From contig JACZJV010000127.1 of the NCBI GenBank assembly GCA_014860355.1, forward strand, positions 1 to 60,768: DNA of 60,768 bases. The letters are read 5' to 3'. Position 1 is the first letter of the stretch. Every line of letters begins with the position of its first letter. Under the pieces are notes generated by a model that saw only the letters and a list, made by a program, of their open reading frames with translations, was not told where the DNA came from and did no database searches. Both the position numbers and the translations under genes were made by a program. Shown in pieces: positions 1 to 60,768 of this stretch. The stretch comes from Burkholderiales bacterium. Lineage in GTDB: Bacteria; Pseudomonadota; Gammaproteobacteria; Burkholderiales; SG8-39.

Positions 1-1
1 A

Positions 2-472
2 GCCCTGGAACAAATGGGCGCGCGCATCGCCATGGGCGAGAACTGGATCGAGGCCAGTGCGCCGCCCGGCGGCAAGGCGAGGAAGAAACTGCGCGCCATC
101 GACGCCGACTTCAACCATATCCCGGATGCGGCCATGACCATCGCCGTGGCGGCGCTGTTCGCCGACGGGGTCAGCGTGCTGCGCAACATCGGCAGCTGGC
201 GCGTGAAGGAAACCGACCGCATCGCCGCGATGGCCAAAGAATTGCGCAAACTCGGCGCAGGCGTGGAGGAGGGCGCGGACTTCCTGCGCATCACGCCTCC
301 TGCCCGGGGTCTTGCAGCCGGCGCGTCGATCGACACCTATGATGACCATCGCATGGCCATGTGTTTCTCGCTGGCGGCTCTGGGCGGCGTCGCGGTGCGC
401 ATCAACGATCCGCAGTGCGTGAATAAGACCTACCCCGGATATTTCGACGCATACGCGCGGATTTCCGGATGA
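2..472 (+). CDS. aroA: EPSP synthase (3-phosphoshikimate 1-carboxyvinyltransferase), C-terminal part
   Basis: Last 156 residues of the enzyme that joins phosphoenolpyruvate to shikimate-3-phosphate in the chorismate pathway (cytosolic). The gene runs off the left edge, so its start is not seen; the frame is open from base 2. Family blocks are visible in the expected order: [10 protein letters not shown], then [11 protein letters not shown], then [14 protein letters not shown] near the end. The stop codon overlaps the ATG of cmk (ATGA), which suggests translational coupling. aroA-cmk-rpsA-ihfB is a common proteobacterial order. Nothing looks broken in the visible part. Confidence 0.95.
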
Positions 473-1167
473 AACCGGCGATGGCAGAAGCGGAGACTGC
501 AGTGCCGGTAATCGCCATCGACGGCCCCTCGGCCTCGGGCAAGGGCACGATATCGGAACGGGTTGCCGAGGCGCTGGGATTTCATTACCTGGACAGCGGG
601 GCCTTGTATCGCCTGGTCGCGCTGGCGGCGATGCAGGCGGGACTAGGCTTGGATGATGAGGCGGCACTGGCCGGGTTGGCAAGCAGCCTGGATGTGCGCT
701 TCGGGCGCGGAAGTATTATCCTTAATAATAAAAATGTTACAGACGACATTAGAAGTGAAATATGCGGTACCGGCGCCTCCAAAGTGGCGGTCCTGCCCGG
801 CGTGCGCCAGGCGCTGCTTGCGCGCCAAAAGGGGTTTCGGCAGGCCCCGGGACTGGTAGCCGAGGGCCGCGACATGGGAACGGTGGTGTTTCCGGACGCC
901 AGGCTCAAGCTGTTCCTCACCGCGAGCGCGGAAGTGCGCGCCGAGCGTAGGTATAAGCAGTTGAAAGAAAAAGGAATCGATGCTAATATTCGAGCCCTTT
1001 TGCAGGAATTGCATGAACGCGACCAGCGCGACAGCGCCAGAAGCGTAGCGCCCCTGCAAAAGGCGGTCGATGCCCTGGAGCTGGATAGCAGCGGGATCGG
1101 CGTAGATGAAATAGTGCGCCAGGTACTTGATTGGTACCGGCAAAAGGCGGCGGGCTCGCAGGTCTAG
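469..1167 (+). CDS. cmk: Cytidylate kinase
   Basis: Phosphorylates CMP and dCMP with ATP in pyrimidine nucleotide recycling. A P-loop GPSASGKGT sits at residues 19-27, followed by [13 protein letters not shown] in the middle and an [13 protein letters not shown] block in the lid/CMP-binding part; 232 residues is normal for the family. The ATG overlaps the aroA stop; a second in-frame ATG at 481 is an alternative start. Bases around 715-765 are clearly more AT-rich than the rest of the gene (residues [11 protein letters not shown]), but the frame stays open and the fold motifs continue after it. It lies upstream of rpsA as in many proteobacteria. Confidence 0.95.
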
Positions 1168-1169
1168 GA

Positions 1170-1196
1170 GGCCGTTTCGGAATGTTCGAAACGGCC
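1170..1196 (+). other. Hairpin between cmk and rpsA
   Basis: A perfect 10-bp inverted repeat (GGCCGTTTCG / CGAAACGGCC, 7-nt loop) lies directly after the cmk stop. It has no T-run, so it is not a textbook intrinsic terminator; it could be an mRNA-processing or attenuation hairpin in the rpsA leader. The 150-bp gap to rpsA probably also holds the rpsA promoter, but I see no clear -10/-35 pair. Confidence 0.5.
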
Positions 1197-1317
1197 CCGG
1201 CTTAGGGGGGTATGAGGGGAATTTCTCCTGCTCATGCCGCGATGGACCCTAAAGTGAGCCCGCCTTGTGTTCAACCAACCCCGTCCGCAAGGGCGGTGAA
1301 TCAGGTAAATAAATCCA

Positions 1318-3036
1318 ATGTCCAATCTCTCCCCCGCGGTTGCCTCCAACGAAAATAATTTCGCTGCCCTGTTTGAAGAAAGCCTGACGCGCCAGGAAAT
1401 GCGCATCGGCGAGGTGATAACCGCAGAAGTGGTTCGCGTAGATATGAATTTCGTCGTGGTGAACGCCGGACTCAAGTCCGAGAGCTTCATCCCGGTCGAG
1501 GAATTCCGCAATGACGCCGGCGAGGTCGAGGCCAAAGTCGGCGATTTCGTCAGCGTCGCCATCGAGGCTCTGGAAGACGGCTTCGGCGAAACCCGCCTTT
1601 CGCGCGACAAGGCCAAACGACTGTCCGCCTGGATGGACCTGGAAAAGGCCCTGGAAACGGGCGAACTGGTCTCCGGCGTGATCAGCGGCAAAGTCAAGGG
1701 CGGCCTCACCGTCATGGCCAACGGCATCCGCGCCTTCCTTCCCGGTTCGCTGGTGGACATCCGGCCGGTCAAGGACACGACGCCGTTCGAAGGCAAGACC
1801 ATGGAGTTCAAGGTCATCAAGCTCGACCGCAAGCGCAACAACGTGGTGGTGTCGCGCCGCGCAGTGCTCGAGGCGAGCCAGGGCGAAGAGCGCCAGAAGC
1901 TGCTGCAGACCCTGTCCGAGGGTTCGGTGGTGAAGGGCATCGTCAAGAACATCACCGACTACGGCGCGTTCGTAGACCTGGGCGGCATCGACGGCCTGCT
2001 GCATATCACCGATCTCGCCTGGCGCCGCGTCAAGCATCCGTCCGAGGTGCTCAACGTCGGTGACGAGGTAACCGCCAAGATACTCAAGTTCGATCAGGAG
2101 AAGAATCGCGTGTCCCTCGGCATGAAGCAGCTGGGCGAAGACCCGTGGGTGGGCCTGTCGCGCCGCTATCCGACCAGCACGCGCCTGTTCGGCAAGGTTA
2201 CCAATCTCACCGACTACGGCGCGTTCGTCGAGGTCGAGCAGGGCATCGAGGGCCTGGTGCACGTGTCCGAGATGGACTGGACCAACAAGAACGTACACCC
2301 CTCCAAGGTGGTGCAGCTCGGCGACGAGGTCGAGGTGATGATCCTCGAAATCGACGAGGAGCGCCGGCGCATCTCGCTGGGGATGAAGCAGTGCCTGCCC
2401 AATCCCTGGGGCGAATTCGCGATCAACTTCAAGAAGGGCGACCGGGTCAAGGGGCAGATCAAGTCGATCACCGACTTCGGCGTGTTCATCGGCCTGCCCG
2501 GCGGCATCGACGGACTGGTGCACCTCTCGGACCTGTCCTGGAGCGCCACCGGCGAAGAGGCGGTGCGCAACTACAAGAAGGGCGACGAGGTCGAGGCGGT
2601 GGTGCTGGCGATCGACACCGAGCGCGAGCGCATCTCGCTCGGCATCAAACAGATGGACGGCGATCCGTTTACCAATTACATCGCCACCCACGACAAGAAC
2701 AGCGTGGTCCAGGGCACGGTGAAATCGGTCGACGCCAAGGGTGCGGTGATCGCGCTGGAGGGCGACGTCGAGGGTTACCTGCGCGTTTCCGAAGTTGCGC
2801 GCGAACGCATAGAGGATCTTACGCACCACCTGAAGGAAGGCGAAAAGGTGACGGCGATGATCATCAACATCGACCGCAAGAACCGCTCGATCAACCTGTC
2901 CATCAAAGCCAAGGACATGGCCGAGGAGCAAGGCGCGATGCAGAAGTTGCAGAGCGAAAGCGCGGCCAGTTCCGGCAGCACCAGTCTGGGCGCGCTGCTG
3001 AAAGCGAAACTGGAAAACAAGAACTCTCAGGAATAA
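1318..3036 (+). CDS. rpsA: 30S ribosomal protein S1
   Basis: Binds mRNA leaders and brings them to the 30S subunit. The 572 residues contain six S1 RNA-binding repeats; the repeats in the second half show the typical G-x-V-x-x-x-T-D-Y/F-G-A/V-F-V pattern (for example [18 protein letters not shown] and [19 protein letters not shown]), each ending near an R-I/V-SLGMKQ-like block. Length is close to the 557-residue E. coli protein. ihfB follows after 15 bp, as in E. coli. The very long reverse-strand open frame over this region is a coding shadow. Confidence 0.98.
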
Positions 3037-3051
3037 CAAGGGGCAGGACAG

Positions 3052-3333
<282 letters not shown>

Positions 3334-3358
3334 CGCGCCTCCCGCAGAGCGGGAACGG

Positions 3359-3390
3359 GCGGCATCGGATCGATGCCGCTTCTTTTTTTC
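3359..3390 (+). terminator. Intrinsic terminator after ihfB
   Basis: A 9-bp perfect stem (GCGGCATCG / CGATGCCGC, loop GAT) is followed by TTCTTTTTTT. It ends the cmk-rpsA-ihfB unit just before lapA. Confidence 0.85.
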
Positions 3391-3405
3391 TGAACCGAGC
3401 TGACC

Positions 3406-3714
3406 ATGCGCATCCTCACCTGGACCCTGCGCATCATCCTGTTCCTGGCGCTGTTTCTGCTCGCGCTGAAGAACACCGATAGCGTCGGCCTGCACCTTTA
3501 TTTCGATCATGTATGGCAGGCCCCGCTGATACTGGTTCTGCTGGTGTTTTTTGCCGCGGGCGCCGTGGTGGGGGTGCTCGCCACGCTGGCCACGGTGTTC
3601 AGGCAACGGCGCGAGATAGCGCGGCTGCAGCGCGAACTGGGCAACCGTGCGGGCGAAGCCGGTGCGCGCGCCCCGGCCGCAGACGGCGGCGTCGATTCGC
3701 AGTCCGATATCTAG
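3406..3714 (+). CDS. lapA: Lipopolysaccharide assembly protein A (DUF1049)
   Basis: Small inner-membrane protein that in enterobacteria works with LapB (YciM) in balancing LPS synthesis with transport. The 102 residues contain two membrane helices (about residues 4-21 and 41-63) with a short periplasmic loop containing the family-typical N-T-D-x-V segment (KNTDSVGLHLYFD), then a charged cytoplasmic tail. It lies immediately upstream of lapB with a 9-bp gap, the standard pairing. Identification rests on topology and context as much as on sequence. Confidence 0.85.
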   Translation: MRILTWTLRIILFLALFLLALKNTDSVGLHLYFDHVWQAPLILVLLVFFAAGAVVGVLATLATVFRQRREIARLQRELGNRAGEAGARAPAADGGVDSQSDI

Positions 3715-3723
3715 CGCAGCGGC

Positions 3724-4899
3724 ATGGAATTCGAATTCTGGTGGCTGCTCGCGTTTCCGCTGTTCTTCGGGCTGGGCTGGCTGGCGGCGCGCATCGATAT
3801 CAAGCATCTCGTGTCCGAATCCCGGTCGCTGCCGCGCTCCTATTTCAAAGGGCTCAATTTCCTGCTCAACGAGCAGCCGGACAAGGCGATCGAAGCGTTC
3901 ATCGAGGTGGTCAAGGTCGACCCGGAGACCATCGAACTGCACTTCGCGCTCGGCAGCCTGTTTCGCCGCCGCGGCGAGACCGAGCGCGCGATCCGCATGC
4001 ACCAGAACCTGCTCGAGCGCGGCGACCTGGGCCAGGAGCAGAGGCTCGCCGCGCTGTTCGAACTGGGCCAGGATTATCTCAAGGCGGGATTGCTGGATCG
4101 CGCCGAAGAGGTGTTTGCGAAGCTGCGCGACACCACACACCGGGGCGCTGCGCTCAAAGCCCTGCTCGACGTCTACCAGCAGGAAAAGGATTGGGAAAAG
4201 ACCATAAACGTGGCAAGAGAGCTGGGTGCCGACCTGGGCCAGTCCTGGAACAAGGAGATCGCCAACTATTACTGCGAACTCGCCGTGATCGAGATGACGC
4301 ACTCGCGCGGCGAAGCGGCGTTGGCGCACCTGGGCGAGGCGCTCAAAGCCAATCGCAAGTGCGCGCGCGCCAATGTGCTCTTCGGCGATATCCATTCGGC
4401 CGCGGGCAATCACGAGGCGGCGATCGAGGCATGGAAGCGGATCGAACAGCAGAATCCGGCTTACCTCGCCCTGGTGGCGCAACGGCTGCTGGAGAGCTAC
4501 CGCGCGCTGGGCAGGCGCGACGAGGGGCTGACCTTGCTGCGCGGCTTCCTCGCCGGTTCGCCTTCGCTGGATCTGCTCGACGTGGTGTTCCAGTCGACGC
4601 TGGAGGCACAGGGCGCGGAGGCGGCGCACAAGCTCGTGCGCGACGAGTTGCGCCGCAACCAGACCCTGCTCGGTCTGGACCGGCTGCTCGACGCCGAGCT
4701 GCTGGTGGTCCGGCCCGAGCGCCGCAGCGATGTGCAGCTGGTCAAGAACCTGGTGCACAGCCACACGCAGCGGGTTTCGCGTTACCGCTGTGAGAACTGC
4801 GGATTCAAGGCGCGCCAGTTCTACTGGCACTGTCCGGCCTGCGGCGGGTGGGAAACCTATCCGCCGCGGCGCGGCGAAGAATTTGATCTGGTCCCTTAG
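3724..4899 (+). CDS. lapB: Lipopolysaccharide assembly protein B (TPR and rubredoxin-type metal domain)
   Basis: In E. coli LapB/YciM controls turnover of LpxC and so the rate of LPS synthesis. The 391-residue protein has an N-terminal membrane anchor (about residues 2-20), a long stretch of TPR helices (from about residue 40, for example FNFLLNEQPDKAIEAFIEVV), and at the C-terminus a four-cysteine metal site C-x2-C ... C-x2-C (YRCENCGFKA and HCPACGGW). Length and domain order match the family. It is coupled to lapA and sits upstream of ugd and the heptose genes, all concerned with the outer surface. Confidence 0.93.
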   Translation: MEFEFWWLLAFPLFFGLGWLAARIDIKHLVSESRSLPRSYFKGLNFLLNEQPDKAIEAFIEVVKVDPETIELHFALGSLFRRRGETERAIRMHQNLLERGDLGQEQRLAALFELGQDYLKAGLLDRAEEVFAKLRDTTHRGAALKALLDVYQQEKDWEKTINVARELGADLGQSWNKEIANYYCELAVIEMTHSRGEAALAHLGEALKANRKCARANVLFGDIHSAAGNHEAAIEAWKRIEQQNPAYLALVAQRLLESYRALGRRDEGLTLLRGFLAGSPSLDLLDVVFQSTLEAQGAEAAHKLVRDELRRNQTLLGLDRLLDAELLVVRPERRSDVQLVKNLVHSHTQRVSRYRCENCGFKARQFYWHCPACGGWETYPPRRGEEFDLVP

Positions 4900-4981
4900 G
4901 GACAACGGGAAATATCCGGTGCGCGACGCGAAAGGTACTTCGAGCGTGCGCCCTCTGCAGGTTCGGTGGGTAACCTTAGCC

Positions 4982-4995
4982 AGGAGGCTAGTTTG
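4982..4995 (+). promoter_or_regulatory. Ribosome binding site with TTG start for ugd
   Basis: AGGAGG at 4982-4987 (the first A at 4982 or 4985 depending on alignment) is followed by a short spacer and TTG at 4993-4995. The strong site justifies the rare TTG start codon. Confidence 0.6.
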
Positions 4996-6315
4996 AAAAT
5001 CACAGTGGTCGGTACGGGATACGTGGGACTGGTCAGCGGTGCCTGCCTCGCAGACGTCGGCAACGACGTGCTCTGCCTGGACCTGGACGCGAGCAAAATC
5101 AAGATACTCGACGAGGGCGGCATCCCGATCTACGAGCCGGGGCTGCAGGACATGGTGAATCGCAACCACATGGCAGGGCGCCTGGATTTCACTACCGACG
5201 TCGAGCGGGCGGTCGCATTCGGTACGGTGCAGTTCATCGCGGTCGGGACACCGCCCTCCGAGGACGGTTCGGCCGATCTGCAATACGTGCTCGCGGCGGC
5301 GCGCGCAATCGGCCGGCACATGCGCGATTACCGCGTGGTGGTGGACAAGTCCACCGTGCCCGTGGGAACGGCCGACAAGGTGCGCGCGGTCATAGCCGAA
5401 GAGCTCAAGGAGCGCGGCGCCGACATCGCCTACAGCGTGGTGTCCAACCCGGAATTTCTCAAGGAAGGCGCTGCGCTCGAGGATTTCATGCGCCCGGACC
5501 GCATCGTGGTGGGCAGCGACGACGAACGCGCTTTGCTGATCATGCGCAATCTCTACGCGCCGTTCCAGCGCAGCCACGAACGCGTGATCTCCATGGACGT
5601 GCGCTCGGCCGAACTCACCAAGTACGCCGCCAATGCGATGCTCGCCACGCGCATTTCCTTTATGAACGAACTCGCCAATCTGGCCGAGCGCCTGGGCGCG
5701 GACATCGAATGCGTGCGTCGCGGCATCGGCGCCGACCCGCGCATCGGCTACCATTTTCTGTATCCGGGCGCGGGCTACGGCGGCTCCTGCTTTCCCAAGG
5801 ACGTGCAGGCGCTGATGCGCACCGCGGGCGAGGCGGGCATGGATCTGCTCATCCTCGACGCGGTGGAGCGGGCCAACGCGGCGCAGAAGCAGGTGCTCGG
5901 CAACAAGATCCTGAAGCGCTTCGGCCCCGAGCTGAAAGGAATGAATTTCGCCCTCTGGGGGCTGGCATTCAAGCCCAATACCGACGATCTGCGCGAGGCG
6001 CCGAGCCGGGTGCTGCTGGCCGAGCTGCTCGCGCGCGGCGCGAGCGTCACCGCCTACGACCCGGTCGCCATGCCCGAGGCGCGGCAAATCTATCAGGGCG
6101 AGGCCCGGGTACGGTTTGCCGACTCGCCGATGGCAGCGCTCGAAGGCGCCGACGCGCTGGCAATCGTGACCGAGTGGAAGGAATTCCGCAGCCCGGATTT
6201 TCAGCGCATGAAACAGCTGCTGCGCACGCCGGCCGTTTTCGACGGCCGCAATCTGTATGATCCGGCCGAGGTCAGGAATAGCGGCCTGGAGTACTATCCG
6301 ATCGGAAGGTTGTAG
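4993..6315 (+). CDS. ugd: UDP-glucose 6-dehydrogenase
   Basis: Oxidises UDP-glucose to UDP-glucuronate with two NAD+, a precursor for polysaccharides and lipid A modification. The N-terminal Rossmann motif is [10 protein letters not shown]; the catalytic-cysteine block [14 protein letters not shown] is present around residues 255-268; C-terminal UDP-binding domain follows ([15 protein letters not shown]). I chose the TTG at 4993 because AGGAGG lies 5 bp upstream and the protein then begins [12 protein letters not shown] as in homologues; a longer GTG start at 4966 is less likely. About 440 residues, normal for the family. Confidence 0.93.
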
Positions 6316-6384
6316 GGCGGTGTTATGTGCCGCGTCGTGAAGAGCGCAGCATGGTACTTGCAGCCATTGTGCGCTGCGCGCGTC

Positions 6385-6548
6385 AACCGCGTTTTCTGTG
6401 CGGATGAAAAGCGCATCCGCACGGAGAACGCGGTTATGGTTAACACCAAACGCAGCGCGGGGGGTGATACAAGATCGTCGATTGCGCGCGGATGTGCTTT
6501 TCATCCGCACGCAATCGGCGATCCGCGCGGACGGGGCGCCGTCCGCGC
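6385..6548. repeat. Cluster of three REP-like hairpins, two of them inverted copies
   Basis: The 325-bp gap between ugd and rfaE1 holds no gene. It holds three strong palindromes: 6385-6435 (about 22-bp arms around TGCGGATGAAAAGCGCATCC), 6479-6517 (16-bp arms ending GCGGATG/CATCCGC) and 6525-6548 (10-bp arms GCGCGGACGG / CCGTCCGCGC). The tip of the second (GCGGATGTGCTTTTCATCC) is nearly the reverse complement of the tip of the first, so the two are inverted copies of one unit. This layout is that of a REP/BIME-type intergenic element; it could also form transcript-stabilising or terminating hairpins after ugd. Confidence 0.7.
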
Positions 6549-6640
6549 AAGTCAAACGCTACAGTCAGGCAGTAACGGAATCGCGATCTGAATCAGCGCG
6601 CGTATAGATCGACGAAACACGAGGGCGAACGGGTTTGGGA

Positions 6641-7588
6641 ATGAAATTGGAAGTTCTGCCGGATTTTTCCAGGGCGCGGCTGCTGGTGGTCGGCGACGTG
6701 ATGCTCGATCGCTACTGGTTCGGCGAGGTGAGCCGCATTTCGCCCGAGGCGCCGGTGCCTGTGGTCAAGATCGAGCGCACCGAGGAGCGTCCCGGCGGCG
6801 CCTCCAATGTCGCGCGCAACGCGACCGCGCTGGGAGCGCGGGCAACCCTGCTGTCCGTCGTCGGTGACGACGAGGCCGGCGCGCGTCTGCGCGGGCTGAT
6901 AGAAGCCGAACATGTCGTCGCCTGCCTGCACAAGGACCCGAGCATACCGACCACGGTGAAGCTGCGCGTGATCGGCCGGCAGCAGCAGCTCCTGCGCATA
7001 GACTTCGAGACCTTGCCCAGCCACGAGGTGCTGGCGGACAAGCTGGCCGATTTCGAGCTGCTGCTTGCCGATTGCGACGTGCTGGTCATGTCGGATTACG
7101 GCAAGGGCGGGCTCGCCCACATCGAAAAAATGATCGAGCTCGCGCGCGCCGCCGGCAAGACCATCCTGGTCGATCCCAAGGGCGACGACTATTCACGCTA
7201 CCGTGGGGCGACCGTCGTGACGCCCAACCGCGCCGAGCTGCGCGAGGTGGTGGGGCGCTGGAAGGACGAGGACGACATGAGCGCGCGGGCGCAGACGCTG
7301 CGGCGCGAACTCGGCGCCAAAGCGCTGTTGGTGACGCGCAGCGAGGAAGGCATGAGTTTGTACCAGGCGAGCGGCGTGCTGCATGAGGCCGCCCGGGCGC
7401 AGGAGCTTGCCGACGTGACCGGCGCGGGCGATACGGTCATCGCAGCCTTCGCGGCGATGCTGGCGACGGGTGCGGCACTGCCCGAAGCCATGCATGTGGC
7501 GAATCGCGCTGCAGGAATCGTTGTGGGCAAACTCGGCACCGCCGTGGCGCATCGCGACGAATTGCAGCTTGCATTGGCGCAGGACTGA
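6641..7588 (+). CDS. rfaE1: D-glycero-beta-D-manno-heptose-7-phosphate kinase (stand-alone)
   Basis: Phosphorylates heptose-7-phosphate at O1 in ADP-heptose synthesis for the LPS inner core. PfkB-family sugar kinase: first signature [12 protein letters not shown], second signature [14 protein letters not shown] near the C-terminus with the catalytic aspartate. The 315 residues cover only the kinase domain; the nucleotidyltransferase domain fused to it in E. coli HldE is absent, as usual in betaproteobacteria, so the adenylyltransferase should be elsewhere. ATG 6641 is preferred over an in-frame TTG at 6635. rfaD follows after 13 bp. Confidence 0.93.
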
Positions 7589-7601
7589 TAAAGGAATGGG
7601 C

Positions 7602-8594
7602 ATGTACTACGTAGTCACCGGCGCGGCCGGGTTTATCGGATCAAATCTGGTCAGGGCGCTGAACGAGCGCGGCGAGGGCGACATCATCGCGGTGGACAAC
7701 CTTACTCGCGCCGACAAATTCAAGAACCTGGCCGGCTGCGAAATCGCCGACTTCATCGACAAACGCGACTTCGTGGCGCAGCTCACCGCGGGGGAGTTCG
7801 AGGGCGCGATCGAAGCCGTGCTGCACGAGGGCGCCTGCTCGGACACCATGGAGACCGACGGGCGCTACATGATGGAGAACAACTACCGCTATTCGGTGGC
7901 GCTGCTCGATTACTGCCAGGAAGAGGAGGTGCCGCTCCTGTACGCATCGTCCGCCTCGGTATACGGTTCCGGCGCGGTGTTCCGCGAGTCGCGCGAATGC
8001 GAGGCGCCGCTCAATATCTACGGCTATTCCAAGTTCCTTTTCGACCAGGTCGTGCGCCGGCGATTGCCCGACGCGGACAGCCAGATTGCAGGCTTTCGCT
8101 ATTTCAACGTCTACGGCCCGAACGAGGCGCACAAGGGCCGCATGGCCTCGGTCGCGTTTCATTTTTTCAACCAGTTCCAGAGCGAACAGCGGGTCAAGCT
8201 GTTCCAGGGCTGGGACGGCTACGCCGAGGGCGAACAGATGCGCGATTTCGTTTCCGTGGAAGACGTAATCGAGGTGAACATGCATTTTCTCGAGCGGCCG
8301 TCGCTCTCGGGCATATACAACCTGGGCACCGGGCGTGCGCAGAGCTTCAACGACGTCGCCGTGGCCACGATCAACGCCTGCCTGGCCGCCGCGGGCCAGG
8401 CCGCGCTCACGCTGGAGGAAATGCGTGCGCGCAACATGATCGAATACATCGCCTTCCCCGACGCGCTGAAAGGCAAATACCAGAGCTATACCGAAGCCGA
8501 CAGCAGCGCGCTGCGCGCTGCGGGCTACACCGAACCCTTCCTGACGGTGGAAGAGGGCGTGGCGCGCTATTGCGAATGGCTGCTGCAAAAATGA
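7602..8594 (+). CDS. rfaD: ADP-L-glycero-D-manno-heptose-6-epimerase
   Basis: Last step of ADP-heptose synthesis. Extended SDR fold: N-terminal GAAGFIGSN nucleotide motif, ASSASVYG serine block, catalytic YGYSK (YxxxK), and the [13 protein letters not shown] loop typical of HldD. 330 residues. The ATG at 7602 is chosen because AAGGA at 7591-7595 is 6-7 bp away; another in-frame ATG at 7596 would leave almost no spacer. The stop overlaps the ATG of cysM (ATGA). Works directly downstream of RfaE1 and its partner adenylyltransferase. Confidence 0.94.
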
Positions 8595-9508
8595 GCAGCC
8601 AACAAGCTCCGTATCCAGGCATCGAAGAGAGCGTAGGCAATACGCCCCTGGTGCGCTTGAAGCGCATTCCCGGCCCGGCCGGCGAGCACAGCGGCAACCT
8701 GATCCTGGCGAAACTCGAGGGCAACAACCCCGCAGGTTCGGTCAAGGACCGGCCGGCGCTGTCCATGGTGGTGCGCGCCGAGCAGCGCGGCTCGATCAAG
8801 CCGGGCGACACGCTGATCGAGGCAACCAGCGGCAACACCGGCATCGCGCTCGCCATGGCGGCGGCGATGCGCGGCTACCGCATGGTGCTGGTCATGCCCG
8901 AGCACCTGTCGGTGGAACGGCGCCAGACGATGCGCGCCTTCGGCGCCGAGCTCATACTTACGCCGAAGGCGGGCGGCATGGAAGGGGCGCGCGACCTGGC
9001 CGAGAAGATGCGCGACCGGGGCGAAGGCGTGATCCTGGATCAGTTCGCCAATCCGGACAATCCGCTCGCCCACTACGAAGGCACCGGGCCGGAAATCTGG
9101 CGCGATACCGCCGGCACGATCACCCACTTCGTCTCCAGCATGGGTACCACCGGCACCATCATGGGGGTGTCGCGCTTTCTCAAGGAACAGAACCCGAAAA
9201 TCCAGATCGTCGGCTGCCAGCCGACCGAAGGCTCGCAGATTCCCGGCATACGCAAATGGCCCGAGGCCTACCTGCCGCGCATCTACGACGCGGCACGCGT
9301 GGACCGGGTCGAGTCGGTGAGCCAGGCCGATGCGGAGGACATGACCCGGCGCATGGCGCGGGAAGAAGGCATTTTCGCCGGCATTTCCTCAGGCGGAGCC
9401 ATGTGCGTGGCGCTGCGCATTGCTGCAGAAGTGAAGAACGCGGTCATCGTTTCCATAGTCTGCGACCGTGGCGACCGCTATCTGTCCACCGGCGTGTTTC
9501 CCGACTGA
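8591..9508 (+). CDS. cysM: Cysteine synthase B (O-acetylserine sulfhydrylase)
   Basis: PLP enzyme that makes cysteine from O-acetylserine and sulfide or thiosulfate. The PLP-lysine block is [12 protein letters not shown], the substrate loop is [16 protein letters not shown], and a glycine-rich phosphate loop [11 protein letters not shown] is present; [13 protein letters not shown] occurs near the C-terminus. 305 residues, shorter than CysK, and the RPA after SVKDR supports CysM. Start overlaps the stop of rfaD, so it belongs to the same transcript although it has no functional link to LPS. Confidence 0.93.
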
Positions 9509-9514
9509 GGCGTG

Positions 9515-10303
9515 ATGGCACCGGTCCTCGCCTTCGACATCGAAACCGCGCCGGACTGCGACGGTCTGAGGCGGCTGTACGACCTCGATCCGGCGCTCTC
9601 CGACAAGGACGTGGCGGAGATTGCGTTTCAGCGCCGGCGCACCGCCGCGAACCACGATTTTCTGCAATTGCACCAGCACCGCGTCATAGCCATAGCCTGC
9701 GTGCTGAGAGAAGGCGATGGCCTGCGCGTCTGGTCGCTCGGCACCCCGGAAGACAGCGAAGGCGAGCTGATCCGGCGTTTTTTCGACGGTGTCGAGAAAT
9801 ACACCCCCCAACTCGTGTCCTGGAACGGCGGAGGCTTCGATTTGCCGGTGCTGCACTACCGCAGCCTGGTGCACGGGATCTGCGCGCGGCGCTACTGGGA
9901 CCAGGGTGAAGCGCATCTGTACAACGACAGTCGCGACTTCAAGTGGAACAACTACATCAGCCGCTATCACGCGCGCCATCTCGACCTGATGGATTTGCTG
10001 GCGCTGTACCAGCCGCGCAACAACGTGCCGCTGGACGAGATGGCCAGGCTGATCGGCTTTCCGGGCAAGCTCGGTATGGACGGCTCGCAGGTATGGGAGG
10101 CCTACCTCGGCGGAAAGCTGCACGAAATCCGCAGCTATTGCGAGACCGACGCAGCCAACACCTACTTGCTGTACCTGCGCTTTCAACTGCTGCGCGGGGT
10201 GTTCGACGCGGCGCAGTACGAACGCGAGATCGCATTGGTGCGCGCCACGCTGGCGAAGTCGGCCGAGACGCATTGGCGCGAATTCATCGAAGCCTGGAAA
10301 TAA
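9515..10303 (+). CDS. Predicted 3'-5' exonuclease, PolB-like DEDD family
   Basis: About 262 residues resembling the exonuclease domain of family B DNA polymerases without the polymerase. ExoI motif is FDIETAPD at residues 6-13, ExoII-like motif SWNGGGFDLPVLHYR in the middle, ExoIII-like YCETDAANTYLLYLR toward the C-terminus; these supply the acidic metal ligands. GTG at 9512 is an alternative start directly before the ATG. Sits 6 bp after cysM and 3 bp before rlmD, so it is part of the same operon. The cellular substrate is unknown to me. Confidence 0.85.
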   Translation: MAPVLAFDIETAPDCDGLRRLYDLDPALSDKDVAEIAFQRRRTAANHDFLQLHQHRVIAIACVLREGDGLRVWSLGTPEDSEGELIRRFFDGVEKYTPQLVSWNGGGFDLPVLHYRSLVHGICARRYWDQGEAHLYNDSRDFKWNNYISRYHARHLDLMDLLALYQPRNNVPLDEMARLIGFPGKLGMDGSQVWEAYLGGKLHEIRSYCETDAANTYLLYLRFQLLRGVFDAAQYEREIALVRATLAKSAETHWREFIEAWK

Positions 10304-10306
10304 TCC

Positions 10307-11608
10307 ATGTCTGTGTTGATCGAATCGCTGGATCGCGAGGGACGCGGCATCGCGCGTGTGGAGGGCAAGGCGATATTCATCGAAGGCGGCCTGCCCGGGG
10401 AGACGGTTTCCTACGCCTCCTACCGGCGCAAGCTCAATTACGAGCAGGCGGTTGCCACGGCGATTCATGAGCCCAGCGCGGAGCGGGAACTGCCGCGCTG
10501 CCCGCACTTCGGCGTTTGCGGCGGTTGCAGCATGCAGCACCTTGAAGTGCGTGCGCAAGTGGCGGCGAAACAGCGCGTGCTCGAAGACAGCCTGTGGCAT
10601 ATCGGCAAGCTGCGGCCGGAAGCGATGCTGCGCGCGATCTACGGCCTCGCCTGGGGCTACCGCCATCGCGCGCGGATTTCGGTGCGCCTGGTGCCGAAGA
10701 AAGGCGGGGTGCTGGTCGGTTTTCACGAAAGAAAAAGCAGCTTTGTCGCCGACATGGGGTGCTGCGAGGTCTTGCCGCGTCCGGTTTCCGACCTGCTCCT
10801 GCCTTTGCGTGCGCTGATCGCCGGATTGTCCAATCCCTCGCGCCTGCCGCAGATCGAACTTGCCGTCGGCGAAGCGGTCACGGTGCTGGTGCTGCGCATA
10901 CTCGATCCATTGAGTACGGCGGACGAGCATGCGTTGCGCGGATTCGCGGCGCAGCATGGGATCCAGTTCTGGCTGCAGCGTGCGGGGCCGGATACCGCCG
11001 AGCCCTTTTATCCGCAGGACGCGCCGCCGCTGTATTACTCCCTCCCCGAGTTCGGCGTGCAGATCCGTTTCCGTCCCACCGACTTCACCCAGGTCAATCA
11101 TCAGGTCAACCGCATTCTGGTGCGCCAGGCGATGGCCCTGCTCGACCCGCGTCCGGGCGAGCGCATCGCCGACCTGTTCTGCGGGATGGGCAACTTCAGC
11201 CTGCCCATCGCCAGCCGCGGCGCCGAGGTGTTGGGGGTGGAAGGAAATGCGGAACTGGTGCGGCGCGCCGAAGGCAACGCGCGCGAGAACGGCCTCGCCG
11301 CGCGCGCGCGCTTTCAGACCGCGAATTTGTTCGAAGCGGCGAACTGTGTGCAGTTCGGCGCGGGCGAGGGCGGCGGATTCGACAAGCTGCTGATCGACCC
11401 GCCACGCGACGGCGCGGTCGAACTGGTGAAAGCCCTGGGCGAGGGCGGTCCGCGGCGCATCGTCTACGTGTCCTGCGACCCGGCGACGCTGGCGCGCGAC
11501 GCCGAGGTGCTGGTGCAGCTCAAGGGCTACCGCCTGGTCGCCGCCGGCGTGATCAACATGTTCCCGCATACCTCGCACGTAGAGTCGATGGCATTGTTCC
11601 AGAAATAG
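10307..11608 (+). CDS. rlmD: 23S rRNA (uracil-1939-C5)-methyltransferase
   Basis: SAM-dependent RNA uridine methyltransferase with an iron-sulfur cluster. N-terminal TRAM domain ([21 protein letters not shown]), then the cluster cysteines in [13 protein letters not shown] with a later GCCEVLP cysteine, SAM-binding [12 protein letters not shown], then LIDPPRDGA and the catalytic [11 protein letters not shown] near the C-terminus. 433 residues, normal length. Last gene of the forward operon that begins with ugd or rfaE1; converges on the yccA-type gene. Confidence 0.95.
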
Positions 11609-11638
11609 CCGGCCGCCCATAGCCGCGGGGAGATCAAA

Positions 11639-11668
11639 TGAAAAAGGGCGGCCGCGGCCACCCTTCTT
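11639..11668 (-). terminator. Terminator for the YccA-type gene (minus strand)
   Basis: On the minus strand GGGTGGCC-GC-GGCCGCCC is followed by TTTTTC. It lies between two convergent genes and is placed to stop transcription of the minus-strand gene; forward transcripts of rlmD may also stop here. Confidence 0.7.
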
Positions 11669-11684
11669 GCAGGCGCTTCTTTAT

Positions 11685-12401
11685 CTATTCGCGGCCGCCC
11701 AGCCCCAGCAGCTGCAGCAGGGCGGAGAACAGGTTGTAAATCGAGATGTACAGCGTGAGCGTGGCCGAAACGTAATTGGTCTCGCCGCCCTGCACGATGC
11801 GGTTCACCTGCCACATGATCATGAGCGAGGAGAACAGCACGAAGGCGCCCAGTATCACCAGATAGAGTATCGGGCTTTGCATGAACATGCTGGCCACGAC
11901 GCCCAGCATGATGATTACCGCGCCCACCGTCAGGAAGCTTCCCAGCCCGCTGAAATCGCGCTTGGTGCTGGACGCGATGCCGGCCATGACGAAAAACACC
12001 GCAGCCGTGCCGCCCGCAGCCATCATCACCAGCTCGGTGCCGTTGGCGAAGCCCAGCGTACGATGCAGCAACGGTCCGAGCAGCAGCCCCAGAAACAGGG
12101 TAAAGCCGAGCAGCAGCCCCACACCCAGCGCGCTTTCCTTGTTGCGCTCGATGGCGTAGATCCAGCCGTAGAACACCGCCAGAATGGCGACGAAAGACAG
12201 CATCGGGCTGGCGCGCATGAAGCTGAGGTTGATATTGGTGCCTATGGCGGCGCCTATGGCCGTCGGAATCAGGGTAAGCGCCAGCAGCAGATAGGTATTA
12301 CGCAGCACCTTGTTTTGCTGCGAGGCGATGTCCCCCCGGGACGCGCCAGCCAGGCCGGTTCGGATGGTTCTCAGTTCAGGCTGCATTGTGTTCCTCCACA
12401 T
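11685..12401 (-). CDS. Bax inhibitor-1 / YccA family membrane protein
   Basis: 238-residue inner-membrane protein with about seven hydrophobic helices (for example TYLLLALTLIPTAIGAAIG, FVAILAVFYGWIYAI, GVGLLLGFTLFLGLLLGPLL). This length and helix pattern match the TMBIM/YccA family, whose E. coli member YccA modulates FtsH. ATG is preceded by TGGAGGAA on the minus strand. It has its own promoter (see 12467) and terminator, so it is a single-gene unit. Confidence 0.88.
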   Translation of the reverse strand: MWRNTMQPELRTIRTGLAGASRGDIASQQNKVLRNTYLLLALTLIPTAIGAAIGTNINLSFMRASPMLSFVAILAVFYGWIYAIERNKESALGVGLLLGFTLFLGLLLGPLLHRTLGFANGTELVMMAAGGTAAVFFVMAGIASSTKRDFSGLGSFLTVGAVIIMLGVVASMFMQSPILYLVILGAFVLFSSLMIMWQVNRIVQGGETNYVSATLTLYISIYNLFSALLQLLGLGGRE

Positions 12402-12466
12402 TGTTTCACTAGTGCTCGTTAGACTAAGTCAAAATCAAAAAAGTTTCAACTTCCGCATGCCTTCGT

Positions 12467-12472
12467 ATTATA
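12467..12472 (-). promoter_or_regulatory. -10 box upstream of the YccA-type gene
   Basis: A perfect TATAAT on the minus strand about 65 bp before the start codon. No good -35 hexamer is seen at 17 bp, so activation or an extended -10 may be involved. Confidence 0.5.
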
Positions 12473-12669
12473 CCGAAAGGGGGGAAGCTAAATAGCTATT
12501 ATGCAAAGTGATTTTGGGGCGAAAGCGGAAAATTCAAGTCCCCGTGGCGCAAATGCCTGTTACCTTTGTACTACTTGCGACGCCAGCGCGATCGGGGCAA
12601 CATAGCCGCTGCGCCATGCGTGCAGCGGCATAGACCGCAGCCGTAGATGTCTTGGAGGAGGAGAATGTC

Positions 12670-13722
12670 ATGAGCAGCACCACAGCTTGTCCGGGGGCGA
12701 TACGGCACGGGCGCGAGGTCTGGCGGCATCCGCCGGCCGCCGGGATACATGCGCGTCGCCGCGTGCTTGCCGCAACCGCGCTGCTGTTTGCCCTCGCTTT
12801 CCAAAGTTTCGATCTAGGCGCAGAACTGCTGTTCCGCAGCGCGGAGCAGCATGACAGCCGGCAGCAATGGTCGGATTTGCGCAAATATGCCGATCCAGCC
12901 GACACCGCTTACCCGCGCGCGCGCGCGGACGGCACGCAGATTGCGTCGGAGGAGGTGCAGGTTTTTCTCCGGGGGGACATTACGCAGAAGGACGTGTACA
13001 GCGCCAAGGTGATGGAAAGCCTGATCAAGAAGGGCAGGCAAAAGATTGCCGGTAACCTGGTAACGCTGGCCGGCAACGGTGGCGACGTCGATGCGGCCAT
13101 GGAAATGGGGCGGCTGCTGCGCAAGCTCGGCGTTTCCACGCTGGTCCCTCGGGACAGCCTATGCCTGAGTTCCTGTGTCTTCGTGTTCATGGGCGGAGAC
13201 CAGCGCAGGGTCGAAGGCCGGGTCGGGATACATCGGCCTTATTTCTCCTCTACGCGCAAAGTCGAAAATCGCCGCCAGTTTTACCGCCAGCTGCAAAAGA
13301 GGCTGCAGCAATATATTGAAGAGCTGGATTTCCCGCCTTCGTTTTACGAGGCTTTGATGGCCGTACCTTCGGAATCGATAAGTATAGTGAGCGCCGCGGA
13401 TCTGAAAAGATTCTATTTGAACGGCATGAGCCCCTCGGCCGAAGAAGAAGCAGATGCGGCGGCGGCAAGAGATCTTGGCATTTCGGTGCTCGATTACCTG
13501 CGGCAAAAAGCGCATGCGCAGCCCTGCGCCGGCGTCCTTCGCGCCGACGGCACTTGTGACGGCGAGGTGCAGAAATCGGCATGGAGCGGCGCCTCCGCCG
13601 CTTTCCCGGGTCGGCCGCAGGCGCGCGAAGGTGTGGCCACGGCCGCCGTCGGCGGCGCGCACAAGCAGCAGGCGGAGTCCGAAGACCCGGGGCCGATACT
13701 CGGCGCGACGGGCACGCGATAG
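12670..13722 (+). CDS. ClpP/crotonase-like predicted periplasmic protein
   Basis: 350 residues. A basic N-terminus followed by a hydrophobic helix (RRRVLAATALLFALAF, about residues 27-45) suggests a signal anchor. The core resembles ClpP-fold periplasmic proteins: LAGNGGDVDAAMEMGRLLR, then the nucleophile region LCLSSCVFVFMGG and RVGIHRPYF with a candidate histidine. The protease activity is inferred only. ATG 12670 is chosen because GGAGGAGGAG lies 6-7 bp upstream; an upstream TTG at 12652 is unlikely. The last 80 residues are low in complexity and Ala/Gly/Arg rich. This is the last chromosomal gene before the element. Confidence 0.7.
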   Translation: MSSTTACPGAIRHGREVWRHPPAAGIHARRRVLAATALLFALAFQSFDLGAELLFRSAEQHDSRQQWSDLRKYADPADTAYPRARADGTQIASEEVQVFLRGDITQKDVYSAKVMESLIKKGRQKIAGNLVTLAGNGGDVDAAMEMGRLLRKLGVSTLVPRDSLCLSSCVFVFMGGDQRRVEGRVGIHRPYFSSTRKVENRRQFYRQLQKRLQQYIEELDFPPSFYEALMAVPSESISIVSAADLKRFYLNGMSPSAEEEADAAAARDLGISVLDYLRQKAHAQPCAGVLRADGTCDGEVQKSAWSGASAAFPGRPQAREGVATAAVGGAHKQQAESEDPGPILGATGTR

Positions 13723-13848
13723 CTCTCTTTCCGGGTCCGGCGCCGCCGCGCGGCGCCGATTGCACCGATTTTTCATGCCGCCATGGGTAGGCCAGAGCCG
13801 GATGGTAAGATATGCCCGGTTGGGCGTTGGGCGTCGAACGCAGATTTG

Positions 13849-13887
13849 GGAAGGTTGGCCGAGTGGTTGAAGGCACCGGTCTTGAAA
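13849..13887 (+). tRNA. tRNA-Ser(UGA), 5' half interrupted by integration
   Basis: Bases 13849-13887 match the 5' half of a tRNA-Ser: acceptor strand GGAAGGT, TGGCCGAGTGG D-arm, anticodon stem and loop GGTCTTGAAA with anticodon TGA. Directly after CTTGAAA the sequence becomes unrelated and AT-rich, and no T-arm or CCA end follows. The gene is therefore split in the anticodon loop by the element that begins here. Confidence 0.9.
13881..13887 (+). other. attL core (CTTGAAA, anticodon loop of tRNA-Ser)
   Basis: The seven bases of the anticodon loop are the only sequence shared at all three junctions (13881, 56620, 60644). Crossover within an anticodon loop is common for tyrosine integrases. Confidence 0.75.
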
Positions 13888-13966
13888 GCAGATCAGTGTC
13901 TTAGTGACATTCAAATATATAAATTAAATCAAATACATCCTTTATTAAGAGTTTCTGTTTTATACT

Positions 13967-13988
13967 TACACACATCTTACACACTTTC
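13967..13988 (+). promoter_or_regulatory. Predicted integrase arm sites next to attL
   Basis: Two direct copies of TTACACAC, 11-12 bp apart, about 80 bp from the core and just before the integrase gene. The same doublet occurs near both right-hand att cores (56540, 60565) and at 56928. The position and conservation fit arm-type integrase binding sites. Confidence 0.6.
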
Positions 13989-14012
13989 GGCTAGCACCAG
14001 CGGGGGTAAGTC

Positions 14013-15266
14013 ATGATGGAAACTCACTCGTTAATGGATGGAAAACTCCACCTATACAAGCGCGAGCGAAGCCCCTATTGGCAGTGCTCCACATTCCTCG
14101 ACGGGCGCAATCATCGCATGTCCACAAAGCAAGAAAGCCTCACTGTGGCGAAGGAAGTCGCTACAGAGTGGTACATGGCGGTTTACGTGGATGCCCGCCG
14201 GAGAGGCAACGGCGAACGGACTTCTCACTTCCTGAAGAAATTCGGGCAGACGGAGATACCGCAAACGGTGACACCAAAGGCCAGGAAAGTTAGCGGCCCG
14301 ACATTTCGTGAGGCCGCCGAAAAGTTCATGGCAGAATACGAAATCATTACACAGGGACAACGTAACAAGGCTTGGACCGAACACCACAAGCTACGAATTA
14401 GAGTTCATCTAATGCCCTTCTTTGGTGACAGAGCCTTAAGCGAAATCAACGGTGGTCTATTCCAAGAGTACCGGATGCATCGCATCACCCAAGGACATAA
14501 AGGGAGAAAGCCTTCGCGCAGTACGCTTCATCATGAAACAGTAACCATGAGAATGGTTCTAAAAACCGCACAACGCCATGGCTGGATTCCAGCCGTGCCG
14601 GACATATCTGCACCCTATAAAACGTCGGGGAAAGTGACGCACCGTGCTTGGTTCTCCCCCGAAGAATACAAAGTGTTTTATGAAGCTTCCCGCGAACGCG
14701 CAAAAAATCCCCCCCTGGAACGGCACCGTTCCATTTGGGAGGATTTGCACGACTACGTGCTATTCATGGCGAACACCGGGTTACGGCCTGACGAGGCCGG
14801 ACGCCTTGAATACAGGGACGTCAAGATCGTGACGGACCAGGACTTAGGCGAACGCCTGCTTGAAATTGAAGTACGCGGGAAACGCGGCGTTGGCTACTGC
14901 AAGAGTATGCCGGGGGCAATCCTCCCCTTCCAGAGAATGCGAAAGCGTCATGAGGACGCCAAGCCCACTGATAGAATCTTCGGCAAAACGAGGAATGATC
15001 TTATCAATCAGATTTTAAACGACTGTAATCTGAAAGTTGACCGGGATGGAAATACCAGAACAGCATATAGCCTGCGTCATACCTATATCTGTCTGCGATT
15101 GATGGAGGGAGCCGATATTTATCAAATCGCCAAGAACTGCCGCACTAGCGTTGAAATGATCGAACAATTCTATGCGGCCCATCTCAAGAATACGCTTGAT
15201 GCATCCGCCATCAACGTCAGGAAGCCGAAAAAAGGGCCGCGAAAGCCGACAAAAGCGGATGAATAA
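14013..15266 (+). CDS. int: Tyrosine recombinase / phage-type integrase
   Basis: 417 residues. N-terminal part contains a core-binding SAM-like domain (about residues 95-190). The catalytic domain shows the first arginine in ANTGLRPDEAGRLEYRDV, the R-x-x-H box in YSLRHTYICLRLMEGAD, and the tyrosine nucleophile in MIEQFYAAHL near residue 388. It would integrate and excise the element at the tRNA-Ser. It starts 125 bp inside the attL core, the normal place for such a gene. GGGGGTAAG precedes the ATG. The gene appears intact. Lower GC than the host genes. Confidence 0.93.
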   Translation: MMETHSLMDGKLHLYKRERSPYWQCSTFLDGRNHRMSTKQESLTVAKEVATEWYMAVYVDARRRGNGERTSHFLKKFGQTEIPQTVTPKARKVSGPTFREAAEKFMAEYEIITQGQRNKAWTEHHKLRIRVHLMPFFGDRALSEINGGLFQEYRMHRITQGHKGRKPSRSTLHHETVTMRMVLKTAQRHGWIPAVPDISAPYKTSGKVTHRAWFSPEEYKVFYEASRERAKNPPLERHRSIWEDLHDYVLFMANTGLRPDEAGRLEYRDVKIVTDQDLGERLLEIEVRGKRGVGYCKSMPGAILPFQRMRKRHEDAKPTDRIFGKTRNDLINQILNDCNLKVDRDGNTRTAYSLRHTYICLRLMEGADIYQIAKNCRTSVEMIEQFYAAHLKNTLDASAINVRKPKKGPRKPTKADE

Positions 15267-15320
15267 GTTACATTCTTGTATTGGCCAATTTTTCCGACTA
15301 TAAATGTTCCCGATTTGATT

Positions 15321-15410
15321 GGATGGGTGGCCGAGTGGTTTAAGGCAAAGGTCTTGAAAACCTTCGTGGGGGTAACTCCACCGTGGGTTCGAATCCCACC
15401 CCATCCGCCA
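15321..15410 (+). tRNA. tRNA-Ser(UGA), complete, carried by the element
   Basis: Ninety bases with perfect 7-bp acceptor stem (GGATGGG / CCCATCC), D-arm TGGCCGAGTGG, anticodon loop CTTGAAA (TGA), long variable arm TGGGGGTAACTCCA, T-loop TTCGAATC and encoded CCA. It lies 54 bp after the integrase. It reads the same codons as the interrupted host gene and could compensate for it. Its acceptor strand differs from the 13849 half (GGAAGGT). Confidence 0.95.
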
Positions 15411-15477
15411 TTCATTTGTAGCAATGGCAAAGATATCAAAGTTGAAAAGCGCGTTAAGCGTCAGAGGAAATCGAAGC

Positions 15478-15517
15478 GTCTGCTTGGCTGCGGGGGTTCG
15501 AGTCCCCGCCGGCACCA
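15478..15517 (+). pseudogene. 3' fragment of a tRNA or tmRNA-like gene
   Basis: GGGGGTTCGAGTCCCCG followed by CCGGCACCA looks like a T-arm and acceptor 3' end with CCA, but no 5' half is present upstream and the T-stem has a mismatch. It may be a relic of another integration site. Followed by a terminator at 15539. Confidence 0.4.
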
Positions 15518-15538
15518 TCATCGCCCGGCAATAACCAG

Positions 15539-15570
15539 AGCCCCAACCGTTTCCGGTTGGGGCTTTGGCT
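15539..15570 (+). terminator. Terminator downstream of the tRNA region
   Basis: Stem AGCCCCAACCG / CGGTTGGGGCT with a 4-nt loop followed by TTGGCTTTCT. An 11-bp stem; the T-tract is weak. Confidence 0.6.
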
Positions 15571-15583
15571 TTCTGCAGATCCG

Positions 15584-15772
15584 TCAGAATTTCGGTCCGC
15601 TCATCTGGCGTGCCGCCAGCGTGCGCCTCACGATCTCGATAATCCTGAGCATCGCCGCGTATTCGGGATCGGCAACATTCATGTGTCGCAGGCTTTCAGT
15701 TGCTTTTTGGATCAAGGCGCGCAGTTCGGCGTTCGTCTTGCAGGCTAAGTTGCTTACGTTGATGAATCTCAT
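15584..15772 (-). CDS. Small hypothetical protein (62 aa)
   Basis: Family not recognised. ATG on the minus strand is preceded by CGGAGAGAGACC, a reasonable RBS. The sequence begins MRFINVSNLACKTNAELRAL and is mostly helical with a basic C-terminus (RRTLAARQMSGPKF). Similar size and charge to small accessory regulators of mobile elements, but no motif supports a function. The longer frame starting at 15805 lacks an RBS. Confidence 0.5.
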   Translation of the reverse strand: MRFINVSNLACKTNAELRALIQKATESLRHMNVADPEYAAMLRIIEIVRRTLAARQMSGPKF

Positions 15773-15977
15773 GGTCTCTCTCCGTTTTCTCTTCGGCCGC
15801 GACAATCGCGGACTTCATGCGGCTGTCGGAGCGCCGGCGATTCCGGCGTCGCATCCGCTTCGGACCGCAACGGAGAGAAGGAGCCTTCTATGAAGGCTTG
15901 CGGCGCTAAAGGGCGCCGGTGCTAAAGCTGCATCACTGAAGGACGAGATTACGGTGGCAGGAAAAGAGGGGAGGAAC

Positions 15978-16136
15978 ATGGACAAGGATCATCCAAGCCC
16001 CGCCTGCAAGAAGCCGACGGCAACTGTTCGCCTTGACAATAGATTGCTGAATGCTGCAAATATGCTGTTGCCCGGTGTCGCTATGGACACGTACGTAATA
16101 CTCAAGCAGGGCCAGCGAGCGGGTTTCGCTCAATGA
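15978..16136 (+). CDS. Small hypothetical protein (52 aa)
   Basis: Not recognised. A good RBS (GGGGAGGAAC) precedes the ATG. Residues 12-40 (ATVRLDNRLLNAANMLLPGVAMDTYVILKQG) could form a short strand and helix, as in ribbon-helix-helix regulators, but this is weak. It ends 47 bp before the HNH gene and may be co-transcribed with it. Confidence 0.5.
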   Translation: MDKDHPSPACKKPTATVRLDNRLLNAANMLLPGVAMDTYVILKQGQRAGFAQ

Positions 16137-16183
16137 GATCGAGCGGATTTTGATCTGACAGGCAATGCAAGAATGGAAAGTTC

Positions 16184-17152
16184 ATGACCTCTCTCGAAGC
16201 CAATATCAACTTCTACGAAACGCACTACGACATACTGCGGCAATGGTTCCTGCGCCCAGGCGATAAGGTCGTCCTCGGCGATAAGCAGAATCGCATCTGC
16301 CGATTTTGCGGCAGGAAGCCGCCCGAAGTGACCTTCCGCAAGGTCGCCCACGCGATACCCGAAGCACTCGGCAACAAGAGCATCGAAAGCGCCTATGAGT
16401 GCGACGACTGCAATGAAGGGTTCGGGCGAGGCATCGAGAACGATCTAGGCAACTGGTCAAAGCCAACACGCACCTTCGCCCGTATTCGTGGAAAGAGTGG
16501 CGTGCCGACCTTGAAGAAAGGGGGCGACGGGAAAGGCTGGCGCATTGAGTATGGCGCTGCGGGCTTCAACATCAGTTCGTATGAGGATGATCCGCTTTAC
16601 CAGATAGACGAAGCGAACCGGCGGATCACCTTTCAGCTCAAGCGCGATTTCTATACGCCGGTCGCGGTGCTCAAGGCGTTCATGAAGATCGGCCTGACAT
16701 TGCTCCCCGACGAAGAAATCGGAAACTTTCCGCATTTGATGAGCTGGGTGAAGTCAACCGATCACAGCCGTCGATTTGCAGACCAGTGCCCGGTGATTCG
16801 TTCATTTCAGCCAGGGCCAATGCCGAACGACTTGATCGCGGTATTTATCCTGCGGCGAAAGTCACACGTCACGAACTATCCCTATATGTTCTTGGTGCTC
16901 GGCTACGGGAACGAAGTATTCCAAGTGCAGTTGCCTTCGGAACAGCACGACCTCGCCTTAAACGGACAGTCAATTTCAATTCTTCCTTTTCCGACACCGG
17001 GTTCGCCAGACCCGGCACGATACGGTCCATGCAGGGTTCAGGTGCTGGACCTGACCGGGCGCGAAGCTGTCAAAGGAGAGGTTGTCCCGGTTCAAGTCGG
17101 CTACGATCTTGCCGTCAACAAGACGGGGCCGGACGCGGCCTCGAAAGCGTAG
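16184..17152 (+). CDS. HNH endonuclease domain protein
   Basis: 322 residues. The N-terminal third has a zinc-binding HNH module: CRFCGRKPPEVTF (C-x2-C), KVAHAIPEALGN with the first H, and YECDDCNEGFGRGIENDL with C-x2-C and the terminal N. This arrangement is known from stand-alone HNH nucleases of defence and mobile elements. The rest (residues 110-322) has no family I can name. Predicted metal-dependent DNA nuclease, possibly restriction of incoming DNA. ATG chosen; RBS AAGAATGGAAAG is mediocre. Confidence 0.75.
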   Translation: MTSLEANINFYETHYDILRQWFLRPGDKVVLGDKQNRICRFCGRKPPEVTFRKVAHAIPEALGNKSIESAYECDDCNEGFGRGIENDLGNWSKPTRTFARIRGKSGVPTLKKGGDGKGWRIEYGAAGFNISSYEDDPLYQIDEANRRITFQLKRDFYTPVAVLKAFMKIGLTLLPDEEIGNFPHLMSWVKSTDHSRRFADQCPVIRSFQPGPMPNDLIAVFILRRKSHVTNYPYMFLVLGYGNEVFQVQLPSEQHDLALNGQSISILPFPTPGSPDPARYGPCRVQVLDLTGREAVKGEVVPVQVGYDLAVNKTGPDAASKA

Positions 17153-17496
17153 TCGCGGTACGAGGCGCGGAGCGCAGCTCGCGAGCCCGACGGCGGCACG
17201 CCGGGACGCCGGGACGCCCGGTTATTCGCGTGCCATCTATCGTTCCTTTCATTCCTTCGGCGCAGGCCTCGGCGCTCCATAGGTCAGCGGCGACCGGACC
17301 CGCTATGTACTCGTTCATCCTCACGTTGCGATGAGGATGATTGGGCTCCGTCCTACTTTACCGGACATGTGCGCCCGGTTCCTCCGGGTGCTTGTGTCCG
17401 CACGTTCCGGTCATCAGCGTCCGGTGCTCAACACTTGTTCGGAGGTGTCCACAGAGGTATCGTGAGGCTATCGAATACGCGCAAGGGAGTATGACC
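17153..17496. other. Non-coding GC-rich leader before the first HTH gene
   Basis: No convincing gene. It contains short direct repeats (CGCCGGGACGCCGGGACGCC near 17200) and several C/G-rich palindromic stretches (for example GTGCGCCC...GGGTGCTTGTGT around 17368-17395). Probably promoter and leader DNA of the downstream HTH gene. Confidence 0.4.
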
Positions 17497-18006
17497 ATGG
17501 CAGACAAACAGAGCACGGCAACCGCAACGGTGATTCCGCTGCGACCGTCAGAAACGCCGAAGTCCTCCGAAAGAAAATGGGGCGCCGCCGTCATGAAGCT
17601 GGGCTTCACGGTTCTTCCGTCCCTGATCTTCCGCGCACAGGCGCGCCTTGGGTTGAGCCCGACGCACTTGGCCGTGCTGCTTCAAATCGCCGATCACTGG
17701 TGGGAGCATGAACGCAAGCCCTATCCGGGCACAAAGGCCCTCGGCGAGAGGCTGAGCTTAAGCCCGCGCCAAGTGCGGCGCCATATCGCCGACCTGGAGA
17801 AAGCAGAACTCATCAAGAGAATCGAACGCAGGGGCGCCCATCGCGGGAAGCTCACGAACCTCTACGATTTAGGCGGCCTTGTCGAAAAGCTCAAGAAACT
17901 CGAACCGGAATTCCGCGAAGTTCAGGAAATGAAGCGGAAAGTCGGCCGCCGGGGCGGACTGAATCTTAAACACAAAGCGCCCGAAGACAAGAAACCCAAA
18001 GGGTAG
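17497..18006 (+). CDS. Winged-helix (HTH_36-like) DNA-binding protein, copy 1
   Basis: 169 residues. Region 50-115 has a replication-initiator or regulator type winged helix: LGLSPTHLAVLLQIADHWW, then LGERLSLSPRQVRRHIADLE as the recognition helix, then the wing. The C-terminus is strongly basic (KRKVGRRGG, KHKAPEDKKPKG). ATG 17497 is favoured because AAGGGAG lies 7 bp upstream; ATG 17491 is too close. It is paralogous to the gene at 18394 (shared WW/WQ block, KRPFP/KPYPG, RTVRRHL/RQVRRHI). Each copy is followed by a tRNA-like RNA. Confidence 0.75.
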   Translation: MADKQSTATATVIPLRPSETPKSSERKWGAAVMKLGFTVLPSLIFRAQARLGLSPTHLAVLLQIADHWWEHERKPYPGTKALGERLSLSPRQVRRHIADLEKAELIKRIERRGAHRGKLTNLYDLGGLVEKLKKLEPEFREVQEMKRKVGRRGGLNLKHKAPEDKKPKG

Positions 18007-18066
18007 ACGCCGCCTGTCCCGGTGTGCGAACCTAATAGAAAGGGCTGAAAAAAACTAATCGAACAA

Positions 18067-18177
18067 AACGGCGTAGCTCAGCAGGATAGAGCATCCTTGC
18101 TTTCTACATACAACCCGGACCTCGACAGTTCGATTGTATGGGCAGGAAGGTCGCAGGTTCAAGTCCTGCCGCCGCTA
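18067..18177 (+). ncRNA. tRNA-Arg(UCU)-like RNA with 34-nt hairpin insert, copy 1
   Basis: The body has tRNA landmarks: CGGCG acceptor strand pairing with CGCCG, TAGCTCAGC...GAGC D-arm, AGGTC variable loop, GCAGGTTCAAGTCCTGC T-arm, no CCA. The anticodon region is enlarged: TCCTTGC-TTTCTA, then a 34-nt insert 18107-18140 beginning CATACAA and ending TTGTATG (7-bp perfect stem), then GGCAGGA. If the insert is removed a 7-nt loop TTTCTAG with anticodon TCT (Arg) and a 6-bp stem with one bulged T remain, and the insert lies at the 37/38 position. It could be a pseudo-tRNA, a regulatory tRNA mimic, or an intron-bearing tRNA. Confidence 0.6.
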
Positions 18178-18393
18178 TTTTCACTCCCCGGCAGCGCGCA
18201 AGCGCGCGCGTGCCGACTCCGTGGCCGGACGTGCAGCCCGCCCAGAAAACTCGAAATAATGGCTTTGCCGCAAACAAAAACGGCCATTATTGGCAAATGA
18301 AGTAGATTAATATTGCTGTGTCTGTTAAATTTGGAGCCAATTAATATACCGTTAGATTTAGAAGCTACTTAATAAGCTGCTAACTACTCAAAT

Positions 18394-18762
18394 ATGAACA
18401 GGCCAGAAATTTCTCAGGAACTGCGGGAGCGGTGGGGAAACACCGCAATCGCGGACGGTTTCCAGCCGGTCCCCCATCGTCTCTTGCGCCACCAGCACGA
18501 TCTCGGATTGTCCGACCCTCAAATGGTGGTGTTGCTCAACGTCCTGGATTTCTGGTGGCAAACCGAGCGCCGGCCGTTTCCGAGCGCGGCGACTATTGGC
18601 CGCAGAATTGGCGCGGCGGAGCGCACTGTCCGGCGACATCTGACCGCGCTGGAGCGAAAGGGCTATGCGACGAAAAGGAAGAGCCGGAAAGGCGACAAGA
18701 CAGAATTCGATTTTACAGGCCTCATACATCGACTGAGTACGATCGTCGAAAAGGCACTATAG
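18394..18762 (+). CDS. Winged-helix (HTH_36-like) DNA-binding protein, copy 2
   Basis: 122 residues, shorter paralogue of the 17497 protein. DLGLSDPQMVVLLNVLDFWW, then ATIGRRIGAAERTVRRHLTALERKG as the helix-turn-helix, then a basic wing (TKRKSRKGDKTEF). No catalytic motif. The stop is 11 bp before the second tRNA-like RNA. The upstream gap (18178-18393) contains an inverted repeat AATAATGG...CCATTATT at about 18256-18292 that may be its operator. A regulator or plasmid-type replication/maintenance protein is possible. Confidence 0.72.
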   Translation: MNRPEISQELRERWGNTAIADGFQPVPHRLLRHQHDLGLSDPQMVVLLNVLDFWWQTERRPFPSAATIGRRIGAAERTVRRHLTALERKGYATKRKSRKGDKTEFDFTGLIHRLSTIVEKAL

Positions 18763-18773
18763 AAGAGATCAAA

Positions 18774-18884
18774 CACGGCGTAGCTCAGCAGGACAGAGCA
18801 TCCTTGCTTTCTTCATGCAACCCGGACCTCGACCATCCGGTTGTATGGGCAGGAAGGTCGCAGGTTCGAGTCCTGCCGCCGTTT
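18774..18884 (+). ncRNA. tRNA-Arg(UCU)-like RNA with 34-nt hairpin insert, copy 2
   Basis: Second copy of the RNA at 18067. Acceptor, D-arm, variable loop and T-arm are the same with point changes. The insert (18814-18847) is again exactly 34 nt: CATGCAA ... TTGTATG, where A-to-G turns one A-U pair into a G-U pair; inside it CCGG pairs with CCGG. Before the insert the loop reads TTTCTT instead of TTTCTA. Retention of length and pairing while the inner bases differ argues for selection on the structure. Confidence 0.6.
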
Positions 18885-18898
18885 CCCCTTCTCACAAA

Positions 18899-19894
18899 TC
18901 AGAACGGCAGGTCGTCGTCCTGGGCTGGCCCCGTTTCCGGCAAGGCCCCCCGTGGGAGCGGCAGGTTCGTCACCACGAACAGATTCAGAATGTCGTCCCT
19001 GTCCATAAACATGACCTGGCTGCGCTTTGAGGCATCCAGCTTGTTACCGAGCCAATTCCGCGCGGCCTTTGTGATTTCGCCGCCGGCGACGATAAAAGCG
19101 TGATCGACCAGGACACGCTTGCCAATCTCGGGGTCGAAAATCTCGTGCCCGAGCATCATGGTCACTTGGTTATGAATCTCGCCAATATTCGCGTTGCTTT
19201 CTTTGCTCATGCCCGCAGCATCAAGCTTTCCCTTTTTCGCCTGAATTCCAAAATAAAGGACATGCTGTGTCGGCAGCGTGAACTTCATCCACAAGTCTTT
19301 ACCGTATTCGAGCGCCTTGTCCTTGTGTCCGGCGGCCGTAACGCGGTGGAAGCCAAGCTGCCGAAAAAGGGGCAGCAATACCTCCTGAATCAAGTCGTCT
19401 TCTGATGCACTATCAAGATAGGCAAGCAGTTGCTCGCGTTTTTTGATCTCCGCCGCCGAGAACGGCCGGTGCGGGTTCGCCGAAGCTGTCGCGATGGTGT
19501 TGGTCGCGATATGCCGCAGGTAGCATTGTTTGTCCGGCGCGTAGAACGCTTCAAATCCTTCTCGCGCGAGTTCGACGTTTAGGAGGGCCAGCGCACCAGG
19601 CCTTTCATTCCCCTCGTGTAACGCATCGCCTTGATCCATCAGCCCCCGGATTACGCGCGAGAACGTGTCAGGCGGCGTCTGCGCGTTGGGCTGAGGTTCC
19701 GTGAGGATCGCTTTAAGCGTGTCAGCGACCCAGGAGTTTCGCGTCGAGCCGTCATGCGCGTAATCGGTGTCGCAGTCCTGAAAAAACCGCGTCAGGTAGC
19801 TGCTGCTACGGTAAACAAAGAGGCTTTCCTCGGTCTTGAAATTACCGCAGATCATGTCTGCAATAGCCATGAGACTGCGTTGTTTGAATTCCAT
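18899..19894 (-). CDS. AbiJ-like protein with a C-terminal PD-(D/E)XK nuclease-like domain
   Basis: 331 residues. The N-terminal half (EFKQRSLMAIADMICGN ... LMDQGDALHEGNERPGALALLN) resembles the AbiJ N-terminal domain of abortive-infection proteins. The C-terminal half has a nuclease-like pattern: a helix SEDDLIQEVLLPLFRQLGF, then GHKDKALEYGKDLWMKF (E196, D200) and YFGIQAKKGK (QAK at 218-220). This predicts a phage-activated nuclease that damages DNA or RNA. The domain assignment is by pattern; the N-terminal family is the less certain part. First of a minus-strand set that continues to 22071. Confidence 0.6.
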   Translation of the reverse strand: MEFKQRSLMAIADMICGNFKTEESLFVYRSSSYLTRFFQDCDTDYAHDGSTRNSWVADTLKAILTEPQPNAQTPPDTFSRVIRGLMDQGDALHEGNERPGALALLNVELAREGFEAFYAPDKQCYLRHIATNTIATASANPHRPFSAAEIKKREQLLAYLDSASEDDLIQEVLLPLFRQLGFHRVTAAGHKDKALEYGKDLWMKFTLPTQHVLYFGIQAKKGKLDAAGMSKESNANIGEIHNQVTMMLGHEIFDPEIGKRVLVDHAFIVAGGEITKAARNWLGNKLDASKRSQVMFMDRDDILNLFVVTNLPLPRGALPETGPAQDDDLPF

Positions 19895-19921
19895 GGGGTG
19901 AAATTCGCGCTATTCCAAAAT

Positions 19922-20461
19922 CTAAGCGCGCCTCCCTAAATTGAATGGAAAAGTTTCCACAATTTGCGGAATGCGGGCCGCCACGCGCTGCCGGAGCGCC
20001 GCGTCAGCAATCATGGCCTGGACGAAAGTGCCTACGGCGCCCGCAAAGTCATGAACCAGCGAATTGATCCCGATGACAGCCAGCCTTTCGTTGATTTCCG
20101 GGTTGTAGGCATGCTGCCCGCCATCGTGGTATCCGAATCTTTTCACGTCTGGATTTTGCTGGTGGTAATCCGCCTCGATCGAATAGGTGTGCACCATGGC
20201 GCACCGTGCGCCATATACGTCGCGGCCGTCGTACTGATAGGTACTCTCTGGAGCAGCCCGCAAGTATTGATCGACCCACGCAATGAAATCCTGGCGGCTT
20301 TGCCTCGCCTGCCCGGCCGGCATTGAGAGAAACGCCATTACGTCGATGCCTATGTAAACCATGATGGCGGTTGCCGTTGTTGCCCCCGCATCCTGGCATT
20401 TTCTAATTTCTTCGAGGATGCCCATCACGCTACTGAGTGGATTAGCAGGCGTGGCGTTCAT
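19922..20461 (-). CDS. HEPN-like domain protein (candidate RNase)
   Basis: 179 residues. Contains GARCAMVHTYS at residues 85-94, where R86-x4-H91 fits the HEPN RNase motif (R-x4-6-H) within a helical protein. HEPN proteins are frequent ribonuclease effectors in abortive-infection and toxin-antitoxin systems. ATG at 20461 is chosen because AGGGAGGGAGC is 1-8 bp upstream; a GTG at 20515 would be longer. It starts 113 bp after the SIR2-like gene and ends 27 bp before the AbiJ-like gene. A palindromic repeat (copy A) lies in its leader. Confidence 0.5.
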   Translation of the reverse strand: MNATPANPLSSVMGILEEIRKCQDAGATTATAIMVYIGIDVMAFLSMPAGQARQSRQDFIAWVDQYLRAAPESTYQYDGRDVYGARCAMVHTYSIEADYHQQNPDVKRFGYHDGGQHAYNPEINERLAVIGINSLVHDFAGAVGTFVQAMIADAALRQRVAARIPQIVETFPFNLGRRA

Positions 20462-20521
20462 GCTCCCTCCCTGAATTTCATCCGCACATTCCCAAGTTCT
20501 GCCGGTGCTTCCCATTCAAAG

Positions 20522-20570
20522 GCGAAGGGCAAAATACACTTTGCGCCGTTCTGCCCTTCTGCACACTAAC
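20522..20570 (-). repeat. Dispersed palindromic repeat, copy A (partial)
   Basis: GAAGGGC ... GCCCTTC arms (20524-20530 and 20553-20559) and the conserved TGCACA-CTAAC tail, upstream of the HEPN-like gene. The GC-rich far end seen in copies B-E is missing. Confidence 0.55.
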
Positions 20571-20573
20571 AAT

Positions 20574-21449
20574 TTAATGAGGCTTCTTAACCCATTCGTC
20601 AAGCGTCAGGGGAAGAAACATCGGAGTCTTGCGGAAAAAGCTGTAATTTTGCGCAATTGTCTCGCACGGATTTACGACAACGATCTTGTAGGAATAGCAC
20701 CTATCGGCCGGAACGCGCTTTCCCTCGTGGAATGCCGGCATCCGCATACTGTCAGTGTTATACCAATCCGCGTAGTTGAAAAGTGACTTCGCTTCCAGGT
20801 CCGATGGGGGCATTGAGTAACCGATAAATACCAGCCTATCTATCTCGGCCTGATTACGAAGAATGCCGAAAGCCTTCTTCCATCTTGGCGCCATAGGCAC
20901 CTTTGTTGTTCTGTACGCAAATTTTGTATATGTCGGCCACGCCAACGTTCTTTCGCCGATTGCTCCATGCAAATGAATGACTCGCTCGCCTACCGTGAGC
21001 GCCAGTCTTTCCGCCGCAGCCTCCAAAAGCAAGTCGTAGTTGAACGTCAGAATGAAGTCGTGCTTCCAATCCACCCGGCGCATGAAATCCAGAATTGTCT
21101 TGCCTTCGATATCCCAATTTATGCCGCTGACGCAAGACTTAAGGTAGGTGCGCAGCGCGGTTCGAATCTCTTTCTCCTCTTCTCGAAAGACATTCTTTCC
21201 AGGTCCTAAATATTCGGCCGAGAATTTCAGAGAGGACAGAGTGGACATGAACAGTTCAAAGCTGACCTCTTGCTGCTTAAAAAAGTTTTGCTCCCGCAAA
21301 TGGTCAATCGTTGTCCGTGGCTCTCGTCCTATGTCCTTTGGTTGTGGCGTACGCAGGAGCAGAGGATTTAAGGAATCCAACATCTCCATGTCGGTCGCAA
21401 TGCCGCACGTCTTGGAAAAGCCAGCGCCAAGGACATAAATCGTACCCAT
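20574..21449 (-). CDS. SIR2-like domain protein (candidate NADase)
   Basis: 291 residues. Motifs of SIR2-like defence proteins: VLGAGFSKTCGI at residues 6-17 (NAD-binding loop), ILTFNYDLLLEAA in the centre (N-x-D), VIHLHGAIGE with the catalytic-type histidine, and RLVFIGYSMPPSDLEA near the C-terminus. Such proteins deplete NAD+ when a phage is sensed. Here it is not fused to another domain. The gene upstream on the same strand encodes a membrane-anchored protein and the one downstream a HEPN-like protein, suggesting a multi-gene unit. Confidence 0.8.
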   Translation of the reverse strand: MGTIYVLGAGFSKTCGIATDMEMLDSLNPLLLRTPQPKDIGREPRTTIDHLREQNFFKQQEVSFELFMSTLSSLKFSAEYLGPGKNVFREEEKEIRTALRTYLKSCVSGINWDIEGKTILDFMRRVDWKHDFILTFNYDLLLEAAAERLALTVGERVIHLHGAIGERTLAWPTYTKFAYRTTKVPMAPRWKKAFGILRNQAEIDRLVFIGYSMPPSDLEAKSLFNYADWYNTDSMRMPAFHEGKRVPADRCYSYKIVVVNPCETIAQNYSFFRKTPMFLPLTLDEWVKKPH

Positions 21450-21600
21450 GCCTAGTCCCTTTGGTCCTCATTGGAGTATTGCCAGAGCGCCATGTCCAGA
21501 TCCCGCACCGTGAGGCGATGCCTGGCAGCCACGGCGCGGTGAGCGAAGAAGGGCGCGAAAAAATCTATCCATTTATCCATCCTAGCGAATCCCTATCTAT

Positions 21601-22071
21601 CTATGCCCACCTTAGCCATGCTGCCAGACCGGCGACAATCAGGCCGCCGATCACCGCGATGACCCACTGATGGTTCACTATTTTAATTATGATGCTAGAG
21701 CCTTCGCCAGGCGGCGAAGTGATGAACTGCGGTGTCACATCGGTTCCCGCATCCACGATGTCTTCGGCGTCGTAACCATGACCGGTACTCATGAGAATGA
21801 CCGATGAATTACGGTTGAACTCTTCGATGTCCTTCCAGCTCTTGGCCTGTATATCCTTTAATTCCTCAGCGCTGCCGCGCTCAGTTTCCATGATCTGGGT
21901 CCATGCGATGTTCCCAGTCTCAATGACCTCCGAGCCGGACAACGTGCTCCGCCCGGCCCGGTAAGGCTTCAGAAACTTCGACTCCAGATCCTTCCTTGAT
22001 AGGTCCGAGAAAATGCAACGGACTGTATCCGGTGCAGGCTTGAATTTGACCAGGACATGAAAGTAGGTCAT
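21601..22071 (-). CDS. Hypothetical tail-anchored membrane protein next to SIR2
   Basis: 156 residues, family not recognised. The soluble N-terminal domain (MTYFHVLVKF ... SKFLKPYRAG) is followed by a Ser/Gly-rich linker and one C-terminal membrane helix (VIAVIGGLIVAGLAAWLRW). It would sit in the inner membrane with the soluble part in the cytosol. Its position upstream of the SIR2-like gene suggests a sensor or anchor role, but that is inference from context. ATG preceded by GGGAGGAGCG. Confidence 0.6.
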   Translation of the reverse strand: MTYFHVLVKFKPAPDTVRCIFSDLSRKDLESKFLKPYRAGRSTLSGSEVIETGNIAWTQIMETERGSAEELKDIQAKSWKDIEEFNRNSSVILMSTGHGYDAEDIVDAGTDVTPQFITSPPGEGSSIIIKIVNHQWVIAVIGGLIVAGLAAWLRWA

Positions 22072-22158
22072 ACGCTCCTCCCGTTGCTACCAAATATTGG
22101 CCTGCGGCGTGCCCGTCTAAATGTTGAACATGGCGCGGCTTGCGCCGCCCGCCACAAA

Positions 22159-22617
22159 TCAAGACTGGCTACGTTTCTTCACCGAATATCCGGCGTGCTC
22201 AAGGACTTTGACGCACAGCGCGACGAATGCTTCATGCGACAAGTCGTTTTTTGCGTCGTTCGTTCGCCAACCGCATATGCGGAAGCTCGCTTCGGTTGCG
22301 CCAGCGCTTACATGATCCACCGTGGGAAGCAGTGCGAACGTAGATTTGTAGGCGTGCTTGCCCGCCTTGGAATCCTCATTCTTGTAGGTGCTGATTAATT
22401 TCCAGTCAAGCTCTTCGCCGGTATACGCATCACGGCCGCCGGAGACAACGACGGCGGCGTGTATCGCCTCTTTGTATAGCGCCTGCGTGACCTGGGATTG
22501 CCCGCGTTCCCGGTCTCGCTTCACATGCGCCGCGGCTTTGCGCCCGAGCCAGCGCTCATACGCCTCAGGCAGAACCAAAGTGTTCAAAAACGCAGGCATC
22601 GTGTGCTTGCGAGGCAT
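22159..22617 (-). CDS. HNH-type nuclease-like protein
   Basis: 152 residues. No cysteines of the usual zinc knuckle, but a DAYTGEELDW strand and LLPTVDHVSAG with D-H followed by CGWRTNDAKNDLS (N, K, N-D) fit an HNH/betabetaalpha-metal fold; FVALCVKVLEHAGYS closes it. Predicted DNA nuclease. The gene has its own upstream palindromic repeat (copy B), 24 bp before the ATG, so it appears to be a separately regulated cassette. No immunity gene is seen. Confidence 0.55.
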   Translation of the reverse strand: MPRKHTMPAFLNTLVLPEAYERWLGRKAAAHVKRDRERGQSQVTQALYKEAIHAAVVVSGGRDAYTGEELDWKLISTYKNEDSKAGKHAYKSTFALLPTVDHVSAGATEASFRICGWRTNDAKNDLSHEAFVALCVKVLEHAGYSVKKRSQS

Positions 22618-22640
22618 AGCGAGTCCTTATTTCCTGCCTA

Positions 22641-22735
22641 TGGCGAAAGGCGGAAGGCGCAAAGCGCCTTCCGCCTTTCAGTTACGCTCCTAACGATCAG
22701 AACAACATGACACCACGCGCGCCTTTTTGCAAGGT
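22641..22735 (-). repeat. Dispersed palindromic repeat, copy B
   Basis: Contains a perfect 16-bp stem (22645-22660 and 22664-22679, loop AAA; arm starts GAAAGGCGGAAGGCGC), followed by CTCCTAACG and the tail ATGACACCACGCGCGCCTTT-TTGCAAGG. It fills the gap between two minus-strand genes. Confidence 0.75.
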
Positions 22736-22747
22736 TTTGCGGTGCTT

Positions 22748-23176
22748 CTAGATGGCAACAGGGTGCAGGGCGGTTTCAATCTTGTCCCAACGCTCGCGGA
22801 ACTGATCGCTCCCGTTCCGCAGGGTCGAGAGATCAATGATCGCTCTGGTTTTATATTCTTTGACCTTCTCCCTTGCCTCGTCGGAAGTGCATAGATAGAA
22901 ATCGGGCGGCGTCCCCGGATCATTGAGGCAGACAAAGATATACACAATGTTTGTGATTACGTCCTTCTTGCTCTTCATCGGCCATCCAACGCTTTTCTTA
23001 TTCCGAATGGCCTTGACCTGTACGTTCACCTGGCGCGTGCCGCGCTCGGCGTAAAGGTCGATAGCCTTGGCGTTGCCAAGGGTGATGGCCACGGAAAAGC
23101 CGCGCTTGTACAGCTCTGCGGCCACGAAATATTCGCCGGCCAGGTGTGTGCAATTACGATCCGGAGCGTCCGCCAT
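22748..23176 (-). CDS. PD-(D/E)XK nuclease-like protein (Holliday-junction-resolvase-like fold)
   Basis: 142 residues. The N-terminal half reads AGEYFVAAELYKRGFSVAITLG, then AIDLYAERG and VNVQVKAIRN: an E in the first helix, then D ... Q-x-K, the PD-(D/E)XK core. This pattern is common in small restriction-like or resolvase-like proteins of mobile elements. The C-terminal half is not recognised. ATG 23176 follows CAAGGAAGG. The leader contains palindromic repeat copy C. Confidence 0.65.
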   Translation of the reverse strand: MADAPDRNCTHLAGEYFVAAELYKRGFSVAITLGNAKAIDLYAERGTRQVNVQVKAIRNKKSVGWPMKSKKDVITNIVYIFVCLNDPGTPPDFYLCTSDEAREKVKEYKTRAIIDLSTLRNGSDQFRERWDKIETALHPVAI

Positions 23177-23197
23177 GAAGTGCCTTCCTTGAATATA

Positions 23198-23293
23198 GCG
23201 AAGGGCGGAAAACGCCTTGCGCGATTCCGCCCTTCTGTACATCCCTAACGCAGGTGAAACGAATGTGACACCCCGCGCCCCTTTTTGCAAGCG
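23198..23293 (-). repeat. Dispersed palindromic repeat, copy C
   Basis: Perfect 11-bp stem GAAGGGCGGAA / TTCCGCCCTTC (23200-23210, 23225-23235), then ACATCCCTAACGCAGGTGA, then a spacer and GTGACACCCCGCGCCCCTTT-TTGCAAG. Nearly identical to copy E at 58457 over 95 bp although the inner loop differs. Confidence 0.8.
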
Positions 23294-23307
23294 CGACCTC
23301 AAGCAAG

Positions 23308-23384
23308 TGGTGTTGTGACGGGATTCGAACCCGCATATGCACGGCTTGGCAAGCCGCCGCCTTTACCGATTTGGCTACACACCT
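23308..23384 (-). tRNA. tRNA-Gly(GCC)-like gene
   Basis: On the minus strand: D-arm TAGCCAAATCGGTAAAGGC, anticodon arm CGGCTTGCCAAGCCG (anticodon GCC, Gly), short variable loop, T-arm GCGGGTTCGAATCCCGT, terminal CCA. The acceptor stem is imperfect (5 of 7 pairs). It lies between accessory genes inside the element, like tRNAs of large phages. Function in translation is possible but uncertain. Confidence 0.75.
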
Positions 23385-23847
23385 GAGTATTTATCAACGG
23401 GCACAAAAAATTCACGAATTCCCGCACCCTCATGGCGAACCCGGCCGCATCGCCGCCGGGCCGGGCGCTATGCGCGTGCGCGCACCGGGCCTGTAGTCCC
23501 GGCCATCCGGTAACGCTCCCTTTCGCAACAGCCAGGCCTGAGGCGGACCGTTCACGCCGCGCAAGCGCTGGCGCTGCGGGTCACGGACCGCCTGCTACAA
23601 GGCGACAAGTGTTACAGGCAAGACCACTCTTCCAATAAAGCACTACGGGGCGCCGCCCCCGCGTCGCGCAAGGGTAGAGCTTTCGCCTGCGGACCGGGTG
23701 TCCCCGACCTTCCGCATTGCATTTGTGCAGGCCGGGTGATCCCCCTCCCGGTCCTCCGCCCTTGCGCTTTGCTACCCCCGATCTCGCCGATGGGCATCGG
23801 TGCATGTGCATGAGCACAGCACCGAAACCTTAAAGGAGATCAGAACC
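23385..23847. other. GC-rich gap before ardC copy 1
   Basis: No gene supported. Two short ATG frames here lack ribosome binding sites and family resemblance. The stretch is rich in CGC/GCG and contains a CCTCCCGG...CCGGGAGG-free promoter region; the only clear signal is the AAAGGAGAT site at its end serving ardC. Confidence 0.4.
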
Positions 23848-24780
23848 ATGAAAGCCAGCAACAACAACACCCGCCCCGGCGCGAACAGCGCCAACCGTCA
23901 AGACGTTTATACCCGCGTTACTCAATCCATCATCGCCGATCTTGAAAACGGCATCCGCCCGTGGCTCAAACCGTGGAACGCCGAGCACGCGAGCGCCCGC
24001 ATTACCTTGCCGCTGCGGCACAACGGCACGCCGTACCGTGGCGTCAATGTCCTCTTGCTCTGGGGCGAAGCTATCGAGAAGGGTTACGCCTCCTCAATCT
24101 GGATGACCTACAAGCAGGCCGCCGAACTTAAAGCACAGGTCAGGAAAGGCGAGCATGGCTCCCTTGTCGTCTATGCCGACAAATTCACCAAGACAGGAAC
24201 GAACGAGCAAGGCGAAGAGGAAACGCAGGAAATCCCGTTCATGAAGGGTTACAGCGTGTTTAACGTGGAGCAGATTGAAGGATTGCCCGCTCACTACTAC
24301 ACGAAGCCCGCGCCCAAAGGCGAACCCCTGCAGCTTATCGCGGAGGCGGAAAACTTCTTTGCAACCACCGGCGCAACCTTCCGCCATGGCGGAAACCGAG
24401 CCTATTACGCTCCCGGCCCCGACCTGATCCAGCTTCCCCCGCCCGAGGCTTTCAAGGACGCGGAAAGCTACGCCGCCACCAAGGCGCACGAGCTGACCCA
24501 CTGGACAGCGCACCCCCGGCGCTGCGATCGTGTTCTAGGCAAGCGTTTCGGCGATCATGCCTACGCCGCCGAGGAATTGATTGCCGAGCTGGGAGCCGCC
24601 TTCCTTTGCGCCGATCTGGGAATCACGCCCGAACCCCGCGACGATCACGCCGCCTATCTGGGCAACTGGCTGAAAGTCCTGCGCGAGGACAAACGCGCGA
24701 TCTTCACCGCCGCAGCACAGGCGCAGCGCGCCCTTGATTACCTGCACACCTTGCAGAAGGAGGAGGCTATCGCCGCATAA
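23848..24780 (+). CDS. ardC: ArdC-family antirestriction protein, copy 1
   Basis: 310 residues. N-terminal single-stranded-DNA-binding domain (DVYTRVTQSIIADLENG ... GTPYRGVNVLLLW) and C-terminal zincin-like metallopeptidase domain with AHELTHW (H-E-x-x-H at about residues 214-218) and EELIAELGAAFLC further on. ArdC proteins enter or act in the new host to protect incoming single-stranded DNA from restriction during conjugation. AAAGGAGAT lies 8-10 bp before the ATG. A terminator follows at 24872. Paralogous to the gene at 28443. Confidence 0.9.
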   Translation: MKASNNNTRPGANSANRQDVYTRVTQSIIADLENGIRPWLKPWNAEHASARITLPLRHNGTPYRGVNVLLLWGEAIEKGYASSIWMTYKQAAELKAQVRKGEHGSLVVYADKFTKTGTNEQGEEETQEIPFMKGYSVFNVEQIEGLPAHYYTKPAPKGEPLQLIAEAENFFATTGATFRHGGNRAYYAPGPDLIQLPPPEAFKDAESYAATKAHELTHWTAHPRRCDRVLGKRFGDHAYAAEELIAELGAAFLCADLGITPEPRDDHAAYLGNWLKVLREDKRAIFTAAAQAQRALDYLHTLQKEEAIAA

Positions 24781-24871
24781 GCGCGAGCACCAAGGGGAGC
24801 GCCGGCATCACGCTGCGCACGCGCTGGCGCTGCGGGTCGCCGGTACTTCCCGGCTTTCCCCGCCCCAAAAA

Positions 24872-24904
24872 ACGCGAGGGGGCCTTCGCGGCCCCCTCTT
24901 GTTC
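24872..24904 (+). terminator. Terminator after ardC copy 1
   Basis: GAGGGGGCC / GGCCCCCTC stem with TTCGC loop, followed by TTGTT. It separates ardC from the convergent antiporter gene. Confidence 0.75.
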
Positions 24905-25004
24905 CCGTATCGGGACAATTCACCCCCGCTAAAGAGCAAAGCACAGCGCGCCTGACGCGCGCTCTTCACCGCCGCCCATGCCCAACGCAGGACGCAAATC
25001 GCCC

Positions 25005-26747
25005 TCACGCGCCGCCGGAACGCCCTGCATTCCCTTGCACCGGCGTTGCCGATGGCGGGGCGAAGCGCTGCAACACATGGTTCATCATGCCCTTGGCCAG
25101 CTCCTCCTCGCCAAAGAACACCGTGCCGACTTGGTCTTTGCGCAAGAGCAGCGATTCGTCCTCGCTGTGGGTGCGCAGCACGATTTCAATGTCCGGATTG
25201 AGCGTACGCGCGGTATCGGCCATCTGGCGCACGCCGACCGGGTCCGGGGTCGCGATGACCAGCATTGCCGCATCCGCAATGTGCGCCTGGATCAGCGCCG
25301 CCGGATCGGCTGCATTTCCCGACACGGCGGCGATGCCCTGCTTGCGCAGATCCTCCACCTGTTCGCGGTTCTGTTCCACGACGACGAACGGGATGCCACG
25401 CTCGCGCAAGGCTTCGGCGATACGCCGTCCGACCCGACCGTAGCCCACCAGCACCACCTGTCCTTCGAGGTACTTGCGCTCCGTAGTCATCGGCAGTTCG
25501 GCGAAAGGGTCCTGGCGGCGCTCGAGAAGACGCGCCACTTCCGAGCGTCGCAGCACCCAGCTTCTGATCGGCGCGACGGCGGCGAATACGAGGGGGTTGA
25601 GAGCGATGGAAATCAGCGCGCCGGCGAGAATCAGGCTCAGCCCCTCGGGCGGCAGCAGACCGAGCGACAGCCCGAGCCCGGCCAGGATGAAGGAAAACTC
25701 GCCGATCTGGGCCAGGCTGGCCGCCACCGTCAGCGCGGTATTGAGCGGATAGCGAAAGGCAAGCACCAGCACCATCGCCGCAGCCGACTTGCCGACTATG
25801 ATGATGGCGACCACGCCCAGCACACGCATCGGTTCTTCCATCAGGACGCCTGGGTCGAACAGCATGCCCACGGCGACAAAGAAGAGCACCGCGAACGCAT
25901 CGCGCAGCGGCAGCGATTCCTCGGCGGCACGATGGCTGAATTCCGACTCCCGCATCACCATGCCCGCAAAGAAGGCCCCGAGCGCAAAGGATACGCCAAA
26001 CAGCTTGGCCGCCCCGTAGGCAACGCCGATCGCCGCCGTGACGACCGACAGCGTGAACAGTTCCCGCGAACCGGTGCGCGCGACCTGCGACAACAGCCAC
26101 GGCAGCACGCGGCGGCCGGCGATCAGCATCAGAGCGATGAATGCCGAGACCTGAAGCAGCGTCTGCCCGATAGTCCGCCATAGCGGGGCGGCGCCCTCGA
26201 CGGGCGCGGTCGTCCCGCCGAGCACGCCCGCGAGCGAGGGCAACAGCACCAGAACCAGCACTGTTGCGAGATCTTCCACGATCAGCCAACCCACGGCGAT
26301 GCGTCCGTTCATCGTTTGGAGAACGCCTCTCGCCTCAAGCGCCTTGAGCAGCACCACCGTGCTGGCGCAGGACAAGGACAGTCCGAAAATCAATGCGGCG
26401 CCAAAGCTCCAGCCCCATAACCACGAGGCTATGCCCATGCCCAGCACCGTCGCCAAGCCCATCTGCACGATCGCGCCGGGCACGGCTATGCGCTTTACCG
26501 CGAGCAGTTCATCCAGGGAAAAATGCAGCCCGACGCCGAACATCAGCAACATGACGCCGATCTCCGACAACTGGGAGGCGATCCCCACATCGGCGACAAA
26601 CCCTGGTGTTGCCGGGCCGATCACGATGCCCGCGAGCAGATAGCCGACCAAGGCCGGAACCTTGAGCCGCTCGGCGGCGAAACCGAATATCAGGGCGAGG
26701 CCGAAGCCGGCGGCAATGGTGGTGATCAGGGATACGTTATGTTCCAT
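25005..26747 (-). CDS. CPA2-family cation:proton antiporter with RCK/TrkA-N domain (YbaL/KefB type)
   Basis: 580 residues: about 12 membrane helices in residues 1-400 (LVGYLLAGIVIGP, LSEIGVMLLMFGVGLHFS, LSCASTVVLLKAL typical of the family), then a cytosolic Rossmann domain starting GQVVLVGYGRVGRRIAEAL around residue 418 that binds nucleotide, ending in a segment of charged residues. Would exchange K+ or Na+ for H+ at the inner membrane. It is a cargo gene with no link to mobilization or defence; codon use and GC resemble the host core genes. ATG at 26747. Confidence 0.92.
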   Translation of the reverse strand: MEHNVSLITTIAAGFGLALIFGFAAERLKVPALVGYLLAGIVIGPATPGFVADVGIASQLSEIGVMLLMFGVGLHFSLDELLAVKRIAVPGAIVQMGLATVLGMGIASWLWGWSFGAALIFGLSLSCASTVVLLKALEARGVLQTMNGRIAVGWLIVEDLATVLVLVLLPSLAGVLGGTTAPVEGAAPLWRTIGQTLLQVSAFIALMLIAGRRVLPWLLSQVARTGSRELFTLSVVTAAIGVAYGAAKLFGVSFALGAFFAGMVMRESEFSHRAAEESLPLRDAFAVLFFVAVGMLFDPGVLMEEPMRVLGVVAIIIVGKSAAAMVLVLAFRYPLNTALTVAASLAQIGEFSFILAGLGLSLGLLPPEGLSLILAGALISIALNPLVFAAVAPIRSWVLRRSEVARLLERRQDPFAELPMTTERKYLEGQVVLVGYGRVGRRIAEALRERGIPFVVVEQNREQVEDLRKQGIAAVSGNAADPAALIQAHIADAAMLVIATPDPVGVRQMADTARTLNPDIEIVLRTHSEDESLLLRKDQVGTVFFGEEELAKGMMNHVLQRFAPPSATPVQGNAGRSGGA

Positions 26748-27296
26748 TTCAGCCTACATGATAACGTCCCAAGCAGGATTTATCGCCATCGTCATGATCT
26801 GCGCCGTCACCACGGTTGCGTAAGTCCGTGCGCCTTCGCCGCAGGAGATCTCGACTTGTTGTTGTTCTTGTGCCATCGCTGCTTTCTTTCTTGTTCTTTT
26901 TGTTTGTTGTTCACGCCCGCCAGCTGGGCGCCGTTTCGCATTTTCATATCATTGTTCATCGGTCCCTTGCAAGAAGAGAGCGCATCGGCGTGGAATCGCC
27001 GGGAAAATACGCTCCCAGACACGCCGCCGCCCATGCACAGCGCGCCGTAGATTGTCTGCGCGGTTTCCAGAGCCGGGATGCAATCGCAGCCCGAAGGGCA
27101 ACACCGCCGGTAGTTTAAGGCCTGTCTGTGGCTTTAACTCCTTGCGTGGTTGTATCTCATGCTTCTCACCGTCGCACGGCGCGCCCGCCGTTCAATGGCC
27201 TGCCCGCTCATAGTTTCCGAGTTGGCCATGAGCCGCGGGCTTGTTCGCCGTGCTCTGTGTTCGCTCATCGAAAACAACCAACGAGGAGCTTGAAAA
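26748..27296. other. Gap between the antiporter and a small-gene cluster
   Basis: No supported gene in about 550 bp; open frames here lack ribosome binding sites. It must hold the divergent promoters of the antiporter and of the small genes starting at 27297, but I find no clear hexamers. A CTTTCTTTCTTGTTCTTTTT pyrimidine run occurs around 26880-26900. Confidence 0.4.
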
Positions 27297-27503
27297 ATGA
27301 CACAGACAGAAAAACACACACCGGCGTATGTAGCCTACTTCGTCCCCGATCGGGAAAACCCTTTCTGGACGCGCATAGGGGCGGCGTGGAAGCACAAGGA
27401 CGGCGACGGATTCACGCTGCAGCTCGACCTTATGCCAGCTTCAGCAGGGCGCATCGTCCTACGCACATCCGAGGCGAAACCCGAACCGGAGGCGGGCGCG
27501 TAA
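27297..27503 (+). CDS. Small hypothetical protein (68 aa)
   Basis: Family not named with certainty. Acidic/basic mix; VAYFVPDRENPFWTRIGAAWKHKDGDGFTLQLDLMPASAGRIVLR reads as a compact beta-rich domain of the kind found in small conjugation-element proteins (DUF736-like), ending in an Ala/Glu-rich tail. GAGGAGCTTGAAA precedes the ATG. First of three closely spaced small genes (27297, 27537, 27773). Confidence 0.65.
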   Translation: MTQTEKHTPAYVAYFVPDRENPFWTRIGAAWKHKDGDGFTLQLDLMPASAGRIVLRTSEAKPEPEAGA

Positions 27504-27536
27504 GCGCCCCCCTTCCTTTTTACAGGAGGACAAACC

Positions 27537-27770
27537 ATGCCTATAAACAACCGCGAAAGAGCCGATCACGCAAGCGAGGCCCTTGCGGCCTACCTGCGCA
27601 GCAAGGGCGAATACGACAGTCCCAAACCCTTGGACGGCTTCATCGAAGATTACGAAATCTCCGACCTCATTTGCGATCTTCTGCATTTGTCCGATGCCCT
27701 GGGCTTTGGCGCTGCACAGCAGATTTCAAGGGCGTTAATACACTATGGACCAGAAAAGGCAGAGGGATAG
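27537..27770 (+). CDS. Small hypothetical protein (77 aa)
   Basis: Not recognised. Mostly helical: ADHASEALAAYLRSKGEYDSP, then EISDLICDLLHLSDALGFGAAQQISRALIHYGPE. ACAGGAGGACAAACC before the ATG is a strong ribosome binding site. Lies 33 bp after the previous small gene and 2 bp before the next. Comparable helical genes are common beside antirestriction genes on plasmids, but no role can be assigned. Confidence 0.7.
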   Translation: MPINNRERADHASEALAAYLRSKGEYDSPKPLDGFIEDYEISDLICDLLHLSDALGFGAAQQISRALIHYGPEKAEG

Positions 27771-27772
27771 CC

Positions 27773-27994
27773 ATGAAGAACCCGAATGAAAATTGCCTTG
27801 AAGGCATGCGCTGCCCTCAATGCAAATCCTTCGGCCCGTTCCTCATAAGTGCCGACGTTCTCCTCTCCGTCAGTGATGACGGCGCGGTGCTCGATGATTT
27901 TGCAAATATGGAATGGGAGGACAGTAACGACTGCCGTTGTCCCGCTTGCGACCATGAGGGCGTTGTGAGCGATTTCCGCGAGTCGCCTTCTTGA
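27773..27994 (+). CDS. Small zinc-ribbon-like protein (73 aa)
   Basis: Two cysteine pairs, CPQC near the N-terminus and CRCPAC near the C-terminus, would bind one zinc ion. Between them is an acidic segment (SDDGAVLDDFANMEWEDSND). ATG at 27773 is 2 bp after the previous stop, so it is probably translated by coupling. A DNA- or RNA-binding accessory protein of the element is possible; no family name is claimed. Confidence 0.65.
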   Translation: MKNPNENCLEGMRCPQCKSFGPFLISADVLLSVSDDGAVLDDFANMEWEDSNDCRCPACDHEGVVSDFRESPS

Positions 27995-28147
27995 GGATAA
28001 ACGCGCCGACGAGGGATGCTGAATAGACAAAACCGCCTTGCATGCGCGCGTATGCAAGGCGGTTTTGCTTGCCGCGCGCGGGCCTGCGCGCTCTACTAGA
28101 AGCCGACGCGCGCGCGATGAACACCAATGAAAAAGAGGGACCCGAAC

Positions 28148-28378
28148 ATGCAGACCTACGACGCTTTTTCAGTCGAAAAATACGAGTACCAGGGCAAGCC
28201 CCGGCGCAAGTTTCACAAGATTGGCCGGATGATCCAGAACAAGGACGGCGAAGCCTTCTCCCTTTACATTCCCAATGGCATCGCCATTTCAGGGCACATC
28301 TTCATTGCCCCGGTCGGACAAACGGAAGACCAGCTCATGGTTCACTACAAATGCGCCGCCGACCAGTTCGGGCTCTGA
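28148..28378 (+). CDS. Small hypothetical protein (76 aa)
   Basis: Begins MQTYDAFSVEKYEYQGKPRRKFHKIG and contains GEAFSLYIPNGIAISGHIFIAP, which resembles the 68-residue protein at 27297 in layout (lysine/arginine-rich start, then hydrophobic strands), so they may be distant relatives. The ATG at 28148 is preferred because AGAGGGA is about 8 bp upstream; an in-frame ATG at 28127 is possible. Function unknown. Confidence 0.6.
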   Translation: MQTYDAFSVEKYEYQGKPRRKFHKIGRMIQNKDGEAFSLYIPNGIAISGHIFIAPVGQTEDQLMVHYKCAADQFGL

Positions 28379-28442
28379 ACTAAAGGTAATGCGGTGTGCC
28401 GCAGAGGCCGTGATCGCCGACGCGACCGCAGTAAGGCAGGGA

Positions 28443-29471
28443 TCAGGGTCCCGCTGGCTTGGCTGCGGCAACGCGAGCGCTGCCGTTAGCCTTCTTTTGC
28501 TGCGCGATGCGAACCGGGTCGAGATTCGGATCGGCATGCTGAAACGCGCGATTGGCTTCGTGGGTCATCTCCCGCCATTGGTCCTCTGTCATCTCTGTTT
28601 TAGGTTGCAGACCGTGGAGGTAATCGGCGGCGGTCTGCGCTTTACTCGATGCCGTGAAGATGGCCCGCTTGTCGTTTTTGAGAACCTGAAGCCAGTTCCC
28701 GATGTAGGCGGCGTGATCGGGGCGCGGCTCGCTCGTCAGGCCAAGGTCTGAAACGACAAACGCTGCGCCGAGTTCCGCCACCAGTTCCTCCATCGCGTAG
28801 GCCTGCTCTCCAAAGCGGCCCGTCATGTCGCGATCGAGACGATGCTTTGCGCCGCTCCAGTGGGTCGTTTCGTGGGACAAGGTGGCGTAGTAGGCGGTGG
28901 TGTCGCGGAACACCTCGAAGGGAGGCATGGCGATGACATCCTTGCCGGGGCTGTAGAACGCCCGGTTCCCGCCATGGCGGATCTCCGCGTTCAGGCTCGC
29001 GAAAAAACTCTCAGCTCTTTCGTTTCTCTCCCCCGGCGCAGCCTGCGGTAGGGTAGGAGGCGTGTAGCCATCCACCTGGTCGGCATTGAATACGCGATAC
29101 GCGCGCGCAAGCATGCGCTTGTCTTCGGTGGTGCTCTCCCGTCCGCTTTCGCCATCGTCGCCGGGTTTCTCGTCGTCGATGAACTTCCAGAACACGATGA
29201 CGGAGGAGCGCGCGCCTTTTTGCACCTGAGCGCCGATGCTCTTCCATTGCTCATAGGTGGCCCAGATGCCGGTGCTGAAATTCTTCTCCATCGCATCGAC
29301 CCAAAGCGCTATGGTGTTGACGCCCCGATAAGGCTTGCCGGTAACGGCATTGACAGGCAGGCTTGCGCCGTTGCCGTTGTGCCAGGGCATTTTGAATTCA
29401 TCAGCCCCGGCTTCGATCGCCGCGATAATCTTGTTGGTAATTTCTTCGTAGACATCGACCTGTTTGACCAT
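28443..29471 (-). CDS. ardC: ArdC-family antirestriction protein, copy 2
   Basis: 342 residues. Same layout as the 23848 protein: VDVYEEITNKIIAAIEAG N-terminal domain, GKPYRGVNTIALW, then SHETTHW (H-E-x-x-H) and EELVAELGAAFVVSDLGL in the metallopeptidase domain. It adds about 30 residues at the C-terminus (basic, AAAKPAG). The two copies differ throughout, so the duplication is old or they were acquired separately. Encoded on the opposite strand to copy 1. Would protect the element from host restriction on entry. Confidence 0.9.
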   Translation of the reverse strand: MVKQVDVYEEITNKIIAAIEAGADEFKMPWHNGNGASLPVNAVTGKPYRGVNTIALWVDAMEKNFSTGIWATYEQWKSIGAQVQKGARSSVIVFWKFIDDEKPGDDGESGRESTTEDKRMLARAYRVFNADQVDGYTPPTLPQAAPGERNERAESFFASLNAEIRHGGNRAFYSPGKDVIAMPPFEVFRDTTAYYATLSHETTHWSGAKHRLDRDMTGRFGEQAYAMEELVAELGAAFVVSDLGLTSEPRPDHAAYIGNWLQVLKNDKRAIFTASSKAQTAADYLHGLQPKTEMTEDQWREMTHEANRAFQHADPNLDPVRIAQQKKANGSARVAAAKPAGP

Positions 29472-30077
29472 GACGGCATCCTTTCTTGTTCTTCTTCTCG
29501 TATGGTTGTGATTAGCTCATAGCACATACCTTTAGTAGTACACCCGGAGCAGTAAAGATCTGGTTAACGGCCGTCATGACCGGCCTCCTTGCGTGGAGGG
29601 ATACGGGACGCATAGTCCTTGAGCCAGACGATGTGAACCACGGGGCGGAAATTCCCCCGCAGCAGGGGCCGGGGCCGCGCCACATGCCCCCGTGGCACGC
29701 CCCCGGCGATTTCGATTAAGTGCCATTCCCCCAAGTTAAAAACACTGCGCAACCGGTGCGCCAGGTTCCCTGTCACTTGGTTGCTGAGCAACGGCCACGT
29801 CCCGCGAAGCGGGACAAATCTTGAAGATGCGCGCCTTCGCGCTGCGCTTGAAAATCTGACCTTCCGAAACGCAGCCGCCCGATGCGGCTTGCCCGCTCAC
29901 TTTCTTTCGCCCCTCATCTTCGAGTGAAGGGGACGAAAGCGTGAGCAGCAAGAGCAAGCCGCCAAAGCCGGGCGGCTAAAGCATTTCCACATCAAAAAAT
30001 CCCCCTCCCGTCCCCTAAGGGGAGGCGAAGAGAACTCCGCATGAGCAGCAGTTTTTAAACAGCGCAAGGAGGCGCAA
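29472..30077. other. Gap with methylase-like remnant and palindromes
   Basis: No intact gene. On the minus strand around 29595-29655 the frame RPVVHIVWLKDYASR closely matches a block of the adenine methylase at 53865 (RPVGHIVWPKDYASS), with no other methylase motif nearby. The stretch 29998-30032 has a CCTCCC...GGGGAGG inverted repeat. The end of the gap holds AAGGAGG for the RadC-like gene. Confidence 0.5.
29595..29655 (-). pseudogene. Short remnant of a DNA adenine methylase
   Basis: About 20 residues (NFRPVVHIVWLKDYASR) equal to the middle of the 53865 methylase with two substitutions, flanked by unrelated residues. The DPPY and FxGxG motifs are absent. It is too short to be functional. 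Confidence 0.5.
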
Positions 30078-30710
30078 ATGTTGCTCAGCAATCAGGTTGT
30101 AAACGCATCTAGTCTTGAACTGCTTTCGGCGATCCTCGGCAACCGCAAGACGGCGGAAACGCTGCTCCGCCATGCGAAGGGGTCTTTATTCGCTCTTTTG
30201 CATCAAGCCCCGCAGGAAAACGCGGACCTGTTTTGTTCAGAAGGCAAAGGAGCCTATGCAGGCGATCCTTATTTGAAATTGCAGGCCGCGCGCGAACTCG
30301 CAGCCCGCGCCATCGCTGAGGAACTCGGACATAGGGACGCGCTCAGCAGCCCCGCCGCCGTCCGCGATCTTCTCAAGCACCGCATGGCAGGCTTACAGCA
30401 CGAGGTTTTCGTGGTGCTCTTGCTGGACGCGCAGAACCGGGTTATTGCGTTCGAGGAGCTTTTCCGGGGAACATTAACGCAGACGAGCGTTTATCCGCGC
30501 GAAGTCGTGAAAGCCGCCCTTAAGGCCAACGCCGCCGCTGTGATCTTCGCCCATAACCACCCCTCAGGCGTAGCGGAACCGAGCCGCGCCGACGAGCACC
30601 TGACCAGCGCCCTCAAGCAGGCTCTTGCGCTTGTCGATGTTAAAACGCTGGATCATTTCATAGTGGCCGGCACGAGCACGCTCTCGTTCGCCGAAAGGGG
30701 ATTGCTGTAA
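30078..30710 (+). CDS. radC: RadC-family JAB/MPN domain protein
   Basis: 210 residues. C-terminal JAB metalloprotease-like fold with [16 protein letters not shown], then the metal-binding [14 protein letters not shown] (H-x-H ... S ... D) and TLDHFIVAG. The N-terminal HhH region is reduced, as in many accessory RadC proteins of plasmids and ICEs. Role unknown; once linked to repair, it is typical cargo of mobile elements. AAGGAGG is 5 bp from the ATG. Terminator follows. Confidence 0.88.
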
Positions 30711-30720
30711 AGAAATTTCG

Positions 30721-30748
30721 CGAAGGGGCTTCCGCCCCTTCGCCTTCC
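30721..30748 (+). terminator. Terminator after radC
   Basis: Stem CGAAGGGGC / GCCCCTTCG with TTCC loop and a short T/C-rich tail (CTTCCCC). Moderately convincing. Confidence 0.5.
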
Positions 30749-30769
30749 CCGAGCGGGACCGGCAACATC

Positions 30770-30988
30770 TTACGAGCCTGCCGGCTTCGCCGGCTTCTTG
30801 CCAGATTTACGGCCCGGCCTGCCTTTTCCCTTTACCGCGACGGTCATGCCTGCCTGCGCGGCCAGCTTACGGATTTGATCGAGGGCCGTTTTTTTCTTGT
30901 CCTGCTCGCGCTTTTTCAGAAGCGCCTGCGCATCGGCAATCAGAGTCTTTAACTGCTCATCGGTCATTTTGTCGAGCTGGTCTTTCAT
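30770..30988 (-). CDS. Small H-NS-like protein with basic tail (72 aa)
   Basis: Residues 1-40 (KDQLDKMTDEQLKTLIADAQALLKKREQDKK) form an amphipathic coiled coil as in H-NS oligomerisation domains; the C-terminus is VAVKGKGRPGRKSGKKPAKP, which has an AT-hook-like GRPGRK core. H-NS-like proteins on plasmids keep foreign AT-rich genes silent. The usual H-NS DNA-binding signature (W-x-GRG-R-P) is not present, so the function is inferred. Confidence 0.55.
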   Translation of the reverse strand: MKDQLDKMTDEQLKTLIADAQALLKKREQDKKKTALDQIRKLAAQAGMTVAVKGKGRPGRKSGKKPAKPAGS

Positions 30989-31037
30989 GAATACCCCCTA
31001 TTTTCGGTATAGAAGCCCGTAGGTGAGCCTTTTGCGT

Positions 31038-31619
31038 CTACCGCTTCGGTTTACCCAGCGCCGGACTGGAACCACCACGCAGCGAAGGACGGGGCGTTGA
31101 ACCCGGTAACAGGCGGGCAGGCTTGCCCGGCGGGCTCAATGAGGGCGCATCGGCTCCGGCCAGCGACTCGAGAGATACAAGCGGGCCGCTGTCGCAGCCG
31201 CAACTGTCCCGGCACCGGAAATACCGCTCCCCCCCTTCCTCGCGTCGTCGTGCTCCGCATACGATCGTATTGCACTCAGCGCAGTGTATATATCCGCGTG
31301 TGTTCTGACACCACGGGCATATCCACTTGGAATTATCTACCTCACCCATAGAGACTTCGAGCAGGCGAGGCTTTGCACCGCCAAAGAGCGACCGCGGCTT
31401 TTCTTGTCCCACGTCTTTCGCAATCGAGCCAATGCGCCATTTTTCGCCCACACCCATGCGCTCATACGTGACCGTGAAGCCTCTATCGTGCTCGGCGCAG
31501 GCGCAGGCGATCGTAAAACGCTCTGGCTTGCCGGTCGCCTGCCGAAACGCTTTAACTTTTTGCGCGAATTCATCTTTGCGCGATAACGGCTTCCCGCTTT
31601 TGTCTTCAAGTGTTTTCAT
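31038..31619 (-). CDS. Zinc-ribbon protein (TerY-C-like metal-binding domain)
   Basis: 193 residues. N-terminal domain (ERFTIACACAEHDRGFTVTYERMG) unknown; central ICPWCQNTRGYIHCAECNTIVCG holds six cysteines in the pattern C-x2-C ... C-x2-C ... C, with further cysteines in FRCRDSCGCDSG. This resembles TerY-C and similar zinc domains. The C-terminus is Pro/Ser/Arg rich and probably disordered. The ATG (31619) overlaps the stop of the J-like gene (ATGA), so both are coupled to the coupling-protein operon. Confidence 0.65.
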   Translation of the reverse strand: MKTLEDKSGKPLSRKDEFAQKVKAFRQATGKPERFTIACACAEHDRGFTVTYERMGVGEKWRIGSIAKDVGQEKPRSLFGGAKPRLLEVSMGEVDNSKWICPWCQNTRGYIHCAECNTIVCGARRREEGGERYFRCRDSCGCDSGPLVSLESLAGADAPSLSPPGKPARLLPGSTPRPSLRGGSSPALGKPKR

Positions 31620-32299
31620 TTCCACCCCTTTTGCTTCTTGATGAGGTCGCGTGACGTGTTAATCAGCGTCGCCAACTCCTTGCTTCCCTTCTTGTCCTCA
31701 TGCACAACGCTCATGTACCGGTGCCATTTCTGGTCAAGCTCCTCTTTCGTGAATGCACCAGTATCAGGCAAACCGATCACGCGGCACGCGTACGCGAAGG
31801 GATCGGGCTCATCGGGCGCCTTTCGAAATGCCGAATCACCAGAGCGCGATTCTTCCCCGTCATTCGACTGCGGGCCATATCCGTGATGGAATGCCTCCTT
31901 AAATTCCTTGAATGTTTTGAACTGATCTCGATAATCTTTCTGCCAGAGCGCGCGCAGCCCTTTGTCCTCGTCAAGCCAATCCTGAAGTCCCGTCAGAACG
32001 CCGGACGCCCAATCGGCAACCGCCCGCCACAGCCAGGTTAAGGGCCAAATCAAATATCCGAGCAAAACCGCGATGGCTCTTCCCAGGCCGCGCAGCCCGG
32101 CGATCACCGCCGCCGAAATGCGCTCTGAAAGCCAGTGCGCCAGCTCGTCCCCCCAGAAAGCGAGATGTGCAAGGAGCATTTCACCGGCGCGCGCGAGGAC
32201 GGTCAAAAGAAGCCCTGCGCCGTAGAACGCGCCGACGACGATGATCAGTATGACCCACCATGGCAGGGCCCCGAACCACGACAAAAGGCTGTCCAGCAC
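31616..32299 (-). CDS. Membrane protein with a C-terminal J-like domain (HPD motif changed to HED)
   Basis: 227 residues. Four hydrophobic stretches in residues 1-100 (WWVILIIVVGAFYGAGLLLTVLA, then VIAGLRGLGRAIAVLLGYLIWPL). The C-terminal 70 residues look like a J-domain (DPFAYACRVIGLPDTGAFTKEELDQKWHRYMSVVHEDKKGSKELATLINTSRDLIKKQ), with VHEDK at the place of the HPD loop that activates DnaK; the P-to-E change makes canonical DnaK stimulation unlikely. GTG start at 32299. It follows the coupling protein by 41 bp. Confidence 0.6.
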   Translation of the reverse strand: MLDSLLSWFGALPWWVILIIVVGAFYGAGLLLTVLARAGEMLLAHLAFWGDELAHWLSERISAAVIAGLRGLGRAIAVLLGYLIWPLTWLWRAVADWASGVLTGLQDWLDEDKGLRALWQKDYRDQFKTFKEFKEAFHHGYGPQSNDGEESRSGDSAFRKAPDEPDPFAYACRVIGLPDTGAFTKEELDQKWHRYMSVVHEDKKGSKELATLINTSRDLIKKQKGWK

Positions 32300-32340
32300 G
32301 GCACGCTACGCCTGAGATGCACGACGAACAGGCGGGCTGT

Positions 32341-34050
32341 TCACTCGTCCGCCCTGTTGAACCACCACAAGACTCGCGGGCACGCCCCGCTGACGTAATA
32401 GCTGGTCTTCCCCTGCAGGCCCAGGTAATCGCAAACATGCCTGCCTTCCGAGAATCCCTCGCCCCTATTGACGACAGGTTGTGCGTAAAACACCGCGGCG
32501 GCGATATACAAGCACGCCGCCGTCAGCCCCGGCGCCAAGGCCCAGGCGAGGAGTTTTATCCCCGCGCCCGACAGCACCCGCCAGGGCGTCGAAAAGGGAA
32601 GTTTCGGCGTGCCTGAATGATAGGGATTGTCATAGAACTTTCCGCGCAACGAGGGCCGCTCCCAATAAGGGCGCGTCGCAAGAAACATCGGCGCCAGGCT
32701 GCCGATGATGGCGACCTGCCGGTCAGTCATGCGCATCACTTCCTCGGGCGTAATCAGACGCCGGCGCGCATGGCTTTTCGTGCGCCGGTCTTTTTCTCCT
32801 TCGCTTACGACTTCGACTGTGGCGTCGCCGCACAGCTTCGAGACATATTCGGCCGTCTCGTAGTCCCAGGCGCCAATGAATTGCTTCAATTCGGCATTGG
32901 CGACAAATCCCTCCCACCCGGTTCCGTACAGATCGCGGATCTGTCCGATATTCTGGAAGATCGGCCACAGCCACACACGGTATTTGCGCAAGGTCGCAAG
33001 CCCGTTCGCTACGCGGGCAACCCGGCCGAGCGATGCGAATTCGTCAAGAACAAAAAGAACCCGCCGCCGCGCCAGCGGCGGCCGTTGCATCGTCAAAAGC
33101 ATAATGCCCAGGATCAGGCGGGTCAGGCTCGAATAGGAATCCTTGTTTTCCAGGGGCATCACAAAGGAGATGACGCAGCCCCTATCTCCCTTCAGGTCCG
33201 TAAAGCGCGTATCGGATTGCGACAGAAAACGTTCGACGATTGGATCGTCAAGGAAATTCGTACACCTCTTCATGGTCGAAAGCACGCCCGAGAATTCTTC
33301 GGGCGCCTGCTCATTACGCCGGGCCATTTGGTCCGCCTCGTGGAGGACGGCCTTGGCCCAGGTTTGTTCTGTGGCCTGCATTGCGGCGATAAGCGCTTCC
33401 CACCGCTCCGTGTTGCTCGTGATGTAGTCCCGGATCGTGGCGAGATTCCGGCGCTCCGGCTTCTCGACCATGGCCGCGTGCATCAGAAGCGCCTTGAGGC
33501 CGCTTTGGGCCTCGTCGTTGAAGAAGCCCGTACTCTGCGATTCGTTTCCTGAACGGACGATAATCATCTCGGCCAGCAGCTCGGCGTCGCTGACAAATGA
33601 CTCGGATTCCGGGATCAGCAGATCAAGTGGATTGACGCTGTGCGACGGGAGCGCCGCCGGCGCTCCCGCGTGCATCTTCCAGGGGTTGAGGCAATAGAAA
33701 GTCAGCCCCTTCCTGCGCCATTCCTTGGCGGCGATCGCCGTGTTTTCGCCGCCGAAATCGCAGACGAAGAGATGCTCGTATCGCAGCAGATTTGGAATGA
33801 TCGCTGTCACGCCCTTTCCCGTACCCGTTGGCGCGACGGTCAGCAGATGACCATTGCCGGCGTAATGGACGCCGGAAAGCCCGTACCAGTCGCCGACGAG
33901 CACGCCGCCCGGTCGCATAAAGCCCTTGCGGTAGATTTTCCACAGACTGGCCCAGGCGGCTGAGCCGTGCGTCGTCAGCGGGCGCTTGAAGCGCCAGCGC
34001 AGCACGTACAAGGCGGCGATAACGCCGCCGATCCACAGCACCGCTTCCAT
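32341..34050 (-). CDS. traG: VirD4/TraG-type coupling protein
   Basis: 569 residues. Walker A GTGKGVTAIIPNLL (a form of GxxGxGK[ST]) after the N-terminal membrane segment, later Walker B FVLDEFASLGRV, and RNPYWER-like block near the C-terminus. It couples a relaxase-DNA complex to a type IV secretion channel. Two C-terminal membrane segments (VLSGAGIKLLAWALAPGLTAACLYIAAAVFY) are present. ATG at 34050 follows a strong GGGAGGGACC. Next two genes downstream (J-like and zinc protein) form an operon with it. No mating-pair formation genes are adjacent. Confidence 0.92.
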   Translation of the reverse strand: MEAVLWIGGVIAALYVLRWRFKRPLTTHGSAAWASLWKIYRKGFMRPGGVLVGDWYGLSGVHYAGNGHLLTVAPTGTGKGVTAIIPNLLRYEHLFVCDFGGENTAIAAKEWRRKGLTFYCLNPWKMHAGAPAALPSHSVNPLDLLIPESESFVSDAELLAEMIIVRSGNESQSTGFFNDEAQSGLKALLMHAAMVEKPERRNLATIRDYITSNTERWEALIAAMQATEQTWAKAVLHEADQMARRNEQAPEEFSGVLSTMKRCTNFLDDPIVERFLSQSDTRFTDLKGDRGCVISFVMPLENKDSYSSLTRLILGIMLLTMQRPPLARRRVLFVLDEFASLGRVARVANGLATLRKYRVWLWPIFQNIGQIRDLYGTGWEGFVANAELKQFIGAWDYETAEYVSKLCGDATVEVVSEGEKDRRTKSHARRRLITPEEVMRMTDRQVAIIGSLAPMFLATRPYWERPSLRGKFYDNPYHSGTPKLPFSTPWRVLSGAGIKLLAWALAPGLTAACLYIAAAVFYAQPVVNRGEGFSEGRHVCDYLGLQGKTSYYVSGACPRVLWWFNRADE

Positions 34051-34524
34051 GGTCCCTCCCCCGAAAACCCAGGCGTAAACGCGCGCCTCCTCTTGTTGAT
34101 GGATACAGCTAAAGCTTGTCGGTTCTGTCCTTTGGCGTTAACCTTCGGGCGCGTGTCATTTTTTTCGTGCGTCGAGAAGTCCTTATGTGGTAAAGATTAA
34201 TAGCATTACAGCCTGCAGCGCAAATCGTTAAGAAAGTAAAGCCTGTGGTTGTAACCGTTTTTTAAGCCTAATCCGCTATTCTGGGAGAAGCGGAAAAGCC
34301 GGATACGATAGCGCGCAAGATGTGCGCGGACACTCCGCGGGGCGGAGTTCTCCCGTTGGTCGCCGCGCGCATCTTGGCAAGGGGGCTCAAACGCCGCCCC
34401 CGTTGCATCCCCGGCTTTTTTTGTCCGGGCTTGGCATCGAGCCGGCCCCGGACAATGCAGCGTTTCGCCGCTGCGCCACGCCCAAGGGACCGCGCCCTTG
34501 GATGCGCGATAAGGGGGGGCTCTT
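34051..34524. promoter_or_regulatory. Putative oriT region between traG and mobC
   Basis: Non-coding between divergent traG and mobC. Around 34305-34385 a 13-14 bp inverted repeat CAAGATGTGCGCGG...CCGCGCGCATCTTG flanks ACTCCGCGGGGCGGAGT. Relaxase, MobC and the coupling protein flank it, the usual oriT position. The nick site itself cannot be called from sequence. A second hairpin with a T-run (CCCCGGCTTTTTTTGTCCGGG around 34405-34430) could be a terminator. Confidence 0.45.
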
Positions 34525-34872
34525 ATGGCACGGAGCGGGACAGACAAGCGGCAGCGTGCGTTGACGTTGACCGCACGCTTCAACGATCAGGAAGCTGCGC
34601 TGATACGCGAACAGGCCCAGCGAGCGGGCCTGTCCGTCGGCTCCCTGATCCGCTTCGCTTTGTTGAATGTCCCGCCACCCCGCGCCACAAGGAGCCCCAC
34701 GGTCAACCATGTGGAGGTTGCCCGTCTTATCGGAGAGCTTGGCCGGCTTTCGGACTCCCTCAACCGGCTGGCTTCTCATCCCGGCGCGGACCCGCGCGTG
34801 ATCGAGGAAGCCGCCCGCAATCTCTCCGAAATGCGCGTCGTCTGCCTTCTGGCTCTTGGGCGGCAGCCATGA
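34525..34872 (+). CDS. mobC: MobC-type relaxosome accessory protein
   Basis: 115 residues. N-terminal RHH-like segment TLTARFNDQEAALIREQAQRAGLSVGSLIRFALLN, then a helical part RLIGELGRLSDSLNRLASHPGADPRVIEEAARNLSEMR typical of MobC (helps open oriT DNA). Its stop TGA overlaps the ATG of the relaxase (ATGA). Strongly expressed translation start: GGGGGGCTCTT before ATG is an A-poor but G-rich site. Confidence 0.85.
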   Translation: MARSGTDKRQRALTLTARFNDQEAALIREQAQRAGLSVGSLIRFALLNVPPPRATRSPTVNHVEVARLIGELGRLSDSLNRLASHPGADPRVIEEAARNLSEMRVVCLLALGRQP

Positions 34873-36263
34873 TCCTCAAAGGCAGCCAGCGCGCCGGCGG
34901 CGCAGACCTCGCGGCCCATTTGCTCAATGAGGCTACGAACGAGCGCATTGAGCTGAACGAGGTGCGCGGGACGGTTGCCCGCGACCTGGCCGGAGCCTTC
35001 GCCGAATACGAGGCCGTCGCCTGCGGGACACGCTGCAAAGAGCCTCTTTACAGCCTTTCCATCAACCCTTCGGCTCCGCTCACCCGCGAACAATACGCCG
35101 CGGCTATCGCCCATATTGAGGAACGTCTAGGCCTTCAGGGGCGAGCCCGCGCTGTCCTCTTCCATGACAAGAACGAGCGCGAGCATTGTCATGTCGTCTG
35201 GTGCCGGATCGACACCGACAAGATGCGCGCGATCCACATGGGACACGATCACCAAAAGCTCCGTGCCGTCTCCCGCGAACTCGCCGAGAAATTCGGCCTG
35301 GACCTTCCGCCCGGACTGGCCCAGGACAGAGGGGCTGACCGCTTTGACGACGCCCCGCAAATGTCCTTTCGAGAAAAGGAACAGGCGGAAGCCACGGGCA
35401 TTACGTCCCGCGATCGGCGCGCCGAAATAACGAAGGCTTACAACAGCGCGGACAGCGCCAAGGCCTTCATGGCCGCCCTCGAAGAACGCGGTTACACCCT
35501 CGCGAAAGGCGACCGGCGCGATTATGTGGTCGTAGACCGGTATGGCTACGCCCACAGCCTTCCCCGGCAGATCGAGGGGGCTAAGACAAAGGACATTCGG
35601 GAAAAGTTAAGCCCGCTCACGCCCGCGCAATTGCCAAGCGTCGCGCAAGTCCGCGCCACGATCGCCGCGCGCGAACGCGCCGAGCGCGAGCGTCACCAGG
35701 CCAAAATCGAGCAGGCTGCCACCGAGATCCGACAGCGCCTCAAGGATAAACAGGCCAGCCGCCGGGCCGAGCTGGACAAGGAGTGGCAGGCCATCAAAAT
35801 CAGGCAGGCCAGCGAGCGTCTGGCCCTGCATGCCGCGCAGAAGGCAGGCAATGACGCAACCGCGTTTCAGCGCGCGGCGCAGGCCCCAACAGGCCTGATG
35901 GCCTTCCTGCAAAGGGTTTCCGGCATCGGAGCCATCCGTGCCTATTACGCCCGCCGGCAGGACTTGAGCCGGGCGCAACGGCAAGCGGAGGAGAACGCTG
36001 CCGTGCAAAGGCGGCACACCAACGAGGATCTGGCTATGGCAGGCCGTGCTGAGGCCCTCGGCCGCCTGGAACGCCGGGAGTCGCGCTCCCTTGATAAGAA
36101 CATCCTTCGCAGGGCTCGCATTGCCGTGCGGCAGACTGAGCAGAAGACAGCCCAGACTAGGGAAGCTATCAAGGAAACTGCACAGGACATCACCAAGCGC
36201 TCTCAGGCCAAGAAAGGACAAAAGCGCAGACCTCGCGGATTCGGCATCAGACGAGACGGATGA
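34869..36263 (+). CDS. Relaxase (PF03432 / MobA-VirD2 type)
   Basis: 464 residues. The N-terminal 200 residues carry the nicking domain: MILKGSQRAGGADLAAHLLN, GLQGRARAVLFHDKNER and EHCHVVWCRID, the histidine pair of motif III. A catalytic tyrosine is probably in the early part; I cannot point to it with certainty. Residues 250-464 are highly charged coiled coil. It would nick oriT and pilot single-stranded DNA; it starts by coupling to mobC. The product of 36590 downstream may be a partner. Confidence 0.85.
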   Translation: MILKGSQRAGGADLAAHLLNEATNERIELNEVRGTVARDLAGAFAEYEAVACGTRCKEPLYSLSINPSAPLTREQYAAAIAHIEERLGLQGRARAVLFHDKNEREHCHVVWCRIDTDKMRAIHMGHDHQKLRAVSRELAEKFGLDLPPGLAQDRGADRFDDAPQMSFREKEQAEATGITSRDRRAEITKAYNSADSAKAFMAALEERGYTLAKGDRRDYVVVDRYGYAHSLPRQIEGAKTKDIREKLSPLTPAQLPSVAQVRATIAARERAERERHQAKIEQAATEIRQRLKDKQASRRAELDKEWQAIKIRQASERLALHAAQKAGNDATAFQRAAQAPTGLMAFLQRVSGIGAIRAYYARRQDLSRAQRQAEENAAVQRRHTNEDLAMAGRAEALGRLERRESRSLDKNILRRARIAVRQTEQKTAQTREAIKETAQDITKRSQAKKGQKRRPRGFGIRRDG

Positions 36264-36589
36264 CGCATTGATCAGGCCTTCGGCGGCGCAGCAACGCGGA
36301 TGCGGTTACAGCAGCCTGAAACCCGGCGCAGGGCAAGAAGGGAACCGACAAAATTAAGGTGGCAAGGGTCGTCCCGGCATAGCGCGCCGTTAGCCCAAAA
36401 GAAGGGCGTACGGTCGTGTCTGTGGGTTTTACCCTGGGGAAACACCCGTGAAATTTCAGGCCACTCCACGGCCTTCTATATGGAAATGGAGGAGCGCGGC
36501 TTGAAATTCCATATTTCCGATTTCTTAACCTTGAATCGGTATCCTGTATCCATAACGCTATGCAACTACAGCTTGAGAGGCAACGCATC
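36264..36589. other. Gap after the relaxase gene
   Basis: No ORF with RBS. AT-rich towards its end, TTGAATCGGTATCCTGTATC and an ATG at 36560 in frame with the next gene mark the likely leader of the 36590 gene. Confidence 0.35.
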
Positions 36590-37393
36590 ATGGAGGAGGA
36601 CAAAGAGGAAATTGCGCGCAGTCGCAGGGTGCGGAATTTCAACGACCTCCAGGCCGAGCTTAGCGGCGCCAACAATGGCCGCACGCTGCGTTTTCTGACA
36701 GCGGAGGAGGCCGCTAACCGCCCAGGAAGCAAGGAAAAGGCCGAACGGGACGATGCGTTCTGGGCATGGGTGCATTCGGCCGAATACGCCACACGCACGC
36801 AAGCCCTGTCCAAAAACCTGAGCGATGCCCTCACAGCCACCGACAAAGCGTTGGTCGAAAACGCCAGGAAAGTTCGTGAAGCCGAAGAACGGCTTGAAGA
36901 TATTCGCCGGCGCGCGCAGCGCCTTGAGGATGGCCGCCTCGTTTATCGCGCCAAGGACGGTCGCGTATTTACCGATGATGACCAGCAGTTGCCTGCCCAT
37001 GAGGCAGCGCGTGTGCCACATAAACCAAGCGCACCCTCGTATGAGAAGAAACTTGAAGTTAATAACGAATATAAACGCTCGATTAGAGAGCGAGATGATT
37101 TGACGCGCTTTCGGGAAAAACTCGTGAAGCACCAAGACCGCATGAAGAGCCATGAGCCGCTTTCTCCAGAAGAACTGGAGGGAATGGAAAACGATGTCAA
37201 AAATGCGCCTGCTGCCGTGCAACCGCACATGCGCGACAATCGCACGGTTTCAGCGTCGCGCGCATACATGGAAGGTGAAATCAAAGGGCCAAACGTCAGC
37301 ACGGCCTTTCAGAACGCTGTAGAGGGGACCACTCCTGCACAGCAGACAGTGCAGCCAGAACCCGTTATTCCGCGAGGACCGGCGCCGACCTAA
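36590..37393 (+). CDS. Hypothetical coiled-coil protein downstream of the relaxase
   Basis: 267 residues (277 if ATG 36560 is used). Predicted helical/coiled coil for residues 60-130 (ALVENARKVREAEERLEDIRRRAQRLEDG) and again 160-190; the C-terminus is Pro/Gln/Ala-rich. No family recognised. Its place directly after the relaxase suggests a mobilization accessory role. ATG 36590 is preferred for the GAGAGG 8 bp upstream. Confidence 0.6.
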   Translation: MEEDKEEIARSRRVRNFNDLQAELSGANNGRTLRFLTAEEAANRPGSKEKAERDDAFWAWVHSAEYATRTQALSKNLSDALTATDKALVENARKVREAEERLEDIRRRAQRLEDGRLVYRAKDGRVFTDDDQQLPAHEAARVPHKPSAPSYEKKLEVNNEYKRSIRERDDLTRFREKLVKHQDRMKSHEPLSPEELEGMENDVKNAPAAVQPHMRDNRTVSASRAYMEGEIKGPNVSTAFQNAVEGTTPAQQTVQPEPVIPRGPAPT

Positions 37394-37414
37394 CCCTTGT
37401 GACGCCGCAACCTG

Positions 37415-37672
37415 TCAGCCCTTGGCCTTCTTCTTCACGGTCCAGGGTGATATTGATTCCACGAAATCAGAGGCGTTGACGCCGATGGCTTCGGCGATGT
37501 GCATAAACTCTATGACATCCAGCCGGCGTTCCCCACTCTCATACTTCGAGACGAAAGACTGAGGCCGCTTGAGACGGCGGGCCAGGGCTTCCTGGGTCAT
37601 CCCCGCATCCTTGCGCGCGGCTTTGATCCTGACCAAAAATTCCTGGTACTGCCTGGTATAGGTGGATTTCAA
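37415..37672 (-). CDS. XRE-family HTH regulator
   Basis: 85 residues. Helix-turn-helix GMTQEALARRLKRPQSFVSKYESGERR with the recognition helix QSFVSKYESG, then a C-terminal helix FMHIAEAIGVNASDFVES. Probably a repressor of its own promoter, which contains an inverted repeat (see 37703). Located between the mobilization genes and the defence genes. Confidence 0.85.
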   Translation of the reverse strand: MKSTYTRQYQEFLVRIKAARKDAGMTQEALARRLKRPQSFVSKYESGERRLDVIEFMHIAEAIGVNASDFVESISPWTVKKKAKG

Positions 37673-37702
37673 GGGAGTACCCGCTGTGAGCAGGTATTCC
37701 TA

Positions 37703-37723
37703 ATAATCCCCTTTTCGGATTAT
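37703..37723. promoter_or_regulatory. Inverted repeat, probable operator of the XRE regulator
   Basis: ATAATCC-7 bp-GGATTAT lies about 30 bp before the XRE gene start and is followed by a related half-site GGATATT. It is shared with the divergent gene at 37775, so the regulator may control both. Confidence 0.55.
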
Positions 37724-37774
37724 CCCAAAATAGGATATTCTATCACCCTGACAAATTTCCATGAAGGAAGTCAG

Positions 37775-38086
37775 ATGAAGCGTTTTGTGCTGGCGGTCGC
37801 CTTGTTGGTTCCATCCATTGCGTCTGCCCAAATGTACACCGGCGGAGACATGTTCAATAGGCTATCGCGAGAGCAAAGCTCAGCCTATCTCGATGGCGTC
37901 ATGGAGACCTTGTCCTACGAATGGAGTGCGAACGGCAAAAGGGAAAAAGCAGCTTGCGCCATCGACTGGTATTACAACAGTGGCGGCAAGACCCAGGGAT
38001 TTCTCTTGGACGTATTTCAGCGTTACAAAGATAAGCCCGTCATCGGCCTCTTGAAAGCCTACATCGACCGCAAATGCGGGAAGTGA
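37775..38086 (+). CDS. Small secreted protein (Rap1a/Tai-like), with signal peptide
   Basis: 103 residues. Signal peptide MKRFVLAVALLVPSIASAQ (cleavage after ASA about residue 18). Mature part has two cysteines (AACAIDWYYN, DRKCGK) able to form a disulfide and a helix pattern seen in Rap1a/Tai-type immunity proteins. That assignment is tentative. Divergent from the XRE regulator. AAGGAAG lies 4 bp before the ATG. Confidence 0.55.
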   Translation: MKRFVLAVALLVPSIASAQMYTGGDMFNRLSREQSSAYLDGVMETLSYEWSANGKREKAACAIDWYYNSGGKTQGFLLDVFQRYKDKPVIGLLKAYIDRKCGK

Positions 38087-38131
38087 ATTAGGTCTAGAAT
38101 CCTCATTTGTCACTGTTGGGGAGGGTGGCAA

Positions 38132-38755
38132 ATGACCAAAGGCTCAACGTTTGGGAGCCGCACACGCGGGTCTTCATGGCAGCATCTTGCATCAATAGCG
38201 AGCCTGGCCGTGGGAGTCCTGACCCTCGCCGGAACGTTATGGTTCACGCTGCGGGGAATAGAATTTACCCGCTTGCCCTCGCTTACGGCAGAAGTGTACG
38301 GAGGCAGCCTTATTTGGACGGGCGCAGTTGCTTTATTCTGCGCGCTGTCACTACGGTCCAGTAGTGGGCGAGGACTGGTCATTACCGGCCTGATTTGTGC
38401 GCTGATAGGCGCCGGCATCACACTGCTCTGGTTTCACCTTCTAAGCCCATACAATCCGCTTGAGCCGCGTCCGCTGACGCAGTTCCAGATCAAGTGCATC
38501 AACAAGGCAGAACGCAATGCGCCCTACGAACACATAAGATCGATCAGCGGCTTTAACCCGACCGGTGCCCGTTGGATACTTACCCAGGAGCAGGCTATCC
38601 AAGGGATCGAGGCCGGTAAGTGGAGCTTTTACGTCTCGGTCAACGGCGCGACGGATGACATCCTGATAGCCAACAGCTCCGGGAATAAGTACCTCAAGGC
38701 CAAGAGCGAAAGCGAGCAACCTGCTCGCTTGTTGTCCCTCGACGAGTGCCGTTAA
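38132..38755 (+). CDS. Membrane protein with C-terminal DUF3892-like domain
   Basis: 207 residues. Three membrane helices (IASLAVGVLTLAGTLWFTL, IWTGAVALFCALSL, LVITGLICALIGAGITLLWF). From about residue 118 the sequence IKCINKAERNAPYEHIRSISGFN, TQEQAIQGIEAGKWSFYVSVNG, NKYLKAKSESEQPARLLSLDEC has the DUF3892 layout (two-strand repeats, FYV, LLSL). Function unknown. The gap to the previous gene is 45 bp, so co-transcription is possible. Confidence 0.6.
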   Translation: MTKGSTFGSRTRGSSWQHLASIASLAVGVLTLAGTLWFTLRGIEFTRLPSLTAEVYGGSLIWTGAVALFCALSLRSSSGRGLVITGLICALIGAGITLLWFHLLSPYNPLEPRPLTQFQIKCINKAERNAPYEHIRSISGFNPTGARWILTQEQAIQGIEAGKWSFYVSVNGATDDILIANSSGNKYLKAKSESEQPARLLSLDECR

Positions 38756-38903
38756 ACGCCCGGCGCGGCTGCTTTTTCGGCCGGTGGTGACGGGGTTTTC
38801 GTCCGGAATTTTCCGCTTCTCCATTGAATCAGGGTGGTGTAAGGTGGTGCACAACCGATTCGGGGGACTCGGTATGCCAGCAAAACGAGGGAGAGTAAGA
38901 AAA

Positions 38904-39080
38904 ATGAAAACCCAAGCGGCGCTCCGCGCCTCCGTCAGCTTTCCGCCCGAAATTTACCGCACTCTGGAACAGATCGCGAAACAAAAAAAGGTTTCGCTCG
39001 CGTGGGTTGTCCGGGACGCTGCGGAGAGGTACGTTGCTGAACAACGTCAAATGTCAGACGCGCGAACCGAGAAGAAATGA
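38904..39080 (+). CDS. Ribbon-helix-helix transcription regulator (CopG-like)
   Basis: 58 residues: ALRASVSFPPEIYRTLEQIAKQKKVSLAWVVRDAAERYVAEQ is a clear RHH unit (strand, turn, two helices). ATG 38904 has GAGGGAGAG 8 bp upstream; ATG 38874 is in frame with a GGGGGACTC weaker site and would add a basic N-terminus (PAKRGRVRK). It lies 18 bp before the res gene and would be its regulator. Confidence 0.75.
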   Translation: MKTQAALRASVSFPPEIYRTLEQIAKQKKVSLAWVVRDAAERYVAEQRQMSDARTEKK

Positions 39081-39098
39081 CATGGAGAACACACCGTA

Positions 39099-41819
39099 AT
39101 GGCACTGCATCCTGATTTTCCAAAATCACCATACGAGGCTCTTGACCCGAATTACAGGTGGTTTCCGGCCGCTGAAGAACTGCGCAGCACGGCTTATGAA
39201 AAATTGTTGCCGCCGTTGGTTGCCAATATTCGTAACGAGGTCAAAGCATGGCGTGACTCCGGCTACGCGGGAGCCTCGCCCACGTCCCGTGACTTGTTGA
39301 CCTGGTGGTTTGGGATGGATCACTCCATCGAGCAAGCGGACAGCGTACAAAGTCAGTTTCGCTACTATTTTGCGCAGCGCGAAGCCGTCGAAACCGTGAT
39401 CTGGCTCTATGACGTGCGTGGTGCACGCGACAAGTTCGACTTGCTGCGCTTCGATGCCTCCGGCGCGGTATCGAGCAACATGTTTGATGAGGACTGGCCG
39501 CGGTTCGTGGTTAAGATGGCCACGGGCGCCGGCAAGACCAAGGTGCTGTCGCTGCTGATGGCGTGGAGTTATTTTCACAAGTTATATGAGGCAGGTTCGA
39601 CGCTGGCGCGCAACTTCCTTCTAATTGCGCCCAACATCATCGTGCTCGATCGCCTGCGCACTGATTTCGACGGACTGCGCATCTTCTTCAACGACCCAGT
39701 GCTGCCGGACAACGGCTATGGAGGACACAACTGGCGCGATGACTTCCAGATCGCGCTGCACATCCAGGACGACGTGCGCATCGTTCGGCCCACCGGCAAC
39801 ATCTTCCTCACCAACATTCACCGTGTCTATCTCGGCGAAGTGCCAGAGCCTTCGCTCGACGATGACGACCTGCGCAACTACTTCCTGGCGCCCTTCGGGG
39901 CAAAGCCCGTCGGCAAAACGAACGACAGCAATATCGACCTGGGCGAAGTTGTTCGGGACATAGACGAACTCGCCGTGTTCAACGACGAGGCGCACCACAT
40001 CCACGACAACCGCTTGGCGTGGTTCCAATGCATCCAGGACATTCATCTCCGGCTATTGCAGAAAGACCTTCGGCTGGCGATACAAGTAGACGTGACAGCC
40101 ACACCGCGCCATGACAATGGCGCGATCTTTGTGCAGACCGTCAGCGACTACCCGTTAGTCGAGGCTATCGCCCAGAACGTGGTTAAGCATCCCGTGCTCC
40201 CAGATGCGGGCAGCCGCGCCAAGCTTGTCGAGCGCCAAAGCCCACTTATCACCGAGAAATACGCCGACTACCTGCAACTCGGTATTGAGGAATGGCGCAA
40301 GAGCTACGCCGAGCACGAAAAACTGGGCAAAAAAGCCGTAATGTTCGTAATGGTGGACGACACCAAGAACTGCGACGAGGTAGGCGCTCATCTTGAGAAG
40401 ATTTGCTCCGACTTGCAGGGCGCGGTGCTTGTGATCCATACCAAAGCGAACGGCGAAATTTCCGAGTCGCCTTCCGGTAAGAGCAAAGACGAATTGGAGC
40501 TTCTGCGTAAACAGTCAAACGAAATCGACACCTGGAAATCGCCCTACAAAGCGATTGTCTCGGTAATGATGCTCAAGGAAGGCTGGGACGTGCGGAATGT
40601 GACAGTTATTGTTGGCCTGCGTGCGTATGCTGCCAAGAGCAACATCCTGCCGGAACAGACCCTGGGGCGCGGCCTGCGTCGCATGTATTTCGGCAGCGAG
40701 CAGCGCGAAACCGTCTCGGTGATGGGAACGCCTGCCTTCATGGAATTCGTGGAATCTATCCAAAATGAAGGCGTCACCTTCGATCACGTCCCCATGGGCG
40801 GTGCCGGTGGACGGGAGCGGCAGGACTCTCTTGTCGTTGAAGTTGAAACAGAATCGCCTCATAAAAACATTGACGAACTTGATATTACCCTGCCCCGCTT
40901 AACTCGCCGCTACAACCGGGAATTCAAGGACCTCACAGAACTGGAGCCAGAACACTTTGGCAATCCAAAACTACCTATAAAGGCGTTCACGCCAGAGGAA
41001 ACCCGCGAAATCGTGTTCAAGACAATGCTTGATGGTGAAGTCGATCACACGATGCAACTGGATGGCACCGGATCAGGCGATTACCGCTCCGTGGTTGCGT
41101 TTTTTGCCCGCCAACTCCTGAAAGACCTGCGTCTGGTCGGCGGTTACGATCAACTCTATCCTAAGGTCAAGACCTTTATCCGAGACCACCTGTTTACAAG
41201 CTCCGTCGATCTGGATGATCCGGTGATCCTGCGCAATCTATCCGAGCCTGAAGTCGGGAAGGTGTTGTTCGATCATTTCCGCGCAGCGATCAACGCGCTA
41301 ACGATTTACGAAGGTGGCAGCTCGCGCATCGAGGGGCACATTCGGCTGCGCGACACGCGACCATTCCGAACAGAGCCGCGCGGCTTCGTGCAGGCCAAGA
41401 AGTCTGTATTCAATCGTATCGTCGGCGAAGCTAATGCCGATGGCCTGGAATTGGCGTTTGCGGCTTTCTTGGAAGCGGCGCCAGACGTACAAGCCTTCGG
41501 CAAGAACTACATGGCTGTTGGCTTCAAGATCGAATTTGTCAAAGCTAATGGCGAATTATCCACATACACACCCGATTTCATAGTGCGCACCACCGATGCC
41601 AAAGTCTGGATCGTCGAAACCAAAGGACGTGAGGAACTTGATCTGCCTCAAAAAATGTCCCGTCTGCGCCAATGGTGCGAAGACGCGACCGAGGCGGCGA
41701 AGGACGAAGGAGGACAAAGTTACCACTTCATTTATGTCGATCAAGAGAGTTTTGAGAAGCACAAGCCATCAACCTTCGCGGGACTGGCAAGTACTTTCCG
41801 TGAGTATCAGGAGAAATAA
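39099..41819 (+). CDS. res: Type III-like restriction endonuclease/helicase subunit (Res)
   Basis: 906 residues. SF2 helicase: Walker A MATGAGKTKVLSL at about residues 139-150, Walker B-like NDEAHHIHD near 294, SAT-type VTATPR, motif VI region TLGRGLRRM. A nuclease motif near the end, YTPDFIVRTT ... WIVETKGRE (PD ... ExK), is typical of the restriction end of type III Res proteins. It cleaves unmethylated DNA with the mod partner. Order here is res then mod, the reverse of most type III operons. Preceded by the RHH gene. Length fits the family. Confidence 0.85.
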   Translation: MALHPDFPKSPYEALDPNYRWFPAAEELRSTAYEKLLPPLVANIRNEVKAWRDSGYAGASPTSRDLLTWWFGMDHSIEQADSVQSQFRYYFAQREAVETVIWLYDVRGARDKFDLLRFDASGAVSSNMFDEDWPRFVVKMATGAGKTKVLSLLMAWSYFHKLYEAGSTLARNFLLIAPNIIVLDRLRTDFDGLRIFFNDPVLPDNGYGGHNWRDDFQIALHIQDDVRIVRPTGNIFLTNIHRVYLGEVPEPSLDDDDLRNYFLAPFGAKPVGKTNDSNIDLGEVVRDIDELAVFNDEAHHIHDNRLAWFQCIQDIHLRLLQKDLRLAIQVDVTATPRHDNGAIFVQTVSDYPLVEAIAQNVVKHPVLPDAGSRAKLVERQSPLITEKYADYLQLGIEEWRKSYAEHEKLGKKAVMFVMVDDTKNCDEVGAHLEKICSDLQGAVLVIHTKANGEISESPSGKSKDELELLRKQSNEIDTWKSPYKAIVSVMMLKEGWDVRNVTVIVGLRAYAAKSNILPEQTLGRGLRRMYFGSEQRETVSVMGTPAFMEFVESIQNEGVTFDHVPMGGAGGRERQDSLVVEVETESPHKNIDELDITLPRLTRRYNREFKDLTELEPEHFGNPKLPIKAFTPEETREIVFKTMLDGEVDHTMQLDGTGSGDYRSVVAFFARQLLKDLRLVGGYDQLYPKVKTFIRDHLFTSSVDLDDPVILRNLSEPEVGKVLFDHFRAAINALTIYEGGSSRIEGHIRLRDTRPFRTEPRGFVQAKKSVFNRIVGEANADGLELAFAAFLEAAPDVQAFGKNYMAVGFKIEFVKANGELSTYTPDFIVRTTDAKVWIVETKGREELDLPQKMSRLRQWCEDATEAAKDEGGQSYHFIYVDQESFEKHKPSTFAGLASTFREYQEK

Positions 41820-44185
41820 TGATGGCACGCCAAGAAAAACAATCCTATGACCTGAGCGAAGCCGAGCAGCGTGACTTGGTGACCCTGATCCAGCAAGGCA
41901 AGGCATTGCCGGAAAAATATCGCTTCATCCTGTTCGAGGACAAGCGTGAGGTCGAGCTGGTCTGGAACGGCAAGACGCGGGACGTGTGCACGACGGTGCT
42001 GCCCTTCCAGACCCTGGAGCACATTGACGAGCCGCGCGCCGAAACGAAGACGCAGGAAGACTTGTTCGACAGCCGCGGCCGTCAGTTGCGTGGCTGGACC
42101 AATAAGCTAATCTGGGGTGATAACAAGCTGATCCTTTCGTCGCTTAAGGCGGGTCCACTACGCCAGCAGATCGAGGACGCGGGCGGCCTGAAGCTGATCT
42201 ATATCGACCCGCCCTTTGACGTGGGGGCGGATTTCAGCATGGACATTGAGATCGGTGGCGAGACCTTTCACAAGGAAGCAAATCTGCTGGAGCAAATCGC
42301 CTACCGCGACACCTGGGGACGCGGGGCAGACAGCTTTATAGCGATGATCTACGAGCGGCTGATTCTGATGCGCGACTTGATGGCAGCGGACGGCAGCATA
42401 TATCTGCACTGTGACTGGCGGGTGAACGCCTACATTCGCGGTGTACTAGATGAGGTATTCGGCAGAAACAATTTCATCAACGAGATCACCTGGAAGCGTG
42501 CTCACACGGTAAAGGGAAACATTGGGCAAGGCAGCAAGTATATGGGAGCAAATACCGATACTTTGTTCGCGTATGCGAAGGCTGAAAACTACACCTTCAA
42601 CAATCTCTTTTTGCCATATTCTGACGAGTACATTCAAACATTCTTCAAGTACACGGACGCCGACACCGGGAGACGGTACAGGCTTGTCAGCATGATTGGG
42701 CCGGGCGGAGCCGCCAAAGGTAATCCTAGTTACCCCGTAATGGGGGTGACCCGCTACTGGCGGTATAGCCAAGCCACAATGAATAGCCTCATTGAACGTG
42801 GACTGATTGTCCAAACAGCGCCTGGAACAGTCCCTCAAAAGAAACAATATCTAGACGATGGTGAGGGCGTTTCAATTCAATCACTTTGGGACGACATCAA
42901 TGGAATATCCGCCTCGTCAGCGGAAAGGACCGCATATCCTACCCAAAAACCCGAAGCCCTCCTTGAACGCATCATCAATACCAGTAGTAACGAAGGCGAT
43001 CTGGTTGGCGATTTCTTCTGCGGCTCCGGCACGACCGCTGCGGTGGCCGAGAAGCTCGGGCGCAAATGGATCGCCACCGATCTAGGTAAGTTTGGCATCC
43101 ATACGACGCGAAAGCGGCTGATCGGCGTGCAACGCGAGAAGAAGGCGGCAGAGCAAGACTTCCGCGCCTTCGAGGTCTTGAACCTTGGCCGCTATGAGCG
43201 GCAGGCCTATCTGAATGTGGGTGGGCGTTTGACGGAGAAGCAGAAGTCCCAAGCCCTCACGCAGAAAGAAAATGAGTTCCGCGAGCTGATCCTGCGCGCC
43301 TACAAGGCCACCGGCTTTGGCGGCAATGAAGGTACACAAACACAGGACGGATTTTTCCACGGGGCGCGTAATGGGCGGCTTGTCGTGATTGGCCCGATCA
43401 ATCTGCCGGTGGGGCGCCTATTTGTTGAAGAGGTCATCACCGAATGCCGCAAGCGCGGAGCATCCCGTGTGGATGTGCTGGCCTTCGAGTTCGAAATGGG
43501 ACTGTTCCCCGCCGTGCTTGAAGAGGCCAGAGCCAAGGGCATTGACCTTTCTCCGAAATACATTCCGGCCGAAGTATTCGACAAGCGGGCGGTGGACAAA
43601 GGTCAGGTAGTTTTCCACGACGTTAGCTTCGTTGAAGCCACGCCACGCTATGAAAAGAAAAACAAACGCGCCGTCAGCATCGAGCTGACTGATTTTTCTG
43701 TCTACTACACGCAAGGCGCTGCCGAGGCCGCGATTGCCGCCATGAAGGAAGGCAAGAGCGAGGTCATGTGCGAGCAAGGCCAACTCTACAAGGTGAGCAA
43801 GAGTAAGGATGGAATCGTCAAGAAGGAGCGTTTAACCAAGCACTGGACAGACTGGGTGGACTACTGGGCGGTAGATTTCGATTATTTGCAGCGCAAGGAG
43901 ATCATCAAGGTGCCCGTAGGATCGGGACTTTCGGGCGTTTCTGCGCTCCCCGGCTTTGAACCGCCGCAGGGCGAGCTGGCAATGCCCGTTTTTGAGGAGC
44001 GTTGGACGGGTGGATACATCTTCGAGAACGAATGGCAGAGCTTTCGTACCCGCCAGAACCGTGAGCTTGAGCTGACAACGGCCATGCATAGCTATGATCG
44101 GCCAGGCCGATATACCGTGGCTGTCAAGGTAATAGACATCTTCGGCAACGACACGATGACACTCGTGCCCGTGAACGTGGGGTAG
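41819..44185 (+). CDS. mod: Type III-like DNA adenine methyltransferase (Mod)
   Basis: 788 residues. DPPF motif IV at residues 130-133 (YIDPPFDVGAD) precedes the SAM motif FFCGSGTTAAVAEKLG near residue 399, the beta-class order of type III Mod proteins. A long C-terminal extension (about 380 residues) probably holds target recognition; it ends in a strand-rich segment (SYDRPGRYTVAVKVIDIFGNDTMTLVPVNVG) that looks like an immunoglobulin-like fold. Start ATG overlaps the stop of res. Motif IV is DPPF rather than DPPY, also seen in adenine methylases. Confidence 0.85.
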   Translation: MMARQEKQSYDLSEAEQRDLVTLIQQGKALPEKYRFILFEDKREVELVWNGKTRDVCTTVLPFQTLEHIDEPRAETKTQEDLFDSRGRQLRGWTNKLIWGDNKLILSSLKAGPLRQQIEDAGGLKLIYIDPPFDVGADFSMDIEIGGETFHKEANLLEQIAYRDTWGRGADSFIAMIYERLILMRDLMAADGSIYLHCDWRVNAYIRGVLDEVFGRNNFINEITWKRAHTVKGNIGQGSKYMGANTDTLFAYAKAENYTFNNLFLPYSDEYIQTFFKYTDADTGRRYRLVSMIGPGGAAKGNPSYPVMGVTRYWRYSQATMNSLIERGLIVQTAPGTVPQKKQYLDDGEGVSIQSLWDDINGISASSAERTAYPTQKPEALLERIINTSSNEGDLVGDFFCGSGTTAAVAEKLGRKWIATDLGKFGIHTTRKRLIGVQREKKAAEQDFRAFEVLNLGRYERQAYLNVGGRLTEKQKSQALTQKENEFRELILRAYKATGFGGNEGTQTQDGFFHGARNGRLVVIGPINLPVGRLFVEEVITECRKRGASRVDVLAFEFEMGLFPAVLEEARAKGIDLSPKYIPAEVFDKRAVDKGQVVFHDVSFVEATPRYEKKNKRAVSIELTDFSVYYTQGAAEAAIAAMKEGKSEVMCEQGQLYKVSKSKDGIVKKERLTKHWTDWVDYWAVDFDYLQRKEIIKVPVGSGLSGVSALPGFEPPQGELAMPVFEERWTGGYIFENEWQSFRTRQNRELELTTAMHSYDRPGRYTVAVKVIDIFGNDTMTLVPVNVG

Positions 44186-44287
44186 GAGATAGCTGAGGAT
44201 TGGAAGTTGCTAAAAATAATGTAGTCGCCTGCTGAAGTTTTTATATAAACTCATATTGACAGCTGCAAGGGAGCCTTTTGAACAACA

Positions 44288-45565
44288 ATGAACACACACG
44301 ACCCACGCGAACACATCCGCGGTATTCATCAGATCCTGATTTCCGATAAGAAACGTATAGGCTTCCTATTTGGGGCAGGATCGTCGCTTGCGACGGGCCT
44401 GCCGAGCGTCTGCATTCCTGCCATCGAAAAGATGACAAACGCGATCGTTGCAGCGCTTGAGGCACACGCGGGTACATTCGGCACGGCCGTGAAGGAAATC
44501 AAATCTGAGACAGAGCTTTCTAAAGCTGCCTTCAACATCGAATCGCTACTTTCAAGTATCGAAGCCAAACGTGCCGTCATCGGCAGTGGGAAGCTTAATG
44601 GCCTCGATTCCGACGGATTTACGAAACTGGCTTCGTTCGTGAAGAAACAAGTCGTCGAGCTGGTTTCAGTTCATAAATTATTACAGCCAGGAGACCGCAC
44701 CAAGCTGGCTCATGCCCGATTATCCAATTGGATATCCAATGCACGGCGGCGGTATCCTGCCGAAATCTTTACGACGAATTACGACTACCTGTTCGAGATT
44801 GCTCTGGAGGGTTCAGGGATACCGTATTTCGACGGTTTCTCCGGAAGCTTTGAGCCGTTTTTTTGTCCCGAGGCGGTTGAAGATATTGAGGCATACCCTC
44901 ACTTAGTAAAGCTCTGGAAGATGCATGGTTCCTTGGGGTGGACGTATCGCGAATCAGATAAGGCCGTGATTCGCCGACAAGTGGCACCCGAGGACTCGAT
45001 TTTGATTTATCCATCGCACCTCAAATACAACACTTCGAAGAAGCAGCCTTACGTTGGTCTCATTGACAGACTTTGCGAATTTCTCCAACAGGATGACGCG
45101 GTACTTTTTACCTGCGGATACTCATTTGGAGACAATCACATCAATGAGCGGATCGTGACTTCACTACGCCGAGGCGCAAACTCTCATGTGGTCGCGATGT
45201 ATTACGATGAAGTTGTGGACAAGGACGGTAAGACCCTGTTCGCACTTGCAGACGAGGCAAACAGTGTTCGTTCTATGGCAACACATGACACCGGGGGCAA
45301 AATGTCGGTGTACGGGCGTCACCATGCGGTGATCGGCGGGAAATTTGGCGAGTGGAGGCTCAGAGATGAGCCGAAGATGCCCGAGTCCCTACTTATCAGC
45401 CAATATTTCAATGAATACGCGGCCACCCCTTCCGACGAAGCAGGGGAGCGAAAAGGGGATGAACACTGGGAAGGAACGGGCCGCTTTCTTCTTCCAGATT
45501 TTCAGAAACTGACTGAGTTTCTGAACGATTTATCTTCGTCAGAAGGGCCGGCTGGAGCGGTTTGA
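44288..45565 (+). CDS. SIR2-family protein of a SIR2-HerA system
   Basis: 425 residues. GFLFGAGSSLATGLPS (NAD-binding loop), IFTTNYDYLFEIALEG (N-x-D), LWKMHGSLGW (catalytic-type histidine) and AVLFTCGYSFGDNHINERI. Predicted NADase. It is followed by a HerA-type ATPase with overlapping ends, the SIR2-HerA (Nezha-type) arrangement, in which both proteins assemble and act on NAD+/ATP upon infection. An RBS AAGGGAGCC precedes ATG after an AT-rich gap of 102 bp. Confidence 0.88.
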   Translation: MNTHDPREHIRGIHQILISDKKRIGFLFGAGSSLATGLPSVCIPAIEKMTNAIVAALEAHAGTFGTAVKEIKSETELSKAAFNIESLLSSIEAKRAVIGSGKLNGLDSDGFTKLASFVKKQVVELVSVHKLLQPGDRTKLAHARLSNWISNARRRYPAEIFTTNYDYLFEIALEGSGIPYFDGFSGSFEPFFCPEAVEDIEAYPHLVKLWKMHGSLGWTYRESDKAVIRRQVAPEDSILIYPSHLKYNTSKKQPYVGLIDRLCEFLQQDDAVLFTCGYSFGDNHINERIVTSLRRGANSHVVAMYYDEVVDKDGKTLFALADEANSVRSMATHDTGGKMSVYGRHHAVIGGKFGEWRLRDEPKMPESLLISQYFNEYAATPSDEAGERKGDEHWEGTGRFLLPDFQKLTEFLNDLSSSEGPAGAV

Positions 45566-45570
45566 TCGTC

Positions 45571-47346
45571 ATGAAACACAACCCAACACATATCGGCCAG
45601 GTTGAGAGCGTCAGCGGGAATTCAGTGACGATAAAAATGGCCGGTAGCTACCCGTCGAACATGCCGATTATTGATGGCACAGTTTATCGGATCGGACAGA
45701 TCGGTTCGTTTCTCAAAATCCCGCTTGGATATGCCAATTTGTATGGCTTGGTCACGCAAGCTGGTGTCCTTGCGATGCCAGATGCCCTATTGATGGCGTA
45801 CAAGGAGAACCCGTCGATTGTTGATGGACACCGCTGGTTGCGCATGATCTTAGTCGGAGAGCAGATCGGCTCATCCTTCGAGAGAGGCGTGCTGCAGTCG
45901 CCAACCTCAGGAGATCAGGTGCATCTCGTCACAAATGAAGACCTCCGAATTGTCTATGGAGGCTATGACGCACAATCTTCAATTGTGATTGGCAACCAAA
46001 GTGCGTCGGAGGGCCTCGCTGCGCAACTTGATATGGACAAGCTCATATCCCGGCATTGCGCAATACTCGGCGCCACGGGTAGTGGCAAATCGAACGCTGT
46101 GAGCATTGTCACCAAAGCAATTGCCGCGAAGCCGTTCCCGAGTGCGCGAGTGCTTATGATCGACCCGCATGGCGAGTATGCAAGCTCGTTGTCCGGTAAA
46201 TGCCGGGTATTCAGGGTGGGGGCAAATGCGGCAGCAGGTGAAGAGGAACTGTGTGTTCCATTTTGGGCACTGCCGTTCAAAGAGTTAATGGCGATATTCC
46301 CTGGGAAATTGTCAGACCAGAATGAAGATTACATCCGCGGGAAAGTATTGGACCTGAAGCGCGTGTCGGCTACTGCTATCGGCGGACTGAGAGAAGAGGC
46401 AATCACCGCAGATAGCCCGATTCCATTTTCGATGAACCAGCTGTGGTTCGGTTTGGACAACTTTGAGCGAATAACCTTTAAGGTGGACCGAACGACGCCG
46501 GAAAACATGATTGCAGCCGGTGATCCAGCCACATTAAAGTCGAATCAATACCCGACGGCGGGTCTAGGAAGCGCCGCACCATTCTTGAACACGAAAGCAA
46601 AGGGCTTACTTGGATTTCTTGACGGGATGCGTTCCCGGCTCCTCGACCAAAGGTACAATTTTTTGTTCCGACCGACTGGGTATTCTCCGGCGCTGAATGG
46701 TAATACGCCCAATGATTTGCCGTGTTTGTTCTCAACGTGGTTTGGCCACGGATTCCCGGTTTCTATCTTGGACCTTTCGGCGATCCCCTCGAACATCATG
46801 CAGACGATTTCCGGGTGCATTCTGAAAATCATCTACGACGCTCTATACTGGGGACAGAACACGCTGGTTGGTGGGAAAAGGCAGCCATTGCTTGTGGTCC
46901 TGGATGAGGCGCATGCCTACCTTAAAGCCGGCGAAGACTCGATCTCTTCACGTACCGTCCAGGCGATTGCCAAAGAGGGAAGAAAGTATGGAGTGGGCAT
47001 GCTGCTGGTTACGCAACGCCCATCCGAATTGGATGAAACGGTTTTGAGTCAGTGTGGGTCTATTATTGCACTGAGAATGACCAACACACTTGATAAAGGG
47101 CATGTATCGTCAGCGATGCAAGATGAGCTGCGCGAAATGGCAGATGTCCTTTCCAGCTTGCGAACAGGCGAGGCTATTGTTAGTGGCGAAGCCGTTCGCA
47201 TTCCCTCTCGCGTGAAGTTTTACCAAGTGGATAACGCTGAGAAGAGCGCTGATCCGATTGCTTCGAAACTGTGGGCAAACCCTCGTCCAGACGTGACGGT
47301 ATACGAGACCAGCGTGCGCAACTGGAGAAATCAATCATTCAATTAA
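45571..47346 (+). CDS. HerA-type DNA-translocase ATPase (partner of SIR2)
   Basis: About 591 residues. N-terminal beta-barrel (HIGQVESVSGNSVTIKMAGS), Walker A GATGSGKSNAV near residue 167, Walker B LLVVLDEAHAYLKAG near residue 445, then the arginine-finger stretch RPSELDETVLSQCGSIIALR. The frame also opens at a TTG (45562) that overlaps the SIR2 stop and has GGAG 4 bp upstream; either start is possible. Forms the second half of the SIR2-HerA pair; the operon continues with the KTSC gene 9 bp downstream. Confidence 0.88.
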   Translation: MKHNPTHIGQVESVSGNSVTIKMAGSYPSNMPIIDGTVYRIGQIGSFLKIPLGYANLYGLVTQAGVLAMPDALLMAYKENPSIVDGHRWLRMILVGEQIGSSFERGVLQSPTSGDQVHLVTNEDLRIVYGGYDAQSSIVIGNQSASEGLAAQLDMDKLISRHCAILGATGSGKSNAVSIVTKAIAAKPFPSARVLMIDPHGEYASSLSGKCRVFRVGANAAAGEEELCVPFWALPFKELMAIFPGKLSDQNEDYIRGKVLDLKRVSATAIGGLREEAITADSPIPFSMNQLWFGLDNFERITFKVDRTTPENMIAAGDPATLKSNQYPTAGLGSAAPFLNTKAKGLLGFLDGMRSRLLDQRYNFLFRPTGYSPALNGNTPNDLPCLFSTWFGHGFPVSILDLSAIPSNIMQTISGCILKIIYDALYWGQNTLVGGKRQPLLVVLDEAHAYLKAGEDSISSRTVQAIAKEGRKYGVGMLLVTQRPSELDETVLSQCGSIIALRMTNTLDKGHVSSAMQDELREMADVLSSLRTGEAIVSGEAVRIPSRVKFYQVDNAEKSADPIASKLWANPRPDVTVYETSVRNWRNQSFN

Positions 47347-47355
47347 GGTGAGAAA

Positions 47356-47574
47356 ATGCCACTGCCTGAAATGTACCCGGTAAGTTCATCAAACATTGCG
47401 TCCGTAGGCTACGATGCAGACAATCAAACTGTTTACGTTCAGTTTCTAAACGGCTCAACCTACGCCTACAAAGGTGTTGCAGAGCATGAATTTGAGAACC
47501 TGCGGACGGCCCCTTCGGTTGGGTCGTACCTCAACAGAAATTTCAAGAACGTCTATCCATACGAGCGCGTTTAA
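47356..47574 (+). CDS. KTSC domain protein
   Basis: 72 residues, the whole length of a KTSC domain: SSNIASVGYDADNQTVYVQFLNGSTYAYKGVAEHEFENLRTAPSVGSYLNRNFKNVYPYERV. KTSC proteins are small beta-rich domains found with nucleases and defence genes; the biochemical role is unknown. GGTGAGAAA precedes the ATG. It sits between HerA and the DUF2779 gene, so it belongs to the same transcript. Confidence 0.85.
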   Translation: MPLPEMYPVSSSNIASVGYDADNQTVYVQFLNGSTYAYKGVAEHEFENLRTAPSVGSYLNRNFKNVYPYERV

Positions 47575-47613
47575 TAGGCTTGCTGTGCAACAGAATCATG
47601 TAGTGAAGCACTG

Positions 47614-49170
47614 ATGCTAACGAAATCCGATCTGCAATCGCTGTTGCAATGCCCCCGCAAGCTCTGGCTAGAGCGCCGGCGCGATGACCTGGTCCCAAAA
47701 GGCGAAGATGCGTCGGACTACCGGCGTGCTATCGATGGCAACATCGTCGGAGAAAAAGCACGAGAGCAACTTGGCCCTGACTATATCTGGCCGCCAGCAG
47801 CGGATGACAAAGCTCTCGCCGCCCAGCATGCTAAAAACTTGATTGCCGCTTCACCTACCACGGCTGGCGCTGAGGTTCCAATGGTGTATGTGAACCTATA
47901 CGCACGAGCGGATGCTCTTATCCCGGAGGGGGCAGGATATGTTCTACGCGAAACCAAGGCATCTTCTTTTCCTCTGAAGGGTGACAAGGTAACCCCGGAC
48001 AACCCAAAGGAGCACCACTTACAGGATGTCACGATACAAACTTGGGTTATGGAGGGCAGTGGTATTCCAAAGACTCGCGTCGAACTTAATTACCTGAACA
48101 ACCTGTGGCGCTACCCAGGGAACGATGACTATTCGGGGCTGTTCGTGCAACTGGATGTGAGTGAGCTTGTTGAAGTGCGCAAGCCTCAGGTTCCAGTGTG
48201 GATACAAGAAGCCGTTACAGTGCTTTCGGGTGACATGCCGGTAATTACGACGGGCAAGCAGTGTAATGACCCTTACGATTGCTCATTTCAGTCCTACTGC
48301 CGTCAGTTTGATCCACCAGCGCCAGAACACCCAATTGAATTGCTCCCCGATGCCGCAGGCAAGAATCTTGCCAAGAAATTACGTGAGACAAAAGGGTATG
48401 TTTCTATTCTTGAGCCAGCGCCTGCCGAACTGACCGGGGCTCGGGCAGAGTTGTACCGCCGTATTCAGCTCGCGCATAAGACCGGTCAGGCCATTGTCGT
48501 CCCCGGTTGCAGTGCAAGGTTAGCAGCTCTACCGTATCCACGGTACTTTTTTGACTTCGAAGGTATTGATTTGCCAGTGCCCCGCTGGGCAGGTGTTCGT
48601 CCATACGAACAGATACCGTTCCAGTGGTCGTGTCACATCGAACGCCGCCCTGGTGTGTTCGAGCACGCCGAGTTCCTTGATCTTTCAGGTGACGACCCAT
48701 CACTATCATGTATTCAGCGAATGTTAGAAGTAATTGATCCCGACGATGGGGGACCAATATTTGTTTATTTTGTTACGTACGAAAAGGGGCGACTCGAAGG
48801 GTTCGCGATAAGGCATCCTGAGCATGCAGAGTTGATGCAGAAATACATCGCCCGGCTAGTCGATCTGCTGCCGCTTGTACGTGAGTTTTATTATCACCCT
48901 GAGATGCGAGGCTCATTTTCCATCAAGAAAGTGCTGCCAGTGATTGCCCCCGATTTGGATTACGGCGAATTGGATGAGGTGCAAGAAGGAACTGGGGCTC
49001 AAGTGGCATATCTCCTCGCGGCGCTGGACCCCAAGACCACAGCAAAGCGGAAGGCCGATCTTGAGGCCAAGCTGAGAACCTATTGCCGACAGGACACTTG
49101 GGCAATGGTCGAGGTGGCATACTTTCTTGGTCAGTTAGGACGGCCGCTTCGGCCAAGGGAGATAACTTAG
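47614..49170 (+). CDS. DUF2779 protein: Cas4/RecB-like N-terminus plus DEDD-type exonuclease domain
   Basis: 518 residues. N-terminus LTKSDLQSLLQCPRKLWLERR is the RecB/Cas4-type beginning with the first cysteine; GYVLRETKASSFPLKG supplies the E-x-K; cysteines in CNDPYDCSFQSYC (about residue 222) would complete a Fe-S cluster. The C-terminal part has RYFFDFEGIDLP (DEDD motif I) and YFVTYEKGRLEGFAI and ends with CRQDTWAMVEVAYFLG. Such proteins are two-nuclease effectors. It is followed directly by a helicase tail remnant, which may once have been its partner. Confidence 0.8.
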   Translation: MLTKSDLQSLLQCPRKLWLERRRDDLVPKGEDASDYRRAIDGNIVGEKAREQLGPDYIWPPAADDKALAAQHAKNLIAASPTTAGAEVPMVYVNLYARADALIPEGAGYVLRETKASSFPLKGDKVTPDNPKEHHLQDVTIQTWVMEGSGIPKTRVELNYLNNLWRYPGNDDYSGLFVQLDVSELVEVRKPQVPVWIQEAVTVLSGDMPVITTGKQCNDPYDCSFQSYCRQFDPPAPEHPIELLPDAAGKNLAKKLRETKGYVSILEPAPAELTGARAELYRRIQLAHKTGQAIVVPGCSARLAALPYPRYFFDFEGIDLPVPRWAGVRPYEQIPFQWSCHIERRPGVFEHAEFLDLSGDDPSLSCIQRMLEVIDPDDGGPIFVYFVTYEKGRLEGFAIRHPEHAELMQKYIARLVDLLPLVREFYYHPEMRGSFSIKKVLPVIAPDLDYGELDEVQEGTGAQVAYLLAALDPKTTAKRKADLEAKLRTYCRQDTWAMVEVAYFLGQLGRPLRPREIT

Positions 49171-49346
49171 ACGAAAATCATTGCACGTTTTTCGTTGGAG
49201 TGTCGCGCGCAAAGCGCCGACTGGTATTGACGTACGCAAAACAGCGGCCAAAGCCTGCCAGTTGGAATAAACGATGGAATGCGCAGCGCAATCCCCATAA
49301 CGAGTATTTTGGGTATGCCACACCGTTCTTAAGTAAAGCAGCATGA
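49171..49346 (+). pseudogene. C-terminal remnant of a UvrD/Rep-type helicase gene
   Basis: Right after the DUF2779 stop, another frame reads ENHCTFFVGVSRAKRRLVLTYAKQRPKP and ends NEYFGYATPFLSKAA. The F-V-G-V-S-R-A-K-R-R block is motif VI of SF1 helicases. No start or upstream motifs remain; the last 30 bp are duplicated at 57076. The helicase that belonged here has been removed, leaving about 56 codons. Confidence 0.75.
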
Positions 49347-49416
49347 GTGGTCAATCGTTAAAATTGGCTGGCGCAAGATGAAGTGTGGGGACGTGGTAAG
49401 CCTCGTTATCATTCAT

Positions 49417-51138
49417 TCAGAAACGGAATCCGAAGAGCCCGCCATCCTCTGTTGCATCGGTTAAAACGACAGGCAAAACGTATTCCCGCAGATCAAACCC
49501 CTCTATCTTCTCCTTGAAGGCGTCGTCTTCGTTCATCGTCACGATATATTGGAACCCGAGTTCACTGGCTGTTTCCGCACCGACCTTCAACGCACTGATG
49601 ACTTGGCGGCCATCGACTCCATCGAAAAGGTGACTGTCGTGAACCAGGAAACGAGGCCCAATACCACGCTTGGCGCAGAGGCGCATGAGCATCATATCGA
49701 AACAGAAAATCTGTATGTTCTTAATGCCCTTGCTACGTGACCCCTGCATGGGGAACTGGAATATTGGCCCGTTCAAGGTTTCATCCACTGTCATACTGCC
49801 AGCTGATTCATAGAGGCGCTTTGATGTCTCCTCAAAGGCAAGAATTGCTTCGTCCAGGCGTGCTCTTTGTTCACTGAAATCGCGACGCAGGCGAAGGGCC
49901 AGCCGATTTCTTTCAATTTCTAATTCGTTCTTGGTGCCTTCCAGTTGCTCCGCAGATTCGAATCGCTGACGTAGCGACTCCACCTCCGCCTCCATACGCC
50001 CAGCTTCGCTCTGCAGTTTTGCAAACTGCTCCAGCGCTCCATGACTTTGCAATACGCCCATAATTTCCGCGCGTCGCTGATCATAACCCCGCTTCTCATG
50101 CGCGCGGGCGGCTATCCGCTGTCGGGCTGCGTCCAACTCACCAGATAGGTAATCATGACGGTTGCGGATCACCGACTCGTGAAAGCTTCTCACTTCGTCG
50201 TAGCGTTTTACAGCCAGACCCGGCAGAGAAATGCCCGCCTCGGCATAGATGCTTTCTAATTCGGTCAGTGACGGTGGCGCCTCGCCATGCAGAGCGAGTT
50301 CAAGGTCCCGGACCGTCGCTGCATCGATGGTGTCTGCGTTGGAGAGATTATTTATTTGCTGCGTGATCTGATTCGCCTCTGCTTCAAGCTCTTCGTATTG
50401 GGGCAATACACGGAAGGAGGAAACCTGAGCCATGACATCGCTTAGCCGGGCTTCGGCGACTGTCAATTGTGTGCGAAGGTCAGCAGCCTTGCCTATGATG
50501 CTGCCAAAAGCACCGGTTCCAGCCGCCTTCTTTAGTTCGTCAAGCGTCTTTTCTCGATCGCGGACTTTCTGCCAGTCGCTTGCAATAGTCCAATCCAGGC
50601 CGAGTAAGAACAATAAAGCCACCTGATAATCGCCAGACTGCTGCATGGTCGCCTGCTTCTCAGGCGTTGTGAACGCTCCGCTAAGCTGGCGCCGAACGAA
50701 GTAGGCGAAAAGTGAGCGGAAAGTCGGAACACGCCCGGTTATGTCGGGGGGCGCATGCAATCCGAACATCTGCTCCCCGAGCATCTCAACCCACTCGGAG
50801 TTGGATATTCGCGTTTTCCCTTTCAGAAAACTGCCGCCAATGACATGAATCTTGGACTTCTGCTTGCCAGAACGCTCGGCGACGGTCTTCTCGCCGCCCA
50901 AATCGAACTCAACACCGAAGGTCTCATTGACCAGCCCATTCGCGCGGAAGGGCGAATCCACGCCGGCGTCCGAGCCTGTGAGGAAGTGAATGATCTCAAT
51001 TAAACTGGTTTTGCCTGCCCGGTTTCGGGTTTGTCTATCGCTCGCACCCGACTCTTTCTGCGCGAGCAGGACATTGAGCCCCGGCTTGAATTTAAGCTCC
51101 TTGAAGGAGGATAAACTGCTGAAAATTCGGTAAATCAT
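49417..51138 (-). CDS. ABC-3C system ATPase (DUF2326 type)
   Basis: 573 residues. N-terminal ABC-type ATPase half with RAGKTSLIEIIHFLTG (Walker A variant), a long coiled coil (about residues 200-440) and a C-terminal half with MLMRLCAKRGIGPRFLVHDSHLFDGVDG, the DUF2326 signature carrying the Walker B-like aspartate. This is the ATPase of the three-component ABC-3C conflict systems. The three genes of this operon (52282-49417, minus strand) overlap by ATGA. The last 11 codons survive as a scar in the 57-kb copy. Confidence 0.85.
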   Translation of the reverse strand: MIYRIFSSLSSFKELKFKPGLNVLLAQKESGASDRQTRNRAGKTSLIEIIHFLTGSDAGVDSPFRANGLVNETFGVEFDLGGEKTVAERSGKQKSKIHVIGGSFLKGKTRISNSEWVEMLGEQMFGLHAPPDITGRVPTFRSLFAYFVRRQLSGAFTTPEKQATMQQSGDYQVALLFLLGLDWTIASDWQKVRDREKTLDELKKAAGTGAFGSIIGKAADLRTQLTVAEARLSDVMAQVSSFRVLPQYEELEAEANQITQQINNLSNADTIDAATVRDLELALHGEAPPSLTELESIYAEAGISLPGLAVKRYDEVRSFHESVIRNRHDYLSGELDAARQRIAARAHEKRGYDQRRAEIMGVLQSHGALEQFAKLQSEAGRMEAEVESLRQRFESAEQLEGTKNELEIERNRLALRLRRDFSEQRARLDEAILAFEETSKRLYESAGSMTVDETLNGPIFQFPMQGSRSKGIKNIQIFCFDMMLMRLCAKRGIGPRFLVHDSHLFDGVDGRQVISALKVGAETASELGFQYIVTMNEDDAFKEKIEGFDLREYVLPVVLTDATEDGGLFGFRF

Positions 51139-51383
51139 GCTGCTTCCCGAATCAAGAGCCCATCTCGAAGGTCAATTGCGCCGATGAGAAATAAGAGGTC
51201 GAGGGCGAGCACGAATCCGTCGTAGCGAAGCGGTGGAGCAGCGTTCTGTCCAGCTGCATTTTGGCGCGGCACTTCCTCCCAAAGAGCGGAAATCGTCTTC
51301 GGTTGTGACAAATGCTGCAAGATCCGTGCTCCCACGGTTAGGAGCGCGCGGTCTTGGGAAAGATGCTTGGAGGGCAAGATCAT
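51135..51383 (-). CDS. ABC-3C middle component (MC6-like, 82 aa)
   Basis: 82 residues: MILPSKHLSQDRALLTVGARILQHLSQPKTISALWEEV, then LRYDGFVLALDLLFLIGAIDLRDGLLI. A winged-helix-like small protein that links the ATPase and the effector in ABC-3C systems. It starts at an ATG that overlaps the previous stop and ends overlapping the next ATG. Assignment rests mainly on position and fold-like layout. Confidence 0.75.
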   Translation of the reverse strand: MILPSKHLSQDRALLTVGARILQHLSQPKTISALWEEVPRQNAAGQNAAPPLRYDGFVLALDLLFLIGAIDLRDGLLIREAA

Positions 51384-52282
51384 GATGCTGCTTTCCGCGG
51401 CTCCTCGAAGATGTCGCAACGTTCAAAGTAATAGGCGATCACGGTCAATACCGCCAATTCGTGCTCGGGTGATCCTCGCCCGTCACCACCCGCCCAAGCC
51501 TGAATCTCAGCGAAGAGATCATTGGGTCGAAATCCGCTACGCAACTCCAGGTATCTTGCCTTGAAGGAGTCTGCGATGCGCTCCCCGAGCGCTTCGTCGT
51601 GCCATTGCTCGAAAAACGCCCTGACCAGTGGAGCTTTCGCCATTCCTGCCTTTAGCAACGTCGCGACACTCTCTGACAACGCGTTCGCCTCGATCTTCCC
51701 CATGGGAACGTCTTTCACCTCCTGCGATGTCGGCACGGCCCGATTGGCGATGCTCTCCAGCACAACCTGTAAATCACTAAAGCCTAGGTCGCCCTTGGTT
51801 TCGTCGGATGGAGCAAAGCCGAACCAAGACTCGAGGTCAATAAGCGAGAGTCTTCTGAAAATGAGGCGAAGCTCCTCCAAACCCCATGGTTCCAATGTGA
51901 TGCCAGGGTTGGCCTTCTCAAATTCTAACAATAAGCTCTGCACGTGAGGGGGCAAACCGTCTATGGCGTTATGCGCGAATACCCATTTGTCGAAATGCTT
52001 GTCCCAGTAAGGCTTTGCCCCCTCGAAGTCCTCTTTGATTTTCTTGATCGCCTTGCTCGCCTCCATTTCGTTGGGGGCATAAACCTGAAATAGACGCCGC
52101 TCCGACTTTAGGAAGCCATCGTTCTTGCGGTCACCTTTATTTCCCCACGGACGGCACGCCATAAAGTCGGCTTTGTAGGCCAAACCCATCAGCTTCTCGA
52201 AAAAGGTCTGAAATGCATCCCCTTTAGCACTTCGGAAAGCGATCTCAAACTTCTGCTCGTAGTAGGCCTGTTGAAGATTCAC
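51380..52282 (-). CDS. ABC-3C effector protein (C-terminal domain type)
   Basis: 300 residues. The N-terminal part (FQTFFEKLMGLAYKADFMACRPWGNKGDRKNDGFLKSERRLFQVYAP) looks restriction-endonuclease-like: G-D-R-K-N-D-G and Q-V-Y after it could be the D ... Q-x-K-type site. The rest contains the ABC-3C C-terminal domain. It is the first gene of the operon. ATG at 52282; the leader is only about 70 bp from the HigA-like gene. Confidence 0.75.
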   Translation of the reverse strand: MNLQQAYYEQKFEIAFRSAKGDAFQTFFEKLMGLAYKADFMACRPWGNKGDRKNDGFLKSERRLFQVYAPNEMEASKAIKKIKEDFEGAKPYWDKHFDKWVFAHNAIDGLPPHVQSLLLEFEKANPGITLEPWGLEELRLIFRRLSLIDLESWFGFAPSDETKGDLGFSDLQVVLESIANRAVPTSQEVKDVPMGKIEANALSESVATLLKAGMAKAPLVRAFFEQWHDEALGERIADSFKARYLELRSGFRPNDLFAEIQAWAGGDGRGSPEHELAVLTVIAYYFERCDIFEEPRKAAS

Positions 52283-52357
52283 TGCTCAGCCTCCTGCTTC
52301 GAGCAACCGGTTAATCTTGATATGGGCCGTGGCTCCTTTATCAGCCATTCGACTTCC

Positions 52358-52681
52358 CTACGCCGGTACGCCGTGCGCGACTGTTTCACCGCGCCGCACT
52401 TTGACCTTAACCTCGACCCGTGACCCGAGCCCGTTAATCATCGCCATAAGACGTTCGACGCTTATGCGCCGAAAATCCGCATTGCGGACGCGCGAGAAGT
52501 CGCCGGCATCAATGCCCGTGAGGCTTTGTGCCTTTCTCACGCTCAACTCATCCCTATCGAGCGTTTTGATGATTTCGGCGGCAAGGATCGCCTTCAACTG
52601 GCGAACGTCGGCATCCGCCATGTCAAAATCGCGATAGATGTTTCCGCTTCCGCGAATAATCTCTAGCTGTTCCTTTTTCAT
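52358..52681 (-). CDS. HigA-type antitoxin (XRE)
   Basis: 107 residues. Helix-turn-helix LSVRKAQSLTGIDAGDFSRVRNADFRRISVERLMAMINGLG. Antitoxin of the RelE-like toxin encoded upstream on the same strand; the ATG overlaps the toxin stop (ATGA). Toxin first, antitoxin second is the HigBA order. A decayed copy of the same gene lies at 57266. Confidence 0.85.
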   Translation of the reverse strand: MKKEQLEIIRGSGNIYRDFDMADADVRQLKAILAAEIIKTLDRDELSVRKAQSLTGIDAGDFSRVRNADFRRISVERLMAMINGLGSRVEVKVKVRRGETVAHGVPA

Positions 52682-53022
52682 CGCAAGATCTCCTTCAATC
52701 GCTTTATACGGTCCTTAATCAAATCAATCTCGTGTTTCGGAGTCTTGATGCCATGCGTCGATTTTTTCTGAAACGCATGAACCACCCAGAGATCGTCCCC
52801 GAGCTGCACCGCGTAGACCACCCGATACGCATTGCCCCTATAGGGCAATGCAACCTCAAACACGCCTGATCCGAGCCCTTTCATCGGCTTGACTATTCCC
52901 GCCTTGCCACCCTCGGCGGCGATGCTCAACGCATCCAGAACTATCTCTCGCGCGGCATCAGGAAACTCCTCGAAGGCCTTTCGCGCTGGCGTCAGCCAGG
53001 ATACCGGCCGGGTTGCCCTCAT
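52678..53022 (-). CDS. RelE/HigB-type toxin (phage Gp49-like)
   Basis: 114 residues. WLTPARKAFEEFPDAAREIVLDALSIAAEGG, KPMKGLGSGVFEVALPYRGNAYRVVYAVQLGDDLWVVHAFQKKSTHGIKTPKHEIDLIKDRI is the Gp49-type RelE fold, ribosome-dependent or free mRNA endonuclease. ATG preceded by GGAGAGGAAG; a longer start at 53067 would contain the operator. Its promoter and operator are just upstream (53038-53067). A truncated copy is at 57520. Confidence 0.88.
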   Translation of the reverse strand: MRATRPVSWLTPARKAFEEFPDAAREIVLDALSIAAEGGKAGIVKPMKGLGSGVFEVALPYRGNAYRVVYAVQLGDDLWVVHAFQKKSTHGIKTPKHEIDLIKDRIKRLKEILR

Positions 53023-53037
53023 TCTTCCTCTCCTTTT

Positions 53038-53067
53038 GATGTTGGCAGATTTACCAACATCTGTCAA
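53038..53067 (-). promoter_or_regulatory. Promoter and operator of the toxin-antitoxin operon
   Basis: On the minus strand TTGACA (53062-53067) is followed by 17 bp and CAACAT as a weak -10. An 8-bp inverted repeat GATGTTGG / CCAACATC (53038-53061) occupies the spacer. The antitoxin would bind here and repress the operon. Confidence 0.75.
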
Positions 53068-53134
53068 GCTTGATCCTATTTAGCCATTCCGGGCGAACCC
53101 AACCCACCTCGCCGTCAGCCATGCCGGCAAAACA

Positions 53135-53226
53135 GCGAAAGGCGGAAAAGCTCTGGGTCTCCTCCGCCCTTCCGCACACGTCTAACAAACAAGGAACCAA
53201 TAACACCCTGCGCCCTTTTTTTCAAG
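53135..53226 (-). repeat. Dispersed palindromic repeat, copy D
   Basis: GAAAGGCGGA ... TCCGCCCTT arms, CACACGTCTAACAA, then CCCTGCGCCCTTTTTTTCAAGG. About 110 bp upstream of the toxin gene on the same strand. Confidence 0.65.
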
Positions 53227-53465
53227 GTATCCGCGATCCCGTTATCCGCTTGGCCGACGCTAAGGCGCATCGTTCCCGTTCTGCTCCGGTTTTTCGGTTT
53301 CATCAGTTTCCCGCTCTGTCCCTGGCCGCGCGCGCGTAGCGGTCAACGGGCGGCCCGCTCCAAGAATTCCGTGTTCCCCGTTTCCCCTGGCGGGTGACCG
53401 TCTCCGCTTGTCCGCGCGTCCTTGTCTGTCGCGTCTGCTGAAACCAAAAAGAAAGGAGACAGACA
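53227..53465. other. GC-rich leader before the DUF6900 operon
   Basis: No gene. Ends with AAAGAAAGGAGAC, the RBS for the next gene. The minus-strand open frames here are shadows with no RBS. Confidence 0.4.
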
Positions 53466-53690
53466 ATGAAGAACGACAACGCCACGGCGGCCATCGCCGC
53501 CAACTTCTACGCCCTCGATACTCTCTTGCGGCAAGCCGCCGCACGGGTCGCAGAAGGAATTCCGTATCTCGATCGCGGCAACAATAACGCCGCCATCGGC
53601 GCCGTGCTCGGCCTCGACGACACGCTGCAGGACGCGCACGCGCTCTACCGCGCGATTCTCACGCTCCACCGCAGCAAGGGGAGGGCGTGA
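53466..53690 (+). CDS. Small hypothetical protein (74 aa)
   Basis: Not recognised. Helix-rich: NATAAIAANFYALDTLLRQAAARVAEGIPYLDRGNNNAAIGAVLGLDDTLQDAHALYRAILTLHRS. Strong AAAGGAGAC ribosome binding site. Ends at the start of the DUF6900-like gene. Confidence 0.65.
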   Translation: MKNDNATAAIAANFYALDTLLRQAAARVAEGIPYLDRGNNNAAIGAVLGLDDTLQDAHALYRAILTLHRSKGRA

Positions 53691-53878
53691 TGCTGGACAA
53701 ACGCCTCGAAAAGATCGCGCTCGACCATCTCGGGATTCCGACCCTCAAACGGCGCGACAGCGATAGCCTGGATTTCCACGACCTCGCGGTCTGGCAAATT
53801 CGCAAGGCCCTTGAGGCCGCGTATTGGGCCGGCGTTTTCCAGAGCCATCCTGCAGGAGGCTCCGATGCCCATGAATAA
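53690..53878 (+). CDS. DUF6900-like protein (62 aa)
   Basis: 62 residues. The block DKRLEKIALDHLGIPTLKRRDSDSLDFHDLAVWQIRKALEAAYWAGV is the DUF6900 pattern (D-x-F-x-x-x-A-V-W-x-I-R-x-A-L-x-x-A-Y-x-A-G), found in small proteins beside adenine methylases and plasmid genes. ATG overlaps the previous stop; GTG at 53687 is an alternative. Its C-terminus overlaps the start of the methylase gene. Confidence 0.7.
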   Translation: MLDKRLEKIALDHLGIPTLKRRDSDSLDFHDLAVWQIRKALEAAYWAGVFQSHPAGGSDAHE

Positions 53879-54551
53879 CAGCATCATCCAGGGCGACTGC
53901 CTCGACATCTTGCCCACACTGCCCACCGAGAGTGTCGGCCTGGTCGTAACAGATCCGCCCTACCTGGTACGTTATCGCGACCGTAGCGGTCGCACGGTCA
54001 GGAACGACGACAACCCCGGGGTGCTGGCCGCATTCACCGACATCTATCGGCTTCTGAAACCAGACAGCCTCTGCATTTCGTTCTACGGCTGGAATAGCGT
54101 CGATGCGTTCTTCGCCGCCTGGCGCGGGGCAGGATTCCGGCCGGTAGGCCATATCGTCTGGCCCAAGGACTACGCATCGAGCCGGCGCTACCTCCAGGCC
54201 TGCCATGAACAGGCTTACCTGCTCGCGAAGGGCACGCCCCGGATTCCAGCTGAGCCCGTCAAGGACGTGCAGTCGTGGGAATACACCGGCAACCGCGCAC
54301 ACCCGACAGAGAAAGCCGTCAGCGTTCTAAAGCCGCTGATTTCGTGTTTCTCGTCCCCAGGCGATCTTGTGCTTGATCCGTTCGCCGGTTCAGGCAGCGC
54401 GTGCGTCGCCGCGGCACTCTCAGGTCGTCGTTATCTTGGCATCGAGCTGGAGGCCCGATATTGCGAGCATGCGCGCCGCCGCCTGGCTGGCGTGTCGCGT
54501 TGCCTTGATCGGCAGACTCAAGCGGGAGGATGCCACCGACGCACTGTCTGA
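53865..54551 (+). CDS. Orphan DNA adenine methyltransferase
   Basis: 228 residues. DPPYLVRYRDRSGR motif IV near residue 28, FYGWNSVDAFFAAWRGAGFRPVGHIVWPKDYASS, then DPFAGSGSACVAAALSG as the SAM motif. No restriction partner is adjacent; probably protects or regulates the element. GCAGGAGG is 5 bp from the ATG. A small remnant of the same gene type is seen at 29595. The stop lies 43 bp before the convergent Shedu gene. Confidence 0.88.
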   Translation: MPMNNSIIQGDCLDILPTLPTESVGLVVTDPPYLVRYRDRSGRTVRNDDNPGVLAAFTDIYRLLKPDSLCISFYGWNSVDAFFAAWRGAGFRPVGHIVWPKDYASSRRYLQACHEQAYLLAKGTPRIPAEPVKDVQSWEYTGNRAHPTEKAVSVLKPLISCFSSPGDLVLDPFAGSGSACVAAALSGRRYLGIELEARYCEHARRRLAGVSRCLDRQTQAGGCHRRTV

Positions 54552-54594
54552 AGATGATTCAGGCAGTCGTTGGGCGGACGGATTGATGCGGTGG

Positions 54595-55806
54595 CTAGGC
54601 GTCTTTCGAAAGCTGCTGGAGAACAAATTGGAGTCTTCGCAACAGATCATCATAGGTCACAATATCAACAATGTTCTTGTACTTGCGCTTGACAACCTCG
54701 AAGTCACGCCGCTGCGCCGGTGTTAGGTTTCTGTCTCGCCCAATGATCACTATCCCAGTCGGGTTGGTGATACTTATTTTGAAATCTGTGGGTAGCTCGG
54801 CGGCAAAGCGCTCAGAGAGAACCCGTTCCCCGTCAGTTCCCCATCGATTCAGGTAGTAGATGTACTTCTCAATCTGCATGACTGCGCCGGAGAGTTCGCG
54901 CAGCGGGATATGGTTGTCCCGATAAGTACCCTCAGAAACGACGCTCTTGTCAAACGGTTTCTTGATTTCAACAACATCGACATTACCCGAAGCATCGATA
55001 AGAAGAATATCTATCTCACGGTTTTTGCGCGCGTCAAGGTCTCGAATCGAGACCCCCTCGAAAGCTTGGATGTAGCGCGGGTTCAAGAGGCGGATGATTT
55101 GTAGAATCTCGGATTGCCAGCGGGACTCTGCATACGATTCTTCCGACTGGAGCATACGGGTCAGCCGCTCGTAGAGCAGCTCAAACTTCTGGACTTCGGC
55201 CTCTCGAAACGTGTCAAGCAAGTTGTCGGCTGGCGAAGCGACGCGCCGGCCTAGATAGTTCTGATATAGACGTTCGGCATCGACCGCGGTGTCAGTGTAT
55301 TCGCGCACAACGGCGGCGACGCGTGCAAGGGAGTAGCGGTGAAGCTCGTGTCCGCTGGGGAAGCGGCGGATGAGGCCAAGGAACGCTGCCTCAGGAATGG
55401 CATCCGTCGCTGGGCCGCCCACAACAATGCGCCGGGGGCGAAGCTCCGCAATCTGGCTGAACACTGAGACCCGCCGTTCAGCCGTGAACCACTTCCATGT
55501 AATTTCGCTGTCCTGGTGAAGCAGTACCGGAACGCCGACTTCGAGCACTCGGTCGTCCAGCATATAGTAGCCATCTTGCAGGGAGCCAATCCTGAATCGA
55601 AGCGGTTCATCAGCCCGCCAGCCGGCATCATCCTTGGCTTCTCGGGGTGGCAGCAAATCTGACTCCGCCAGCCGGAACGTGCCCTTAATGACGAGATCCT
55701 CGTTGCGTTTGAAGCGATTCTGGACCCATTCGTCATCGTCGCGAGGTCTGTAGGCGAGGATCAGTGAGCCGTCTTCCGATTTTTCGAATTCGACCGCAGT
55801 ATGCAA
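54595..55806 (-). CDS. sduA: Shedu anti-phage nuclease (DUF4263)
   Basis: 403 residues. The last part has the DUF4263 nuclease core: SRWQSEILQIIRLLNPRYI, NREIDILLIDASGNVDVVEIKKPFDK (D ... E-x-K) and AVMQIEKYIYYLNRW. The N-terminal 190 residues are unrelated and may sense phage signals, as in other Shedu proteins. Single-gene defence system. Convergent with the adenine methylase. Confidence 0.88.
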   Translation of the reverse strand: MHTAVEFEKSEDGSLILAYRPRDDDEWVQNRFKRNEDLVIKGTFRLAESDLLPPREAKDDAGWRADEPLRFRIGSLQDGYYMLDDRVLEVGVPVLLHQDSEITWKWFTAERRVSVFSQIAELRPRRIVVGGPATDAIPEAAFLGLIRRFPSGHELHRYSLARVAAVVREYTDTAVDAERLYQNYLGRRVASPADNLLDTFREAEVQKFELLYERLTRMLQSEESYAESRWQSEILQIIRLLNPRYIQAFEGVSIRDLDARKNREIDILLIDASGNVDVVEIKKPFDKSVVSEGTYRDNHIPLRELSGAVMQIEKYIYYLNRWGTDGERVLSERFAAELPTDFKISITNPTGIVIIGRDRNLTPAQRRDFEVVKRKYKNIVDIVTYDDLLRRLQFVLQQLSKDA

Positions 55807-56149
55807 TTCAAACGCCTAACGATGTAATCATCGGAGAAGTTACTCAATAAAGTAGCTTCGCGCTTTGAGCGTGCGCTGTCAACGCTCAGGGAAATCACCG
55901 TACTATGAGAACTATGTGATTTCTCGTTAAATTCGTCTGTGGAAAATGGGTCCACATCCAAATTTGGCAAACGAATCGCAAACGGCAGCCCCTAAAGCGG
56001 CACCGCGAGCATGCGCTTCGTCCTCGCATTGAATGGCGTGACGGTATTCTGGAAATCTGCACTGCATACCGGTCGCCGGAAGCGGAATTCCGTCTTGAGG
56101 CGGTAGGCCGCCCACTGCTACCTTGGGTAGATGAAAGGGAGCAGAACAG
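55807..56149. other. Gap between Shedu and the right-end gene
   Basis: No supported gene; a 62-residue minus-strand frame (55927-56115) has no RBS or homology that I can recognise. Lower GC than the genes around it. Ends with GGGAGCAGAAC, RBS of the next gene. Confidence 0.35.
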
Positions 56150-56500
56150 ATGGCGGAGTGGGTGCCGATACAGGACGGTAGGCTTATCGCAGCGGATGTG
56201 ATTCGATGGAAAGAAAATGTTTATGGCCCTCGGAGATCGCGAAAAGCGAAGGCAGCCCGGCTTGGCGTTCGGCTCGTAACGGCCGAAGTGCTAAAAGAGC
56301 CAGATACACAAGGATGGATGCAACTGCTGGTGCTGAAGTGCGATATTTTAAAAGTGATGTCGGTCAGGACACCGCCGGAATTTTCGTCTAATATGACAAT
56401 TAAGCGCGCTCTCAAGACAATCATGCGAGGCAATCCCGAGCGGATGTTGTGGAGCGACGAAAGCGCGCGTGATGCTGTGATAATCAGAAGCGCAACTTAG
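56150..56500 (+). CDS. Hypothetical protein near attR (116 aa)
   Basis: Not recognised. Begins MAEWVPIQDGRLIAADVIRWKENVYGPRRSRKAKAARLG, with basic and Trp-rich patches, then LGVRLVTAEVLKEP. Good RBS GGGAGCAGAAC. Genes of this size just inside the right end of tRNA-integrated elements are often accessory, but no domain is visible here. Confidence 0.6.
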   Translation: MAEWVPIQDGRLIAADVIRWKENVYGPRRSRKAKAARLGVRLVTAEVLKEPDTQGWMQLLVLKCDILKVMSVRTPPEFSSNMTIKRALKTIMRGNPERMLWSDESARDAVIIRSAT

Positions 56501-56521
56501 AAGAATTGCGCCAATAAATTG

Positions 56522-56744
56522 CTCCCAACCCCTTGCAAATTTACACACTTTGTTACACACTTTTCATGTGCAAATAAAAATATCTTGTAATATCAAAAGG
56601 ATGCGTAGACAATGCCAGACTTGAAAACCAGCGAGGGTGCAAGCTCTCCGTGAGTTCGAATCTCACCCCATCCGCCATGACAACCGGTACTGAACCATGA
56701 TTGTGTTGGGCGCGGATAACCTTGAAAAATCAACTATCTGCAAG
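56522..56744 (+). repeat. Long direct repeat, copy 1 (includes attR1)
   Basis: About 223 bp repeated at 60545-60768 with a few changes. It contains the arm-like TTACACAC doublet, the core CTTGAAA, the tRNA-Ser 3' half and 65 further bp ending at CTGCAAG. Its extension past the tRNA end shows that what lies right of each att site is also copied. Confidence 0.85.
56620..56677 (+). other. attR1: core CTTGAAA and tRNA-Ser 3' half
   Basis: CTTGAAAACCAGCGAGGGTG starts a tRNA-Ser-like 3' half with variable arm GAGGGTGCAAGCTCTCC and T-loop TTCGAATC, ending CCATCCGCCA. Its acceptor strand pairs perfectly with GGATGGG but leaves mismatches with the GGAAGGT of the 13849 half. Confidence 0.85.
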
Positions 56745-56927
56745 GACATTTGAGTTCACGCCCCTTCATCCACACCATTCGATTTTCAAGCTGTTCTAGT
56801 GTTGTCCACAAAAAAAGTTTTAGATGAACCAGACTTTTTATCTGAATGCTACAAAGTGCATTCGCTATTAACATATACAAATCAACATGTTGTATGACAC
56901 ACGCTGTTGCTGTTTTTATTACACACA

Positions 56928-56950
56928 TACTTACACACAATAAATTACCA
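56928..56950 (+). promoter_or_regulatory. Second set of arm-like repeats
   Basis: TTACACACATACTTACACAC resembles the doublet by the integrase at 13967 more than the one at attR, so it may mark the left arm of the second element, about 300 bp from its core. Confidence 0.5.
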
Positions 56951-56988
56951 TCTAATTTACTTCTTGATCTGTGTAAGAAAAGTTTTTA

Positions 56989-57008
56989 GCGTTCCTGTTC
57001 AGGAACGC
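56989..57008. other. Perfect palindrome in the second element
   Basis: GCGTTCCTGTTCAGGAACGC, 9-10-bp arms. Position just before the decayed helicase tail; could be a terminator-like or protein-binding site. Confidence 0.5.
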
Positions 57009-57075
57009 CAAATTTTCCGGCCCATCAGCATCGCTCCGATGTTTCTTGCTCATCTATGGACGGATGCGAACGGTG

Positions 57076-57208
57076 ATGCCACACCGTTCTTAAGTAAAGC
57101 AGCATGAGTGGTCAATCGTTAAAACTGGCTGGCGCAAGGTAAAATTGTTGGGACGTGGTAAGCCTCGTTATCATTCATTCAGAAACGGAATCCGAAGAGC
57201 CCGCCATT
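57076..57208 (+). repeat. Duplicate of 49314-49445 (helicase tail and DUF2326 end)
   Basis: ATGCCACACCGTTCTTAAGT and following bases repeat the end of the 49171-49346 helicase remnant and the last 11 codons of the ABC-3C ATPase on the minus strand. It ends at GCCAT, where it fuses to DNA equal to 52344 onward. Confidence 0.85.
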
Positions 57209-57265
57209 CGACTTCCCTACGCCGGTACGCCGTGCGCGACTGTTTCACAGCGCCGCACTTTGATT

Positions 57266-57523
57266 TTAACGCCCGTTAATCATCGCCATAAGACGTTCGA
57301 CGCTTATGCGCCGAAAATCCGCGTTGCGGACGCGGGAGAAATCTCCGGCATCAATGCCCGTGAGGCTTTGTGCCTTTCTCACGCTCAACCCGTCCCTATC
57401 GAGCGTTTTGATGATTTCGGCAGCCAGAATCGCCTTCAACTGGCGAACGTCGGCATCTGCCATGTCAAAGTCGCGATAGATGTTTCCGCTTCCGCGAATA
57501 ATCTCTAGCTCTTCCTTTTTCAT
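57266..57523 (-). pseudogene. Decayed HigA-type antitoxin
   Basis: 85 residues, closely similar to the 52358 protein over its first 84. A 17-bp deletion (matching a stretch near 52412 in the intact copy) shifts the frame and removes the last 22 residues including GSRVEVKVKVRR. The DNA-binding domain may still fold. Confidence 0.75.
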
Positions 57524-57740
57524 CGCAACATCTCCTTCAATCGCTTTATACGGTCCTTAATCAAATCAATCTCGTGTTTCGGGGTCTTGATGCCATGCGT
57601 CGATTTTTTCTGAAATGCATTACCCCTGTAGGGCAATGCAATCTCAAACACGCCTGACCCGAGCCCTTTCATCGGCTTGGCTATTCCCGCCTTGCCACCC
57701 TCGGCGGCGATGCTCCACGCATCCAGAACCATATCGCGCG
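57520..57740 (-). pseudogene. Truncated RelE/HigB-type toxin
   Basis: Missing its N-terminus (joined to other DNA at about 57740) and an 18-residue in-frame segment (YRVVYAVQLGDDLWVVHA in the intact gene). Residues AEGGKAGIAKPMKGLGSGVFEIALPYRGNA and AFQKKSTHGIKTPK remain. Not functional. Confidence 0.75.
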
Positions 57741-57755
57741 CGGCCTTGCTTTCTT

Positions 57756-58034
57756 TTACACCAGCTCGATCGAAACGCGGCGCCCGACGATCGCAGCGGC
57801 ACGTTGCAGACTGGAGAGCGTAATGTCGTTTTTTCCATCAAGCAGCCTGTCAACCTGTGAGCGGCTCGTCTTGAGCATGATGGCCATTTTGTTTTTCGAG
57901 ATTTTTCTTTTCTTCATAGCGTCCGCGAGCTGCCAGGCGACGACTTCCTTGACCGCCTGTGCCTGTGCTTCCTCGAAGACGCCTTCGTCCTTGAGAAAAT
58001 CGTCGATACCTGAACCCATGTGTTTTTTGCTCAT
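57756..58034 (-). CDS. HigA-type antitoxin (XRE), second system
   Basis: 92 residues. N-terminal tail GSGIDDFLKDEGVFEEAQAQAVKEVVAWQLADAMKKRKISKNKMAIMLKTSRSQVDRLLDGKNDI with the HTH MAIMLKTSRSQVDRLLDG, then VGRRVSIELV. Neutralises the toxin encoded just before it on the same strand; start overlaps toxin stop. Different in sequence from the 52358 antitoxin. Confidence 0.85.
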   Translation of the reverse strand: MSKKHMGSGIDDFLKDEGVFEEAQAQAVKEVVAWQLADAMKKRKISKNKMAIMLKTSRSQVDRLLDGKNDITLSSLQRAAAIVGRRVSIELV

Positions 58035-58387
58035 CGCTCTAACTCCTTCTTGCGTTTGCGCGCCAATTCCAAATCTTCATCCGGCGTTGTACGGGTCTTC
58101 TTGATAAACCCGTGGAGCGCAACCAGGTGCTCCCGGTAAAGGCAAATCAGCACACGAGCTGTCCGTTTGGTCGGAAGGTCTGTGCGGATTTCCCACAGGC
58201 CGCTTCCCATCGGACGGCACAGCGGCATACCCACCGGCCAGCGCCATTGCGCCCGTAACAAGTCAGTGCCTATGGCACGGCGCTCCGCCTCTGCCAAATC
58301 CTTCAGCCAGTCCCGGACAGGTTCATGTCCGGCCGACGTGCGGAAGAAAACGAGCGGAATTTTCTGCGGCTGTGAGTCCTTCACCAT
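58031..58387 (-). CDS. RelE/Gp49-type toxin, second system
   Basis: 118 residues: VFFRTSAGHEPVRDWLKDLAEAERRAIGTDLLRAQWRWPVG, RPMGSGLWEIRTDLPTKRTARVLICLYREHLVALHGFIKKTRTTPDEDLELARKRKKE. Gp49-type mRNA interferase. Its promoter contains an operator (58409-58426). Apparently intact, unlike the neighbour pair. Confidence 0.87.
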   Translation of the reverse strand: MVKDSQPQKIPLVFFRTSAGHEPVRDWLKDLAEAERRAIGTDLLRAQWRWPVGMPLCRPMGSGLWEIRTDLPTKRTARVLICLYREHLVALHGFIKKTRTTPDEDLELARKRKKELER

Positions 58388-58406
58388 ACTGCACCGTATC
58401 TAATAC

Positions 58407-58436
58407 ATTGTACTATAAAAAGTACATATCGCGCAA
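58407..58436 (-). promoter_or_regulatory. Promoter and operator of the second toxin-antitoxin operon
   Basis: Minus strand: -35 TTGCGC (58431-58436), 18-bp spacer, -10 TACAAT (58407-58412). The inverted repeat TGTACT / AGTACA (58409-58426) overlaps the -10, giving autoregulation. Confidence 0.75.
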
Positions 58437-58456
58437 GTCTTATTAATTCAAGAACA

Positions 58457-58550
58457 GCGAAGGGCAGAAAAGCGTTTTGCGCTCTTCCGCCCTTCTGCAC
58501 ATCCCTAACGCAGGTGAGAGCAACATGACACCCCGCGCCCCTTTTTGCAA
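58457..58550 (-). repeat. Dispersed palindromic repeat, copy E
   Basis: GAAGGGCAGAA ... TTCCGCCCTTC arms (58459-58469, 58485-58495), then ACATCCCTAACGCAGGTGA and ATGACACCCCGCGCCCCTTT-TTGCAAG. Lies upstream of the 58387 toxin gene. Confidence 0.8.
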
Positions 58551-58730
58551 GAATTCGCGGCCTTGACCCCTTGTGCGCGCCGTGCCGACGCCAGGCGGCG
58601 CCGCGCATCGCGTATGACACTCTCTGCGTAAAAACACACACAGGCTGCCTGAAGGCAGTGTCGCAACATTAACCACAAATTGAGCGATAGATCGAAACGT
58701 ATTTCAAAGTTGAATGTAAGTTTTTTGTAA

Positions 58731-59515
58731 GCTAGGTTTCGACGTCGCCTTCACGGAGAAAGATTTAGAGGTGAATAAATTGAGCAGGAAATGGTTCTTG
58801 GCAATTCTAAGCGCGGTACTACTACTGGCCGTACTGAGCTGGTCGTCAGGAGCGAGTGCCTGCGAACCCTCCAAGGAGCATCCCATGTCTGCCATATTTA
58901 CGGGGCTGAATGGGGTGGGACTTTTTGTTGAAGTTTCTCCTCCGAAATATGAAGAGTCGTTATCTTGCTATCGAAGAGAAGAAAAGTGTGCGGATGAGAG
59001 GGGGCTAACCTTAAAGAAACGCGCTAATTTTCTTGAGAAGGTTCAAAAAACAAATCAAGAATACCCAAAGTGTCTTCATCGCGAAAATCTAATAAAAGCG
59101 ATAAAAGCACAGATTAATGAAAAAGTTTTGCCCTATCTTGTTCAAGGAAGCGCGTGCAAGGACAGTAGCGTAGTTATCTTAGGTAATAGGCAAGAAATGA
59201 AAGATCACTTGTCTTTGGGGAGAAAAGATAAATTAACTATCCTGGTCAAGGTTCAGATTCTCGATCAAATAACTCCCGCGATTGCCGTTCTTTCAACTGA
59301 TTTCTATAGGCCTGATATTGGGCATGGTGAGCTGTATGAAAAAACATTTTTAGATCGCACTACTGCTATACCGATCAATTTACCTGAAGACAAAATTGAA
59401 GAGATGGTATTGCGTCATATTAGTTACATCAATATTTCAACAAGAGAAGCTCATGAATAGGTAGGTTTCGACGTCGCCTTCACGGAGAAAGATTTAGAGA
59501 TGAATAAATTGAGCA
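58731..59515 (+). repeat. Direct repeat of gene leaders (GTTTCGACGTCGCC ... GATTTAGAG)
   Basis: The two leaders (58731-58788 and 59460-59517) share TAGGTTTCGACGTCGCCTTC and continue through the RBS GGAGAAAGATTTAGA and the signal-peptide start with only isolated changes. The coding regions diverge after the signal peptide. Confidence 0.8.
58771..59460 (+). CDS. Secreted protein, paralogue 1 of a tandem pair
   Basis: 229 residues. Signal peptide MNKLSRKWFLAILSAVLLLAVLSWSSGASAC with A-S-A/C, possibly a cysteine-based lipoprotein or simple secretion. Mature part: NGVGLFVEVSPPKYEESLSCYRR and four further cysteines; KLTILVKVQILDQITPAIAVLSTDFY; LPEDKIEEMV. No family recognised. GTG start (GAGGTG) after GGAGAAAGATTTA. 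It and the next gene share their 5' leaders and signal sequences. Confidence 0.7.
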   Translation: MNKLSRKWFLAILSAVLLLAVLSWSSGASACEPSKEHPMSAIFTGLNGVGLFVEVSPPKYEESLSCYRREEKCADERGLTLKKRANFLEKVQKTNQEYPKCLHRENLIKAIKAQINEKVLPYLVQGSACKDSSVVILGNRQEMKDHLSLGRKDKLTILVKVQILDQITPAIAVLSTDFYRPDIGHGELYEKTFLDRTTAIPINLPEDKIEEMVLRHISYINISTREAHE

Positions 59516-60201
59516 GAAAATATTTCTTACTTCTATTCCTGATAATCGCCGGCTTCTCTCCCCAGGCGGCCACGGCCAATGTCACTTGCACTACACCACT
59601 AACACCAAAGCAAAACATATTTAAGAATCTAAGCGGAGTTAGCCTCTATGTGGACGTTTTACCCGCTAGCTATCTGCGCGCCGAAGAATGCCACAATCGG
59701 GAAGCTGAATGTGTGGAGAACACACCTGCTCTGAAACGGTTTCCGGAAATGTATCCGAGGGGGCAGGAGCGCTTCATCCAAGAATTGGTAGACGATTACA
59801 AAGCGTTTCCGGCCCCGCTTCATCGAGAAAATCTCATTCGATTATTCACGGCGAGAATCAAGCGCAAATACAGCTCGTTTATCGCGCCCGACAATAATTG
59901 TCAGATTTCCGATGTCACCATAATCGACAAGAAGACTCTCAATAGAGTCGCTGAGGACAAAGACAATGTCACCATCATCGTCAGATTACGGATCCTTCAG
60001 GACACAAAGCCTCAAATCGCACTGCTGACGACGGATATTTATAGAGGCGATCCTCAGTACACAGACTTAACGTCCCAAGTTCTCATGGGTGACCAAACGG
60101 CGATTCCACTCGACCTTCCTGAAGATCGAATTGCTGATCTCGTAAGTAGATTTGCAAATGGTTTGTTCGTTCCGACGCTTCCCGGAGAATTTGATAAATA
60201 A
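59500..60201 (+). CDS. Secreted protein, paralogue 2 of a tandem pair
   Basis: 233 residues. Signal peptide MNKLSRKYFLLLFLIIAGFSPQAATA, then layout as the previous protein (NLSGVSLYVDVLPASYLRAEECHNREAEC, VTIIVRLRILQDTKPQIALLTTDIYRGD, LPEDRIADLVSRFANG). Begins with ATG instead of GTG at the equivalent place. Function unknown; may act in the periplasm. Higher GC than paralogue 1. Confidence 0.7.
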   Translation: MNKLSRKYFLLLFLIIAGFSPQAATANVTCTTPLTPKQNIFKNLSGVSLYVDVLPASYLRAEECHNREAECVENTPALKRFPEMYPRGQERFIQELVDDYKAFPAPLHRENLIRLFTARIKRKYSSFIAPDNNCQISDVTIIDKKTLNRVAEDKDNVTIIVRLRILQDTKPQIALLTTDIYRGDPQYTDLTSQVLMGDQTAIPLDLPEDRIADLVSRFANGLFVPTLPGEFDK

Positions 60202-60215
60202 AAAGGAGAAACGTT

Positions 60216-60389
60216 ATGAGCTATACAGATATTCTTCGTACATACAACTTCACAAATCTGCCGAACAACGCAATCTCGCCGACGGAGAGTGGTATCTATG
60301 AAATCGGATACACGCTGCTCGCTAAAACTGATGTTCCGTCGATCGGCCCCTTAGGCCTCATTTGGCGAGCCCTCCAAGCCACTGTTTGA
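60216..60389 (+). CDS. Small ORF (57 aa), third in the tandem, probably truncated
   Basis: MSYTDILRTYNFTNLPNNAISPTESGIYEIGYTLLAKTDVPSIG ... ; AAAGGAGAAACGTT precedes the ATG. No similarity to the two paralogues. It reads into the convergent minus-strand frame at 60358 and may be a gene cut by a junction near 60355. Confidence 0.5.
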   Translation: MSYTDILRTYNFTNLPNNAISPTESGIYEIGYTLLAKTDVPSIGPLGLIWRALQATV

Positions 60390-60540
60390 ATTTCGCAGTC
60401 GTCTGAAACGGGAATTCTTCTACAGCCACTGCGCCGTTTGCCTTTGCGGCACGATAGGTATTGCGCTTGATGCCGTCATAACCGAACTTCTGCTGCGCGC
60501 CTTCCGCGACAGCAGAAATCCACCGGACGAGGAAGTGCAC
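60358..60540 (-). CDS. Hypothetical short protein (60 aa), GTG start
   Basis: HFLVRWISAVAEGAQQKFGYDGIKRNTYRAAKANGAVAVEEFPFQTTAKFKQWLGGLAK: a compact alpha/beta pattern. GGGAGGA lies 3 bp before the GTG. It ends opposite the 60216 frame. Unrecognised; could also be a fragment of a longer gene. Confidence 0.45.
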   Translation of the reverse strand: MHFLVRWISAVAEGAQQKFGYDGIKRNTYRAAKANGAVAVEEFPFQTTAKFKQWLGGLAK

Positions 60541-60544
60541 ATTC

Positions 60545-60768
60545 CTCCCAAACCCCTTGCAAACTTACACACTTTGTTACACACTTTTCATGTGTAAATA
60601 AAAATATCTTGTAATATCAAATGGATGAGCGACCCATGCCAGACTTGAAAACCAGCGAGGGTGCAAGCTCTCCGTGAGTTCGAATCTCACCCCATCCGCC
60701 ATGACAACCGGTACTGAACCATGATTGTGTTGGGCGCGGATAACCTTGAAAAATCAACTATCTGCAAG
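60545..60768 (+). repeat. Long direct repeat, copy 2 (includes attR2), runs to the window end
   Basis: Second copy of 56522-56744 with arm-like TTACACAC doublet at about 60565, core, tRNA-Ser 3' half and the 65 bp after it. The identity runs to the last base, so its right limit is outside the window. Confidence 0.85.
60644..60701 (+). other. attR2: core CTTGAAA and tRNA-Ser 3' half
   Basis: Same sequence as attR1. It marks the right end of the second element; identical DNA beyond suggests another tandem element or the chromosome follows. Confidence 0.8.

What the first reader, a model, noticed from the sequence alone, without database searches (positions are those of the whole stretch)
17497..18884. 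Duplicated cassette: winged-helix protein plus tRNA-Arg-like RNA with a 34-nt hairpin in the anticodon loop
Seen: two paralogous HTH genes (17497, 18394), each followed (60 and 11 bp) by a tRNA-like RNA. Both RNAs have the same 34-nt insert after TTTCT-A/T; the ends CATACAA/TTGTATG and CATGCAA/TTGTATG keep pairing while bases change. Without the insert a normal 7-nt loop with anticodon UCU results; the insert sits at the 37/38 site used by eukaryotic and archaeal tRNA introns. It is far too short for a group I intron. Inference: protein and RNA form a unit, such as an RNA-protein regulator, tRNA decoy against anticodon nucleases, or a spliced tRNA.
Basis: partly seen in the sequence, partly recalled or inferred. 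Interest (0 to 1): 0.78.

Follow-up and report, generated by a model that had tools for sequence, protein, structure and literature searches.

The report
tRNA-Arg-like RNA with anticodon hairpin
Plasmids and other mobile DNA of proteobacteria carry a small DNA-binding-protein gene followed almost directly by an RNA that looks like an arginine tRNA but has a conserved hairpin in its anticodon loop; it is a real RNA family whose function is still open.

Summary
Both RNAs (18067-18177, 18774-18884) pass Rfam's tRNA cut-off and carry a 34-nt hairpin between positions 37 and 38. I found 23 more RNAs in 21 further loci of alpha-, beta- and gammaproteobacteria, 9 loci on plasmids. On 23 aligned RNAs all 7 counted insert-helix pairs change on both sides, and the tertiary Levitt pair covaries. 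Without the insert ARAGORN calls tRNA-Arg in 23 of 23 (UCU 12, UCG 9, GCG 1, ACG 1); with it, 1 of 23, partially. Arginine identity is kept at A20, C35, U/G36 and C3-G70, but base 73 is C in 14 of 23. An HTH_36/DnaD_N-like winged-helix gene lies upstream in 18 of 22 loci (one a remnant); 18 of 22 measurable gene-RNA gaps are 3-12 nt. Relatives of the gene mostly lack the RNA (0 of 12 sampled). U33 is G in 4 of 23, the anticodon stem has 6 pairs, no archaeal splice motif is seen, and the window's genome has ordinary tRNA-Arg genes, so a spliced decoding tRNA is less likely. Best reading: a non-decoding tRNA-Arg mimic, co-transcribed with a mobile-element regulator and read by arginyl-tRNA synthetase or another tRNA-Arg reader. 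Expression and binding are untested.

The parts
17497..18006 (+). winged-helix gene 1 (169 aa), HTH_36/DnaD_N-like
   Evidence: translation; Pfam HTH_36 6.4e-11, DnaD_N 1.2e-7; AlphaFold model of winged-helix type; best PDB matches DnaD, best E 1.9e-4
18067..18177 (+). tRNA-Arg-like RNA 1, anticodon UCU, no CCA
   Evidence: Rfam tRNA 42.0 bits; family model 108 bits, of which it is a seed
18107..18140 (+). 34-nt hairpin insert of RNA 1, between positions 37 and 38
   Evidence: covariation; insert table
18394..18762 (+). winged-helix gene 2 (122 aa), HTH_36/DnaD_N-like, lacks the C-terminal tail of gene 1
   Evidence: Pfam HTH_36 4.4e-8, DnaD_N 9.2e-8; family profile 1e-44, of which it is a seed
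18774..18884 (+). tRNA-Arg-like RNA 2, anticodon UCU, no CCA
   Evidence: Rfam tRNA 40.2 bits; family model 102 bits, of which it is a seed
18814..18847 (+). 34-nt hairpin insert of RNA 2, between positions 37 and 38
   Evidence: covariation; insert table

Best explanation
A family of mobile-element RNAs derived from tRNA-Arg that fold as a full L-shaped tRNA but do not decode. SHOWN by sequence: tRNA fold with tertiary core, a base-paired hairpin at 37/38, arginine identity at positions 20, 35, 36 and 3-70, and the place directly behind a small winged-helix regulator gene in most loci. INFERRED: the RNA is transcribed as the tail of the regulator's mRNA and released by the tRNA-processing enzymes. 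The hairpin keeps it out of the ribosome, while arginyl-tRNA synthetase (or another factor that reads tRNA-Arg) still binds it. It thereby titrates that factor, or reports its state, for the mobile element. Because the RNA usually starts 3-12 nt behind the stop codon (and in one case contains it), a ribosome ending the regulator gene should compete with folding and cleavage of the RNA, which would couple the two products.
For: Covariation: 95.9% of 662 cells paired against 37-56% when slid; insert helix 7 of 7 pairs with changes on both sides. Levitt pair 15-48, not part of the model, GC 17, AU 5, AC 1; U8, G19, T54, T55, C56, A58 in 23 of 23. Published bacterial Arg set A/G73, U73, G2-C71, C3-G70, A20, C35, U/G36 (PMC9976931, passages). 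Here C35 23/23, U/G36 12/11, C3-G70 23/23 while pairs 4-69, 5-68 and 6-67 vary, and A20 in 22 aligned rows plus Acidisoma, where a gap shifts it. On one tree of the tRNA body N36 changed 6 times, always between Arg anticodons (tree poorly constrained). Against decoding: G at 33 in 4 of 23, 6-bp anticodon stem, ordinary tRNA-Arg genes UCU, CCG, ACG, CCU in the window's genome. Linkage and spacing; 18 of 22 measured gaps are 3-12 nt. CCA encoded 1-2 nt behind the acceptor stem in 18 of 25.
Against: No expression, binding or charging data exist. Base 73 is C in 14 of 23 (A 6, U 3), which the published Arg set lacks, and pair 1-72 is not standard in 7 of 23. Seven of the 23 RNAs were found with a pattern that demands TTTCKAY, so their anticodons are not independent; the model's 10 seeds all had C35. 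Whether ArgRS tolerates the hairpin is untested. The link protein-RNA is one-sided (0 of 12). Co-inheritance is weak (Mantel over 16 pairs: tRNA body r 0.32, p 0.007; whole RNA r 0.26, p 0.027; insert r 0.01, p 0.44; subset of 8, p 0.10). Two outlying RNAs fit less well: L044 (57.7 bits, no Arg anticodon in the aligned place) and L373 (74.7 bits, loop one nucleotide shorter).
Confidence: 0.45

Rival explanations
1. The hairpin is a short intron: some host or element enzyme cuts it out at 37/38 and a working tRNA-Arg results. This would be protein-dependent tRNA splicing in bacteria.
For: Insert exactly at 37/38 in the 23 aligned; without it ARAGORN calls tRNA-Arg in 23 of 23; A37 (20/23), G38 (23/23) and C35 (23/23) are conserved while the insert sequence drifts; the helix base (mostly CAT/ATG) at the junction is the best kept part of the insert.
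Against: G at position 33 in 4 of 23; 6-bp anticodon stem; the insert helix begins right at the junction, so the consensus shows no bulge-helix-bulge; bacterial tRNA introns on record are group I or II (PMC4033280, passages) and 23-36 nt is too short for these; the window's host has its own tRNA-Arg set.
Confidence: 0.17
2. A decoy: the RNA offers an Arg anticodon loop to an anticodon nuclease (colicin-D-like, recalled, or a defence nuclease) and spares host tRNA-Arg.
For: The four anticodons seen in the 23 are Arg; defence-like neighbours in the window and on some plasmids; two copies in 3 of 22 loci (window, L041, L156) would raise dose.
Against: No nuclease for tRNA-Arg was identified near the cassettes, though neighbours were not searched for one systematically; conservation of C3-G70 and A20 is not expected for a nuclease that reads only the loop; a paper search listed nothing fitting (listing only).
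Confidence: 0.14
3. A 3' element of the regulator's mRNA: tRNA-like folding and RNase P/RNase Z cuts set the mRNA end and stability; Arg features are inherited, not used.
For: Gap of 3-12 nt in 18 of 22 junctions, stop codon inside the RNA in L167; the RNA also follows other regulator genes (XRE in L127, MerR in L143).
Against: Arg anticodon kept while positions 34 and 36 change and A20 kept; RNA intact in L234, where only a 32-aa remnant of the gene remains.
Confidence: 0.13
4. Not an RNA function: decayed tRNA genes or a DNA site for integration or recombination.
For: Window copies have mismatched acceptor ends and no CCA; an annotated 'recombinase family protein' gene lies within 4 kb in 6 of 9 plasmid loci (not seen beside L039, L044 and L373 in the flanks fetched).
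Against: Compensatory changes in every helix but the invariant D stem, plus Levitt pair covariation; spread over alpha-, beta- and gammaproteobacteria.
Confidence: 0.04

Closest known systems
Bacterial tRNA-Arg (Rfam RF00005)
   Same: Cloverleaf, tertiary core, Arg anticodon and most identity positions; 24 of 25 reach the Rfam tRNA cut-off
   Different: 23-36 nt hairpin at 37/38, 6-bp anticodon stem, U33 lost in 4 of 23, base 73 mostly C, mostly behind a regulator gene on mobile DNA
Group I intron-containing bacterial tRNAs
   Same: Insertion at 37/38 of a bacterial tRNA
   Different: Insert of 23-36 nt has no room for a group I core; no intron family matched at the RNAs (a group II match in L041 lies 1.9 kb away)
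Archaeal/eukaryotic intron-containing tRNAs
   Same: Short insert at 37/38
   Different: No bulge-helix-bulge in the consensus; bacterial hosts, for which no such splicing endonuclease is known (recalled)
Y RNAs (YrlA) and tmRNA, bacterial tRNA mimics (recalled, not tested)
   Same: tRNA-like fold used for something other than decoding
   Different: Those lack a complete Arg anticodon arm; YrlA goes with Rsr, tmRNA carries a reading frame; here the usual partner is a winged-helix gene
DnaD N-terminal domain / RepC N-terminal domain / HTH_36
   Same: Sequence profile and fold (structure and PDB sequence matches are weak)
   Different: Free-standing protein of 122-169 aa; a separate RepA on two plasmids, so probably not the initiator

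Membership tests
tRNA (RF00005) | Score over curated cut-off | tested here: met
   24 of 25 RNAs; L044 not
tRNA (RF00005) | Decoding anticodon loop of 7 nt with U33 (recalled) | tested here: not met
   Loop carries a 23-36 nt insert; position 33 is G in 4 of 23
tRNA-Arg identity (bacterial) | A20, C35, U/G36, C3-G70 | tested here: met
   on 23 RNAs; set from PMC9976931; G2-C71 is GC 17, GU 3, AU 2, other 1
tRNA-Arg identity (bacterial) | A, G or U at 73 | tested here: not met
   A 6 and U 3 fit, C in 14 of 23 does not
Group I intron in tRNA | Catalytic core of roughly 100 nt | tested here: not met
   Insert 29-36 nt in 23 RNAs, 23 nt in L373 (read); no intron family match at the RNAs
Archaeal/eukaryotic tRNA intron | Bulge-helix-bulge at the junctions | tested here: not met
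   Consensus structure has the helix directly behind position 37 and one nucleotide (G38) on the other side
Archaeal/eukaryotic tRNA intron | Excision and ligation | not testable with these tools
   needs RNA sequencing
Obligate protein-RNA two-gene system | Each partner occurs only with the other | tested here: not met
   HTH relatives without RNA 12 of 12 sampled; loci with RNA but no HTH_36-type gene 4 of 22
Type III toxin-antitoxin | RNA antitoxin repeats with a ribonuclease toxin gene (recalled) | tested here: not met
   Usual partner is a winged-helix protein

The most novel reading that the evidence does not exclude
Bacterial mobile elements carry a tRNA-Arg gene interrupted at the canonical 37/38 site by a tiny hairpin intron that is removed by a protein-dependent, so far unknown bacterial splicing route, with the neighbouring winged-helix protein or the element controlling when the tRNA is made whole.
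Probability: 0.12. Interest if true: 0.95.

Novelty: new variant of a known kind. Interest (0 to 1): 0.78.

Why it matters
A review (PMC4033280, passages) states that bacterial tRNA genes are uniform and that group I and II introns at 37/38 are the only significant exception. This family departs from that: a short, covarying hairpin at the same site, found in alpha-, beta- and gammaproteobacteria and on nine plasmid loci. If it is a mimic, it is a mobile-element RNA aimed at a housekeeping enzyme of translation (ArgRS) and paired with a DNA-binding regulator. If it is spliced, bacteria have protein-type tRNA splicing. A small RNA-sequencing experiment would decide, and five of the natural plasmid records are short (12.7 to 29.6 kb).

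Tried and rejected
Codon supply (does the partner gene use the codon its RNA would read?): not supported; genes beside UCG RNAs hold 0 CGA codons in 5 of 6, genes beside UCU RNAs 0-4 AGA codons. Replication initiator: weakened; separate RepA on the Methylocaldum and Xanthobacter plasmids. E. coli genomes: no match for the Methylocaldum RNA at E 0.01. Close relatives: none in 13 other genomes of the genus (pattern, up to 3 mismatches) or 259 others of the order (model). An exact 30-base pattern in genome contigs found nothing; the search for related loci with protein 1 in viral contigs found no relative. The loose genome contigs pattern (stopped at 120 loci) gave 6 loci with members; nearly all others are ordinary tRNAs. 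A recurring ACCTCGA or ACCTCGG in some insert loops (window, L033, L042, L133, L167) is not universal and was not explained. Rows left out before counts: L044 (57.7 bits, loop not aligned as Arg), L373 (found later, 23-nt insert) and an ordinary tRNA at L127:5835 are not in A4; L045 is an identical copy of L044; L249 and L252 are the seed genome itself.

Full report
WHAT IS THERE. The window is contig 179 of a 5.09-Mb assembly of 202 contigs. Left of about 11.6 kb it looks chromosomal (S1-domain protein, TPR protein with a LapB-type zinc ribbon, UDP-sugar dehydrogenase, tRNA U5-methyltransferase-like). Further right it holds an integrase-like gene (weak Pfam matches), two ArdC-like proteins, RadC, a T4SS coupling protein, a MobA/VirD2-type relaxase, ResIII and DNA methylase genes, a HerA-like protein, ABC-3C parts and Shedu. 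So the cassettes lie in a mobile, defence-rich element (inference from gene content). Two winged-helix genes are each followed by a tRNA-like RNA.

THE FAMILY. Relatives came from searches with the RNA (the first, used a 1.56-kb query, and the matches to Methylocaldum and Acidisoma lie in its RNA parts). Blastn against 72,556 plasmid records gave Methylocaldum, Acidisoma, Caulobacter FWC26, Spongiibacter, Methylobacter (two RNAs in tandem), Methylosinus, Xanthobacter, Bradyrhizobium elkanii (two identical copies on two plasmids) and Paraburkholderia terrae. A covariance model from 10 RNAs separates most members from ordinary tRNAs: 23 score 81.5-111 bits, the best listed ordinary tRNA 66.4. 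Two outliers lie lower, L373 at 74.7 and L044 at 57.7; I keep them for their place behind a small gene (L044 behind an HTH_36-type gene) and their sequence, and L044 is uncertain. Model hits: 3 of 369 genomes of the window's class including its own, 3 of 397 in the order of Aminobacter including the seed, 3 of 385 in the class of Limimaricola including the seed, 1 of 260 in the window's order, its own, and 1 of 67 in the family of the Burkholderiaceae seed, the seed itself. These large searches use stricter filters that lose weak matches. The family is thus rare but widely scattered, as expected of mobile DNA. In all: 25 RNAs in 22 loci, identical copies counted once; 9 of the 22 loci are on plasmid records.

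STRUCTURE. On 23 RNAs (A4), 95.9% of 662 cells pair, 19 of 29 pairs change on both sides, and the covariation score is 0.447 against 0.214 in shuffles (0 of 500) and 0.09-0.17 when slid. The alignment was fitted to this structure and the sequences are related, so the numbers lean towards it. The insert helix has changes on both sides in 7 of 7 pairs, with 90.5% of cells paired. The Levitt pair 15-48, which was not part of the model, is GC in 17, AU in 5 and AC in 1. The insert is 29-36 nt in the 23, and 23 nt in Paraburkholderia as I read it, where the loop before it is one nucleotide shorter. In the 23 the site is constant: six nucleotides (32-37), insert, then G38, which is invariant. With the insert left out ARAGORN calls tRNA-Arg in 23 of 23; with it, 1 of 23 and only part of that RNA; with its intron option it calls all 23 but names only 9 of them Arg.

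ARGININE IDENTITY. The review table (PMC9976931, passages only) lists for bacterial Arg: A/G73, U73, G2-C71, C3-G70, A20, C35, U/G36. The RNAs keep C35 (23/23), U or G at 36 (12/11) and C3-G70 (23/23). A20 is kept in 22 aligned rows, and in Acidisoma a gap shifts it. At 2-71 they show GC 17, GU 3, AU 2, other 1. Neighbouring acceptor pairs 4-69 to 6-67 and D-loop positions beside A20 vary. Pair 7-66, which is not in the set, is also invariant, so the invariance of 3-70 alone is weak evidence. Base 73 fits in 9 (A 6, U 3) and not in 14 (C). On one FastTree of the tRNA body without loop and insert, N36 changed 6 times, N34 twice and N33 four times. Shuffled labels give 7.9 changes for N36 (63 of 500 shuffles as low as observed) and are as low for N33 and N34, so this tree constrains the counts little. 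Seven RNAs were selected by a pattern that fixes TTTCKAY; the other 16 are UCU 11, UCG 3, GCG 1, ACG 1, again all Arg.

WHY PROBABLY NOT AN ORDINARY tRNA. U33, nearly universal in decoding tRNAs (recalled), is G in 4 of 23. The anticodon stem has 6 pairs. The 1-72 pair is not standard in 7 of 23. The window's own genome holds ordinary tRNA-Arg genes for UCU, CCG, ACG and CCU; the other hosts were not checked. The insert is too short for a group I core, and the junction does not form the archaeal bulge-helix-bulge.

LINK TO THE GENE. A profile of the winged-helix proteins finds the gene directly upstream in 17 of 22 loci (16 of these 17 genes, all but the broken one of L049, built the profile), and a 32-aa remnant lies about 150 nt upstream in one more (L234). 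In L049 the frame is broken and in L168 an early stop precedes the match, while the RNAs score 105 and 95.9 bits; sequencing error in the L049 MAG cannot be excluded. The four others have a 102-aa unknown protein (L034), an XRE-type protein (L127), a MerR-type protein (L143) and an 85-aa unknown protein (L373) upstream. Of 22 gaps that can be measured (both window cassettes, 20 other loci), 18 are 3-12 nt; the rest are 60 (window gene 1), 28 (L143), 77 (L373), and an overlap of 10 nt in L167, where the stop codon is U8-A9-G10 of the RNA. The reverse link is weak: 11 of 289 alpha genomes hold a relative of the protein at E 1e-15, and only the seed genome has the RNA; two rhizobial plasmid loci with a relative lack it too. 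Protein and tRNA-body distances correlate modestly over 16 pairs (r 0.32, p 0.007), the inserts do not (r 0.01), and a subset of 8 gives p 0.10. So the RNA is an occasional addition to a commoner regulator gene, not half of an obligate pair.

THE PROTEIN. It matches HTH_36 and DnaD_N in Pfam and phage replication-initiation families in PHROGs. The AlphaFold2 model (10 sequences, mean pLDDT 67.1, higher over the core) is a winged helix closest to DnaD (best E 1.9e-4, the only match under 0.001) and then to MarR-type regulators; by sequence the PDB gives DnaD at E 0.0016. Two plasmids have a separate RepA, so a DNA-binding regulator is likelier than an initiator (inference).

HOW IT MAY WORK. 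My preferred reading is a non-decoding tRNA-Arg mimic that ArgRS or another reader of tRNA-Arg binds, made from the tail of a regulator mRNA. Folding and sequence constraints are shown; transcription, processing, binding and effect are not. Rivals (short intron, nuclease decoy, mRNA 3' element) remain open.

KNOWN OR NEW. Searches of the held full-text library returned no paper whose listing describes such an RNA; apart from passages of PMC9976931 and PMC4033280 I saw listings only. Most subscription papers are not held, so this is weak evidence of absence. Gaps in locus-tag numbering at the RNAs in several plasmid records suggest that the automatic annotation may already list them as tRNA genes; the plasmid gene table carries no RNA genes, so I could not check. 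I file it as a new variant of the tRNA family, because 24 of 25 pass the Rfam tRNA cut-off, while the architecture fits no described variant that I tested.

Noticed in passing
window 14013-15410: An integrase-like gene (weak Pfam matches) ends 54 nt before a complete tRNA-Ser(UGA) gene, at about the border between chromosomal and mobile genes; probably the attachment site of an element.
   Followed up: no
window 23309-23384 (-): tRNA-Gly(GCC) with mismatched acceptor pairs (48.8 bits) inside the mobile region; the genome has a better tRNA-Gly(GCC) elsewhere (L011, 68.2 bits).
   Followed up: no
L049:5347-5430 (-) and L373:587-670 (+): In the loci of two family members lie tRNA-like genes that ARAGORN calls Ile(GAU), with a long variable arm (as I read it) as in Leu/Ser tRNAs; perhaps a second kind of odd mobile-element tRNA.
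   Followed up: partly
L120:7569-7655 (+) and L367 (-), 1057 from the far end: tRNA-like sequences with TTTCTA followed by shorter insertions (about 10 nt in L120, a Proteobacteria MAG; L367 is a viral contig); possible distant or independent cases.
   Followed up: no
L041:2882-3107 (+) and L156:4476-4738 (-): Two family RNAs in tandem behind one winged-helix gene, with inserts that differ, so RNA dose may matter.
   Followed up: partly
window 6375-6445: Long inverted repeat, matched on both strands far below the cut-off by a microRNA precursor family; probably a terminator or repeat.
   Followed up: no
L033:4122-4144 and L040:3113-3143: Terminator-like hairpin with a T run shortly behind the RNA (seen by eye), as expected if the RNA ends the regulator's transcript.
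   Followed up: no
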